Source: Solirubrobacterales bacterium
Lineage (GTDB): Bacteria; Actinomycetota; Thermoleophilia; Solirubrobacterales; 70-9
Assembly (NCBI GenBank): GCA_017882505.1
Contig: JADGPJ010000017.1
Location: 1 to 43,374, forward strand
Reading direction: 5' to 3'
Length of the DNA stretch: 43,374 nt
Shown in pieces: positions 1-43,374 of the stretch (position 1 is its first letter; each line of letters begins with the position of its first letter). Both the position numbers and the translations under genes were made by a program. Below the pieces are notes generated by a model. It worked only from the letters and a program-made list of their open reading frames with translations. It searched no databases and was not told the origin of the DNA.

Positions 1-13
1 CCCGCCAGCCGCG

Positions 14-844
14 ATGCTCGTCCACGCCCCCGCCAAGCTCAACCTCTGCCTCTACCTCGGCCGGCGCCGCGAGGACGGCCTGCATGAGCTCTGCTCGCTG
101 TTCGAGCCGCTGGCGCTGGCGGACCTGATCGAGATCTCCGAGGCCGAGCGCGACGAGGTCCTCTGTCCCGGGGTCGAGGGTGAGAACCTCGCCGCGAGGG
201 CGCTGGCGGCCCTGCGCGAGCGCGGCTGGGAGGGCGCCCCGCTGCGGGTCGAGATCGGGAAGCGGGTGCCGGTGGCCGCCGGGCTCGGCGGCGGCAGCGC
301 CGACGCCGCCGCGATCCTCCGTCTCGCCGCCGGCGAGGTGTCCGAGATCGAGGCGATCGCCGCCGGGCTCGGAGCCGACGTGCCCTCGCAGTTGCGACCC
401 TCGCTGGCGCTCGTCCGCGGTGCCGGCGAGATCGTCGAGCCGCTGCCCGATCCACCGGTCCACGCCGCGCTCCTGCTGCCCGACGGCGGTGGGCTCGGCA
501 CCGCTGCCGTCTTCGCCGAGGCCGACCGGCTCGAGCTGGGGCGGGACCGGGAGGAGCTCGACGAGCTCGCAGTGCGTCTGCGACGGGTGGCCGGGGCGGG
601 CGCCTCGCCGCTCTCCTACCCCGATCTGCTCGTCAACGACCTCGAGCCGGCGGCCCGCTCGCTGCGACCGGCGATCGGCGACGCGCTCGACGAGCTGCGC
701 GAAGCCGGCGCTGCGGTGACTCTGCTGAGCGGCTCCGGGCCGACCGCCGTCGGCCTCTTCGCCGACATCCATGCCGCCCATCAGGCAGCCGAGACGATCG
801 ACCGCGACGACGCGATCGTCTGCGAGGCGGGGGTGGCAGCGTGA
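14..844 (+). CDS. ispE: 4-diphosphocytidyl-2-C-methyl-D-erythritol kinase
   Basis: GHMP-family kinase of the non-mevalonate (MEP) isoprenoid pathway. It phosphorylates the 2-hydroxyl of CDP-methylerythritol with ATP in the cytosol. The 276-residue length is normal for IspE. The N-terminal PAKLNL motif (residues 6-11) carries the substrate-binding lysine, GLGGGSADAA (about 90-99) is the GHMP ATP-binding loop, GADVP (about 120-124) holds the catalytic aspartate, and a C-terminal LLSGSGPTAVGLF motif is GHMP motif 3. The ATG at 14 places PAKLN at the expected distance from the N terminus, although too little upstream sequence is present to judge a ribosome site. Its TGA overlaps the GTG of the next gene by 4 nt, which suggests translational coupling. 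Confidence 0.97.
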   Translation: MLVHAPAKLNLCLYLGRRREDGLHELCSLFEPLALADLIEISEAERDEVLCPGVEGENLAARALAALRERGWEGAPLRVEIGKRVPVAAGLGGGSADAAAILRLAAGEVSEIEAIAAGLGADVPSQLRPSLALVRGAGEIVEPLPDPPVHAALLLPDGGGLGTAAVFAEADRLELGRDREELDELAVRLRRVAGAGASPLSYPDLLVNDLEPAARSLRPAIGDALDELREAGAAVTLLSGSGPTAVGLFADIHAAHQAAETIDRDDAIVCEAGVAA

Positions 845-2334
845 AGATGCCGGGAGAGGGAGGTGGCGGCAACCGCAAACGGATAATGCTGGCGGTCGCC
901 GCGGCCGCGGTCGCCTTCGGCTACTACCTGCTGAGTCAGCAGCTCGGCCACCTCAACCTCCAGCACCTGCTGCAAGACATCTCGAACACGCTCGGCGCCT
1001 GGACCTACCTGCTCGTCGGCGTCTTCGCCTTCGCCGAGACCGGCGCCTTCGTCGGCCTCGTCGTCCCCGGCGAGACGGTGATGCTGCTCGGCGGCGCCGT
1101 TGCCGGGCAGGGTGCGATCGACCTCTATCTGCTGATCGCCGTCGCCTGGTTCTCCGCCTGGCTGGGCGACACGACCAGCTTCTTCATCGGCCGCCGTCTC
1201 GGCCGCGAGTTCGTGATCAAGCACGGCCCCCGCGTCGGGATCAGCCACGCGCGCTTCGAAAAGGTCGAGGACTACTTCTCCCGCCACGGCGGCAAGACGA
1301 TCTTCATCGGCCGCTTCATCAGCCTCGTCCGCGCCTTCGCCCCGTTCATCGCCGGCAGCTCGGGAATGCGCTACCGCGCCTTCGTCCCGTACAGCATCCT
1401 CGGTACCGGACTCTGGGCCAGCGCCCACATCCTCGTCGGCTACTTCTTCTCCCGCAGCATCGAGACCGCCGGCAGGTACGCGGCCAAAGGCGCCTTCCTG
1501 CTGGCGACCCTGATTGTCGTCGTCGCCGGCTCGATCTTCCTCTACCGCCACTTCCGCGAGACCGAGAACCGCCGCTCCGCGGTGCGCTGGATGGATGCCC
1601 ATTCGGCGACCCGTTGGCTGGTCGTGCTCGGCCGCCGCCACGAGCCGCAGCTGCGCTTCCTCTGGGACCGGGTGACGCCGGGAGGCACCTTCGGGCTCGA
1701 GTTCACCTCGCTGATGGCGACGCTCGCAGTCGCCCTCTTCGTGCTGATCGCCTACACCGTCGTCGTCGGCCGCGAAGCGGGGCCGACCCCCGGCGACGAA
1801 ACCGCGATCGAACTCGTCGAACACATCCACTGCGGCTTCCTCACCGGCGTCTCGAAGGCGATCACGGTGCTCGGCTCGGGTGTCTTCACCTGGTCGCTGA
1901 CCGCGGTCAGCGCGGCGCTGCTCGCCTGGCGCCGGCGCTGGACCGAGCTCTGGGTCTTGCTGGCGGGGATGACGATCGTCACCGTCGGCTTCCACGAGAT
2001 CAAGGACGCGGTCGACCGCCCGCGCCCGCCCGGTCCCACCGGGGTCGACGCCAGCGGCTCCTCGTTCCCCAGCGGCCACGCGGCGCACTCGGTGCTTTAC
2101 GTCTGGCTGGCGGTGACGAGCGTCCTGCGCCTGCGACCGGGGATGACCCGCGCCACCGCGGTCGTCGCCGCCGGGTTCGCGCTGACGATCCTGGTCGGTC
2201 TCTCCCGCGTCTACCTCAACGTTCACTACCTCAGCGACGTCAGCGCCGGCTGGGCGCTGGGGGCGGCGGCATTCTCCTTCTGCGCCGCGGTCGGCCTTGT
2301 CATCTCCCAAGTGCGCCAGAATCCACGTCAGTGA
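841..2334 (+). CDS. DedA-family / PAP2 phosphatase fusion membrane protein
   Basis: A 497-residue integral membrane protein with two recognisable halves. Residues about 30-220 are a DedA/VTT (SNARE-associated) domain with the typical GETVMLLGG and GRFISLVRAFAPFIAG motifs. Residues about 290-490 form a PAP2 acid phosphatase domain. All three PAP2 catalytic motifs are visible: KDAVDRPRP, FPSGHAAHS and SRVYLNVHYLSD. PAP2 enzymes dephosphorylate lipid phosphates such as undecaprenyl diphosphate or phosphatidate, and DedA proteins are implicated in lipid or undecaprenyl-phosphate transport. A joint role in lipid-carrier recycling is therefore plausible but inferred. The GTG start overlaps the ispE stop (GTGA), and the gene itself overlaps the following small membrane gene in the same way. 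Confidence 0.88.
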   Translation: MKMPGEGGGGNRKRIMLAVAAAAVAFGYYLLSQQLGHLNLQHLLQDISNTLGAWTYLLVGVFAFAETGAFVGLVVPGETVMLLGGAVAGQGAIDLYLLIAVAWFSAWLGDTTSFFIGRRLGREFVIKHGPRVGISHARFEKVEDYFSRHGGKTIFIGRFISLVRAFAPFIAGSSGMRYRAFVPYSILGTGLWASAHILVGYFFSRSIETAGRYAAKGAFLLATLIVVVAGSIFLYRHFRETENRRSAVRWMDAHSATRWLVVLGRRHEPQLRFLWDRVTPGGTFGLEFTSLMATLAVALFVLIAYTVVVGREAGPTPGDETAIELVEHIHCGFLTGVSKAITVLGSGVFTWSLTAVSAALLAWRRRWTELWVLLAGMTIVTVGFHEIKDAVDRPRPPGPTGVDASGSSFPSGHAAHSVLYVWLAVTSVLRLRPGMTRATAVVAAGFALTILVGLSRVYLNVHYLSDVSAGWALGAAAFSFCAAVGLVISQVRQNPRQ

Positions 2335-2585
2335 CCGTTCTCGCGCTGGCCAAACTCGGCGACCAATACCTGCTCTACGCCGCCGCCGGCGTTATCTGCC
2401 TGGTCGCCTTCGTCACCCTGATCCTCAGCCCGGCGCTCAGCGCCCACGGGCGGATCTGGGAGAAGGCGACTGCCGGTCTTCTCGCCGTCTTCGTTCTCGC
2501 CGCCCTCGTGCTCGGCGGGGTCGTGATCGGGCTGGCGATCGTCAAGTACTACCCCGACATCGTCAACTTCATCCACGGCGAATAG
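2331..2585 (+). CDS. small two-segment membrane protein, function unknown
   Basis: An 84-residue protein starting VTVLALAKLGDQYLLY, with two hydrophobic segments at about residues 12-33 and 45-69 and a short polar tail. I do not recognise a family. The GTG at 2331 overlaps the stop of the DedA-PAP2 gene by 4 nt, the same coupling used upstream, and this supports it as a real third member of the ispE operon. A longer reading frame extends upstream in the same frame, but there it is only an out-of-frame shadow of the DedA-PAP2 gene. Confidence 0.7.
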   Translation: MTVLALAKLGDQYLLYAAAGVICLVAFVTLILSPALSAHGRIWEKATAGLLAVFVLAALVLGGVVIGLAIVKYYPDIVNFIHGE

Positions 2586-2607
2586 CCGGATAGGAGAGCG
2601 ATCTAGG

Positions 2608-2613
2608 GATAAT
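2608..2613 (+). promoter_or_regulatory. -10 element for the PucR-type regulator gene
   Basis: GATAAT (5 of 6 to the TATAAT consensus) ends 6 nt before the ATG at 2620. The expected transcription start therefore falls on or next to the start codon (leaderless mRNA). No clear -35 hexamer is visible. Confidence 0.5.
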
Positions 2614-2619
2614 GGAGCC

Positions 2620-3861
2620 ATGCCCGCCGCCTCAAAAGGGACTGAAATCCCTGCAAAAGCAGAAGATCCTGGGCTTCTCGACGCGCTTTCGGAAGCGGTC
2701 GAGTCGGGCGCCGGGCTGCCCGCGGTGGCGCGAGCGGCGGCGCGCCTGCTCGGCGCCAGCGTCGCCCTGATCGACCGCTCCAGCGCCGTTCTCGCGGTCG
2801 CCGGGGCCTCGCCGGACCAGGAGCAGAGGCTGCTTTCGGGCGGCAACGGCGTGACGACGGTCGAGCTCCGGGTCGCCGACGCCGCCGTCGGCGAGCTTCG
2901 CTATCGCGCCCCCTCGCCGCCGGACCCGGCGATCACGCGGATGGTGACGACCCTTCTGGCGCTGGAGCTGGAGCGCTCGCGGGCGCCCGAATGGGCGAGC
3001 GAGGAGGTCGCGAGCGCCTTCGTCTCCGCCGTGTTGGCTCGCGAAGTCACCGATCGCGGCGACATCGTTGCCCGCGGCGCCGAGCTCGGCGCCGACCTCG
3101 ACCGTGGCGCCGGCGTCCTCGTCCTCCGTGCCGCGCCGCGAGCCGCGCAGTCGGGCGAGTGGCGCGAGCGGGTCCTGACTCTGGCGATGCGGACGCTGCG
3201 CTCGCTGGCGCCGGGCTCCCTGGCGACGACCGACGACAGCGAGGTCGCGGCCGAGGTCTCGGTGATCGTCCCGGCCGAGGACGACGAGCGCCTGGCCCGC
3301 GCCGCCGCCGGCTTGGCCCGCGAGCTCGACGACAGCCTCTCCAGCTTCCACATGACCACCGGCCGCAGCCGCCGCTGCGCCGATCCGGTCGATCTCTACC
3401 GCGCCGGCAGCGAGGCGCGGCTGGCGGTCAACGTCGGCGAGGCCGAAGGCCGTCCGACGCTGGCCTTCGAGGACACCGGCGCCTACCGCCTGCTGCTGCC
3501 GGCGATGAGCGAGGACCCCGGCGAGCTCGAACGCTTCTACGCGGAGACGATCGAGCCGCTGGCCAACTACGACGAGCAGTACGAGACGGAGCTGGTGGCG
3601 AGCGTCGAGGCCTACCTCGACAACGACGGCAACGTCGCCGCCACCGCCAAACAGCTCTTCACCCACCGCCACACGGTCCGCTACCGCCTGGAGCGGGTCC
3701 GCGAGCTCTGCGGCCACGACGTCTCGGCGACCGAAGGCCGCGAGAAGCTGGGCCTCGGCCTGAAGGCGATGCGGGTCCTCGGCATCGCCTCCCCCCGCGG
3801 CCCCGCGCTCGAGCCCGGCGCCAAGGGCGGCAAAGTCACCCGCAGCGCGCCGGAGGAGTAA
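2620..3861 (+). CDS. PucR-type helix-turn-helix transcriptional regulator
   Basis: A 413-residue regulator. The C-terminal PucR/CdaR helix-turn-helix domain (about residues 320-385) shows the family hallmark: a long helix with YLDNDGNVAATAKQLF followed by HRHTVRYRLERVRELCG. The middle part (about 130-290) resembles the GGDEF-like region of this family, and the N terminus (about 20-110) is probably a GAF-like sensor. Family members control purine, sugar-acid or stress genes, and the ligand here cannot be read from the sequence. The gene appears monocistronic: it has its own -10 element just ahead of the ATG, and tRNA-Gln follows 14 nt after its stop. Confidence 0.85.
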   Translation: MPAASKGTEIPAKAEDPGLLDALSEAVESGAGLPAVARAAARLLGASVALIDRSSAVLAVAGASPDQEQRLLSGGNGVTTVELRVADAAVGELRYRAPSPPDPAITRMVTTLLALELERSRAPEWASEEVASAFVSAVLAREVTDRGDIVARGAELGADLDRGAGVLVLRAAPRAAQSGEWRERVLTLAMRTLRSLAPGSLATTDDSEVAAEVSVIVPAEDDERLARAAAGLARELDDSLSSFHMTTGRSRRCADPVDLYRAGSEARLAVNVGEAEGRPTLAFEDTGAYRLLLPAMSEDPGELERFYAETIEPLANYDEQYETELVASVEAYLDNDGNVAATAKQLFTHRHTVRYRLERVRELCGHDVSATEGREKLGLGLKAMRVLGIASPRGPALEPGAKGGKVTRSAPEE

Positions 3862-3875
3862 AACTCAGGGCGCGC

Positions 3876-3946
3876 TGGGGAGTCGGCTAATGGTAGGCCA
3901 CTGGCTTTTGGTGCCAGCCGTCCCGGTTCGAGTCCGGGCTCCCCAG
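3876..3946 (+). tRNA. tRNA-Gln (anticodon TTG)
   Basis: Acceptor arms TGGGGAG and CTCCCCA pair over 7 bp, with discriminator G at 3946 as in bacterial tRNA-Gln. The anticodon stem is CTGGC/GCCAG with loop TTTTGGT, giving anticodon TTG at 3908-3910. The T arm CCCGG-TTCGAGT-CCGGG is perfect. The 3' CCA is not encoded. Confidence 0.97.
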
Positions 3947-4022
3947 TTGCTCCACCCGCGGTGGGTCGATCGCGTCCGCGAGGGCACTTAGGGTTCCCTT
4001 CGTGGAGATCGGAGGAGCGTCG

Positions 4023-4583
4023 ATGGACCCGGAGGTCCGCGAGGGCCTGGCCCGGAGCTGGAAGGGCCTGATGACCGTCGGCGTGCTGGCGATCTTCGTC
4101 GGCTGCGTCGCGATCCTCGTGCCCGCCGTCGCCGCCGTCGGCACCGCGATCTTCATCGGCTGGATCCTCGTCGTCGCCGGCGCCTTCCTGGTCGTCGCCG
4201 CCTTCTCGGCGCACTCGATCGGGACCGTCGTCCTGCGCCTTCTCTGGGCCGCCCTGACCGTCGTCGTCGGCGTCTGGCTGATCGTCGAACCCCACAACGG
4301 CACTCTCACCCTGACCCTCGTCCTCGGCATCTACTTCCTCTTCATGGGCCTGACCCGGATCGCCGTCGCCTTCGTCGGCCGCGGCCAGCCCAACGCCGGC
4401 CTGGTCGGCCTCAGCGGCGTCGCCGGCCTCCTGATCGGCATCCTCGTCCTCGCCAAGTTCCCCAGCTCCGCCGACTGGGCGATCGGCCTGCTCGTGGGAA
4501 TCGACCTGATCTTCGCCGGCTGGACCCTCACCTCCGTAGCGCTTGTCGGCAAAGACTTGGCCCGCGGCGCAAGCCGCAGCTAG
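4023..4583 (+). CDS. HdeD-like (DUF308) multi-pass membrane protein
   Basis: A 186-residue protein made of about six hydrophobic helices in the repeated pattern of the HdeD/DUF308 family. It begins with a cytoplasmic segment (VREGLARSWKGL) and has the GIYFLFMGLTRI and WAIGLLVGIDLIFAGW motifs typical of the family. HdeD proteins are linked to acid or envelope stress, but the biochemical function is unknown. I prefer the ATG at 4023 because GGAGGAG sits 6 nt upstream. A GTG at 4002, 7 nt after a TAGGGT box (3989-3994), could start a leaderless form with seven extra residues. The gene stands alone between tRNA-Gln and glmU. Confidence 0.82.
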   Translation: MDPEVREGLARSWKGLMTVGVLAIFVGCVAILVPAVAAVGTAIFIGWILVVAGAFLVVAAFSAHSIGTVVLRLLWAALTVVVGVWLIVEPHNGTLTLTLVLGIYFLFMGLTRIAVAFVGRGQPNAGLVGLSGVAGLLIGILVLAKFPSSADWAIGLLVGIDLIFAGWTLTSVALVGKDLARGASRS

Positions 4584-4717
4584 AGCAACCGACCCACTGC
4601 GTCCGCCACGGGACGCGAGCTTTCCCGGACTCGCTCCTCGCACGGGTGGCGCGGCACACCCCGCGACAGGACCCGTGCGCCGGAGCGCCCAATCGGACAG
4701 TCCCAGCCCTCCGCCAA

Positions 4718-4723
4718 TACGAT
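4718..4723 (+). promoter_or_regulatory. -10 element for glmU-prs
   Basis: TACGAT ends 6 nt before the GTG at 4730. A weak -35 candidate (CGGACA) lies about 18 nt further upstream. This arrangement implies a leaderless or nearly leaderless transcript and supports the GTG as the glmU start. Confidence 0.45.
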
Positions 4724-4729
4724 TCCCCG

Positions 4730-6124
4730 GTGAGTTCGCCACTGGTTCTCGTGATGGCGGCCGGCCAGGGCACCCGTATGCGCTCGTCGACGCCGAAGAT
4801 GCTGCACCCCGTCTGCGGCCGGGCGATGGTCGCCTGGCCGATCCTCGCCGCGCGCGAGGCCGGCGCCGGCCGGGTGGCCGCGATCGTCTCGCCGGGAAAG
4901 GACATCTCCTCCGGCCTTCCCGCCAACGTCGAGACGGTCGAGCAGCCCAAGCCCGACGGCACCGGCGGCGCGATCAGGGCGGCCCTGGCGCTGATCGAGG
5001 ACAGCGAGACCGTCCTCGTCCTCTCCGGAGACGTGCCGCTGATCTCGACCGAGACGATCGGCGAGCTGCTCGAGGCCCACGCCGCGACCGACGCCGCGGC
5101 GACGATGCTGACGATCGAGCTCGATGACCCAGGCTCCTACGGCCGCGTCGTCAGGGGCCCCGCCGGCGCCGTCGAACGCGTCGTCGAGGCCAAAGCCGCC
5201 GGCGACGGCGACGCCGAGGAGCTGGCGATCCGCGAGATCAACGCTGGCACCTACGCCTTCGACGCGGCGCCGCTCGCCGCCGCGCTGGCGACCCTCTCCA
5301 ACGACAACGCCCAGGGCGAGTACTACCTGCCCGACGTCTTCCCGGCGCTGCACGAGGCCGGCCACGCCGTCGCCGCCCACATCGCCGAGGACGTCGCGGT
5401 GACGATGGGGGTCAACAACCGCGTCGACCTCGCCGCGGTCGAGACCGAGGCGCGCCGTCGCCTGCTCGAGCGCCACATGCTGGCCGGCGTCACCGTCGTC
5501 GACCCCGGCACGACCTGGGTCGACGCCGGTGTCGAGATCGCCGCCGACGCCCGGATCGAGCCCGGGACCAGCCTGCACGGGGAGACCAGCGTCGGCGCCG
5601 GCGCCGTGGTCGGGCCGATGACGACCCTCATCGACAGTGCCGTCGGCGCCGAGTCCCGTGTCGTCCATTCCTACCTGCTCGAGTGCGAGGTCCGCGACGG
5701 CTGCTCGGTCGGCCCCTTCGCCTACCTGCGCCCGGGGACGATCCTCGACCCGGGGGCCAAGGCCGGCACTTTCGTCGAGATCAAGAACTCCCACATCGGC
5801 AAGGGCGCCAAAGTCCCGCACCTCGCCTACGTGGGCGACGCCGACGTCGGCGGCGGCAGCAACTTGGGCGCCGGAACCATCACCGCCAACTACGACGGAT
5901 TCCGCAAGAGCCGGACTGTCATCGGGGTCGACGTCCGCATCGGCGTTGACACGATGCTGATCGCGCCGGTAGAAGTCGGGGACTCCGCCTACACTGGCGC
6001 AGGCGCGGTGATCAAGAACGATGTGCCCGAGGGGGCGCTGGCGGTCAGCGAGAACGCGCAACGGAACATCGATGGATACGCGGCCGAGAAGGCGGCGAAG
6101 ATGCGAGAGGAACAGAATCCGTGA
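4730..6124 (+). CDS. glmU: bifunctional GlcNAc-1-P uridyltransferase / GlcN-1-P acetyltransferase
   Basis: Makes UDP-GlcNAc for peptidoglycan and other cell-wall polymers in two steps: acetylation of glucosamine-1-phosphate, then uridylyl transfer. The N-terminal nucleotidyltransferase signature (MAAGQGTRM, then P-K-M-L-H) is at residues 7-25, and LSGDVPLI marks the metal-binding region. From about residue 250 the hexapeptide left-handed beta-helix begins, with GVNNRVDLA at the junction and KVPHLAYVGDADVG carrying the acetyltransferase histidine. The predicted 464 residues match the family. The reading frame extends further upstream, but the GTG at 4730 puts the nucleotide-binding loop at the correct distance from the N terminus and follows a -10 box. 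Its TGA overlaps the prs GTG by 4 nt. Confidence 0.97.
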   Translation: MSSPLVLVMAAGQGTRMRSSTPKMLHPVCGRAMVAWPILAAREAGAGRVAAIVSPGKDISSGLPANVETVEQPKPDGTGGAIRAALALIEDSETVLVLSGDVPLISTETIGELLEAHAATDAAATMLTIELDDPGSYGRVVRGPAGAVERVVEAKAAGDGDAEELAIREINAGTYAFDAAPLAAALATLSNDNAQGEYYLPDVFPALHEAGHAVAAHIAEDVAVTMGVNNRVDLAAVETEARRRLLERHMLAGVTVVDPGTTWVDAGVEIAADARIEPGTSLHGETSVGAGAVVGPMTTLIDSAVGAESRVVHSYLLECEVRDGCSVGPFAYLRPGTILDPGAKAGTFVEIKNSHIGKGAKVPHLAYVGDADVGGGSNLGAGTITANYDGFRKSRTVIGVDVRIGVDTMLIAPVEVGDSAYTGAGAVIKNDVPEGALAVSENAQRNIDGYAAEKAAKMREEQNP

Positions 6125-7152
6125 GCACGATCGAGGACCAGCCGCAGGTGGGCACGGCGATCCAGCACGACTACTCGAAGCGAATGATGGTCTTCGGCGG
6201 CCGCAGCTCGATCGACCTCGCCGCCAAAGTCGCCGGCAAGCTCGACATCGATCTCGGCGCCGTCACCTTGAAGACCTTCGCCAACGGTGAGGTCTACTGC
6301 CGCTACGAGGAGTCGATCCGCGGCGCCGACGTCTTCATCGTCCAGTCGACCTGCGCCAACGAGCAGAGCGGGATGACGCCGAACGACTCGCTGATGGAGA
6401 TGCTGACGATGATCGACGCGGCCCAGGGCGCCTCCGCCCACCGGATCATCGCCGTGATGCCCTGGTACGGCTACGCCCGCCAGGACAAGAAGTCGGCCCC
6501 GCGTGAGCCGATCTCAGCCCGCATCGTCGCCAAGTGCCTCGAGGGCGTCGGCGTCGACCGCGTGCTGACGATGGATCTCCACGCTGGCCAGGTCCAGGGC
6601 TTCTTCCACGTCCCGGTCGACCACATGACCGCGATGCCGATGCTGACCCAGTGGTTCATCGACCAGGAGCTGAAAGACGAGCTGGTGATCGTCTCCCCCG
6701 ACGCCGGCCGGGTCAAGACCGCGCGCAACTTCGCCCGCCGAGTCGGCACCCACTGGGCGGTGATGGAGAAGGAGCGCCCCGCCCAGCAGGTGGCGGAGAT
6801 CGGCTACGTGGTCGGCGACGTCAAGGGCCGCACCGCCGTCCTCGTCGACGACATGATCGACACCGCCGGAACGCTCTGCGCCGCCGCCCAGACAGTGCTC
6901 GACGAGGGCGCCGCGCGGGTCATCGCCTGTGCCACCCACGGCGTCTTCTCCGGCCCCGCCTACGAGCGCCTCGCCTACGAGAACTCGGGGATCGAGCGGA
7001 TCGTCGTCAGCGACACCCTGCCGCTGCGCCCCGGCGCCCCCGACAACATCACCTTGCTCTCCACGGCCGGCACCTTCGCGGACTCGATCCGTCGCATCTT
7101 CACCGACGACTCGGTCTCCGAGATCTTCGCCGGCGAGAACCAGCTCTTCTAG
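6121..7152 (+). CDS. prs: ribose-phosphate pyrophosphokinase (PRPP synthase)
   Basis: Converts ribose-5-phosphate and ATP to PRPP, the precursor of purines, pyrimidines, histidine, tryptophan and NAD. The 343 residues exceed the usual ~315 because of a longer N terminus before the MVFGGRSS segment. Visible motifs are FANGEVYCR, the catalytic flexible-loop region YGYARQDKK, MDLHAGQVQGFF, and the PRPP-binding loop VLVDDMIDTAGTL. Starting at GTG 6121, it overlaps the glmU stop. The glmU-prs pairing is common in Gram-positive bacteria, where both serve nucleotide-sugar and nucleotide supply. Confidence 0.97.
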   Translation: MSTIEDQPQVGTAIQHDYSKRMMVFGGRSSIDLAAKVAGKLDIDLGAVTLKTFANGEVYCRYEESIRGADVFIVQSTCANEQSGMTPNDSLMEMLTMIDAAQGASAHRIIAVMPWYGYARQDKKSAPREPISARIVAKCLEGVGVDRVLTMDLHAGQVQGFFHVPVDHMTAMPMLTQWFIDQELKDELVIVSPDAGRVKTARNFARRVGTHWAVMEKERPAQQVAEIGYVVGDVKGRTAVLVDDMIDTAGTLCAAAQTVLDEGAARVIACATHGVFSGPAYERLAYENSGIERIVVSDTLPLRPGAPDNITLLSTAGTFADSIRRIFTDDSVSEIFAGENQLF

Positions 7153-7883
7153 TGCCCGCCGAGAAGCTGCGCCTGGTCGGCCACAAGGGTGCCGACCTGA
7201 TCGTTCCCGGCAACACGGTCGAGAGCTTCGCCGTCGCGGTCCAAGCCGGCGTCGACACGATTGAGCTCGATGTCCTCTGGCTGCAGGACTCCCACCTGCC
7301 GCTCGAGCAGCGGGCACCGCTGGTCGTCGCTCACGATTGGGCGGACGCGGCGCGGCGGACGCCGCTGGCGCTGACCGAGGCGCTCGACGCGTTCCTCGAG
7401 CCGCCCCTGGACAAGGTCGAGATCAACCTCGACATCAAGCTCCCCGGGCGCGAGGAGGAGATCGTCGCGGCGCTGCGGGAGCGGAACCTCCTCGAGCGGG
7501 CGATGATCTCGACGATGGAGCTGTATTCGCTGGGGAGGATCCTCGACCTGGAACCGAAGCTGCGCCGTGGCTGGACCTATCCCAAAGTGACCAAGGACTG
7601 GACCTCCAAGCGCTGGGCGAAGGCGCCGATGATGGCGGCCCTGGTCGGGATGCGATACCGCCTCCCCGGCTTGGCGGCCGAACAACTGCCGAAGTTCAAC
7701 GTCGCCGCGATGTGGGTCTACCACCCGCTCGTCAGCCCTCGCCTCGCCCGCATCTGCGCCCTCGCCGAGGTCGAGCTGATCGCCTGGACCGTCGACGACG
7801 AGGCCCGGATGCGGACCCTGTTGGGGCACGGCGTCACCGGCATTTGCTCGAATGATCCCCGCCTGTTCGCCAACCTGCCCTGA
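7152..7883 (+). CDS. glycerophosphodiester phosphodiesterase family protein
   Basis: A 243-residue TIM-barrel protein of the GDPD family, which hydrolyses glycerophosphodiesters to glycerol-3-phosphate and an alcohol. The usual active-site HRG is here GHKGA (residues about 9-13), the metal pair E-x-D is in TIELDVL, and the second histidine is in VAHDW. The C terminus has WTVDDEARM and GICSNDPRL, matching the family WTVN and TD-P motifs. The His-Arg to His-Lys change is unusual and could alter activity. The GTG at 7152 overlaps the prs TAG by one base, which places it in the glmU-prs transcript. No signal peptide is seen, so it is probably cytosolic. It converges with the next gene over a 15-nt gap. 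Confidence 0.85.
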   Translation: MPAEKLRLVGHKGADLIVPGNTVESFAVAVQAGVDTIELDVLWLQDSHLPLEQRAPLVVAHDWADAARRTPLALTEALDAFLEPPLDKVEINLDIKLPGREEEIVAALRERNLLERAMISTMELYSLGRILDLEPKLRRGWTYPKVTKDWTSKRWAKAPMMAALVGMRYRLPGLAAEQLPKFNVAAMWVYHPLVSPRLARICALAEVELIAWTVDDEARMRTLLGHGVTGICSNDPRLFANLP

Positions 7884-7898
7884 GCTTCCGGGGGTTGT

Positions 7899-8759
7899 TC
7901 AGACGGTGCCGGGTGTCGCCGTCGGCGGGGCGTTGTGGTCGCCCTTGCGCTTGACCGCGGACTCGAGCTCTTCGGCCGTGAAGCCGCCGACCGCCTCGCC
8001 TTCGACGGCGTAGCGGTAGAGGGCGACGCCGAAGACGCCGCTGAGGGCCCGCGAGATCAGCATCGCGATCGCCAGCGTCAGGGCGCCGATCACGACCAGG
8101 AGCGCGCCGACGAAGGAGGCGGAGGGCCAGATCGCGATCCCGGCCACGATCAGGATCGCCGCTGGCAGCAGCCCGAGCAGGAAGACGGCGCCGCCGATCG
8201 CGATGTTGCCGGTGATCTGCTGGCCCCAGCGTTTGCGGAAGATCGAAGCCGAGCGCTTCAGCGTCTCGACCGGGCCGGTGCCCTCGATCGCGATCACCGG
8301 CACGGAGATGAAGGTGACCAGGGACCAGGCCATGCCGACCAGGCGAGCGGCGATGTTGCCGGCGAGCCCGCCCTGGTTCTCGAGCACTCCCATCAGCACG
8401 CTGATCGCGGTCGAGATCGCCGCCCAGCCGCAGATCTGGGTGAAGCGGCTGCGAGCGACGGCGAGGCCGTCGGCGACGGTCGCATCCTGGCCGCTGAAGA
8501 TCAGGTTTGCCGCCGCCGCCAGGCCGACGCTGAAGTAGAAGCCGACGACGCTGAGGACGTAGACCCCGATCACCAGCAGCGGGATCGCCCCGGCGAGCGA
8601 GTGCTGATCGAGCAGGTAGAGCCCGGGGCCGAGGAAGACGATCGCCAGCAGCGTCGTCGCGACGGCTCCGTAGAGCGGGAAGCGGATCAATTCGCGGTGC
8701 GCGTTCAGCAGCGCCCAGCTTTTCTTGGTCAGTGCCCAGCCGCGTCGAATCCGGCTCAT
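7899..8759 (-). CDS. multi-pass membrane protein (DUF6159-like)
   Basis: A 286-residue protein starting MSRIRRGWALTKKSWALL, followed by about six hydrophobic segments and a hydrophilic C-terminal tail. Its start and the AAANLIFSGQDATVADGL segment resemble a conserved membrane family of unknown function, DUF6159; the family name is from memory. The ATG at 8759 follows an AGAGGAG ribosome site, whereas a longer frame upstream would overlap the neighbour. It lies 32 nt downstream of the AarF-like kinase and is probably co-transcribed with it. Confidence 0.7.
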   Translation of the reverse strand: MSRIRRGWALTKKSWALLNAHRELIRFPLYGAVATTLLAIVFLGPGLYLLDQHSLAGAIPLLVIGVYVLSVVGFYFSVGLAAAANLIFSGQDATVADGLAVARSRFTQICGWAAISTAISVLMGVLENQGGLAGNIAARLVGMAWSLVTFISVPVIAIEGTGPVETLKRSASIFRKRWGQQITGNIAIGGAVFLLGLLPAAILIVAGIAIWPSASFVGALLVVIGALTLAIAMLISRALSGVFGVALYRYAVEGEAVGGFTAEELESAVKRKGDHNAPPTATPGTV

Positions 8760-8791
8760 CCGTGCTCCTCTGGTGGTCGGAGGGTGGTCTC

Positions 8792-10210
8792 TCAGGTCGT
8801 TTCGGCGAGGCCGGGCGTTCGCTTGAGCCCTCGTTCCTCGAAATAGTCCCACTCGAGCTGGCCGAGCTCGGTCGCCGGCGCCTCGGCGTAGACCCACTCG
8901 CGGGCGATCCGGTGCCAGTTGCGCTTCGCCCGCAGCTGCCCGAGCACGGCGACGACGCCGATCTCCATCCGCCGCCCCATCAGCTCGTCGGCCGGGATCG
9001 ACTCCCGTCGCATCAGGTCGAAGTACTCCGAGCGGGGGTCGTTGGTCGACTCGATGATTTTCATCACTCGCCGGGGGGTGATTTCGATCTCGCGGTCTTC
9101 CACGTACCAGCCGCCGACCGCGCGCATGTGGTCCAGCAGGCGCTCGGCGTCGAGCTTCGAGGGCTTCTTGACGAAGCCGAGGTCGTGCAGCGCCTGGCGG
9201 AAGGCCTCGGGGTCGTTGCGGGAGGCGGCGTCGAAGGCGCGCTGCTCGAGCAGGATCTGCTCGCGGTCGAGCTTCTTGGTCATCCCGAAGTCGAGAAAGG
9301 CGACCCGCCCGTCCTCCATCAGGATGAAGTTGCCAGGGTGGGGATCGGCGTTGAAGTGCTGCAGGTGGTAGATCGAGCCGAAGCTGGCGCGGAAGACGAT
9401 CTCGCCGAAGCGGCTGCGCTCCCGGTGTGACAGCTCCTTGATCTCCTCGAAGCCCTTACCGACGACGAGCTCGGTGACGAGGATCCGGCGGCGCGAGAGC
9501 CGGGTGATCACTTCGGGCACGTAGATGAAGGGGTGGTCGCGGTAGGCGCGGGCGAAGGAGCGCTGGTTCTGCGCCTCGTACTCGTAGTCGAGCTCCTCCA
9601 TCACTCGCTCGCTCAGCTCCTCGGCGATCGCCTTGGCGTCGAGCCCCGGCGCGACCGCCCGCGCCAGCCGCACCAGGGTGCCGGCGTTGCGCAGGTCCGC
9701 TTCGAGCGCCTCGGCGATCCCCGGGTACTGGATCTTGACCGCGACCAGGCGCCCGTCGAGCAGCTCCGCCCGGTGCACCTGACCGATCGAGGCGGCGGCG
9801 AACGCCTCGTGCTCGAACTCGGCGAAGTACTCGGAGAGCGGTTCACCGTCGTACTCCTCCTCGAGCACCTTGACGATCTTCTCCCACGGCAACGCCGGGG
9901 CGTCGGTGCGCAGTTTGGCCAGCTGCTCCTGGTAGATCTCGCGGTACTCCTCGGGGATGAATTCGGTGTCGATGAACGAGGCGAACTGCCCGAGCTTCAT
10001 CGCCGCGCCCTTCATCTCCCCCAGCGCGCCGACCATCTTCATCGCCGTCTCCAGGTGGCGCTGCTCCAGCCGCTCTTTGCCGCCCTCCTCCGAACGGCCG
10101 ACGTTGGTCGCCTTGGTGCCGGCGTAACGGGCGCCCTGAACGCCGACGATCGACCCCAGTTTGGCCGAGCGCCGGAGCCTGCCCTTGGGGATCTTTGAGT
10201 CCTCGGCCAC
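8792..10210 (-). CDS. AarF/UbiB (ABC1) family atypical kinase
   Basis: A 472-residue member of the ABC1/UbiB atypical kinase family. Family landmarks are AAMKLGQFASF (the KxGQ motif), AAASIGQVHRA (the Ala-rich nucleotide loop), the lysine of VAVKIQYPG, FNADPHPGNF (catalytic loop) and AFLDFGMT (metal-binding DFG-like motif). Members act as ATPases or kinases in isoprenoid lipid or quinone metabolism, and the substrate here is unknown. I chose the GTG at 10210 (VAEDSKIPKGRL). A frame running further upstream would enter the divergent bL25 gene. Start confidence is moderate because no strong ribosome site is seen. The membrane protein gene follows directly. Confidence 0.88.
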   Translation of the reverse strand: MAEDSKIPKGRLRRSAKLGSIVGVQGARYAGTKATNVGRSEEGGKERLEQRHLETAMKMVGALGEMKGAAMKLGQFASFIDTEFIPEEYREIYQEQLAKLRTDAPALPWEKIVKVLEEEYDGEPLSEYFAEFEHEAFAAASIGQVHRAELLDGRLVAVKIQYPGIAEALEADLRNAGTLVRLARAVAPGLDAKAIAEELSERVMEELDYEYEAQNQRSFARAYRDHPFIYVPEVITRLSRRRILVTELVVGKGFEEIKELSHRERSRFGEIVFRASFGSIYHLQHFNADPHPGNFILMEDGRVAFLDFGMTKKLDREQILLEQRAFDAASRNDPEAFRQALHDLGFVKKPSKLDAERLLDHMRAVGGWYVEDREIEITPRRVMKIIESTNDPRSEYFDLMRRESIPADELMGRRMEIGVVAVLGQLRAKRNWHRIAREWVYAEAPATELGQLEWDYFEERGLKRTPGLAETT

Positions 10211-10252
10211 GGTCGAAGGTTGCCACAGGTGCTGTTTCCTGTCGGGGTTCTC

Positions 10253-10258
10253 TATTCT
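10253..10258 (+). promoter_or_regulatory. -10 element for rplY
   Basis: TATTCT ends 10 nt before the ATG at 10269, predicting a leader of only a few nucleotides. It lies in the 58-nt space between the divergent AarF-like and bL25 genes. Confidence 0.45.
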
Positions 10259-10268
10259 CTCCCCTCCG

Positions 10269-10946
10269 ATGGCCGCTTCCCGCTCAACCCTGAAGGTCGC
10301 TCCCCGCGCCGAGTTCGGCTCGCGCGCCTCGCGGCGCATGCGTGGCGAGGGCCTGGTGCCCGGGGTCGTCTACTCGGGTGGGTCGGAGGCGACGCCGTTC
10401 CAGGTCTCCGAACGCGAGGTGCGGACGATCATCCACGAGGGCGCCGCGCTCTTCGACCTCGAGATCGAAGGCGGCAAAGCCGTCCCGGTCGTCGTCAAGG
10501 AGCAGCAGCTGCACCCGGTCCGCGGCAGCATCCAGCACATCGACCTGCAGCAGGTCAAGCTCGACGAAGCGATCCAGGCCGACGTCACGATCGAGCTCGA
10601 GGGCGTCGAGACCGCCCCCGGCGTCAAAGGCGGCGGCGTGCTCGAGCACGTCACCCGCGAGATCACCGTCGAGGCGCTGCCGACCGACATCCCGGACCGG
10701 ATCGTCCTCGACGTCTCGGCGATGGAGATCAACGACACCCTTCAGCTTTCCAGCGTCACCGCGCCCGACGGCGTCACCTTCATGGCCGACGATCCCGAGG
10801 AGGTCACGATCGTCACCCTTTCGCCGCCGCGAGTGGAGGAAGTGGTCGAGCCCGAGGTCGAGGAGGAGACCGAGCTGGTCGGCGAGGGTGCCGAGGGCGA
10901 GGGCGAACCCGCCGAGGGCGACTCGGGCGATTCCGAGGGCGAGTAG
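10269..10946 (+). CDS. rplY: large ribosomal subunit protein bL25 (CTC/TL5 form)
   Basis: 5S rRNA-binding ribosomal protein of the long, two-domain type. The N-terminal domain (residues 1-95) includes GLVPGVVYSGG and the HPVRGSIQHIDLQQV segment. The C-terminal TL5/CTC beta domain (about 96-190) includes GVLEHVTREI and ALPTDIPDRI. It ends in a strongly acidic tail of Glu and Gly (about 195-225). The ATG at 10269 gives the standard N terminus, although the frame is open further upstream. The TAG stop is followed in the same frame, without any other stop, by the pth gene. Confidence 0.95.
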   Translation: MAASRSTLKVAPRAEFGSRASRRMRGEGLVPGVVYSGGSEATPFQVSEREVRTIIHEGAALFDLEIEGGKAVPVVVKEQQLHPVRGSIQHIDLQQVKLDEAIQADVTIELEGVETAPGVKGGGVLEHVTREITVEALPTDIPDRIVLDVSAMEINDTLQLSSVTAPDGVTFMADDPEEVTIVTLSPPRVEEVVEPEVEEETELVGEGAEGEGEPAEGDSGDSEGE

Positions 10947-10949
10947 CCC

Positions 10950-11549
10950 CTGTCGCTGTTCCGCCGCCGGGGCGATAGCGGCGAGCAGGGTGATCGCATC
11001 CTCATCGTCGGGCTGGGCAACCCCGGGCCCGAGCACGCCGGCACGCGCCACAACGTCGGCTTCGACGTCGCCGAAGAGCTCTGCCGACGCTGGGATCTGG
11101 CGCGAGCGCGCAAGAAGTTCGGCGGCCTGATCTCCGAAGGCCGGGCCGGGCCGGGCGGGCCCCGGGTCGCGGTACTGCTGCCGCAGACCTTCATGAACGG
11201 ATCCGGCGACTCGGTCGGGCCGGCGCGCGGCTCGCTCAAGGTTCCGCTCGAGCGGATCGTCGTCCTCCACGACGAGATCGACCTTCCCTTCGGTGAGATC
11301 CAGGCCCGCCTTGGCGGCGGCCTGGCCGGGCACAACGGCCTCAAGAGCCTCAAACGCGGCCTCGGCGATCCAGGGTTCTGGCGGGTCAGGGTCGGGGTGG
11401 GGCGGCCGGGCTCGACCGATCCGGAGGTCGTCTCCTCCTACGTCCTCGGGCGCTTCCGCGAGCCACGCCCCGAGGTCGAGGCGCTGATCGCCGGCGCCGC
11501 CGACGAGGCCGAGCGGCTCGTCGAACGGCTAGGTTCCGCGCATGAGTGA
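10950..11549 (+). CDS. pth: peptidyl-tRNA hydrolase, apparent CTG start
   Basis: Releases peptides from peptidyl-tRNA after premature translation termination. Family motifs are LIVGLGNPG near the N terminus, TRHNVGF (catalytic His), QTFMNGSG (Asn) and LHDEIDLPFG (Asp). No in-frame ATG, GTG or TTG lies upstream of the active-site residues; the first ATG (11193) would delete them. The best initiator is CTG at 10950, giving L/M-SLFRRRGD and 199 residues; CTG at 10956 is an alternative. The frame is the same as that of rplY, separated by a single TAG and one codon, so low-level readthrough would yield a bL25-Pth fusion. It overlaps the following gene by 8 nt (ATGAGTGA). Confidence 0.88.
   Translation: MSLFRRRGDSGEQGDRILIVGLGNPGPEHAGTRHNVGFDVAEELCRRWDLARARKKFGGLISEGRAGPGGPRVAVLLPQTFMNGSGDSVGPARGSLKVPLERIVVLHDEIDLPFGEIQARLGGGLAGHNGLKSLKRGLGDPGFWRVRVGVGRPGSTDPEVVSSYVLGRFREPRPEVEALIAGAADEAERLVERLGSAHE
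11530..11535 (+). promoter_or_regulatory. possible internal -10 element before the enoyl-CoA hydratase gene
   Basis: TAGGTT inside the end of pth ends 6 nt before the ATG at 11542, the same geometry as other start-proximal -10 boxes in this window. It may be an internal promoter; sequence alone is weak evidence. Confidence 0.35.
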
Positions 11550-12273
11550 CGCCACCGCGGTGACGAGCTACGAGCTCGACGAGAACGGGGTCGCCCTGGT
11601 CCGCCTCGAGCGCCCCAAATCCCGCAACGCGATCAACACCCAGATGCTGCTCGAGCTGCTCGAGCACCTCGCCGTGGCGCGCGCCGACGAGGCTGTCCGG
11701 GTGCTGGTCTTCAGCTCCTCCGACCATCTCGGCCTCTCCGCCGGCGCCGACGTCCGCGAGCAGCTCGACGCCGAGGGTCACGTCCGCCGCATGCAGCTCT
11801 TCGCCGACCTCTACGACGCCATCGTCGCCTTCCCCAAGCCCACCGTCGCCGCCTGTCACGGCGACGTGGTCGGCGGCGGCGCCGAGATCGCGATCGCCAG
11901 CGACATGCGGGTCGGTGGCGCCAACCTGCGGATGCGCTTCCCCGGCGCGGCGCTCGGCGTCCCGGTCGGCCCCGCCCGCCTGGTCACCCTCTGCGGCCTC
12001 GCCGCCGCCAAGTACCTGCTCCTCTCCTCGCGCGCGGTCGGCGCCGACGAGGCGCTGCGGATCGGTCTCGTCAACCGCGTCGCCCCCGCCGCGGCGACGG
12101 AGGCCTCGGCGCTCGATCTGGCCACGGCCGTCGCCGCCCACCCGCCCGAGGCGGTCGCCCAGCTGAAGCGGATGCTGCACGAGTGGGACGACGTCGAGGG
12201 CCGCTCCGCCGTCGAGGGCCGGGGCCAGGTCGAGTGGACCCGCAACGGTCCCGGGCTACCGTTCGCTGAGTGA
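11542..12273 (+). CDS. enoyl-CoA hydratase/isomerase family protein
   Basis: A 243-residue crotonase-fold protein. It has the N-terminal LVRLERPKSRNAIN segment, SAGADVREQ (first oxyanion-hole strand, where the family has SAGAD) and GDVVGGGAEIAIASDMRV (second oxyanion-hole strand). The C-terminal part carries GLVNRV and AVAAHPPEAVAQLKRM. Family members hydrate enoyl-CoA in beta-oxidation or perform related CoA chemistry. The precise substrate is not evident, and the position between pth and mfd gives no metabolic clue. The ATG lies within the end of pth, and the stop overlaps the mfd GTG by 4 nt. Confidence 0.88.
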   Translation: MSDATAVTSYELDENGVALVRLERPKSRNAINTQMLLELLEHLAVARADEAVRVLVFSSSDHLGLSAGADVREQLDAEGHVRRMQLFADLYDAIVAFPKPTVAACHGDVVGGGAEIAIASDMRVGGANLRMRFPGAALGVPVGPARLVTLCGLAAAKYLLLSSRAVGADEALRIGLVNRVAPAAATEASALDLATAVAAHPPEAVAQLKRMLHEWDDVEGRSAVEGRGQVEWTRNGPGLPFAE

Positions 12274-15200
12274 GTCTTCGTCCCCTTGTAGAGGTCGTCG
12301 CCGAGAACGAGCGCGTGCACGCGCTCTGCGGTCGCGTGCGCTCGGCCGCCGACGGCGGCGAGGCGGTCACGGTGCGGGCCTCGGCGATGCTGCGGCCGCT
12401 GCTGCTGGCGGCGCTGCTGGAGGACGATCGCGGTCTCGCCGGCCGCCCGGCGCTGCTGGTCAGCGCCGACGATCGCTCCGCTCGCGACCTCGCCGCCGAC
12501 CTGCGCGCCTACCTGTCCCCGCGGCGGGTCCGCCTCTATCCCTCGCGCGGTACCGGCTACGCGTCCCACATCACGCCGCCGCCGCACCTCGTCGGCCTGC
12601 GGATCGACGCTCTCGACGCGCTCTCCGACGAAGCTGACGCGGTCGTCGTCGCCAGCGCCACGGCTCTGGCCGAGGCGGTGCCGGACGCCTCATTGCGCCC
12701 TGCCGGCTCGGTCATCTCGATCGGCGAAGAGGTCGAGCTCGGCGCCGTTTCCGACGACCTCGTCGCCGCCGGTTACGAGCGGGTCGAGCAGGTCGAGGAG
12801 CGCGGCCAGTTCGCCGTCCGCGGCGGCATCCTCGACGTCTACCCGGCGACCGAGGAGCGGGCGGTGCGGATCGAGCTCTTCGGCGACGAGGTCGAGTCGA
12901 TGCGCTGGTTCTCGACCTTCACCCAGCGATCGCTCGGCGAGGCGGAGCGGGTCGAGCTGGCTCCGGCGGCCGAGCTCGACGCCGAGCACCGCGAGCTCGC
13001 CGAGATGGCGGCGCTGGAGGCGGCCGAGGAGGGCGAGCGGGTCTCCAACCTCGCCGAGTTGCTGCCGCTCGAGCACTTCCGCGCCCCGCTCGACCTCGTG
13101 CCCGCCGGGGCCGCGGTGGTCCTCGCCGCCGCGGAGGAGATCGAGCCGGCCCTTCGCGACCACTGGGAGGACGTGACGACGGCGATGCACGCCGACGATG
13201 CCCAGCACCTCTACGTCGACGTCGCCGCGCCGCTGGGGGAGCGCGCGGCGCTTTCGCTGACCGCGGCCGGCGAGGACGACGAGGACGCCTTCCGCGCCGC
13301 CCGTGCCGAGTCGCCCGCCCGCAGCGTCAAGGAGGCGGAGGGCGAGCTCGAGAAACTCGTCCGCTCCGGCTACCGGGCGGTCGTCGCCTTCGACAGCCGC
13401 GGCGAGGCGGAGCGGGCCCGCTACGGCCTCGACCGGCTCGACGCGCGCCTGCTTGAGGGTGGCCGGCTCTCGCCGGACCCGGGCCTCGCCTTCGCCGAGT
13501 CGCGCCTGCGCGAGGGCTTCGTCAGTCCCGAGCTGCGCCTGGCTGTCTTCCCCTTCCGTCGCCTCGTCCATCGCCGCAAACGCACCGAGGAGCCGGCACC
13601 GGGGGCGGGGCGCGGGCGGCTCGCGTTCAGCGAACTGCGGGTCGGCGACTACGTCGTCCACGAGGACCACGGCGTCGCCCGCTTCGCCGGCTTCGAGACC
13701 CGCGACGTCGGCGGCGTCACCCGCGACTACCTCTACCTCGAATACAGAGGCGAGGACCGCGTCTACGTCCCCACCGACCAGCTGGCGAAGCTGAGCCGCT
13801 ACGTCGGCGCCGGTGGCGAACCGACGCTCTCGGCGCTGGGCGGCAAACGCTGGCAGAACATGAAGGCGCGGGCGCGCAAAGCCGCGGGCGCCCTCGCCGG
13901 GGAGCTGCTCAACCTCTACGCCGAGCGCCGCTCCCGCCGCGGCCACTCCTTTCCGCCGGACGGCGAGTGGCAGATCGCGATGGAGACGGCCTTCCCCTAC
14001 CGCGAGACCGCCGATCAGCTGGAAGCGATCGAGGCGGTCAAGGGCGACATGGAATCGGAGCGGCCGATGGACCGCCTGGTCTGTGGCGACGTCGGCTTCG
14101 GCAAGACCGAGGTCGCCCTGCGGGCGGCGGTCAAGGCCGCCTCCGACGGCAAGCAGGTGATGATCCTGGTGCCGACGACGATCCTCGCCCAGCAGCACTT
14201 CGGCACCTTCCGCGAGCGCCTCGCCGACCTGCCCTTCCGGGTCGAGGGGGTCTCGCGGCTACGCCCGGCGGCGGAGACGAAAGCGGTGCTGAAGGACTTC
14301 GAGGCCGGCAAGGTCGACGTCCTGATCGGAACCCACCGGCTGCTCTCCCGCGACGTCCGCGCCAAGGAGCTCGGCCTCGTCGTCGTCGACGAGGAGCAGC
14401 GCTTCGGGGTCAAGCAGAAGGAGCTGCTGCGCCAGCTGAAGCTGAAGGTCGACGTGCTGGCGCTCTCGGCGACACCGATCCCGCGCACCCTGCAGATGAG
14501 TCTCGCCGGCCTGCGCGACATCTCGGTGATCGAGACGCCGCCCGAGGGCCGGCGACCGGTCCGCACCTACGTCGGCCCCTACGACGAGGACCTGGTGCGC
14601 AAGGCGATCGAGCGCGAGGTCGAGCGCGGCGGCCAGGCCTTCGTCCTCCACAACCGGATCGACTCCCTGCCGGAGACCGCCGAGCGCCTGCGGGGGCTGG
14701 TCCCCAAAGCCCGCTTTGCCGAAGCCCACGGCCAGATGGACGAGGGCACCCTGGAGGAGACGATGCTCGGCTTCCTGCGCGGCGAGGCCGACTGCCTGGT
14801 GACGACGACGATCATCGAGTCGGGCCTCGACATCCCGACCGCGAACACGCTGATCGTCGAGCGCGCCGACCAGCTCGGCCTCTCCCAGGCCTACCAGATC
14901 CGCGGCCGGGTGGGCCGCTCTCGCGAGCGCGCCTTCGCTTACATGCTGTACCCCTCGGCCGAGGCGCTGAGCGAGGACGCGGCGGCGCGGCTCTCGACCC
15001 TCGCCGACCACACCGAGCTCGGCTCCGGCTTCCGGATCGCGATGCGCGACCTCGACATCCGGGGCGCCGGCAACCTGCTTGGCGACGAGCAGTCTGGCCA
15101 CGTCGCCGCGGTCGGCTTCGAGCTCTACTGCCAGATGATCGACGAGGCCGTGGCCGAGGCCGGTGAGGTCGACGGGGAGGGAGAGGAGACGCCCGAGCCG

Positions 15201-15650
15201 GTCCGCCTCGACGTCCCGGTCGACGCCTACCTGCCGGCGACCTTCGTCCCCTTCGAGGCGGCGAAGATCGACATCCACCGCCGCATCGTCGCCGCCCGCG
15301 AGCCGGGTCAGCTGCGGGCGATCGCGGACGAGCTCGGCGACCGCTTCGGGCCGCTGCCGCCGCAGGCCGAGAACCTGCTGAAGCTGCAACGGGCGCGGAT
15401 CGAGCTGGGCCTGGCCGGAGCCCGCAGCGTCGAGTTCCGCGGCGGCCGGCTCAGCGTCACCGGGGTCGAACTGGACTCCGAGCAGGCCGGGGTCCTGGCG
15501 GAGCACGTGGAGGGCGCCGTCTACGAATGGCGGGAGCAGACGGCGGCGGTGCGGGTCGCGGGAGACCCCGAGGAGCGGCTCGCCGCGGTTCTGGCGATGG
15601 CGGCGGGCCTGCGCGAGGCGCGGCGCTCGGCGGAGGGCGCGGCGGCCTGA
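12270..15650 (+). CDS. mfd: transcription-repair coupling factor
   Basis: A superfamily 2 DNA translocase that removes stalled RNA polymerase at lesions and recruits UvrA. Its 1126 residues are typical. The N-terminal UvrB-homology region has SRGTGYASH and FAVRGGILDVYP. The RNA-polymerase-interacting CarD-like domain (about 455-505) shows GDYVVHEDHGVARF. The helicase core has Walker A GDVGFGKTE (about 606), DEEQRFG (about 708), ALSATPIPRTLQMSL, and motif VI with QIRGRVGRS. The C-terminal TRCF domain (about 980-1090) includes AYLPATFVPFE. The GTG at 12270 overlaps the preceding stop; a weak TACCGT box (12257-12262) lies 7 nt before it. Confidence 0.97.
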   Translation: MSLRPLVEVVAENERVHALCGRVRSAADGGEAVTVRASAMLRPLLLAALLEDDRGLAGRPALLVSADDRSARDLAADLRAYLSPRRVRLYPSRGTGYASHITPPPHLVGLRIDALDALSDEADAVVVASATALAEAVPDASLRPAGSVISIGEEVELGAVSDDLVAAGYERVEQVEERGQFAVRGGILDVYPATEERAVRIELFGDEVESMRWFSTFTQRSLGEAERVELAPAAELDAEHRELAEMAALEAAEEGERVSNLAELLPLEHFRAPLDLVPAGAAVVLAAAEEIEPALRDHWEDVTTAMHADDAQHLYVDVAAPLGERAALSLTAAGEDDEDAFRAARAESPARSVKEAEGELEKLVRSGYRAVVAFDSRGEAERARYGLDRLDARLLEGGRLSPDPGLAFAESRLREGFVSPELRLAVFPFRRLVHRRKRTEEPAPGAGRGRLAFSELRVGDYVVHEDHGVARFAGFETRDVGGVTRDYLYLEYRGEDRVYVPTDQLAKLSRYVGAGGEPTLSALGGKRWQNMKARARKAAGALAGELLNLYAERRSRRGHSFPPDGEWQIAMETAFPYRETADQLEAIEAVKGDMESERPMDRLVCGDVGFGKTEVALRAAVKAASDGKQVMILVPTTILAQQHFGTFRERLADLPFRVEGVSRLRPAAETKAVLKDFEAGKVDVLIGTHRLLSRDVRAKELGLVVVDEEQRFGVKQKELLRQLKLKVDVLALSATPIPRTLQMSLAGLRDISVIETPPEGRRPVRTYVGPYDEDLVRKAIEREVERGGQAFVLHNRIDSLPETAERLRGLVPKARFAEAHGQMDEGTLEETMLGFLRGEADCLVTTTIIESGLDIPTANTLIVERADQLGLSQAYQIRGRVGRSRERAFAYMLYPSAEALSEDAAARLSTLADHTELGSGFRIAMRDLDIRGAGNLLGDEQSGHVAAVGFELYCQMIDEAVAEAGEVDGEGEETPEPVRLDVPVDAYLPATFVPFEAAKIDIHRRIVAAREPGQLRAIADELGDRFGPLPPQAENLLKLQRARIELGLAGARSVEFRGGRLSVTGVELDSEQAGVLAEHVEGAVYEWREQTAAVRVAGDPEERLAAVLAMAAGLREARRSAEGAAA

Positions 15651-15695
15651 GCTGCCTCAATCGCCTTTCGATCGTCCCGCGCGAAGCATTTTGAC

Positions 15696-15701
15696 TATGC
15701 T
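15696..15701 (+). promoter_or_regulatory. -10 element for the PPIase gene
   Basis: TATGCT ends 9 nt before the GTG at 15711. No ribosome site is visible in front of that GTG, which fits a leaderless or nearly leaderless mRNA. Confidence 0.4.
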
Positions 15702-15710
15702 GCCCGCTTC

Positions 15711-17051
15711 GTGGGAGCGAAATCGGGGCAGAGCAAGAAGTCGGCGGGATCGGAGCAGGCCAAGCGGTCGCTCGGATCCAAGCGCCTGGCGCTGATCGTC
15801 TTCGGCGCGCTCTTCGTCGTCCTCTTCGTCGGTTTCGCGATCGCCCAGGGGAGGCTCGGCCAGCCCAGCGTCCCCTCTGGCGACGTGGCGACGGTCACGA
15901 ACGTCCCCAGCGACATCAGCAACATCAGCGAAGCCGAATTCAAACGGGCGCTGTTCCAGCAGGCCGCCGCGGGCAAACTGAAAGCGGCGCCGAAGGTGGG
16001 CAGCAAAAAATACGAAGAACTGAAGACGGCGGCTCTGGGCGAACTGCTCGACGCGATCTGGATCGCCGGCGAGGCCGAAGAACTCGGAATCTCGGTGACC
16101 GACAAACAGGTAGCGACCGAACTGGCCCAGATCAAGAAAACGAACTTCCCGACCGAAGCCCAGTACCAGGAATTCCTCAAGACGTCGCATTTCACCCCGG
16201 AAGACGTCAACGCGAAGGTCGAACTGCAGCTGCTCAGCACCCAGATTCAGGAAAAGATCTCCACCGAAACGCCGCCGGCCTCGAACTCCGAAATCGCCGA
16301 AAACTACGAGGAAGCCAAGGCGACGCAGTACACGACCAAACCGAGCCGGGACATCCGCATCGTCGTCAACAAAGACAAAGCGGAAATCGAAGAAGCGTTG
16401 GCGGAACTTGAAAAAGACGATTCGGCGGCGAGCTGGAAGAAAGTGGCGGCGAAATTCTCGTCCGACCCGACGACGAAAGCCAAGGGCGGCCTGCAGAAAG
16501 GCCTAACCGAAGAACTCCTGGCCTCCGCCGGCCCGCTCAAAGACGCGATCTTCGGCGCCGCCACTGGCGAACTGGTCGGGCCGATCAAGTTCCAGGGCAG
16601 CTACGTCGTCGTCGAGGTGGAGAAACTCAACCCCGAGAAAGTCCAGACCCTGGGCGAAGTCCGCTCCCAGATCAGCACCACGCTGACCCAGCAGAAGCAG
16701 GAAGCATTCTTCTCCGAATTCGTCACCGATTACCAGCGCAAGTGGACGTCGCGCACCTTCTGCGCCTCGGGTTTCGCGATCGAAAGGTGCGCCAACTTCA
16801 AGAGCTCCGGCCATCCCGCCAGCGCCCCGCCCGCCTGTTACGAAGCCAACCCGAAAACTCCGGCGACGGAATGCCCGGCACCGGTCGAACAGACGAAGCC
16901 GGCGCTGCCCGGCAGCGTCACGATCCTCAAACCGGCCGGCGAACCCTTCGTTCAGCGGCCGCGGCCGCAGGCCACCAAGGCAGCATCCGGCGAAGAAGGC
17001 GCGGCCGCGCTCGAAGGCGCCGCCGAAGCACCCGCGCAGACCGGCGAATAG
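15711..17051 (+). CDS. membrane-anchored SurA/parvulin-type peptidyl-prolyl isomerase
   Basis: A 446-residue extracytoplasmic folding factor. A basic N terminus leads into one transmembrane anchor (about 26-46). A SurA-like helical chaperone region (about 60-200) follows, then a rotamase domain (about 205-310) with SRDIRIVV, KFSSDPTTKAKGG and GSYVVVEVEKL. The C-terminal tail (about 345-446) is rich in Pro, Ala and Gln and contains four cysteines. The role, isomerising prolyl bonds in secreted proteins, follows from the family. Glu and Lys codons are mostly GAA and AAA here, unlike the GAG/AAG preference of neighbours. GTG 15711 is the first start after the -10 box. Confidence 0.85.
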   Translation: MGAKSGQSKKSAGSEQAKRSLGSKRLALIVFGALFVVLFVGFAIAQGRLGQPSVPSGDVATVTNVPSDISNISEAEFKRALFQQAAAGKLKAAPKVGSKKYEELKTAALGELLDAIWIAGEAEELGISVTDKQVATELAQIKKTNFPTEAQYQEFLKTSHFTPEDVNAKVELQLLSTQIQEKISTETPPASNSEIAENYEEAKATQYTTKPSRDIRIVVNKDKAEIEEALAELEKDDSAASWKKVAAKFSSDPTTKAKGGLQKGLTEELLASAGPLKDAIFGAATGELVGPIKFQGSYVVVEVEKLNPEKVQTLGEVRSQISTTLTQQKQEAFFSEFVTDYQRKWTSRTFCASGFAIERCANFKSSGHPASAPPACYEANPKTPATECPAPVEQTKPALPGSVTILKPAGEPFVQRPRPQATKAASGEEGAAALEGAAEAPAQTGE

Positions 17052-17078
17052 GGCACGCCCCCGGCCGCCGTCGGTGAA

Positions 17079-18389
<1,311 letters not shown>

Positions 18390-18426
18390 ATGAAGGAATG
18401 CGGGGCTCGGTCGCAAAGCACCGGGC

Positions 18427-18798
18427 ATGGCAACGCGTGCCCCTGCCGGCCGGAACGCTGCAGCTTCTCGTCGGCGTCCTGCGGCACGCAAGCGCCGACC
18501 AGCGGCGCGCAGCGGTCGCAGCCGCGTCAAGTGGGACCGGATCGGCCGGATCGCTCTGGTCGTCGTCCTCTTTGCCGTCGCCTACTCCTACCTGAACCCG
18601 GCGATCGACTTCGTCAAGACCTACACCGCGACGACCGCGGCCAAAGCCCAGCTGCACGAACTCCAGCGCGAAAACACCAAGCTCCACAAGCTCGTCCAGT
18701 CCGCCGACGATCCGGTCGTCATCGACCGCAAGGCACGCAGCCAGGGGATGGTCAGCGAAGGCGAGACCCCGATCGTCATTCGCGGTCTGAGCGGCTGA
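18427..18798 (+). CDS. FtsB/DivIC-type septum formation protein
   Basis: A 123-residue bitopic membrane protein. A very basic Ala/Arg-rich cytoplasmic N terminus (1-38) is followed by one transmembrane helix (about 42-58), a coiled coil (about 70-95, ELQRENTKLHKLV), and a short extracytoplasmic domain with ARSQGMVSEGET that matches the family end motif. FtsB/DivIC bridges FtsL and FtsQ/DivIB in the divisome. Its place directly after eno is the usual context for this family. Confidence 0.87.
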   Translation: MATRAPAGRNAAASRRRPAARKRRPAARSGRSRVKWDRIGRIALVVVLFAVAYSYLNPAIDFVKTYTATTAAKAQLHELQRENTKLHKLVQSADDPVVIDRKARSQGMVSEGETPIVIRGLSG

Positions 18799-18819
18799 GC
18801 CGCCTCTCCGGGCCCGGCG

Positions 18820-21093
18820 ATGGTTAGCCTCGGCTCCTACCTCCTGGGAGCCCTCGAGCTCGCCGTAGTCGCGCTCTCGTTGGCGTTTGCGGCGTTCTCG
18901 TTGCGCAGGCGGTTGCTGCCGGGCTGGGAGGGGGCGGCGGCGCGTCTGGTCGAGATCGTCGCGGCGGTTGCGTTTCTGACTTGGATCTCCGAGGTCCTCG
19001 GGACCTTCGGTCTGTTCTACGCCGGTGCCGTGGTGGCTGCCTCGGCGCTTTTGGCAGCCGCCTGCGCTCTCTGGCCGCCGGGTCCTGTCGGTGCCCAGCT
19101 TGGCCCCACGGTGCTCGGCGCTGGACGCGCCTCCGCGCCGCGGGGGACCCCCGCTCCACCGCCACCCGCCGGAGAGAGCGGTTGGCAGCTGGTGGTCATG
19201 GTCGTGGTCATTGCGGTCGTCGTCGGGCACTGGGCGATAACCGCAAAGCACGCGTTGGACCGAGGGATCTTCAATTTCGATTCGCTCTGGTATCACCTCC
19301 CCTTCGCAGCGGACATGGTGCAGAGCCACTCGATGACCGGGATGCATCACGTGGACACGGTCTTCACGAATTGGTTCTATCCGCAGAATTCGGAGCTGCT
19401 CCACGCCGTAGGAATGCTGCTGACGGGACGGGACACGCTTTCGTTGTTCATCAACTTCGGTTGGTTGGGCGTCGCTTTCTTGGCTGCTTGGTGCGTGGGA
19501 AGGCCGTACGGGCGGGGGAGCCTGACGGTGATTGCGGCGGCGATCCTGCTCGAGTGCCACACGCTGGTGGTGCGGGGCCCGGGGTCGGCGAAGAACGACA
19601 TCGCAGCCGCGGCGCTGCTGCTGGCGGCGATCGCAATCCTGGTCAACGCCTGGTCGGCCCGGCGGAAAGAGGAGCGGGAGGAAGCGGAGGGATCCTCGCC
19701 TCCTGCGGTCGTAGTTCCTTCCGCTATGCGGGAGAAAGTACGACCGCATCTGCCCCCCAGCTGGCCACTGGCGGCCGCTGGACTGGCGGTCGGGTTGGCC
19801 GCCGGGACCAAGGTGACGGTGCTGGCGATGGCGGCGGCCCTCAGCCTCGCGGTGCTGGTGCTGGCGCCGTCTGGAAGGCGCTGGGCCGCCGCCGGCTGGT
19901 GGTTCGTGCCGGCGTTGCTCGGTGGTGGCTTCTGGTACCTGCGCAACCTCGTCGTCGCCGGCAATCCCCTGCCCGCAATCGAAAGTCTCGGGCCGATCTC
20001 GCTGCCGCACCCCGAGCGCCTGCAGATCGGCCGACCCGAATTCAGCATCGCCCATTACGCGACCGATCCCGGCGTCTGGCGCCACTACTTCGCTCCCGGC
20101 CTGCATGACGCTTTCGGGGCGCTCTGGCCCCTGGTGGTGTTCGGCGCCGCCGCAGCGGCCCTCCTGGCGCTCCTGCGCGGCCGTGACCGGGTCCTGCGCT
20201 GGATCGGCGGCGTCGCATTGTTCGGAATGCTCGCCTACATCTTCACGCCCCTGAGCGCCGCCGGCGCCGAGGGAGAACCGGTCGGCTTCGCGATCAACGT
20301 CCGCTACGTCGAAGCGGCGCTGCTGGCAGGGATCGTCCTGCTGCCGCTGGCGCGCGCCTTTGACGGCAGACGCCGTCAGTGGTGGCTGCTCGGCACGCTC
20401 GTCGTCGTGCTCGTGGTCACCGACCGCTCCGACAGCGTCCTGCGCGACCCCTCGCGCCTCTTCGCGGCGCTGACCGTCTTCCTCTTGGTGGCCGTCCCGG
20501 CGGCTCTGTGGCTGGCCCGGGAGCGCGGGGCGGCGCGCGGCGTCGTCATCGGCGGCTGCGCCGCGCTGGCCGTCGCCGTCGTCGCGATCGGCTACCCGGT
20601 GCAGCGCCACTACCTCGACGGCCGCTTCGCAAACACCGGGGCCCACGACGAACAGATCCCGGGCATGGACCTCGACTCCACCTTTCGCTGGGCGCGGGGC
20701 ATCGACCACGCCCGCATCGGTCTGGTTGGCACCACCGCCGGCTTCGCCGGCTACGGTCTCTACGGGACCGACCTGTCCAACGAAGTCCGCTATCTGGGCG
20801 CAGAGGGGCCGCACGGGGCCTTCAACGCGATCCCCACCTGCTCCCAGTTCCGCGCCGCCGTCAACGCCGCCGACCTCGACTACCTGGTGACCGCGCCCTT
20901 CCTCAACTTCCTCCATCCCGACAAGCCGATCTCCTCACCCGAGGCCCGCTGGCTGCGCGGGGACCCAACGGTCAGCCCCGTCCTGCGCAGCGGGCCCGTG
21001 ACCGTCTGGAAGGTCGCCGGCCGGCTCGACCCGAGCACCTGCGGTCCGGCCAACGCCCCCCTGCGCGAAATCCCCGACACGCCGGCTGGGTAA
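18820..21093 (+). CDS. large multi-pass membrane protein, GT-C glycosyltransferase-like
   Basis: A 757-residue protein with about 11-13 hydrophobic segments. After two N-terminal helix pairs comes a loop with NFDSLWYHLPFAADM and YPQNSELLHAVGML, reminiscent of the first extracytoplasmic loop of GT-C enzymes, where acidic residues bind a lipid-phosphate sugar donor. AAGTKVTVLAMA and FWYLRNLVVAGNPLP further support a GT39/PMT-like layout. The C-terminal 170 residues form a soluble, probably extracytoplasmic domain. The acceptor and donor are unknown. Codon use in the first 900 nt is less GC-biased than in neighbours. ATG 18820 lies 21 nt after the FtsB-like stop. Confidence 0.65.
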   Translation: MVSLGSYLLGALELAVVALSLAFAAFSLRRRLLPGWEGAAARLVEIVAAVAFLTWISEVLGTFGLFYAGAVVAASALLAAACALWPPGPVGAQLGPTVLGAGRASAPRGTPAPPPPAGESGWQLVVMVVVIAVVVGHWAITAKHALDRGIFNFDSLWYHLPFAADMVQSHSMTGMHHVDTVFTNWFYPQNSELLHAVGMLLTGRDTLSLFINFGWLGVAFLAAWCVGRPYGRGSLTVIAAAILLECHTLVVRGPGSAKNDIAAAALLLAAIAILVNAWSARRKEEREEAEGSSPPAVVVPSAMREKVRPHLPPSWPLAAAGLAVGLAAGTKVTVLAMAAALSLAVLVLAPSGRRWAAAGWWFVPALLGGGFWYLRNLVVAGNPLPAIESLGPISLPHPERLQIGRPEFSIAHYATDPGVWRHYFAPGLHDAFGALWPLVVFGAAAAALLALLRGRDRVLRWIGGVALFGMLAYIFTPLSAAGAEGEPVGFAINVRYVEAALLAGIVLLPLARAFDGRRRQWWLLGTLVVVLVVTDRSDSVLRDPSRLFAALTVFLLVAVPAALWLARERGAARGVVIGGCAALAVAVVAIGYPVQRHYLDGRFANTGAHDEQIPGMDLDSTFRWARGIDHARIGLVGTTAGFAGYGLYGTDLSNEVRYLGAEGPHGAFNAIPTCSQFRAAVNAADLDYLVTAPFLNFLHPDKPISSPEARWLRGDPTVSPVLRSGPVTVWKVAGRLDPSTCGPANAPLREIPDTPAG

Positions 21094-21096
21094 TCT
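21091..21096 (+). promoter_or_regulatory. -10 element for the 107-residue hypothetical gene
   Basis: TAATCT (5 of 6 to consensus), overlapping the stop codon of the membrane protein gene, ends 7 nt before the GTG at 21104. This predicts a leaderless transcript. Confidence 0.45.
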
Positions 21097-21103
21097 CGGC
21101 CCG

Positions 21104-21427
21104 GTGGGGTATCCGCTCGCCAACGCGCTGTTCCAGTGGGAGGAGGGGTACCGCGAGCTGCAGGCCCTCTCCGATCCACGCGAGCGACGGCTCGCCGACC
21201 GCGTCGTCGACGTCGTCCGCGAAGAGCTGCGGCGCCGGGTCGGCCCGACCTTCACCGCCGCCGAGCTGGCGGATCTCTACGGCGCCGGCACCGACTGGTG
21301 CCTGCAGGTCGCGATCGACGTCGCACCCGCCGCGGAGGGCGATGCGCAGTCACTGGCCGACGCGGCCTTCTGGCTCTACCTGCGCGGCGCCGGCGACTTC
21401 GCCGGCGGCCGCCAGCTGCTCGTCTGA
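21104..21427 (+). CDS. hypothetical protein, 107 residues
   Basis: I do not recognise the family. The protein begins MGYPLANALFQWEEGYREL and is mostly helical and acidic, with TFTAAELADLYGAGTDWCLQ in the middle and AAFWLYLRGAGDF near the C terminus. There is no signal peptide or membrane segment. GTG 21104 is chosen because of the -10 element directly ahead. It converges with the next gene over 85 nt. Genuine coding is supported by strong third-position GC bias. Confidence 0.65.
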   Translation: MGYPLANALFQWEEGYRELQALSDPRERRLADRVVDVVREELRRRVGPTFTAAELADLYGAGTDWCLQVAIDVAPAAEGDAQSLADAAFWLYLRGAGDFAGGRQLLV

Positions 21428-21512
21428 CCGGCGCATTGCGGCGTCCTCGGTCGCTCGCGTGCCGAGCACGCCACGCTTCCGGCGTCCTTGCACTGCTTGG
21501 TCAGACGAACAG

Positions 21513-22103
21513 CTACTCGTCTGAGTCGGACTCGGAGTCCGAAGACTCCGACTCCGGGGCGGAGCCGGCGCGGCGGATGACGATCTGGTCGGCCTCGATC
21601 CGGACCGTGACGTCTTTCTTGCCTGCCCAGTGCTCGGTGTAGACCGGGTTGTCCTTGACCGAGGCGTCGAGCCAGAGGCCGTAGCCGTCGGTTTCGCCGT
21701 GATCGAAGGTCGCCTCGAGCTCTTTGCGGCGGCCGCGGCCGCCGCGGCGGCCGCGGCGGCGCCTGCGTTTGGGGCGGCCGCTGCCGCCGGGACCGGCCTC
21801 GGACTCCTCGTCGCCGTCCTCGCCGTCCTCGCCGTCCTCGCCCTCGTCTTCGGCCTCTTCAACCTCTTCGGCCTGCTCCTGCTCGGCGGCCGCGGCCTCG
21901 ATCTCCGCTTCGATCTCGTCGCGGAGGTCGATTTCGCTGGAGCCGGCGTTCTCGTCGTCGGCCGAGAGGTCGTACTGCTTGCGGAACTCGCGCAGTTCGG
22001 TCGCGCTGATCTCCAGCTGGTGGGCGATCCAGGCATCGGTCCGGCCCTGGTGAACCCAGGCACGGATCTGGTTGAGCTGCGGCTTCAGTGAACGTCTGGC
22101 CAT
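21513..22103 (-). CDS. HTH / acidic low-complexity / Arg-Gly-rich protein, function unknown
   Basis: A 196-residue protein with four distinct parts. Residues 1-45 form a predicted helix-turn-helix (LNQIRAWVHQGRTDAWIAHQLEISATELREF). Residues 48-105 are almost entirely Glu, Asp and Ala. Residues 108-127 are an Arg/Gly patch (RRRRRRGRRGGRGRR). Residues 128-180 look folded, with TFDHGETDGYGLWLD and VTVRIEADQIVIRRAG. The end is a Ser-Asp-Glu tail. The mix suggests a nucleic-acid-binding protein, possibly of transcription or RNA; no named family is recognised. The ATG at 22103 follows a minus-strand TAGACT box by 9 nt. Confidence 0.75.
   Translation of the reverse strand: MARRSLKPQLNQIRAWVHQGRTDAWIAHQLEISATELREFRKQYDLSADDENAGSSEIDLRDEIEAEIEAAAAEQEQAEEVEEAEDEGEDGEDGEDGDEESEAGPGGSGRPKRRRRRGRRGGRGRRKELEATFDHGETDGYGLWLDASVKDNPVYTEHWAGKKDVTVRIEADQIVIRRAGSAPESESSDSESDSDE
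21813..21839 (+). repeat. three tandem copies of GCCGTCCTC
   Basis: A perfect 9-bp tandem repeat inside the acidic region of the minus-strand gene, where it encodes repeated Glu-Asp-Gly. Copy number could vary by slippage without breaking the frame. Confidence 0.85.
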
Positions 22104-22112
22104 CGGCGCGCG

Positions 22113-22118
22113 AGTCTA
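22113..22118 (-). promoter_or_regulatory. -10 element for the HTH/acidic/Arg-Gly gene
   Basis: TAGACT read on the minus strand ends 9 nt before the ATG at 22103, with no ribosome site between. Confidence 0.4.
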
Positions 22119-22152
22119 TTCAAGGTGGGCATGGGTTCGCGGAGCGCTACAC

Positions 22153-22392
22153 CTAGGACATCAGGAAGGCGAGCGCCTCGAACATCGCGACGACGACCAC
22201 AACCACGGTCACCGTCAGGCAGACGGCGAGGACGCTGAAGCGAACCTTGCCCTCCTGCTCGGTGCGATTGATTTTGCGTGCGCGCGAGCGGTTCGCGGCG
22301 CGACGGCGCAGCTGCTCGCGCCGCCGGCGCTCTAGTGAGGTCTCCTGCTCGAAGGCGGTCTCGAACTGGGAGATGCTTTGACGCATTCGCAT
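22153..22392 (-). CDS. small bitopic membrane protein, 79 residues
   Basis: Starts MRMRQSISQFETAFEQET, continues with a strongly basic helical stretch (ERRRREQLRRRAANRSRARK, about residues 22-41) and ends with one transmembrane segment of Val, Leu and Ala (about 52-75). The basic region on the presumed cytoplasmic side could bind nucleic acid or acidic lipid; this is inference. I chose the ATG at 22392; a TTG start 12 codons upstream is possible. It lies between the thermonuclease and the HTH gene, all on the minus strand. Confidence 0.6.
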   Translation of the reverse strand: MRMRQSISQFETAFEQETSLERRRREQLRRRAANRSRARKINRTEQEGKVRFSVLAVCLTVTVVVVVVAMFEALAFLMS

Positions 22393-22454
22393 AGTCGTGG
22401 CCCCGAGGGGCCGCGGGCACCGTAGCAAAGGATCTTGCAGAACTCACGCTTCGC

Positions 22455-22958
22455 TCATGGTTCACACGTGCTCCAGAGACCCCTTCCGGCCCGCGCAGCC
22501 GCTATCTCAAGCCGTTTGAGGTAGGTCGAGAAGCGGTCGTTCGGAGGAATCGTCAGCGTCCTCGCCAGACCCCGCCGGACCAGTTCCGCGTTGACGAAGC
22601 GGTCTCCCAGGTAGACATAGGCAAGCAGCCTGCCGTAGACGTCACGGCGCTCGACGCCGAAGACGAGCCGGACCCGCCGGTGTTCGACCAGGCGGTGATC
22701 GAAGCTGGAGGCCCGCGGCCCGAAGCACTGCACCGGCGTGCCCGGCTTGACCGTCTCCGGCGTATCGACGCCGATGTAGCGGACGTCCTCGAGCCGGCCG
22801 TCGAGCCGGACTTCGATCGTGTCGCCGTCGACGACCCGGGTGACATCCGCGTGGGCTGCCCGCGGCCCTTCGGTCCCGCCACCGCGCTCCCAGGGCCGCA
22901 GCAGCACGAGCGCGACCGCGGCCAACAGCACCGCACTGCCGATCGATTGCCGGTTCAT
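22455..22958 (-). CDS. thermonuclease-family (SNase-like) exported nuclease
   Basis: A 167-residue protein with an N-terminal hydrophobic segment (about 6-20) acting as a signal or anchor, followed by a staphylococcal-nuclease fold. Catalytic positions are visible: the Asp-rich VDGDTIEVRL, the Arg and Glu of VRYIGVDTPET, and the second Arg in RRDVYGRLLAYVYL. It also has the LVRRGLARTL segment conserved in the family. It probably degrades extracellular DNA or RNA in a calcium-dependent manner. The ATG at 22958 gives a normal signal-peptide start. It follows the aldolase gene by 159 nt in the same direction. Confidence 0.9.
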   Translation of the reverse strand: MNRQSIGSAVLLAAVALVLLRPWERGGGTEGPRAAHADVTRVVDGDTIEVRLDGRLEDVRYIGVDTPETVKPGTPVQCFGPRASSFDHRLVEHRRVRLVFGVERRDVYGRLLAYVYLGDRFVNAELVRRGLARTLTIPPNDRFSTYLKRLEIAAARAGRGLWSTCEP

Positions 22959-23117
22959 CCCAAGGAAAACTCAGGGAACCGAAATCTCTCCCCCTCCAGG
23001 CGCCGAAAATCAAGCAGATCGGGAGACGCAGGGAAGTGAGGTGAGGGGAGCGCGCTCCCGTGCGTGACCCGATCAACGACCGAGGACCCCAAGCCGGGCC
23101 GATTTGCAGGCGCCTGG

Positions 23118-24038
23118 CTACGGGGTGCGGCGGACGTTGGAGAGCAGCATCTCCTTGATCTGGCTGACGATCTCGATCGCCTCGTTCCACTCGCGCTGCC
23201 AGACGTTGCGGCCGAAGATGACGCCGGAGCCGCCGGCCTCCATCACCTCGCGGGTGTGCAGGAGGACGGTCTCGTCATCGGTCTTGGAGCCGCCGGAGAG
23301 AACGACCAGGGAGCGGCCGGCGGATTCAACGCATTGGCGGATCGCCTCCGCCTGGTCGACTTCCATCTCGTTGTAGGGAGCCGGGGCGTCCTTGTCCTTC
23401 GCCGCGTCGATCTTCGGCATGTTGAGCTTGACCACGTCGGCGCCCATCTCCATCGCCATCCGCGCTGCGTAGTCGATCGCGTAGAAGGAGTTGGCGCCGC
23501 CCTTGGCGTCGACGAATTCGCCGCGCGGGTAGGACCAGACGACCAGCGGCATCCCGAAGCGGTCGCATTCCTGGCGGACCTGGCGCAGCTGGGCGAGGTC
23601 CTCGTCCTGGCGCGGCGAGCCGACGTAGAGCGTGTAGCCGATCGCGTCGGCGCCGAGCCGCACGCCGTCCTCGACGCTCGAGTTGCAGGAGGAGAAGGAT
23701 TTCGCCGAGGAGGGCAGGTCGGTCTTGCCGTTGACCTTGAGGATCAGCGGCACCTCGCCGGCGTATTCCGGGTAGTACTTCTCGGCCATCCCGATCTGGC
23801 AGGCGAGCGCCGAGTATCCGGCCTCGGCGGCGAGCCGGAACTGGTAGTCGGGGTCCTTGGAAGCCGGGTTCGGGAAGAAGTCGCGGGGACCGTGCTCGAT
23901 GCCCTGGTCGATCGGCAGCAGCATCAGCGTTCCGTTGCCCGGACCGAACTCGAACAGCAACCGGTGCAGACGGGCACGTTTGCCTGGCGGCAGGGTCGCG
24001 AGCAGCGATTTCTGCTCGGTCAGACTCTTCAGCTCCAC
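23118..24038 (-). CDS. class I fructose-bisphosphate aldolase (DhnA/FbaB type)
   Basis: A 306-residue Schiff-base aldolase of the DhnA-type family, converting fructose-1,6-bisphosphate to dihydroxyacetone phosphate and glyceraldehyde-3-phosphate. Evidence: LLPIDQGIEHGPRDFFPNP near the N terminus, the GADAIGYTLYVGS strand, ADVVKLNMPK with the probable Schiff-base lysine, VVLSGGSK, and GVIFGRNVWQRE in the phosphate-binding C terminus. The GTG at 24038 follows a GAGGAGG ribosome site by 7 nt and is preferred over a longer frame. It is divergent from the rhomboid-like gene. A role in glycolysis/gluconeogenesis fits with eno in the same window. Confidence 0.9.
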   Translation of the reverse strand: MELKSLTEQKSLLATLPPGKRARLHRLLFEFGPGNGTLMLLPIDQGIEHGPRDFFPNPASKDPDYQFRLAAEAGYSALACQIGMAEKYYPEYAGEVPLILKVNGKTDLPSSAKSFSSCNSSVEDGVRLGADAIGYTLYVGSPRQDEDLAQLRQVRQECDRFGMPLVVWSYPRGEFVDAKGGANSFYAIDYAARMAMEMGADVVKLNMPKIDAAKDKDAPAPYNEMEVDQAEAIRQCVESAGRSLVVLSGGSKTDDETVLLHTREVMEAGGSGVIFGRNVWQREWNEAIEIVSQIKEMLLSNVRRTP

Positions 24039-24113
24039 GTGATTTCCTCCTCGAAGACGGGTGTCTCGGCAGTATGCCACCGCAAACGGAAGCGGGAGCC
24101 TGCACACGGGGGG

Positions 24114-24119
24114 TATTCT
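24114..24119 (+). promoter_or_regulatory. -10 element for the rhomboid-like gene
   Basis: TATTCT ends 8 nt before the ATG at 24128, predicting a leaderless transcript and supporting that ATG over the longer upstream frame. Confidence 0.45.
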
Positions 24120-24127
24120 CGGTGGCC

Positions 24128-24892
24128 ATGAGCGAGACTGAGCTCAGCGTTATCTGCAAGAACTGTGGCTCCGAGGTCAGTCCCTACGTAACCGAGTGCC
24201 CATACTGCGGCGCGAGGCTGCGCAAGCGGGCGCCGAAGCTGGAGCGGCGCGATGGCGCCCTCGAGGCACAGCGACCCCGCCGTCGCCGTCCCCGGTTGAT
24301 CCCACGGCGCCGGCCGCGTGCGATCAGCGCCGACCGGCCCTACGCGACCCTGGCGGTGATTCTCGGCTCGGCGATCCTGCTGATCGTCCAGAAGGCGAGC
24401 GGCGACCCGATCGCCACCTTCGGCGGCCTGATCACTCCGGTCGAAGGCGATTGGTGGCGCTACCTGACCGCTCCCTTCGCCTACGTCGACGTCGGCTACC
24501 TGTTCGTGGTCGCGGTCGGCCTGGCGATCTTCGCCACCGGGGTCGAGCGGCGGCTTGGCACCGGGCCGACCGCGGTCCTGCTCCTCGCCTGCGGATCGCT
24601 GGGAATGCTGGCCGCGGGCGGAGTCGCCAACGCCCAGGGTGAAATCACCGTGATCGCCGGCGGCAACGGCATGGCGCTGGGCGCGGTCGCGGCTTGGTTC
24701 GCGCTTCGCCGCGCCGAAGCCCATGGAGCGATCGACGAGGAGTACGACCTGGTCGGCGTGATCGTCGCCGCGGTCGTCCTGATCGCGCTGCCGCTCTTCG
24801 TGCCGATCGCGGACGTCTTCGCCTGCCTCGTCGGCGGCGCCGTCGGCGGCCTCGCCGGACTGCTGTCCTCCGTGCTGCACTCCTCCGAATAG
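24128..24892 (+). CDS. zinc-ribbon rhomboid-fold membrane protein lacking catalytic residues
   Basis: A 254-residue protein. Residues 10-32 form a zinc ribbon (CKNCGS and CPYCGA). A basic linker follows (about 33-68), then a six-helix membrane region. DWWRYLTAPF followed by GVERRLGTG matches the rhomboid WRY and E-x-R-x-G signatures, so the fold assignment is good. The protease serine motif GxSG is replaced by GGNGMALG (Ser to Asn), and the histidine normally in the sixth helix is absent (ACLVGGAVGG). It is therefore probably an inactive rhomboid that may bind membrane clients. The ATG at 24128 is supported by the adjacent -10 box. Confidence 0.8.
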   Translation: MSETELSVICKNCGSEVSPYVTECPYCGARLRKRAPKLERRDGALEAQRPRRRRPRLIPRRRPRAISADRPYATLAVILGSAILLIVQKASGDPIATFGGLITPVEGDWWRYLTAPFAYVDVGYLFVVAVGLAIFATGVERRLGTGPTAVLLLACGSLGMLAAGGVANAQGEITVIAGGNGMALGAVAAWFALRRAEAHGAIDEEYDLVGVIVAAVVLIALPLFVPIADVFACLVGGAVGGLAGLLSSVLHSSE

Positions 24893-24895
24893 ATC

Positions 24896-24901
24896 TAGGC
24901 T
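24896..24901 (+). promoter_or_regulatory. -10 element for the 108-residue hypothetical gene
   Basis: TAGGCT, 4 nt after the stop of the rhomboid-like gene, ends 6 nt before the GTG at 24908. Predicts a leaderless transcript. Confidence 0.45.
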
Positions 24902-24907
24902 GCCCCG

Positions 24908-25234
24908 GTGCCAGACGAGAAGGAGTTCGAGGCTGCGATCGATCGGCTGCTCGACCCGCAGCGCTTCTCCGAGGCCGAGCGCATGGTCGCCAAGGCGGCA
25001 CCGCAGCTGCAGAAGGTCCTTGCCGCGGCGCTGGCCGAAGGCGGCTGGTTCGGCGAGCCGCACGAGGCGGAGACGCTGCGGGCCGCGACCGTCCCCGACC
25101 CCGACGAGCGGATCGCCACCGTCCGCGCCCTGCTCGCCGAGGAGGCGCGGATGGGGATGATGGTTGGAGTCGCCGTCGGCTGGGCACTGAACGAAGAGAT
25201 GAACGACCAATCAGATCCGAAGGGAAAGCACTGA
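24908..25234 (+). CDS. hypothetical helical protein, 108 residues
   Basis: Soluble, acidic and mostly helical: EFEAAIDRLLDPQRFSEAERM at the N terminus, then QLQKVLAAALAEGGWFGEPH and a C-terminal helix MGMMVGVAVGWALNEEM that is moderately hydrophobic. No family is recognised. GTG 24908 is chosen from the -10 box and the strong third-position GC. It ends 2 nt before the next ATG, so it is probably in one transcript with the hydrolase. Confidence 0.65.
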   Translation: MPDEKEFEAAIDRLLDPQRFSEAERMVAKAAPQLQKVLAAALAEGGWFGEPHEAETLRAATVPDPDERIATVRALLAEEARMGMMVGVAVGWALNEEMNDQSDPKGKH

Positions 25235-25236
25235 AG

Positions 25237-25950
25237 ATGGAGATCAAATTCCACGGCCACGCCTGCTTCGAGCTGAGCGATGGGGACACCAGGATCCTTA
25301 CGGATCCGTTCCTGAAGCCCAACAACCCGGCGGCGGTGGTCAGCGCTGATGAGGTCGAGCCGACCCACATCGCGATCACCCACGGGCACGCCGACCACAT
25401 TGCCGACGCGGTCGGCCTGGCAAAGCGGACGGGCGCCCACTGCATCGCGATGGTCGAGGTGGCCGAATGGCTCGCGGGCCAGGGAGTGGAGTCCATCAGC
25501 GACCCCAACCTGGGCGGAACGATTCGGTTCGAGTGGGGCTGGATCAAGCTGGTGCCGGCCTGGCACACGAACACGCTTCCCGGTTCCGCCGACGCCCCCT
25601 ACAGCGCCGAGCACGGCATCGCCATCGGCATCCCCGCCGGCCTTCTGATCAACCTCGGCGGCAAGACCGTCTACCAGACGGGTGACACCTGCCTGTTCGG
25701 CGACATGAAGCTGATCGCCGAACGAAATCCGGTCGACGTGGCCCTGATGCCGATCGGTGGCCACTACACGATGGACCGCCACGACGCGGTCGTCGCCGCG
25801 GACTTCATCGGCGCCAAGACGGTGATCCCGATGCACTACGACACCTTCCCGCCGATCGAGACCGACTCGGATGCCTTCAAGGCCGACGTCGAGTCGCGGA
25901 CCTCCTCCCAGGTTGTGCTGCTGAAGCCCGGCGAGACGCACTCGGTCTGA
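25237..25950 (+). CDS. UPF0173-type metal-dependent hydrolase (beta-lactamase fold)
   Basis: A 237-residue MBL-fold hydrolase of the UlaG-like family. Metal ligands are visible: the H-x-H-x-D-H motif in THGHADHIADAVG, a His in LVPAWHTN, the Asp in YQTGDTCLF, and the C-terminal His in VIPMHYDTFP. The family N-terminal signature (KFHGHACFEL) is intact. The substrate is unknown; relatives act on lactones or phosphodiesters. ATG 25237 has a GAAGGGA ribosome site upstream. The preceding small gene is 2 nt away. Confidence 0.9.
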   Translation: MEIKFHGHACFELSDGDTRILTDPFLKPNNPAAVVSADEVEPTHIAITHGHADHIADAVGLAKRTGAHCIAMVEVAEWLAGQGVESISDPNLGGTIRFEWGWIKLVPAWHTNTLPGSADAPYSAEHGIAIGIPAGLLINLGGKTVYQTGDTCLFGDMKLIAERNPVDVALMPIGGHYTMDRHDAVVAADFIGAKTVIPMHYDTFPPIETDSDAFKADVESRTSSQVVLLKPGETHSV

Positions 25951-26030
25951 GACGCCCCAGAAGCGCTGGCTGGCTGGCCAGTCCGCTGGTAGGCTCACCC
26001 GAATCGACGCAGCCGACGAGGGGAGCTGGG

Positions 26031-26954
26031 ATGGAGGCCAGAGAGGCATCCGGGACGCAGTCCAGGACCGAGCGAGCCGATTTCCAGGAGACGGCCGACC
26101 CGGCGCTGATGGAGGCCGCTGACCGCACGGCCGACGTCAAGCTGCTCAGCTACGCCGAGCTCTACCTGCTCTGGGAGCGCCAGCAGTGGCAGACCCAGGA
26201 GCTCGACTTCAGCCGCGACCGCGAGGACTGGCACCAGCGGATCAGCGAGGAGGAGCGCTTCCAGCGCATGTACGGGCTCTCCTCGTTCTTCATCGGCGAG
26301 CAGAAGGTGGCGGAGGAGCTGGGGCCGATCATGCGCGCCGCCCAGACCGAGGACCAGAAGATCTTCCTCTGCACGCAGATCGCCGACGAGGCCCGCCACG
26401 TCCGCTTCTTCGAGCGCTTCTACCGCGAGGTCGGCGTGCTCGAGGCGGACGGGCTGAGCGAGATGCTGGCGGAGACCTCGGAGCACCTCAACGACAACTT
26501 CGGTCGCCTCTTCGACGAGATGCTGAAGCAGCGGACCGACCGGCTCTCGGTCGAACCGGAGGACACCGAGGCGCTGGTCGAGGCGGTGACGCTCTACCAC
26601 ATGGTCATCGAGGGGATGCTGGCCCTCACCGGCCAGCACTTCATCATGGACTTCAACGAACGCGAAGGAACCCTGCCGGGCTTCGTCGCGGGGTTCCAGA
26701 AGGTCGCCCGCGACGAGCATCGCCACGTCGCCTTCGGTTCGGTCTTCCTGCGCGAGAAGGCGCGCGAGGACGACCGCTACAAGCAGGCGATCCAGCGCAC
26801 GCTCGAGGAGTCGCTGCCGGTTGCCGACGGCGTCCTCTCGCCGCCCTGGGCCGAGGAGGAGGAGGATTTCGAGCTGTTCGGCTACTCGCTGGAGGAAACC
26901 CGCAAGTTCGCCGGCACCTGCCTGATGCGGCGCCTCAAAGTCATCGGCCTCTAG
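26031..26954 (+). CDS. R2-like ligand-binding oxidase (ribonucleotide reductase R2 fold)
   Basis: A 307-residue ferritin-like protein. The six dinuclear metal ligands can be placed as E90, E120 and H123 (in DEARH), E194, E229 and H232 (in DEHRH). Val at E90+3 (V93) and Tyr at E194-5 (Y189) occupy the positions that form the Val-Tyr ether crosslink in R2lox proteins, which carry a Mn/Fe cofactor and bind a fatty acid. Together with DFSRDREDW near the N terminus and the absence of an nrdA neighbour, this favours R2lox over a true ribonucleotide reductase subunit. ATG 26031 follows GGGGAG by 5 nt. It converges with the sigma-factor gene. Confidence 0.82.
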   Translation: MEAREASGTQSRTERADFQETADPALMEAADRTADVKLLSYAELYLLWERQQWQTQELDFSRDREDWHQRISEEERFQRMYGLSSFFIGEQKVAEELGPIMRAAQTEDQKIFLCTQIADEARHVRFFERFYREVGVLEADGLSEMLAETSEHLNDNFGRLFDEMLKQRTDRLSVEPEDTEALVEAVTLYHMVIEGMLALTGQHFIMDFNEREGTLPGFVAGFQKVARDEHRHVAFGSVFLREKAREDDRYKQAIQRTLEESLPVADGVLSPPWAEEEEDFELFGYSLEETRKFAGTCLMRRLKVIGL

Positions 26955-26982
26955 CCAGGGGCTCGAGGCCGGGAGCGTCGCG

Positions 26983-28488
26983 CTACGGCGTGACGGGGGG
27001 TTCCGCCACCGGATCGCTGGGAGCGGCCGGCGGAGTCGGTTCCGCCGGCGGCGGAGTCGGCTCCGCCGGCGCGGCAGCGGCGGGCGGGGTCGACCCCGAA
27101 CCGCCGACGATCACGACCACGGTGCCGGTACCGCTGTGGGCCCCGGCGGCGGGCCCTTCGGAAGGAAGGGCGGCGGTTACGCCTTCGGACTCCGGACTGC
27201 CGATCCCGCCGGTGCCGGCGGTGGACTGGCCGGCGGCTTCTTCTTCGGCGTCGGGCGCCGTGGCGGGCGTTTCTTCGGCTACTTCCGCGGGCGGCGCGGG
27301 CTGCGTTTCGCCGGCTTCGATCGGGCGTGCCTCGACTACTTTGACATGGTCTTCGATCCCGGGCGCGATTGCGGGCGCCACGGCGACGGGCGCTGCGAGA
27401 CCCCCCGTGGATTCGAGATGACGGACCGTGCTGACCTTCGCCTGAGGCGTGACAGGGGTCGAGGTGTTCTGCTTCACCTCGACCGCGGCTCCGGCGGTCA
27501 GGACCGCGGCGGTGACCACTCCGGCGACGGCCTTGGTCCCGATCGCTCCGCCGATCGCGCCGATCCCACCGGCGGCGCCGCTGCCCCCGAGCGCGGCGCC
27601 GACGCTGCTGACGGCACCCGCTCCGGCCGCTCCGGCTCCCGCCGCACCGGCGCCCGCGTTGCTGGCTCCGGCGCCACCGAACCCGAGCTTGGAGAGGATG
27701 AGGCCTTTGAAGGCCAGCAGCGGGCCGATCGGGAACAGGGCCGCGAGGGCCTTCTCGTTGGAGCGGACCTGGGAGCGGAAGTTCGCGCACTCGTCGCACT
27801 CGCGGACGTGGCGGCGGACCGGGGCCGAGACCTTGCGCAGGCCCTCGGCCGCTTCGGAGAGCTCGACGTGGACCTCGCCGCAGGTCAGCAGGCGCGCCTG
27901 GCTCGCCTCGGCGAGGGAGATCCGGGCGCGGACCAGCAGCGACTTGACCGACGGCACCGTGGTCTCCATCGCGGCGGCGATTTCCTCGTAGGAGAGGGCG
28001 TCCATCTCACGCAAGAGCAGCGCCGAGCGCTGGGTCTCGGGAAGCTTGTTGACGTCGCTGAGGATCTGGCGGAACTCCTCGCGGTTGTGGACCCGCTCGG
28101 CGGTGGAGGAGGCCTCGACGGCGGGCACCATGTCCATCGATTCCTGCGCGTCGGCGGTCGGTTTGCGCAGGTGGTTGAGGCAGCGGTTGCGGGCGATCCG
28201 GTAGAGCCAGGGACGGAGGTTGATCTCGCGCTCGTCGGCGAGCATCGCCTTGTAGGCGTTGACGAAGACCTCCTGCAGCACGTCCTCGGCGTCCTCGGTC
28301 GAGCCGAGCATCTGCCGGCAGAATCCGAGCAGGCGACCCTGGTAGCGATCGACGATCGCCTCGAAGGCACCGGGGTTGCCCGCGCGCGCCATCGCGATCA
28401 GCTTCTCGTCGCCCTGGAGCTTGAGCAGGGGAGAGCGGCGGGCCAACAGCCCGCGGCGACTGGCGTGCGTGAGTGCGGATGCCTCCAA
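26983..28488 (-). CDS. ECF sigma factor fused to a zinc-binding anti-sigma domain and membrane anchor
   Basis: A 501-residue protein. Residues about 30-110 are sigma region 2 (AFEAIVDRYQGRLLGFCRQM, then DAEDVLQEVFVNAY). About 140-195 are region 4 with the helix-turn-helix (ALSYEEIAAAMETTVPSVKSL). C203, H207, H227, C231 and C234 form a zinc-binding anti-sigma-like motif (the last three as H-x3-C-x2-C). A Gly/Ala-rich linker leads to one transmembrane segment (about 318-338), followed by about 160 residues rich in Pro, Ala, Glu and Thr, presumably outside the membrane. Sigma and anti-sigma are thus one polypeptide. The TTG at 28488 follows GGAGGAG by 6 nt. Confidence 0.86.
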   Translation of the reverse strand: MEASALTHASRRGLLARRSPLLKLQGDEKLIAMARAGNPGAFEAIVDRYQGRLLGFCRQMLGSTEDAEDVLQEVFVNAYKAMLADEREINLRPWLYRIARNRCLNHLRKPTADAQESMDMVPAVEASSTAERVHNREEFRQILSDVNKLPETQRSALLLREMDALSYEEIAAAMETTVPSVKSLLVRARISLAEASQARLLTCGEVHVELSEAAEGLRKVSAPVRRHVRECDECANFRSQVRSNEKALAALFPIGPLLAFKGLILSKLGFGGAGASNAGAGAAGAGAAGAGAVSSVGAALGGSGAAGGIGAIGGAIGTKAVAGVVTAAVLTAGAAVEVKQNTSTPVTPQAKVSTVRHLESTGGLAAPVAVAPAIAPGIEDHVKVVEARPIEAGETQPAPPAEVAEETPATAPDAEEEAAGQSTAGTGGIGSPESEGVTAALPSEGPAAGAHSGTGTVVVIVGGSGSTPPAAAAPAEPTPPPAEPTPPAAPSDPVAEPPVTP

Positions 28489-28580
28489 GCTCTCCTCCAG
28501 GGAAGGCGTCGTTTCCTTTACTCAAGGACACCGTAACAGCGGCGCAGTTGCGGCCGGCAAAGATTTATTGCGGCTTGAAG

Positions 28581-28666
28581 TGCCCGGGGCGGGACTCGAA
28601 CCCGCAAGCCCCCGAAGGGACAGCGCCTTTTAAGGGCGCCGCTTTTGCCAGTTTCGCCACCCGGGC
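28581..28666 (-). tRNA. tRNA-Leu (anticodon TAA)
   Basis: Read on the minus strand, acceptor arms GCCCGGG and CCCGGGC pair over 7 bp with discriminator A. The anticodon stem GCGCC/GGCGC encloses loop CTTAAAA, giving anticodon TAA. A long variable arm (class II) and the T arm GCGGG-TTCGAGT-CCCGC are present. CCA is not encoded. Confidence 0.96.
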
Positions 28667-28672
28667 CAGGCG

Positions 28673-28678
28673 ATGGTA
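28673..28678 (-). promoter_or_regulatory. -10 element for tRNA-Leu
   Basis: TACCAT on the minus strand ends 6 nt before the first base of tRNA-Leu, giving a transcript with almost no 5' leader. Confidence 0.35.
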
Positions 28679-28721
28679 TCCCGCCTGCGGAGGGCCTCGC
28701 CCCGGGGCCGCCAACCTCTTA

Positions 28722-28727
28722 TAGGCT
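28722..28727 (+). promoter_or_regulatory. -10 element for the ThDP enzyme gene
   Basis: TAGGCT ends 6 nt before the ATG at 28734; no ribosome site lies between. Predicted leaderless transcript. Confidence 0.5.
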
Positions 28728-28733
28728 CGCCTT

Positions 28734-30350
28734 ATGGAGGCTCACGGGGGGCGGATAGTCGCGAAGGTCTTGAAGTCCAGGGGCGTGGACCATCTCTTCA
28801 CGCTGTCGGGAGGGCATCTGTTCTCCATCTACGACGGCTGCAAAGAGGAGGGGATCGGGATCGTCGATGTGCGCCACGAGCAGACCGCGGCTTTTGCCGC
28901 CGAGGGGATGGCGAAGGCGACTCGGAACGTCGGGGTCGCGGCGCTGACCGCCGGTCCCGGGGTCACGAACGGGCTCAGCGCGATCGCCAGCGCCCGGGCG
29001 AACGGGTCGCCTGTCTGCGCGCTCGGGGGGCGGGCGCCGGAGCTGCGCTGGGGCTCGGGCTCGCTGCAGGAGATCGATCACCTGCCGTTCGTCTCGCCGC
29101 TGGTCAAGTCCGCCGAGACCGTCAAGGAGCCGGGCGCGATCGCGGCGATGACCGCGGCGGCGCTGGACCTGGCGCTCGCGGCCCCCGGCGGCCCGACCTT
29201 CATCGACTACCCGCTCGACGTCGTCTTCTCCGAGGCCGAGGTCGAGATCCCGCCTCTGCCCGTCATCCCGCCTGCGCTCGCGGCCGAGGGTGTCGAGGAG
29301 GCCGCGGCGCTGCTCGCCGCCGCCGAGCGCCCGGCGATCATGGCCGGCAGCGGTCTCTACTGGGGCCACGGCGAGGAGGAGATGCGAGCCCTGGCCGAGG
29401 CGCTCGGCATCCCCGTCTTCCTCAATGGCCTCGGCCGTGGCTGCCTACCGGCGGACCACGAGCTGGCCTTCAGCCGCGCTCGCGGAATGGCCTTGAAGGG
29501 CGCCGACGTGGCGCTCGTGATCGGGGTTCCGATGGACTTCAGGCTCGGCTTCGGCGGCAGCTTCGGCGAGGAGACGAAGATCATCAGGCTCGACGTCGCC
29601 GCCAACGCGCTCAGGGCCAATCGCGCGCCGGAGGTGGACCTGGTCGGCGACGTCAGGGCGAGCCTGGCCGCGATCGGCGCCGGCGCCGCCAACGGCGCCT
29701 CGCGCAGCGCCCGCTGGCTGGCGGAGCTGCGAACCGCGGAGGCGGAGAGGAAGGCGAGCGAGCGGGCTGAGCTGGACGACCCGCGGGTGCCGCTGCACCC
29801 GGTGCGGATCTATCGCGAACTGGCCGAGGTGCTCGACCGCGACGCGATCGTCGTCGGCGACGGCGGCGACTTCGTCTCCTACGCCGGTCGCTTCATCGAC
29901 ACCTACCAACCGGGTTGTTGGATGGACCCCGGTCCCTTTGGCTGTCTCGGCGCCGGTCCCGGCCAGGCGATCGGCGCCAAGGTCGCCCACCCCGACCGCC
30001 AGGTCTGCCTGCTGCTCGGCGACGGCGCCTTCGGCTTTGCCGGAATGGAGTTCGACACGATGGCGCGCCACGGCCTCGGGATCGTCGGGGTGATGGGCAA
30101 CAACGGGATCTGGGCACTCGAGCATCACCCGATGAAGTTCCTCTACGGCTACTCGGTCGCGGCCGAGCTGCGGCCGGAGACGCGCTACGACCAGATGGTC
30201 GAATCGCTCGGTTGCGACGGCGTCCTCGTCCGCCACCCGGACGAGCTGCGGCCGGCGCTCGAGCGCGCGTTCGAGTCAGGCCGGCCGACGCTGGTCAACG
30301 TCCTCACCGATCCCGAGGTCGTCTACCCGCGCAAATCGAATCTGGCTTAG
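28734..30350 (+). CDS. thiamine-diphosphate enzyme, acetolactate synthase-like
   Basis: A 538-residue three-domain ThDP enzyme. The pyrimidine-binding domain (about 1-165) has the catalytic Glu in VRHEQTAAFAAEG and GPGVTNGL. The central domain (about 185-320) binds FAD or ADP in relatives. The pyrophosphate-binding domain (about 350-530) carries the Mg/ThDP motif starting GDGAFGFAG and ending in NN. Overall similarity is to acetolactate synthase, oxalyl-CoA decarboxylase and related decarboxylases, and the substrate cannot be decided. No ilvN or ilvC neighbour is present, so an anabolic acetolactate synthase is less likely. ATG 28734 directly follows its -10 box. Confidence 0.87.
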   Translation: MEAHGGRIVAKVLKSRGVDHLFTLSGGHLFSIYDGCKEEGIGIVDVRHEQTAAFAAEGMAKATRNVGVAALTAGPGVTNGLSAIASARANGSPVCALGGRAPELRWGSGSLQEIDHLPFVSPLVKSAETVKEPGAIAAMTAAALDLALAAPGGPTFIDYPLDVVFSEAEVEIPPLPVIPPALAAEGVEEAAALLAAAERPAIMAGSGLYWGHGEEEMRALAEALGIPVFLNGLGRGCLPADHELAFSRARGMALKGADVALVIGVPMDFRLGFGGSFGEETKIIRLDVAANALRANRAPEVDLVGDVRASLAAIGAGAANGASRSARWLAELRTAEAERKASERAELDDPRVPLHPVRIYRELAEVLDRDAIVVGDGGDFVSYAGRFIDTYQPGCWMDPGPFGCLGAGPGQAIGAKVAHPDRQVCLLLGDGAFGFAGMEFDTMARHGLGIVGVMGNNGIWALEHHPMKFLYGYSVAAELRPETRYDQMVESLGCDGVLVRHPDELRPALERAFESGRPTLVNVLTDPEVVYPRKSNLA

Positions 30351-30377
30351 ACCCGGTTCTCAGGTCCTCCAAAACAA

Positions 30378-30407
30378 GAATCGGCCGTCATTGCTGACGA
30401 CCGATTC
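30378..30407 (-). terminator. Rho-independent terminator (best on the minus strand)
   Basis: A 13-bp stem with one mismatch (arms 30378-30390 and 30395-30407) and loop TTGC. On the minus strand it is followed by TTGTTTT, so it fits the end of the ppx-side transcript. It lies 27 nt after the ThDP enzyme stop and may also slow transcription from that side, although no T-run follows on the plus strand. Confidence 0.7.
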
Positions 30408-30502
30408 AAGCTGGCCCCTCAGGACGGGCAGGGGTACGTCTTCAGGGACCATGTGTATTCGATGGGCTCAGACGGCGGGAGGCGCCATGATGCGGCAATC
30501 GC

Positions 30503-30682
30503 CTAAGCCCTGTTAACCAGGAGCAAGGTGGGATGACCCCTCTCGTCCCCGGTCAAGACAGTATGGCCCTGGCTGTCCGTTACGTCCAGTCGGCGCCAAA
30601 ACCAATACTGAAAACAGAGTAGTGGCTTCTTACCCACTTTTGGTGGTTCGGACGGGCAGTTGACCCATCTGTCCAGTTGCAC
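30503..30682 (-). CDS. possible 59-residue orphan protein or gene remnant
   Basis: Downstream of ppx on the minus strand, an open frame encodes a protein-like sequence with DRWVNCPSEPP, LLCFQYWFWRRLDVTD and a C-terminal HPTLLLVNRA. The frame stays open upstream through FAVPGGQSL. The best start is GTG 30682; no ATG or ribosome site is present. Codon use is less GC-rich than in neighbours (AAA, TTA, CTA and GTA occur). A terminator lies 95 nt beyond the stop in the correct orientation. It may be a short acquired gene or the 3' remnant of a longer one; no family is recognised. The rest of 30351-30737 shows no other gene. Confidence 0.35.
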   Translation of the reverse strand: MQLDRWVNCPSEPPKVGKKPLLCFQYWFWRRLDVTDSQGHTVLTGDERGHPTLLLVNRA

Positions 30683-30737
30683 CGCTAAAGACTGTCCACC
30701 CGGTACCGCGAAGTTCTTCGATTGAATACCGGGGCTT

Positions 30738-31667
30738 TCAATCTCCGGTGGCGGCCGCCGAGATCGCCGTTCCGTAGAGGATGTCGTGCTCGGAGACCAC
30801 GATCTGCTCCAGGTCGAACGCCCGCATCGCCTCGACCAGGATGACGACACCGGCGACGATTGTCGGTGCCCGGTCGGCGTGCAGGCCCGGGATCTCAACC
30901 CGCTCGGAGAGCGGTACGGAGGCGAGCTGGGACAGCATTCGCTGAATCGCCGGGAGGGTGAGGACGTGGCCGTGGACCTGGGCCGGGTCGTAGGGGGCAA
31001 GGCCCATTTCGACGGCCGCCAGCGAGGTCGGCGTGCCGGCGACGGCGATTCCTTCCTCGGCGCCGGCACCGGCGGCGATCGCGGTCTGAATCAGGCCACG
31101 GACGTCGTCGGCGAGGGATTCGAGCTCGATCGCGGTCGGGGGGTCGGAGGCGATGTGGCGCTCGGTATGGCGGACGACGCCGGCCTGGAGCGAGGTGTGG
31201 AAGGAGATCTCGGCGCCGCTGCCGACGATCAACTCGGTCGAGCCGCCGCCGATGTCGATCACCAGGGTCGCCCGGTTGGGCAGGTGCTCGGAGGTGGCGC
31301 CGAGGTAGGTCAGGCGCGCCTCCTCCTCGCCGTCGAGGACTCGGGCGGACAGCGCGAAGCGCTCGCGCAGCTCGGCGATGAAGGCGCCGCCGTTGCCGGC
31401 GTCGCGGACCGCGCTGGTCGCGATCGCCTCGACGCGATCGGCGCCGAGCGTGCCGATCTCCTCGACGTACTCGCCGATCGCCTCGCAGGCGTCCTCGATC
31501 GCCTCCGCCGAGAGCCGCCCGGAGAGATCGACGCCGCGGCCCAGGCGCGTTACCCGGGTGCGCCGCTCGATCGGCGAGACCACGCCGTCGCTGACGTCGG
31601 CCACCAGCAGCCGCGCCGAGTTGGTGCCGACGTCGATCACCGCGACGCGCTGCGAGCCCTGCGACAT
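30738..31667 (-). CDS. Ppx/GppA phosphatase family protein
   Basis: A 309-residue member of the ASKHA phosphatase fold, hydrolysing inorganic polyphosphate or pppGpp. Motifs are VAVIDVGTNSARLLVAD (phosphate 1), ATSAVRDAGNG, LVIDIGGGSTELIVG (phosphate 2) and the family GVVRHTER and AGTPTSLAA segments. It is the short form, without the C-terminal HD-like domain. I prefer ATG 31667 (MSQGSQRVAV): a minus-strand TAGAGT box ends 7 nt before it, and the ATG three codons upstream would lie inside that box. It is divergent from the FAH remnant. Confidence 0.92.
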   Translation of the reverse strand: MSQGSQRVAVIDVGTNSARLLVADVSDGVVSPIERRTRVTRLGRGVDLSGRLSAEAIEDACEAIGEYVEEIGTLGADRVEAIATSAVRDAGNGGAFIAELRERFALSARVLDGEEEARLTYLGATSEHLPNRATLVIDIGGGSTELIVGSGAEISFHTSLQAGVVRHTERHIASDPPTAIELESLADDVRGLIQTAIAAGAGAEEGIAVAGTPTSLAAVEMGLAPYDPAQVHGHVLTLPAIQRMLSQLASVPLSERVEIPGLHADRAPTIVAGVVILVEAMRAFDLEQIVVSEHDILYGTAISAAATGD

Positions 31668-31674
31668 GGCCCGC

Positions 31675-31680
31675 ACTCTA
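31675..31680 (-). promoter_or_regulatory. -10 element for the Ppx/GppA gene
   Basis: TAGAGT on the minus strand ends 7 nt before the ATG at 31667. Predicted leaderless transcript. Confidence 0.45.
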
Positions 31681-31705
31681 GAGATAGAGCTAGTGAGCGC
31701 CGCCG

Positions 31706-32239
31706 GTGCGAATGGACTACGAGCCCGAGCTCGGGATCGTGATCGGTCGCGGCGGCTCCGACCTCACCCCGGAGGAGGCCATCTCCCGCATCTTCGGCTT
31801 CACGATCCTCAACGACTTCAGCGCCCGCGACATCCAGATGCGCGAGATGCCCGGCAAGCTCGGCCCCTTCAAGGGCAAGCACTTCGCCTGCGGCGGCGGC
31901 CCGGTGATCGCCACCCCGGACGAGCTCGACTGGCACGGCGGCCTGCGAATGCAGGCGCGCGTCAACGGCGAGACCCTCTGCGACACCTCCAGCGCCGAGG
32001 CGATCTGGTCGGTCGAGGAGCTGGTCGCCTGGGCCTCCTAGGGCGAGCGCCTCGTCCCCGGCTGGCCCCTCGGCTCCGGCACCTGCAACGGCGGCTCGAC
32101 GATCGAGCTCGGCCGCGAGCTCTCGCCCGGCGACGAGATCGAGCTGGAGATCGAGGGCCTCGGCGTCCTCCGCAACCGCCTCGGCCAGCCCGCCACCGGC
32201 GGCTGGATGCCGAAGGTCCGGGAGAAAGCCGCCCAGTAA
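31706..32239 (+). pseudogene. fumarylacetoacetate hydrolase-family gene, 5'-truncated with an in-frame TAG
   Basis: The frame encodes the FAH core from MDYEPELGIVIGRGG (metal-binding E-x-E) through FGFTILNDFSARDIQ, then hits TAG at 32039-32041. It continues in the same frame as GERLVPGWPLGSGTCNGG and LEIEGLGVLRNRLG to a TAA at 32237. Both sides of the TAG are clearly FAH-like, so this is one nonsense change. The N-terminal third of the family is missing; the ppx promoter lies directly upstream. Codon bias is still strong, so decay appears recent. Members hydrolyse C-C bonds in acylpyruvates or aromatic breakdown products; the product here is probably non-functional. Confidence 0.82.
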
Positions 32240-32273
32240 GCCGCCCGAGCGGAATCCGCAGCCCTCACGTTGC

Positions 32274-32279
32274 TAGCAT
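32274..32279 (+). promoter_or_regulatory. -10 element for tRNA-fMet
   Basis: TAGCAT lies 11 nt before the first base of tRNA-fMet, in the short space after the FAH remnant. Confidence 0.35.
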
Positions 32280-32290
32280 TGACAAACCGT

Positions 32291-32356
<66 letters not shown>

Positions 32357-32364
<8 letters not shown>

Positions 32365-32402
32365 TAGGAAAGGGCCCCGGAAACGGGGCCTTTTTCGTGG
32401 CC
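32357..32402 (+). repeat. tRNA-fMet 3' end plus terminator, original copy (attL-like)
   Basis: The last 8 nt of tRNA-fMet and the following 38 nt. The first 14 nt (CCCCGCTATAGGAA) recur exactly at 41965-41978, and the remainder recurs with scattered differences. This fits the tRNA-side junction of an integrated element. Confidence 0.55.
32373..32395 (+). terminator. Rho-independent terminator of tRNA-fMet
   Basis: GGCCCCG stem, GAAA loop, CGGGGCC stem, then TTTTT: a textbook terminator 9 nt after the tRNA. Confidence 0.92.
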
Positions 32403-33151
32403 TGTGTCCTGATGCCGACGGCCGCCGTGGCACCAAGGGGGTACCAACGCCGGAGGATTTGAGCCGGCGGAGCGAAGTGTGGGAGGCCGATGCCTGGCGA
32501 GCCAGTGTTGATTGGTCCCGCGACCGTAAGGCCGCGATTGATCGTCTCAGGGGGTCTGGAGATGGCTAATCGGGAGCCGATCGATGTGACGGCGAACCTC
32601 TGCTGGGTACCCGCGGGGCATCTGATCCTCCTTGGGGCCGAAGGACTCTAGAAACCGGGCTCCGTCAGAACTGGGGTAGATCACCCGGATGAACAACGTG
32701 GCTAGGAACTACACCTAGGCGGGGCGGACGTCAGCGGCCTGGAAAGGCCCTCAACTGTTCTCCTCCACGCCCGGGCGAGGGCGATCGTGGTCAACCGAAC
32801 GCAGAGCTACCGACTTATCCCGGGAACGGCCGGGCGACGGGCTCCTGCTCCGAGCAGGCGAAGGGATCGAAGAAGGCGATCCCTTCTCGCCGATCCCCCA
32901 GGCAAGGACGATCGCGGTGACGGGCGCGAACCAGGGCCTGCGCTTTGAGTCTTCGAGTCAGCCTTGCGCCGCCAGCCGAAGCGAGCCGACCGCGATAACC
33001 CCTTTCGGTGATGGGCAAAACTTGTCGGCGCGCAAACCATATGTTGATGGCGGCACCTGCGGTCGGAGCTTTCTGAGAACCGCCCACCTCATCGCAGCAG
33101 AGCCGGGGGCCCCGTCGGTACCCCCGACCCGCTGCTTGCTTCCGCCCTACC
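32396..33151. other. gene-poor region after tRNA-fMet
   Basis: About 750 nt without a convincing gene. Minus-strand open frames at 32815-33087 and 32807-33040 lack family signals and strong codon bias. One short plus-strand frame (32490-32651) is listed separately. The sequence looks like decayed coding DNA, and I see no recognisable integrase fragment. Confidence 0.5.
32490..32651 (+). CDS. possible 53-residue small protein
   Basis: Reads MPGEPVLIGPATVRP at the start and ends LCWVPAGHLILLGAEGL. A GGGAGG sequence lies before the ATG, but the 3-nt spacing is short. No family is recognised. It could be a gene remnant in the gene-poor part of the island. Confidence 0.22.
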   Translation: MPGEPVLIGPATVRPRLIVSGGLEMANREPIDVTANLCWVPAGHLILLGAEGL

Positions 33152-33688
33152 TCAAGAGGCGCCGTCCGGAGCGAGCTTGCCGCTCGGGAGCATGCCGATC
33201 CAGAGCCCGAAACCGTCCTTGAGATGGTTGCCTACGGACTGGCCCGCCTTCGTGTCGGCCGTGTAATAGTAGAGGGGGAGGCCGTTGTAGGTGACCTGTT
33301 CAGTGCCGTCACTGCGTGTCGTAAGGCCGACAAGGGACGCGTTGGCTTCACCAGCCACGGCCGGAGTGCCGGAGGCGAGCACCGGCGGCCACACCGCCGC
33401 GCAGGCGCCATTGCAGGTGCTCAACTTCTCGTGCGCGGATGTGGACTTTTCGTCCGGCTTGAACATGTAGAGCGTCCTGTTGTTGGTGCCGGTGATGAGA
33501 GTGCCATCTTCGGGTGTCTTGTAGGTCCCGATGACCAGCGACGGCGCCGACTTCGCGGCGGCCGGGGTCGCGCTCGTCGCGCTCGCTGTCGTCGAGGCAC
33601 CCGTCCCAGAGCTGCCACCGCAGCCCGCGAGCGCGGCGGCCACGATGGCGAGTGCGCCCACCATGCACTTCATCGATGTTCGGTTCAC
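33152..33688 (-). CDS. secreted lipoprotein with Lipoprotein_15 (PF03640-type) repeats
   Basis: A 178-residue lipoprotein: signal peptide with lipobox LAGC (Cys at about residue 23), a Ser/Thr/Ala-rich spacer (about 24-48), then two copies of the PF03640-like repeat. The first has TLITGTNNRTLYMFKPD and CNGACAAVWPP; the second has QVTYNGLPLYYYTAD followed by AGQSVGNHL. It is exported and anchored in the outer leaflet of the cytoplasmic membrane; family function is unknown, possibly redox- or metal-linked. The GTG at 33688 follows AAGGGA by 7 nt. Two stem-loops lie 45-92 nt upstream. Confidence 0.87.
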   Translation of the reverse strand: MNRTSMKCMVGALAIVAAALAGCGGSSGTGASTTASATSATPAAAKSAPSLVIGTYKTPEDGTLITGTNNRTLYMFKPDEKSTSAHEKLSTCNGACAAVWPPVLASGTPAVAGEANASLVGLTTRSDGTEQVTYNGLPLYYYTADTKAGQSVGNHLKDGFGLWIGMLPSGKLAPDGAS

Positions 33689-33732
33689 GTTTCATTCCCT
33701 TGGTCGATTGATCAGAGCGCACGAAGCTATTG

Positions 33733-33780
33733 GGGCCGCCTAACGCGGCCCTAACGTCGCGGTGAGAAAGGTCTCACCGC
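33733..33780. promoter_or_regulatory. two adjacent stem-loops upstream of the lipoprotein gene
   Basis: Stem-loop 1 is GGGCCGC/GCGGCCC (33733-33751, loop CTAAC). Stem-loop 2 is GCGGTGAGA/TCTCACCGC (33759-33780, loop AAGG). Both stems are perfect. They could be operator sites, RNA structures in the lipoprotein leader, or terminators; no T-run follows either one. Confidence 0.45.
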
Positions 33781-33960
33781 GCAAACCCCGGCTCACAGGC
33801 CCCGCGGCGGTGACTTCCACAACTCCTCGTCGCGACGGCGTTGAGCGGACCCCGCCACCAAGCAGGAAAAGCTAGAGGAAGACTCGAGATCTGGACTCCA
33901 AGGTTGGCGACGCGAAACGCGATATCCGACTCGATCCTGAACCAAGGCCCATAGTGAAAC

Positions 33961-34107
33961 TGCAAGAACATCGGCGGCGCGACCAAGACCTCCCTCAGGC
34001 TCAGTGGCAAGTACATCGGCCACCGCCTGGTTGTCGCCGTCAGCGCCAGCAACTCCGCCGGTAGCGCAATGGTTAGCAGTAAGGCTAGTGCTGTCGTCAC
34101 GAGGTAG
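33961..34107 (+). pseudogene. duplicated 3' fragment of the secreted Ig-like protein gene
   Basis: Encodes CKNIGGATKTSLRLSGKYIGHRLVVAV and on to SSKASAVVTR-stop, closely matching the C terminus of the complete gene at 34414-35346 in both protein and DNA, including the shared TAGTGCAGA after the stop. A TGA lies in frame just upstream (33955), and no start is present. It is the remnant of a tandem paralogue or a partial duplication. Confidence 0.8.
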
Positions 34108-34413
34108 TGCAGACAACTTTGAGGCGGCGCGGGCTGCTCTAAAGCCGCGCTAGGTTCGCAATTTCCGCCGCGATGTGCTTGATTCACGATCATCTCCTGG
34201 CATTAGGGCTCGCGTGTGAGCGTGATCGTGTGTTCTCGCATAAGCTGGGCGAGAAAAGGGGCATTGCTAGGCGGGATTTCGGTGGCGCAAAGCCCGTTGC
34301 CGTACAGTATTTACATGCCCCAGATTGAGGACAAACCGCTTTCAGCCAAGAACTTTGAAGTTTGTCGCTGGTCGCTACGCTGCGCGAACCACCGGGCAGG
34401 AAGGGACTACGTA
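34108..34413. other. intergenic region before the secreted Ig-like gene
   Basis: No separate gene. The frame of the downstream gene is open from 34216, but the upstream part lacks protein-like composition. It includes a locally AT-richer stretch near 34290-34320 that may contain the promoter; no clear hexamer pair was found. Confidence 0.35.
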
Positions 34414-35346
34414 ATGGGCACGATTCGGCGGCTGGTCGCGCTGGCGGTGATCGGCGGAGGAGCGTTGCTGGCGGGGCCGGCTGTGGCCGGGGCCGACGTC
34501 CTCTACAACCAGACAGACAGCGCCGCGACGCCCAACGCGAACTCCGGTTTGCCGAACTACTCGCCGTCGAACCTCTTTTCCGTCGGTGACTACAACCGGA
34601 CGGCCGACGACTTCACGGTCCCGGATGGTGCGACCTGGTCGATCCACGATGTGGGCGTCACCGGGGCGTACAACGCGAATCCGGGAAGTGTCGTGAACGT
34701 CTACATCTACCCCGACGCCGGCGGCCACCCGGGAACGGCGTCCTTCACCCAGGAGGGGATCACCGCAACCGGTGGACCCAACTACCAGGTGCCGCTCACG
34801 GGCGTGCCCAACCTGACCGCAGGGCGGTACTGGATCACGGTCCAGCAGGATGCGTCGGGCGGGGGCGGCTACTGGAGCTGGGGGACGCGGTCGGTGCAGA
34901 GCGGCGCGGCGGCTCAGTGGTTCCGCACGGCCATCGGCATCGTGTCCTGCCCGACCAATACGTGGACTCTGCGCGCTGCGTGCTGGCCGTCCGACAACCC
35001 GGACCAGACCTTCGCGCTCAGGGGCACCAACCTCACCCCGCCGCCGGCTGCTACTAAGCCAGCAAATACTGCGCCGCCGAGGATCAAGGGTCGCACCGAT
35101 GTCGGCAGCAAGCTGAAGGTCAGCCTCGGCGCTTGGACGGGCAGCGCCCCGATCACTTATAGAGAGCAATGGAAGAGCTGCAACGCCAGGGGCAAGCGGT
35201 GCAAGAACATCAAAGGCGCCACTAAGAGAGCCTTCACGCTCAGCGGCAAGTACATTGGCCATCGCCTAGTGGTCACCGTCAGAGCCAGCAACTCCGCTGG
35301 TAGCGCGGTGGCCAGCAGTAAGGCCAGTAGCGTTGTCACGAGGTAG
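34414..35346 (+). CDS. secreted protein with C-terminal Ig-like domain
   Basis: A 310-residue exported protein. The signal peptide (about 1-26, MGTIRRLVALAVIGGGALLAG) is followed by a beta-rich domain (about 30-205) with NRTADDFTVPDGATW and AGRYWITVQQDASGGGGYW. Then come a Pro/Ala linker and an Ig/fibronectin-like domain (about 225-310) with LGAWTGSAPITYREQWKSC and GHRLVVTVRASNSAGSA, a module frequent in secreted actinobacterial proteins. Function unknown; surface adhesion or binding is possible. ATG 34414, with AAGGGA upstream, is preferred to the longer frame because it begins the signal peptide. A copy of its 3' end lies upstream. Confidence 0.78.
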   Translation: MGTIRRLVALAVIGGGALLAGPAVAGADVLYNQTDSAATPNANSGLPNYSPSNLFSVGDYNRTADDFTVPDGATWSIHDVGVTGAYNANPGSVVNVYIYPDAGGHPGTASFTQEGITATGGPNYQVPLTGVPNLTAGRYWITVQQDASGGGGYWSWGTRSVQSGAAAQWFRTAIGIVSCPTNTWTLRAACWPSDNPDQTFALRGTNLTPPPAATKPANTAPPRIKGRTDVGSKLKVSLGAWTGSAPITYREQWKSCNARGKRCKNIKGATKRAFTLSGKYIGHRLVVTVRASNSAGSAVASSKASSVVTR

Positions 35347-35401
35347 TGCAGACCCCGCGCAATCCAGTTGCACTCGGGGTTTCCACGGATCGCATATCGG
35401 G

Positions 35402-35696
35402 TCAGCTCCCTTCGCGCTCTCGCCCGAGCGTGGCCTGTGTCGGAATCCCACCGATCCGGAACTGACCCTCACGAGCCGGGACAGATCCCGAGAGCGTCGC
35501 CGTCCAGGTGGTCTTGAAGTGGCAGTGGTTCTTCTTGAACGGGTAGCCGATCTTGGCGTCGAGCAGATAGGTCCCGTGCCACTTATCGGCTGAGGTGCGT
35601 GTCGGTGCTGAGGTTGTAGATGGCGGCGTGCGCGGGCGTGGCGAAGGCGAACGCGGCGAACGCGGCCAAGGCGGCGAGTGCGGGGCAAATCCTCAC
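35402..35696 (-). pseudogene. small secreted protein gene broken by a frameshift
   Basis: On the minus strand, GTG 35696 starts a clear signal peptide (VRICPALAALAAFAAFAFA, then TPAHA cleavage site), followed by AIYNLSTDTHLSR and a stop at 35583. In another frame the sequence continues as DKWHGTYLLDAKIGYPF, KKNHCHFKTTWTATL and FRIGGIPTQATL to a TGA at 35402. Joining the two needs a small insertion or deletion near 35590. The intact protein would have about 97 residues. The family is not recognised. Confidence 0.55.
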
Positions 35697-36024
35697 GACG
35701 CTGCTCCGCCTGTCGACTTTCCCCGGATCTTCTCCATGGAAACCCTCTTGGACGAGCCTGTCGGAGCACAAGGCGCACCCCCCTTCCTCGCTGGGCCACC
35801 AGACTCGCGCTTCCTCTGAGCTTGCGCATCCGTGTTTGTCCACAGGTGCGCAATACCGCAACCACCAATGTGAATCGAACCTTCCCAAAAGCTGGAGGCC
35901 CTGCGTCCCTAGGCTGTGCGTTAGTCGCGCGTGCCACGCCTCCTCGAGGGCTCACGGGCTGGCCCCTTCTTTTTGGCGCGGGAAAGCTTTGCCCTGACGA
36001 TCCAGCCGTCGCGCCGTTGTACCC
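35697..36024. other. intergenic region before the glycosyltransferase
   Basis: About 330 nt with only short frames on both strands and no family signal. The region presumably holds divergent promoters for the frameshifted secreted gene and the glycosyltransferase, but I cannot point to good hexamers. Confidence 0.35.
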
Positions 36025-37086
36025 ATGCACGCATTTCGCGCGCAGCCAGCTATGAACGAGAACGAGAAGAAAGCCCTCACGGTGATAATTCCTGCCTACA
36101 ACGAGGCGGATTCGATCGCCGACACAATCCGTTCGCTGCAGCGGCAAACGCTCGTTCCAGCCGAGATCATCGCCATCGATGACTGCTCCACAGACGCGAC
36201 GGCCGATATCGCCTCAGCGCTGGGAGTCCGGGTGCTGCGCCCTCCGCAGAACACCGGATCGAAGGCCGGCGCACAGACCTTCGCTCTCGACCGCGTCAGC
36301 ACCGAGATGGTGATGGCGCTCGACGCCGATACGACGCTTGCCCCGGACGCGATTGAGCTTTTGCTTACCGCCTTCGCCGACCCTGAGGTGACCGCCGCCT
36401 GCGGCTCGGTACTTCCCCGCTACGTTCGGACCCTCTGGGAGCGGGGACGTTATGTCGAGTACATGCTGGCTTTCGGCTTCTTCAAGCGCGTTCAGGACCA
36501 GTACGGCAAACCGCTGATCTCCTCGGGCTGTTTCTCGATCTACCGGACCGAGGAGCTACGCGCCCTCGGTGGCTGGTCCACCAGGACGATGGCGGAGGAC
36601 ATGGACTTGACCTGGACGATCTACGAGGCCGGCAAGAAGGTCCGCTTCCTTCCGGCGGCGGTCTCCTATCCGATCGAGCCACACAACTTCGGCTTCATGA
36701 GCACGCAGTTGCGGCGCTGGTCGCACGGCTTCATCCAGAACGTCCGCCTGCACCGGCGCTCGCTGCTCAGTCTCGGCTACCTGCGGTCGATCGTCGCTGT
36801 CGCCTTCTGGGATGCGCTGCTTGCATCGCTGGCCTACCTGATCCTGATCCCAATCCTGGCGGTAGCGATCAACCCGCTGATCCTCCTGGCGTACTTGATC
36901 GATGCCCCGGTGATAATGGTGCCGGTCCTCTGGCAGGCGGTCCAGCGAGGGGAAACCGGACGCGCGCTGGCTTCCCTGCCGAGCTTCTTCGTTCTACGCG
37001 TCGTCAACGGCGTCTTCATGCTCCGAGCCCTCTGGGACGAGCTGGTCGTGGGCCGCTCCCTCCTCGTCTACGAGAAGGGGCACTGA
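36025..37086 (+). CDS. family 2 glycosyltransferase, membrane-bound
   Basis: A 353-residue GT2 processive-type transferase. The GT-A domain (about 10-245) has LTVIIPAYNEADSIADTI, AIDDCSTDAT, the metal-binding DxD in MALDADTTL, the acceptor-site TMAEDMDLTW and the Q/RxxRW motif in LRRWSHGF. Two or three transmembrane helices follow (about 255-300), then a C-terminal tail. This is the architecture of hyaluronan/cellulose/poly-GlcNAc-type synthases. The sugar product is unknown. Two starts are possible, ATG 36025 and ATG 36052 (MNENEKKALT); neither has a ribosome site. It is followed after 1 nt by a membrane protein gene. Confidence 0.87.
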   Translation: MHAFRAQPAMNENEKKALTVIIPAYNEADSIADTIRSLQRQTLVPAEIIAIDDCSTDATADIASALGVRVLRPPQNTGSKAGAQTFALDRVSTEMVMALDADTTLAPDAIELLLTAFADPEVTAACGSVLPRYVRTLWERGRYVEYMLAFGFFKRVQDQYGKPLISSGCFSIYRTEELRALGGWSTRTMAEDMDLTWTIYEAGKKVRFLPAAVSYPIEPHNFGFMSTQLRRWSHGFIQNVRLHRRSLLSLGYLRSIVAVAFWDALLASLAYLILIPILAVAINPLILLAYLIDAPVIMVPVLWQAVQRGETGRALASLPSFFVLRVVNGVFMLRALWDELVVGRSLLVYEKGH

Positions 37087-37087
37087 C

Positions 37088-37996
37088 ATGTCGGCGGGTC
37101 TGCCGGGGCTCGGGCTCGGCGGTCTGTTCTTCATCTTCTCAGCGCTCCTGGCGCCTTTCCGCGAGTTGTGGCGGACCTTGACGGGCCGCAGCCGCCCCGC
37201 TGCCTGGCGGATCGTCGGCCGCCAGTTTGCTCAGGCCGCGGTGATGGTCGCCGCGATCGACCTCACCCTTCGCCTCATCTACGTCGGGCTCTCGACGATG
37301 GGGCTCGGGAACGCCCCCTCGGCGGTTACGGGCACGGTTATCCCGCTGACGTTGATCGGAATGACGTCCGCTCTCCTGGTGGCAGTGCTGGGCGCGGCGA
37401 AAATTGCGGAACTTGCTGTCCGCCTCCGGACCGCAGGGCTCCCCCGTCTGCCCGACGCATTGCCCCGGCCAACGCCGCTGCGCGCCCTGACCCTCGGCGG
37501 CACCGCGACGGTTGCATGGCTCGCGCTGTTTGCTGCGGGCTCTTCCGAGCTGAGCCCGCTGGTGAAGCCCCGAGGCGAGGGGCTGACGACTGAGCAGCGC
37601 ACAGAGATCGCCGTCGAATTCGGCAAGCGTCCGAGCCGGCACCCAACTGAAGTCCTTTCCGGCGGGGCCATGGCCAACCCGCGCGCGTCCGATGGTCGGC
37701 GGCCCGCAGCCAACCCGGGCCATGAGCCGAACAGCAACGGCACTGGCGCCACCCTGCAACCGTCTGTCCCGACGCCGTCGCCCCCTTTGATCACTGGCCC
37801 GACACCGCAGAAGCAGCCCCCGGCCGCTGCGCCACCCATGGTCATCCCGTCTCCTGGACCGGAAGGCTCCGCGAACGAACCGGCGTCTGGTGTGAGCTCG
37901 CCCAACGCGATGGCCCCACCCGCGACCGCTGGGCCACCCGAAGGCTCCCCGGTTCCTGAACACGCAGGCTCGTCGCCGCATGCCGGGCCCGGTTAG
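37088..37996 (+). CDS. membrane protein with long proline-rich C-terminal tail
   Basis: A 302-residue protein. Residues 1-165 contain about four hydrophobic segments, with a basic loop around residues 29-48. Residues about 170-302 are rich in Pro, Ala, Ser and Gly with no predicted fold and probably extend outside the membrane or into the wall. Start ATG 37088 is 1 nt after the glycosyltransferase stop, so the two are surely co-transcribed. It may act as a partner for polysaccharide synthesis or export; that is inference from position only. No family recognised. Confidence 0.65.
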   Translation: MSAGLPGLGLGGLFFIFSALLAPFRELWRTLTGRSRPAAWRIVGRQFAQAAVMVAAIDLTLRLIYVGLSTMGLGNAPSAVTGTVIPLTLIGMTSALLVAVLGAAKIAELAVRLRTAGLPRLPDALPRPTPLRALTLGGTATVAWLALFAAGSSELSPLVKPRGEGLTTEQRTEIAVEFGKRPSRHPTEVLSGGAMANPRASDGRRPAANPGHEPNSNGTGATLQPSVPTPSPPLITGPTPQKQPPAAAPPMVIPSPGPEGSANEPASGVSSPNAMAPPATAGPPEGSPVPEHAGSSPHAGPG

Positions 37997-38164
37997 CGCC
38001 GGTTGTGGCGCAGGCTTGCCCGGGTGCAACCACCTGTGAGCGACCGGGACTGGCGCTTGCGCTCGAGCTCGCGTTCGTTCCGTTTCACCATCACCGACGC
38101 GATCACGTCGGGCGTCCAACTGCCGGGGGAGGAGCCGCGCGGCCTCCACGAGCTGACCATCGGA

Positions 38165-39622
38165 TCATTTGCGATCCACTCGTTGCTTCGCGCGGTCTCC
38201 TGTTGGATTCGGCACGAGGCTAGCCACCACATCTATGTACTCGCGCAGGCGCTGGATGCCGAGGAAGCGCTCGATGACTCGCTGTCGCGCCGCCTTGCCG
38301 ATCAGGCCGGCGCGCTCCGGGTCGGCGAGCAGACCGCAGATCGCGGCTCCGAACGCTTCGAGGTCGTGCGGGTCGTCGATCAGAATGCCGGACTCGCCGT
38401 CGACGATCTGATCCTGGATGCCACCGACGCGACTGGCGACGATCGGCCGCTCCTTCCACATGCCCTCGGCGACGGTCATTCCGAACCCCTCGGCGGTGCT
38501 CTTCTGCACAAGCACGTCGGCGCGGCGCTGTATCGCGTTGACCATCGCCCCGTTCTCCTCGAGGTCGACCATCGGCAGGCTGACGACGTGGGCGCGTCGG
38601 CGCAGTGCCTTGGGAAGCGCGTCCCAGGCGGCGGCTAGTTCCCGGAAGACGGATTCGCCCTCCGGGTCGTCTGACACCGAGCCGAGAGCGGGCCCGGCCA
38701 GGACCAGGTGGACATCCGGGTCGTCGACGTGGTCGGTGAAGCAGCGGAGCACCCCGAGGTGATCCTTCAGGCTGTCCCAGCGCGAGATCTGAGCGACCAG
38801 CTTGGCCCCGGCGGGCAGCGATTCCTCCTGCAGCAGGTCGGCGCGTCGCTCCACCCGGCCGGGCGTCCCGTCTCCGCGCGTGAAGGTCGGGGCGTCTTGC
38901 GGAAAGTGAGTCGCGATGCCAATCTTCCCGAGGATCGCCTCGACCTTCCCCTTCCCCATCTCCTCGTTCTTCGAGCTGAACGGATCGAGGGAGGGCGCCA
39001 TCACCCAGCAGCGCGCCCGGTCCTGCCCGTCCCAGAAGTACTCCCGCCGGGAGAACACGTACGCGTCCGCCGTCCCGACGTACGGGCGAAGGAAGTCCCA
39101 GGCGCGATGGACCAGCTCGTTTGGCCGGTCGGCCCCGATATGGCACCTCCACACGACCCTCGCTCCCGCCGCCTTCATCGCCGGGGCGAGCCCGGCCGGC
39201 TGGGGGTCGTGGAGGTAGACCACGTCCCCGGCCTGCAACGGGCCGGTCAGATGCGGGGCGGTTGCCGCGAGCGCCTCCTCGTACAGGCGCCGCTCCGGCT
39301 CCCCGAGCGGGCCTTCGTCCCCGGGCTCGCCGTGCAGATTGTTGTGGAGGCGCTTGGTGATGGCGAAGAACTCGGGACGCTCGCGCAGCACCACCCAGCG
39401 GGTGTCGACACCGGCGCCGCGCACGTAGGGGAGCAACCCGTACAGGATCTCCGCCACGCCTCCGCCGCGGGCCGTCGAGCTGACGTGCCAGATCGCCCGG
39501 CCGGCGAAGAGTTCGCGCGCCCTTGCCGCAGCCTGCTCGATCACAGTGAACTGGTCGCCGAGCAGCGGCTCGAAGCGCTCCAGCGGGCGCGGAGGGATCT
39601 GCATTAGCTTCGGCTTGGCCAC
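38165..39622 (-). CDS. trehalose synthase-like family 4 glycosyltransferase (TreT type)
   Basis: A 485-residue GT-B retaining transferase. HVSSTARGGGVAEIL near the N terminus, VYLHDPQPAGLAP and WRCHIGADRPN resemble TreT, which joins ADP- or UDP-glucose and glucose to make trehalose. The C-terminal domain has AQISRWDSLKDHLGVL, LVQKSTAEGFGMTVAEGMW (E-x7-E motif) and VASRVGGIQDQI. Substrate choice is not proven. GTG 39622 (VAKPKLMQIPP) is preferred: TAGGAT ends 8 nt before it, while the longer TTG start at 39631 overlaps that box. It would supply an osmoprotectant or wall precursor. Confidence 0.83.
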   Translation of the reverse strand: MAKPKLMQIPPRPLERFEPLLGDQFTVIEQAAARARELFAGRAIWHVSSTARGGGVAEILYGLLPYVRGAGVDTRWVVLRERPEFFAITKRLHNNLHGEPGDEGPLGEPERRLYEEALAATAPHLTGPLQAGDVVYLHDPQPAGLAPAMKAAGARVVWRCHIGADRPNELVHRAWDFLRPYVGTADAYVFSRREYFWDGQDRARCWVMAPSLDPFSSKNEEMGKGKVEAILGKIGIATHFPQDAPTFTRGDGTPGRVERRADLLQEESLPAGAKLVAQISRWDSLKDHLGVLRCFTDHVDDPDVHLVLAGPALGSVSDDPEGESVFRELAAAWDALPKALRRRAHVVSLPMVDLEENGAMVNAIQRRADVLVQKSTAEGFGMTVAEGMWKERPIVASRVGGIQDQIVDGESGILIDDPHDLEAFGAAICGLLADPERAGLIGKAARQRVIERFLGIQRLREYIDVVASLVPNPTGDRAKQRVDRK

Positions 39623-39630
39623 GGGTGCCA

Positions 39631-39636
39631 ATCCTA
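39631..39636 (-). promoter_or_regulatory. -10 element for the TreT-like gene
   Basis: TAGGAT on the minus strand ends 8 nt before the GTG at 39622. Predicted leaderless transcript. Confidence 0.45.
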
Positions 39637-39901
39637 AGAGCTACACGGCCTCCGGAACAGGGGTGACTGCCCCAGCGTCGTGCTCGCGGCCGCGATCCTC
39701 GGGGCGCTCTGGGGTGGCGGCCTGCAGGCGGCGCCTAGCTAGTCACCCATCCTGAATCCGTCGGGCGGGAGCCGTCGCAATTGGTGCCGCGGCCAGCTGA
39801 AGGGGACGGGGGCGGGCTCGTGAACGTTCGCGCCAGATCGAGTGTGCGCAGGCTCGCGCCCAGCACCGCGAAGATATCCCATCGCCTTGCCCCGATGCCG
39901 G
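39637..39901. other. divergent intergenic region
   Basis: Between the TreT-like and acyl-CoA synthetase genes (about 320 nt in total). Apart from the two promoters at its ends I see no gene. Confidence 0.4.
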
Positions 39902-39929
39902 TTGACAACGACGGGCGGCCCTCTAGGCT
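39902..39929 (+). promoter_or_regulatory. promoter of the acyl-CoA synthetase gene
   Basis: A perfect -35 TTGACA (39902-39907) and -10 TAGGCT (39924-39929) separated by 16 nt. The start of transcription should fall near 39936, 9 nt before the ATG at 39945. This is the best housekeeping-type promoter in the window. Confidence 0.75.
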
Positions 39930-39944
39930 CGGTCTATCGATCCG

Positions 39945-41768
39945 ATGGCGAATCCGGTCGCTCACAGCCAGCCGAGCTCGAGGGAGGAGGGGGGCGGAGC
40001 CAGGCCCGCCACGATGTGCGAGGCGTTCCAGGCCACCGCGGAGCGCTACGCCGACCAGGTGGCCATCCGCAGCGTCGACGGCGCGCACGAGCTGACCTTC
40101 GCCGACTACGCCGACCGCGTCCGGCGGATCGCCGCCGGGCTGGCGTCGATCGGCGTCGAGCGCGGCGACACGGTGGCGCTGATGATGTCCAACCGGCCGG
40201 AGTTCAACCTCTGCGACACCGCCGCGGTGCACCTCGGCGCCACGCCGTTCTCCGTCTACAGCACGTCCTCGCCCGAGCAGATCACAGAGATCCTCTCCAA
40301 CGCCGAGCCCCGGGTGACGATCGCCGAGTCCCAGTTCCTGAGCCGGATCGAGGCGGCGCGCGAGCGGGGCGCACCGATTGGGGAGGTCGTCTGGGTGGAG
40401 GGATCGGCGGACGGCGCGATCGGTCTCGACCAGCTCGAGCAGAGCGGGGACCCCGGGTTCGACTTCGACGCCGCCTGGCGCGCGGTCGAGCCGGACGACG
40501 TGCTCACCCTGATCTACACGTCGGGCACGACCGGGCCGCCGAAGGGGGTCGAGCTGACCCACGCCAACATGCTCGCCGAGTGCTACGCCGTGGCCGCCGT
40601 GGTGCCGATCGAGGCGGGCACGCGGATCACCTCCTTTCTTCCCTCCGCCCACATCGCCGACCGCTGGTCGAGTCACTACAACCAGATGATCTTCGGGGTC
40701 GAGATCACCACCGTCCCCGATCCGCGGGCGATCGCCGCGGCGTTGCCGAGTGTGCGACCGACGCTGTGGGGCGGCGTGCCTCGCGTGCTCGAAAAACTGA
40801 AGACGTCCCTCGAGGCGGCGATCGCCGCCGATCCCGACGAGCAGCGCCGCGCCACGGTCCTGAAGGCGATCGACGTCGGGCTGCAGAAGGTGCGCCTGGA
40901 GGCGGCGGGGGAGCCGGTCCCAGGGGAGCTCGCCAAGGCGCACGAGGCGCTCGACGCCAACGTTCTCTCCGTCCTGCGCGAGCGGATCGGCCTCGACCAG
41001 GTCGAGTGCGTGATCTCGGGAGCGGCCCCACTGGCCCGCGACGTGCAGGAGTTCCTCCTCGCGCTGGGGCTTCCCGTGGCGGAGCTCTACGGGCTGTCGG
41101 AGTGCTCGTGCGTCGCGACCTTGTCCAGCCCGTTGGAATCGAAGCTGGGCTACGTCGGCAAGCCGCTCCCGGGAGTCGAGGTCAAGGTTGCCCCCGACGG
41201 TGAGCTTCTGGTCCGGGGCGAGATCGTGATGCGAGGCTACCGCGGTCAGCCGGAGAAGACCGCGAAAGCGCTCGACCCCGAAGGCTGGCTGCGTACGGGG
41301 GACATCGGGGAGATCGACGACCAGGGCTACGTGCGGGTGGTCGACCGCAAGAAGGAGCTGATCATCAACGCCGCCGGCAAGAACATGTCGCCGGCGAACA
41401 TCGAGGGCGCGCTGAAGTCGGCCAGCCCTCTGATCGGGCAGGCGGTCTGCATCGGCGACGAGCGTCCCTTCAACGTCGCACTGCTGGTCCTCGACCCCGA
41501 CGCCGCCGGCGCCTTCGCGGCGGCGAACGGCCTGAGTGACGCGTCGGTGGAGGCGGTGGCGGCCGACGAGCGGGCCCAGGCGGCGATCGCCGAGGCGGTC
41601 GAGCGCGCCAACGAGCGCCTGTCGCGGGTCGAGCAGATCAAGCGCTACCGGATTCTGCACGAGGAGTGGCAGCCCGGCGGCGACGAGCTGACCCCGACGA
41701 TGAAGCTGAGGCGCAAGCCGATCCTGGAGAAGTACGCCTCGGTGATCGAGGAGCTCTACGCGGACTGA
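39945..41768 (+). CDS. long-chain acyl-CoA synthetase (AMP-binding, FadD-type)
   Basis: A 607-residue ANL-superfamily ligase that activates fatty acids to acyl-AMP and then acyl-CoA. Motifs are the P-loop LIYTSGTTGPPKGVE (about 188-202), FLPSAHIADRW, ELYGLSECSCVAT (acyl-adenylate), LRTGDIGEIDDQGYVRVVDR (hinge and A8), and KELIINAAGKNMSPANIE. The lysine normally near the C terminus lies within TPTMKLRRK. The form matches actinobacterial FadD15-like enzymes. ATG 39945 follows a strong promoter. It is the last gene of the putative island. Confidence 0.93.
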   Translation: MANPVAHSQPSSREEGGGARPATMCEAFQATAERYADQVAIRSVDGAHELTFADYADRVRRIAAGLASIGVERGDTVALMMSNRPEFNLCDTAAVHLGATPFSVYSTSSPEQITEILSNAEPRVTIAESQFLSRIEAARERGAPIGEVVWVEGSADGAIGLDQLEQSGDPGFDFDAAWRAVEPDDVLTLIYTSGTTGPPKGVELTHANMLAECYAVAAVVPIEAGTRITSFLPSAHIADRWSSHYNQMIFGVEITTVPDPRAIAAALPSVRPTLWGGVPRVLEKLKTSLEAAIAADPDEQRRATVLKAIDVGLQKVRLEAAGEPVPGELAKAHEALDANVLSVLRERIGLDQVECVISGAAPLARDVQEFLLALGLPVAELYGLSECSCVATLSSPLESKLGYVGKPLPGVEVKVAPDGELLVRGEIVMRGYRGQPEKTAKALDPEGWLRTGDIGEIDDQGYVRVVDRKKELIINAAGKNMSPANIEGALKSASPLIGQAVCIGDERPFNVALLVLDPDAAGAFAAANGLSDASVEAVAADERAQAAIAEAVERANERLSRVEQIKRYRILHEEWQPGGDELTPTMKLRRKPILEKYASVIEELYAD

Positions 41769-42361
41769 GCTCGTCGTCGCCTAGTGCGCTCAGTCAACCC
41801 TCGCCTTCGGCAGCGACCATTCCCGCCTGATCGCGACGAGGCGGATGGCGAAGATGGGAGGCCGAGAGCGACTTCGTTGAGGCCAAAGCCGTCAGGCCGC
41901 CGGCTCCGATCTAGGCGGCGAATCGCTCGACGATCCGCGGGTGGTCGCGGGAGACGAATCGGGTCCCCGCTATAGGAAGAGGCCCCGGAACGGGCTCTGT
42001 TTCGTGGCTGGACGCAGCTGGCGGATCCATCCCGGCTCATGGGTTCGTCGAGTCCCTGGGGCTCGGCGCCGGGGGCGTCCGGGCAGCGAGAGAGCCCGCC
42101 GACGGGCATGCTCGGCATCAGCACCTCGCTCAGGAAGCGGTCACTGTGCTCCTTGGATTCCCACGCGGGTGGGAGAGCAAGCCCCCAAGGGGGGAGGCAA
42201 CGCTCGCGTGCCCTAGCGTGCCCGCGCCAAAGACCCCGACGCCTCGCTTCCTGAGTGCCCGGGCTCCCAGTTGTATCGCCCAATTTCGGACAGGCTGACG
42301 CTACGGCCCTTGTTCGTGGAGCCTTCTGGTCGATGAGACCCCGGGTGGAGCCTCCCGTAGC
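41769..42361. other. gene-poor region at the right end of the putative island
   Basis: About 590 nt without a supported gene. On the minus strand a 3' coding remnant ending RFVSRDHPRIVERFAA-stop can be read near 41910-41960. The tRNA-fMet-end copy at 41965-42008 follows. The remainder shows only unconvincing short frames. Confidence 0.4.
41965..42008 (+). repeat. degenerate second copy of tRNA-fMet 3' end and terminator (attR-like)
   Basis: CCCCGCTATAGGAA is identical to the tRNA end, followed by GAGGCCCCGGAACGGGCTC and GTTTCGTGGC, which align to the terminator with a few changes and small gaps. A CGAATC at the tRNA spacing also precedes it. The rest of a tRNA is not present, so this is only the end piece. 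Confidence 0.65.
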
Positions 42362-42670
42362 TCAGCCGCCTCCCATAGCCGCCTGAGCCTCGACGAGTTT
42401 CGCCCTGACGACGTCGATCCCCTCCTTGAACGCGAACAGGGGCCGGACCTCCCAGGTCATGAAGCCATAGAGCGGGTAGTCGGCCATCAGCTCAAGCACA
42501 TCCATATGGGAGTCGACATTGGCGACGGCGAAGCCGCCTCCCTCAATGAATCCGTAGACGCAATCAAACGTCCCGTCCTCGAGCTTCCCTTCGAGCCATT
42601 CCATGGCTGCGTCGAGCATTTCCGGGGTGGGCGGCATCGGGCCGGGGCTGGGGCTCACGTAGTACTTCAT
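42362..42670 (-). CDS. small ferredoxin-like (dimeric alpha/beta barrel) protein, 102 residues
   Basis: Starts MKYYVSPSPGPMPPTPEML, with beta strands around FDCVYGFIEGGGFAVANV and a helix with SHMDVLELMADYPLYGFM. The pattern resembles muconolactone isomerase-like or DUF3303-like dimeric barrel proteins; enzymatic function is unknown. ATG 42670 follows GGAGGT by 6 nt, which decides against the longer frame. It lies 64 nt downstream of the next gene in the same direction and is probably in an operon with it. Confidence 0.7.
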   Translation of the reverse strand: MKYYVSPSPGPMPPTPEMLDAAMEWLEGKLEDGTFDCVYGFIEGGGFAVANVDSHMDVLELMADYPLYGFMTWEVRPLFAFKEGIDVVRAKLVEAQAAMGGG

Positions 42671-42734
42671 GGCAGGACCTCCATGGATCGGGGGAATCTG
42701 TCGATTGAGCCTCTCATGGGTGTGTTGGCGGCCG

Positions 42735-42995
42735 CTACCCCTCCTCGAGAACCAGGATCGTCTCGGGGCGAACGCCATCGAACTTCATGGCCTCCGCCGC
42801 GGCCTCGGTTTGGAGCGCCTCTTCCAATGCGGCCCTGCTCGGGATCTCAAAGATCAGCCCAACCCGGTTTGAGCCTGCCGGGTCCTTGAAGGTGCGAACC
42901 GTCCCTCCGAGCGGCTCTAGGAATTCCTCCCGTTTCGGCGACGAGAGCCAGTGGTCAACGTCGTCTACCTCATGAAACGCAATCACGGTCTCCAT
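42735..42995 (-). CDS. small ferredoxin-like (dimeric alpha/beta barrel) protein, 86 residues
   Basis: Reads METVIAFHEVDDVDHWLSSP, then PLGGTVRTFKDP, NRVGLIFEIP and a helix EEALQTEAAAEAMKFDGV. The size and strand-helix pattern match small dimeric-barrel proteins like its neighbour, although the sequences differ. No catalytic residue can be assigned. ATG 42995 lies 7 nt after AAGGA; GTG 43001, two codons earlier, would be too close to that site. Confidence 0.68.
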   Translation of the reverse strand: METVIAFHEVDDVDHWLSSPKREEFLEPLGGTVRTFKDPAGSNRVGLIFEIPSRAALEEALQTEAAAEAMKFDGVRPETILVLEEG

Positions 42996-43228
42996 TTTCA
43001 CGTCCTTCCTCAGCGGCCAAGGTGCCTGTTTGTCGATGGGCGACCCGGATTGCTACGAGCATCGGGACGCGCCATCACGCGTCACCGTAGCCCAGCGATT
43101 TAAGCCCGAGTAAATAGCTGGGAGTGCACGCGCTTCCAGGAGCCCTGGCCCTCAGGTTGGCAAACGCACAGGGCACATTCTCAAACACTCGGCTGGGCCA
43201 GCGGCGTCTCGCCCCTGTCGCTTGTCGT

Positions 43229-43268
43229 CCATTGCAGGAGCGGTTAGCGTCGCCGTGCACTGCAATGG
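43229..43268. promoter_or_regulatory. inverted repeat flanking a -10-like box before the methyltransferase gene
   Basis: CCATTGCA (43229-43236) and TGCAATGG (43261-43268) form a perfect 8-bp inverted repeat with 24 nt between. A TAGCGT box (43243-43248) lies inside. This could be an operator overlapping the promoter of the gene starting at 43289. Confidence 0.4.
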
Positions 43269-43288
43269 GGTGGTAAGGAGGAGCGAGC

Positions 43289-43374
43289 ATGGAATCCAAG
43301 GCGATCGACCCGGTCGACTTCCGCGAGGCGCAGCACAAGCACTGGGACTCTGCTGCGGTGGGATGGAAGGAGTG
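43289..43374 (+). CDS. probable SAM-dependent methyltransferase (5' end only)
   Basis: The first 28 codons, MESKAIDPVDFREAQHK and then WDSAAVGWKE, are cut by the window edge. A W-x-x-A-A-x-G-W pattern like this is common at the N terminus of class I methyltransferases of the UbiE type, but the catalytic domain is outside the window, so the call is tentative. ATG 43289 follows GGAGG by 6 nt. Confidence 0.5.
   Translation, partial: MESKAIDPVDFREAQHKHWDSAAVGWKE

What the first reader, a model, noticed from the sequence alone, without database searches (positions are those of the whole stretch)
26983..28488. One-polypeptide sigma factor, anti-sigma zinc domain and membrane anchor
ECF sigma regions 2 and 4 are followed by an H-x3-C-x2-C zinc motif with extra Cys and His, a membrane helix and a 160-residue Pro/Ala/Glu-rich external tail. 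The sigma factor seems permanently tied to its inhibitor and to the membrane, so release would need proteolysis or a conformational signal from outside. No separate anti-sigma gene is adjacent.
Basis: partly seen in the sequence, partly recalled or inferred. Interest (0 to 1): 0.65.

Follow-up and report, generated by a model that had tools for sequence, protein, structure and literature searches.

The report
Membrane-tethered sigma factor fused to inhibitor
A single bacterial protein joins a gene-switching sigma factor, its zinc-binding inhibitor, a membrane anchor and an external tail; the layout is already known from Streptomyces, but this branch is nearly universal in one order of soil bacteria, appears to switch on its own gene, and probably also controls a newly found small RNA.

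Summary
ORF 26983-28488 (-) encodes 501 aa: ECF sigma regions 2 and 4, a class-I-type zinc anti-sigma domain (C203, H227, C231, C234), an uncharged Gly/Ala linker, one Ala/Val-rich membrane segment and a 162-residue Pro/Ala/Glu tail. The four zinc ligands are invariant in 56 related fused proteins. The hydrophobic segment is conserved but only marginally hydrophobic. No anti-sigma gene is adjacent.

The layout is not new: ECF48, ECF52 and ECF53 proteins are described this way, and the ECF52-type protein I found in Streptomyces canus has the same order of parts plus a carbohydrate-binding module that is absent here. What is new is the clade: an ortholog found in almost every Solirubrobacterales genome searched, next to tRNA-Leu(UAA) in all 25 loci checked, and not found outside the order. 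A conserved ECF-type promoter (GCAACT-N16-GTC/T) precedes the gene, which implies autoregulation. The same promoter precedes a conserved, undescribed small RNA of about 100 nt and a DUF1385 gene.

Most likely mechanism: a self-inhibited, membrane-held sigma factor released by proteolysis. The anatomy and the promoter are shown by sequence; release, signal and zinc binding are inferred. Verdict: a new variant of a known kind.

The parts
26983..28488 (-). Gene for the fused ECF sigma / anti-sigma / membrane protein, 501 aa, TTG start at 28486-28488, stop at 26983-26985
   Evidence: N-terminus MEASAL conserved in orthologs
28527..28551 (-). ECF-type promoter GCAACT-N16-GTC (GCAACTGCGCCGCTGTTACGGTGTC), probable autoregulatory promoter, 38 nt upstream of the start codon
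   Evidence: motif upstream of 37 of 50 orthologs at >=6/7 in the -35, 0.7 expected from shuffles
28492..28498 (-). Ribosome-binding site GGAGGAG
   Evidence: read directly from sequence
28159..28410 (-). Sigma region 2 (residues 27-110)
   Evidence: Pfam PF04542; AlphaFold2 helices with pLDDT above 90
27904..28086 (-). Sigma region 4 (residues 135-195)
   Evidence: Pfam PF08281
27685..27903 (-). Anti-sigma domain (residues 196-268): helices 203-214, 222-230, 232-251, 254-268, continuous with the last helix of sigma 4
   Evidence: class I definition in PMC7406223
27787..27882 (-). Zinc ligands C203, H227, C231, C234 (C-x23-H-x3-C-x2-C)
   Evidence: invariant in 21 orthologs and in 56 fused homologs
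27535..27684 (-). Gly/Ala-rich linker without charged residues (residues 269-318; 40% G, 34% A)
   Evidence: same kind of linker in the Streptomyces ECF52-type protein
27472..27534 (-). Putative single membrane helix (residues 319-339) after invariant K319
   Evidence: marginal hydrophobicity
26986..27471 (-). Pro/Ala/Glu-rich tail (residues 340-501), predicted outside the membrane, no known domain
28580..28666 (-). tRNA-Leu(UAA), conserved neighbour upstream
   Evidence: present upstream in 25 of 25 ortholog loci

Best explanation
It is a one-protein envelope-signalling system. The N-terminal ECF sigma factor is held inactive by its own C-terminal zinc anti-sigma domain and held at the membrane by a single helix, with a disordered Pro-rich tail outside. 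A signal at the cell surface leads to cleavage of the tail and then of the membrane helix (site-1 then site-2 protease). The Gly/Ala linker and anti-sigma domain are then trimmed or opened, and the freed sigma factor directs RNA polymerase to GCAACT-N16-GT(C/T) promoters, including its own and that of a small RNA. Shown by sequence: the domains, invariant zinc ligands, conserved anchor position, order-wide conservation, and the shared promoter. Inferred: zinc binding, inhibition, membrane insertion, proteolysis, the signal, and that this sigma factor (not a paralog) reads the shared promoter.
For: Sigma regions 2 and 4 at Pfam significance. C203/H227/C231/C234 invariant in 56 fused homologs at 47% mean column identity. 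AlphaFold2 (pLDDT 85.8) predicts four helices after sigma 4, with H-x3-C-x2-C spanning helices 2 and 3, as in class I anti-sigma domains (PMC7406223). No separate anti-sigma gene nearby. An ECF-type AAC-N17-GTC/GTT promoter precedes 37 of 50 orthologs against 0.7 expected, and 7 of 8 close paralogs have the same -35 with a different -10, as expected if each sigma reads its own promoter. Site-2 protease (M50) genes are present in the genome. Precedents: IutY, a sigma/anti-sigma hybrid, is released by Prc and RseP (PMC5411451); proteolysis is the expected route for ECF48/52/53 (PMC8999054); deleting the C-terminal part of SCO4117 leaves an active sigma (PMC5826349).
Against: The membrane segment is marginally hydrophobic. 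The model's pTM is 0.48, so packing of the anti-sigma domain against sigma 2 is unresolved. After membrane cleavage the anti-sigma domain would still be covalently attached, so release needs a further step that no data show. M50 proteases are nearly universal (found in all 14 control genomes), so their presence is weak evidence. A relative in the same genome (L035) has the anchor but no zinc domain.
Confidence: 0.6

Rival explanations
1. Cytoplasmic redox or zinc switch: oxidation of C203/C231/C234 or loss of zinc opens the anti-sigma domain and frees sigma 2 and 4 while the protein stays anchored; the tail is only a wall anchor or spacer.
For: The ligand set Cys + His-x3-Cys-x2-Cys is the one of redox-sensing ZAS proteins of the RsrA type (general knowledge). 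All three cysteines are invariant. The tail is variable and has no domain. Conformational change is documented for soluble ZAS anti-sigmas (PMC8999054).
Against: About half of membrane-bound class I anti-sigmas carry the motif, and it can be purely structural (RsiW; PMC7406223). A conserved external tail and anchor would be superfluous for a cytosolic redox sensor.
Confidence: 0.2
2. Membrane-tethered sigma that works in place without cleavage: the anchored protein recruits RNA polymerase at the membrane after a conformational change passed through the helix, as ToxR/CadC-type regulators do for activation.
For: Related proteins keep the anchor without a zinc domain (L035; Patulibacter L066), so the tether itself may be the conserved functional part.
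Against: No sigma factor is known to initiate transcription while anchored, to my knowledge. The only tested fused sigma/anti-sigma protein with an anchor, IutY, needs cleavage (PMC5411451).
Confidence: 0.1
3. The hydrophobic segment is not inserted: residues 269-339 are a Gly/Ala/Val low-complexity linker and the protein is a soluble, self-inhibited sigma factor with an intracellular disordered tail.
For: Kyte-Doolittle 1.4-1.9; unweighted biological-scale sums +3.3 to +5 kcal/mol; only about 17 uncharged residues between K319 and E337. The whole stretch 269-336 is Gly/Ala-rich.
Against: Position, length and flanking Lys/Glu are conserved across the order. More distant fused proteins have clearly hydrophobic segments in the same place (L181 KD 2.29, L182 2.15), as does the Streptomyces ECF52-type protein.
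Confidence: 0.1

Closest known systems
ECF52 (SCO4117 of Streptomyces coelicolor; ECF52-type protein of Streptomyces canus found here, L242)
   Same: Same order of parts: sigma 2, sigma 4, zinc anti-sigma domain, Gly/Ala linker, one membrane helix, Pro-rich tail; proteolytic release is the proposed mechanism
   Different: No C-terminal NPCBM carbohydrate-binding domain here (present in L242, E 4.5e-29); only 24% identity; different, order-specific promoter and clade
ECF48 and ECF53 (fused zinc domain and membrane helices in Actinobacteria)
   Same: C-terminal fusion of zinc domain and membrane helix with a long extension (PMC8999054)
   Different: Group sequences and models were not available, so no direct comparison was made; some ECF53 proteins carry glycosyl hydrolase domains (PMC10766802), absent here
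IutY of Pseudomonas putida (ECF243)
   Same: Sigma factor and its regulator in one membrane protein, released by Prc and RseP (PMC5411451)
   Different: IutY has a periplasmic FecR-like regulatory domain and an outer-membrane receptor partner; no cytoplasmic zinc domain is described in the passages read
Class I (zinc) anti-sigma factors such as RsiW and ChrR
   Same: Four-helix domain with H-x3-C-x2-C; weak profile match to RsiW (E 0.35); Pfam zf-HC2 hits in 14 of 22 members
   Different: Those are separate proteins encoded next to the sigma gene; here the domain continues directly from the last helix of sigma 4

Membership tests
ECF sigma factor (sigma-70 group IV) | Regions 2 and 4 only, short linker, no region 3 | tested here: met
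   Pfam r2 and r4_2; NCBIfam TIGR02937 sigma70-ECF above its cut-off (85.6 vs 42.9)
ECF sigma factor (sigma-70 group IV) | AAC-type -35 and GTC/GTT- or CGT-type -10 promoter, autoregulated | tested here: met
   Motif upstream of 37/50 orthologs vs 0.7 expected; that this sigma reads it is inferred
Class I zinc anti-sigma domain (ASDI/ZAS) | H-x3-C-x2-C spanning helices 2 and 3 of a four-helix domain | tested here: met
   AlphaFold2 helices 203-214, 222-230, 232-251, 254-268; invariant ligands
Class I zinc anti-sigma domain (ASDI/ZAS) | Significant match to a family model | tested here: inconclusive
   zf-HC2 does not hit the window protein, best relative E 8e-4, 14/22 members at E<=1; RsiW E 0.35
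Class I zinc anti-sigma domain (ASDI/ZAS) | Binds and inhibits the sigma factor | not testable with these tools
   Needs biochemistry; model pTM 0.48 leaves domain packing open
ECF52 | Zinc domain, membrane helix and Pro-rich extension fused to the sigma factor | tested here: met
   feature list from PMC5826349
ECF52 | Carbohydrate-binding domain at the C-terminus | tested here: not met
   No domain in the tail at E<=1; control L242 gives NPCBM E 4.5e-29
ECF52 | Falls in the ECF52 sequence group | tested here: inconclusive
   24% identity to the S. canus protein; ECF group models not available
ECF48 / ECF53 | Sequence group membership | not tested
   No sequences or models of these groups were at hand; NAR 2021 classification paper not held

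The most novel reading that the evidence does not exclude
An order-wide, one-protein sigma pathway of Solirubrobacterales in which the Gly/Ala linker acts as a stop signal for a cytoplasmic ATP-dependent protease: the protease degrades the membrane stub from the C-terminus and halts, sparing the folded sigma factor, so that covalent fusion and proteolytic activation are compatible. The freed sigma factor drives a very small regulon: itself, a conserved small RNA and a DUF1385 protein.
Probability: 0.15. Interest if true: 0.7.

Novelty: new variant of a known kind. Interest (0 to 1): 0.42.

Why it matters
Fused sigma/anti-sigma/anchor proteins pose a clear open question: how can an inhibitor that is part of the same chain be removed without destroying the sigma factor? 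This clade offers a good test case. It occurs once in almost every genome of an order, its promoter is readable from sequence, and that promoter gives a ready reporter and a short target list. If the small RNA is under its control, the deep-branching Thermoleophilia, a poorly studied class, gain a first envelope-response circuit that can be tested.

Tried and rejected
Artefact or frameshift fusion of two genes: rejected, because the fusion is intact in more than 40 complete orthologs. Coding on the opposite strand (overlapping ORFs of 466 and 180 aa): taken as high-GC shadow frames, since the minus-strand protein is the one conserved in orthologs. The promoter motif as a sigma-70 site or a repressor operator: unlikely, since the -35/-10 spacing varies by one or two bases between genera and close paralogs keep the -35 but change the -10. 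Known RNA family for the small RNA: no Rfam match at E<=1 apart from tRNAs and clearly spurious microRNA hits. First AlphaFold2 job with 21 close orthologs gave a poor model (pLDDT 60); the second, with paralogs, was good per domain. Literature searches for Thermoleophilia ECFs found nothing specific. A conserved motif in the tail was only weakly supported.

Full report
WHAT IS THERE. The gene lies on the minus strand at 26983-28488, with a TTG start at 28486-28488 preceded by GGAGGAG, and encodes 501 aa. Pfam finds sigma-70 region 2 (46-109) and region 4 (146-190), and NCBIfam's sigma70-ECF model scores above its cut-off. After region 4 come an anti-sigma-like segment (196-268), a Gly/Ala stretch with no charged residue (269-318), an Ala/Val-rich segment between K319 and K339, and a tail of 162 residues rich in Ala, Pro and Glu without aromatic residues or Cys. 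The neighbours are a ribonucleotide-reductase-small-chain-like gene, a TPP enzyme gene, Ppx/GppA and tRNA-Leu; none is an anti-sigma gene.

CONSERVATION. The organism is a member of the Solirubrobacterales (Thermoleophilia, Actinomycetota), judged from the named relatives. Of 61 genomes (own plus 60 relatives), 56 hold a match at E<1e-90, and one more holds a fragment at a contig end. In a class-wide sample, 76 same-order genomes match at E<=1e-124, while the best match outside the order is only E 5.7e-60 (203 bits). In all 25 ortholog loci examined, a tRNA-Leu(UAA) gene lies next to the start of the gene, though not always on the same strand. The ortholog is therefore an inherited core gene of the order. 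Paralogs with the same layout occur in the order and elsewhere in the class.

ZINC DOMAIN. C203, H227, C231 and C234 are invariant in 21 orthologs and in 56 fused homologs including paralogs, where mean column identity is 47%. AlphaFold2 on a 56-sequence alignment gives mean pLDDT 85.8 and helices at 203-214, 222-230, 232-251 and 254-268, so H-x3-C-x2-C spans helices 2 and 3 as in class I anti-sigma domains (PMC7406223). Sequence matches are weak: zf-HC2 in 14 of 22 members, best E 8e-4; RsiW at E 0.35. pTM is 0.48, so how the domain packs on the sigma factor is unresolved. The best fold matches are ECF sigma factors, several of them solved in complex with anti-sigma factors (SigW-RsiW, AlgU-MucA, sigmaE-RseA).

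MEMBRANE SEGMENT. The segment is conserved in place, but the hydrophobicity is borderline (1.89 here, mostly 1.4-1.9 in orthologs, above 2 in several distant paralogs). I treat membrane insertion as likely but not shown.

PROMOTER. Upstream sequences of the orthologs share GCAACT-N16-GT(C/T), usually extended to TACSGTGTY. In 61 genomes the exact pattern gives about 30 matches, most of them upstream of this gene, against 2 for the pattern read backwards. Requiring at least 6 of 7 in the -35, the motif occurs upstream of 37 of 50 orthologs against 0.7 expected from dinucleotide shuffles, and upstream of 7 of 8 close paralogs, whose -10 differs (GTTAGAGT-like). AAC -35 boxes and positive autoregulation are typical of ECF sigma factors (PMC8103513). 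Autoregulation is therefore well supported, though not proven.

OTHER SITES. The own genome has three exact matches. One is the gene itself. The second precedes an intergenic transcript of about 100 nt with an intrinsic terminator. It is conserved in 16 of 37 genomes, has the promoter in 16 of 17 loci, has no Rfam match, and shows five pairs with compensatory changes. The third precedes a DUF1385 gene with a structured leader, and the promoter is present in all 13 loci where it was clearly aligned: twelve of the same genus and one of another genus of the family. Whether this sigma factor or a paralog reads these sites is inferred from the similarity of the -10.

COMPARISON. Fused zinc domain plus membrane helix is described for ECF48, ECF52 and ECF53 (PMC8999054). 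In the Streptomyces canus genome (the genome of locus L085) I found the ECF52-type protein (L242): sigma 2-4, zinc motif, Gly/Ala linker, membrane helix, Pro-rich tail, NPCBM. It is 24% identical over the sigma and anti-sigma parts. The present protein works like an ECF52 protein but fails one listed ECF52 feature, the carbohydrate-binding domain, so I do not file it as ECF52.

MECHANISM. IutY shows that a sigma factor fused to its regulator can be freed by a periplasmic protease and RseP (PMC5411451), and truncated SCO4117 retains activity (PMC5826349). By analogy, release by two-step proteolysis is the leading model, and M50 proteases are present. One difficulty is specific to this layout: the cytoplasmic anti-sigma domain stays attached after membrane cleavage. 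Either it is degraded by a protease that stops before the sigma factor, for which the Gly/Ala linker is a candidate determinant, or it opens by a conformational or redox change. Which of these applies is the question to test.

Noticed in passing
L204-L219 and L150 (own genome G000:C11:9253-9443, minus strand): A conserved, undescribed small RNA of about 100 nt (GGACCGACGRGCCAG...CTGGYGGYACGTCC hairpin plus terminator) with an ECF-type promoter in 16 of 17 loci; no Rfam match.
   Followed up: partly
L124:1501-2536 (own genome G000:C47:6500 onward); L220-L232: A DUF1385 gene with a GC-rich, structured leader of about 180 nt preceded by the same promoter in all 13 aligned loci, twelve of them of the same genus.
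   Followed up: partly
L035 (G000:C44:100647-101162, minus) and L066 (Patulibacter): ECF sigma proteins with the Gly/Ala linker, a hydrophobic segment and a disordered tail but no zinc anti-sigma motif: the tether without the inhibitor.
   Followed up: no
window residues 456-461 of the protein (about 27106-27123): Short hydrophobic patch in the external tail: TVVVxV in the genus, TT[AV]LP-like in other families (T[TVIA]LP in 9 of 41 tails, 1.6 expected); possibly a protease or docking site.
   Followed up: partly
L165-L172 upstream regions: Paralogous fused sigma factors share the GCAACTT -35 but have a GTTAGAGT/GTTACAGT -10, which suggests paralog-specific promoters.
   Followed up: partly
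window 26031-26954 (+): Ribonucleotide-reductase-small-chain-like protein (Pfam E 1.8e-18) with a weak AurF match, convergent with the sigma gene.
   Followed up: no
L012, L015, L019, L021, L028 and other MAG contigs: Many assemblies break inside the Gly/Ala linker or the tail of this gene, so truncated copies in databases are likely assembly ends and not biological truncations.
   Followed up: no
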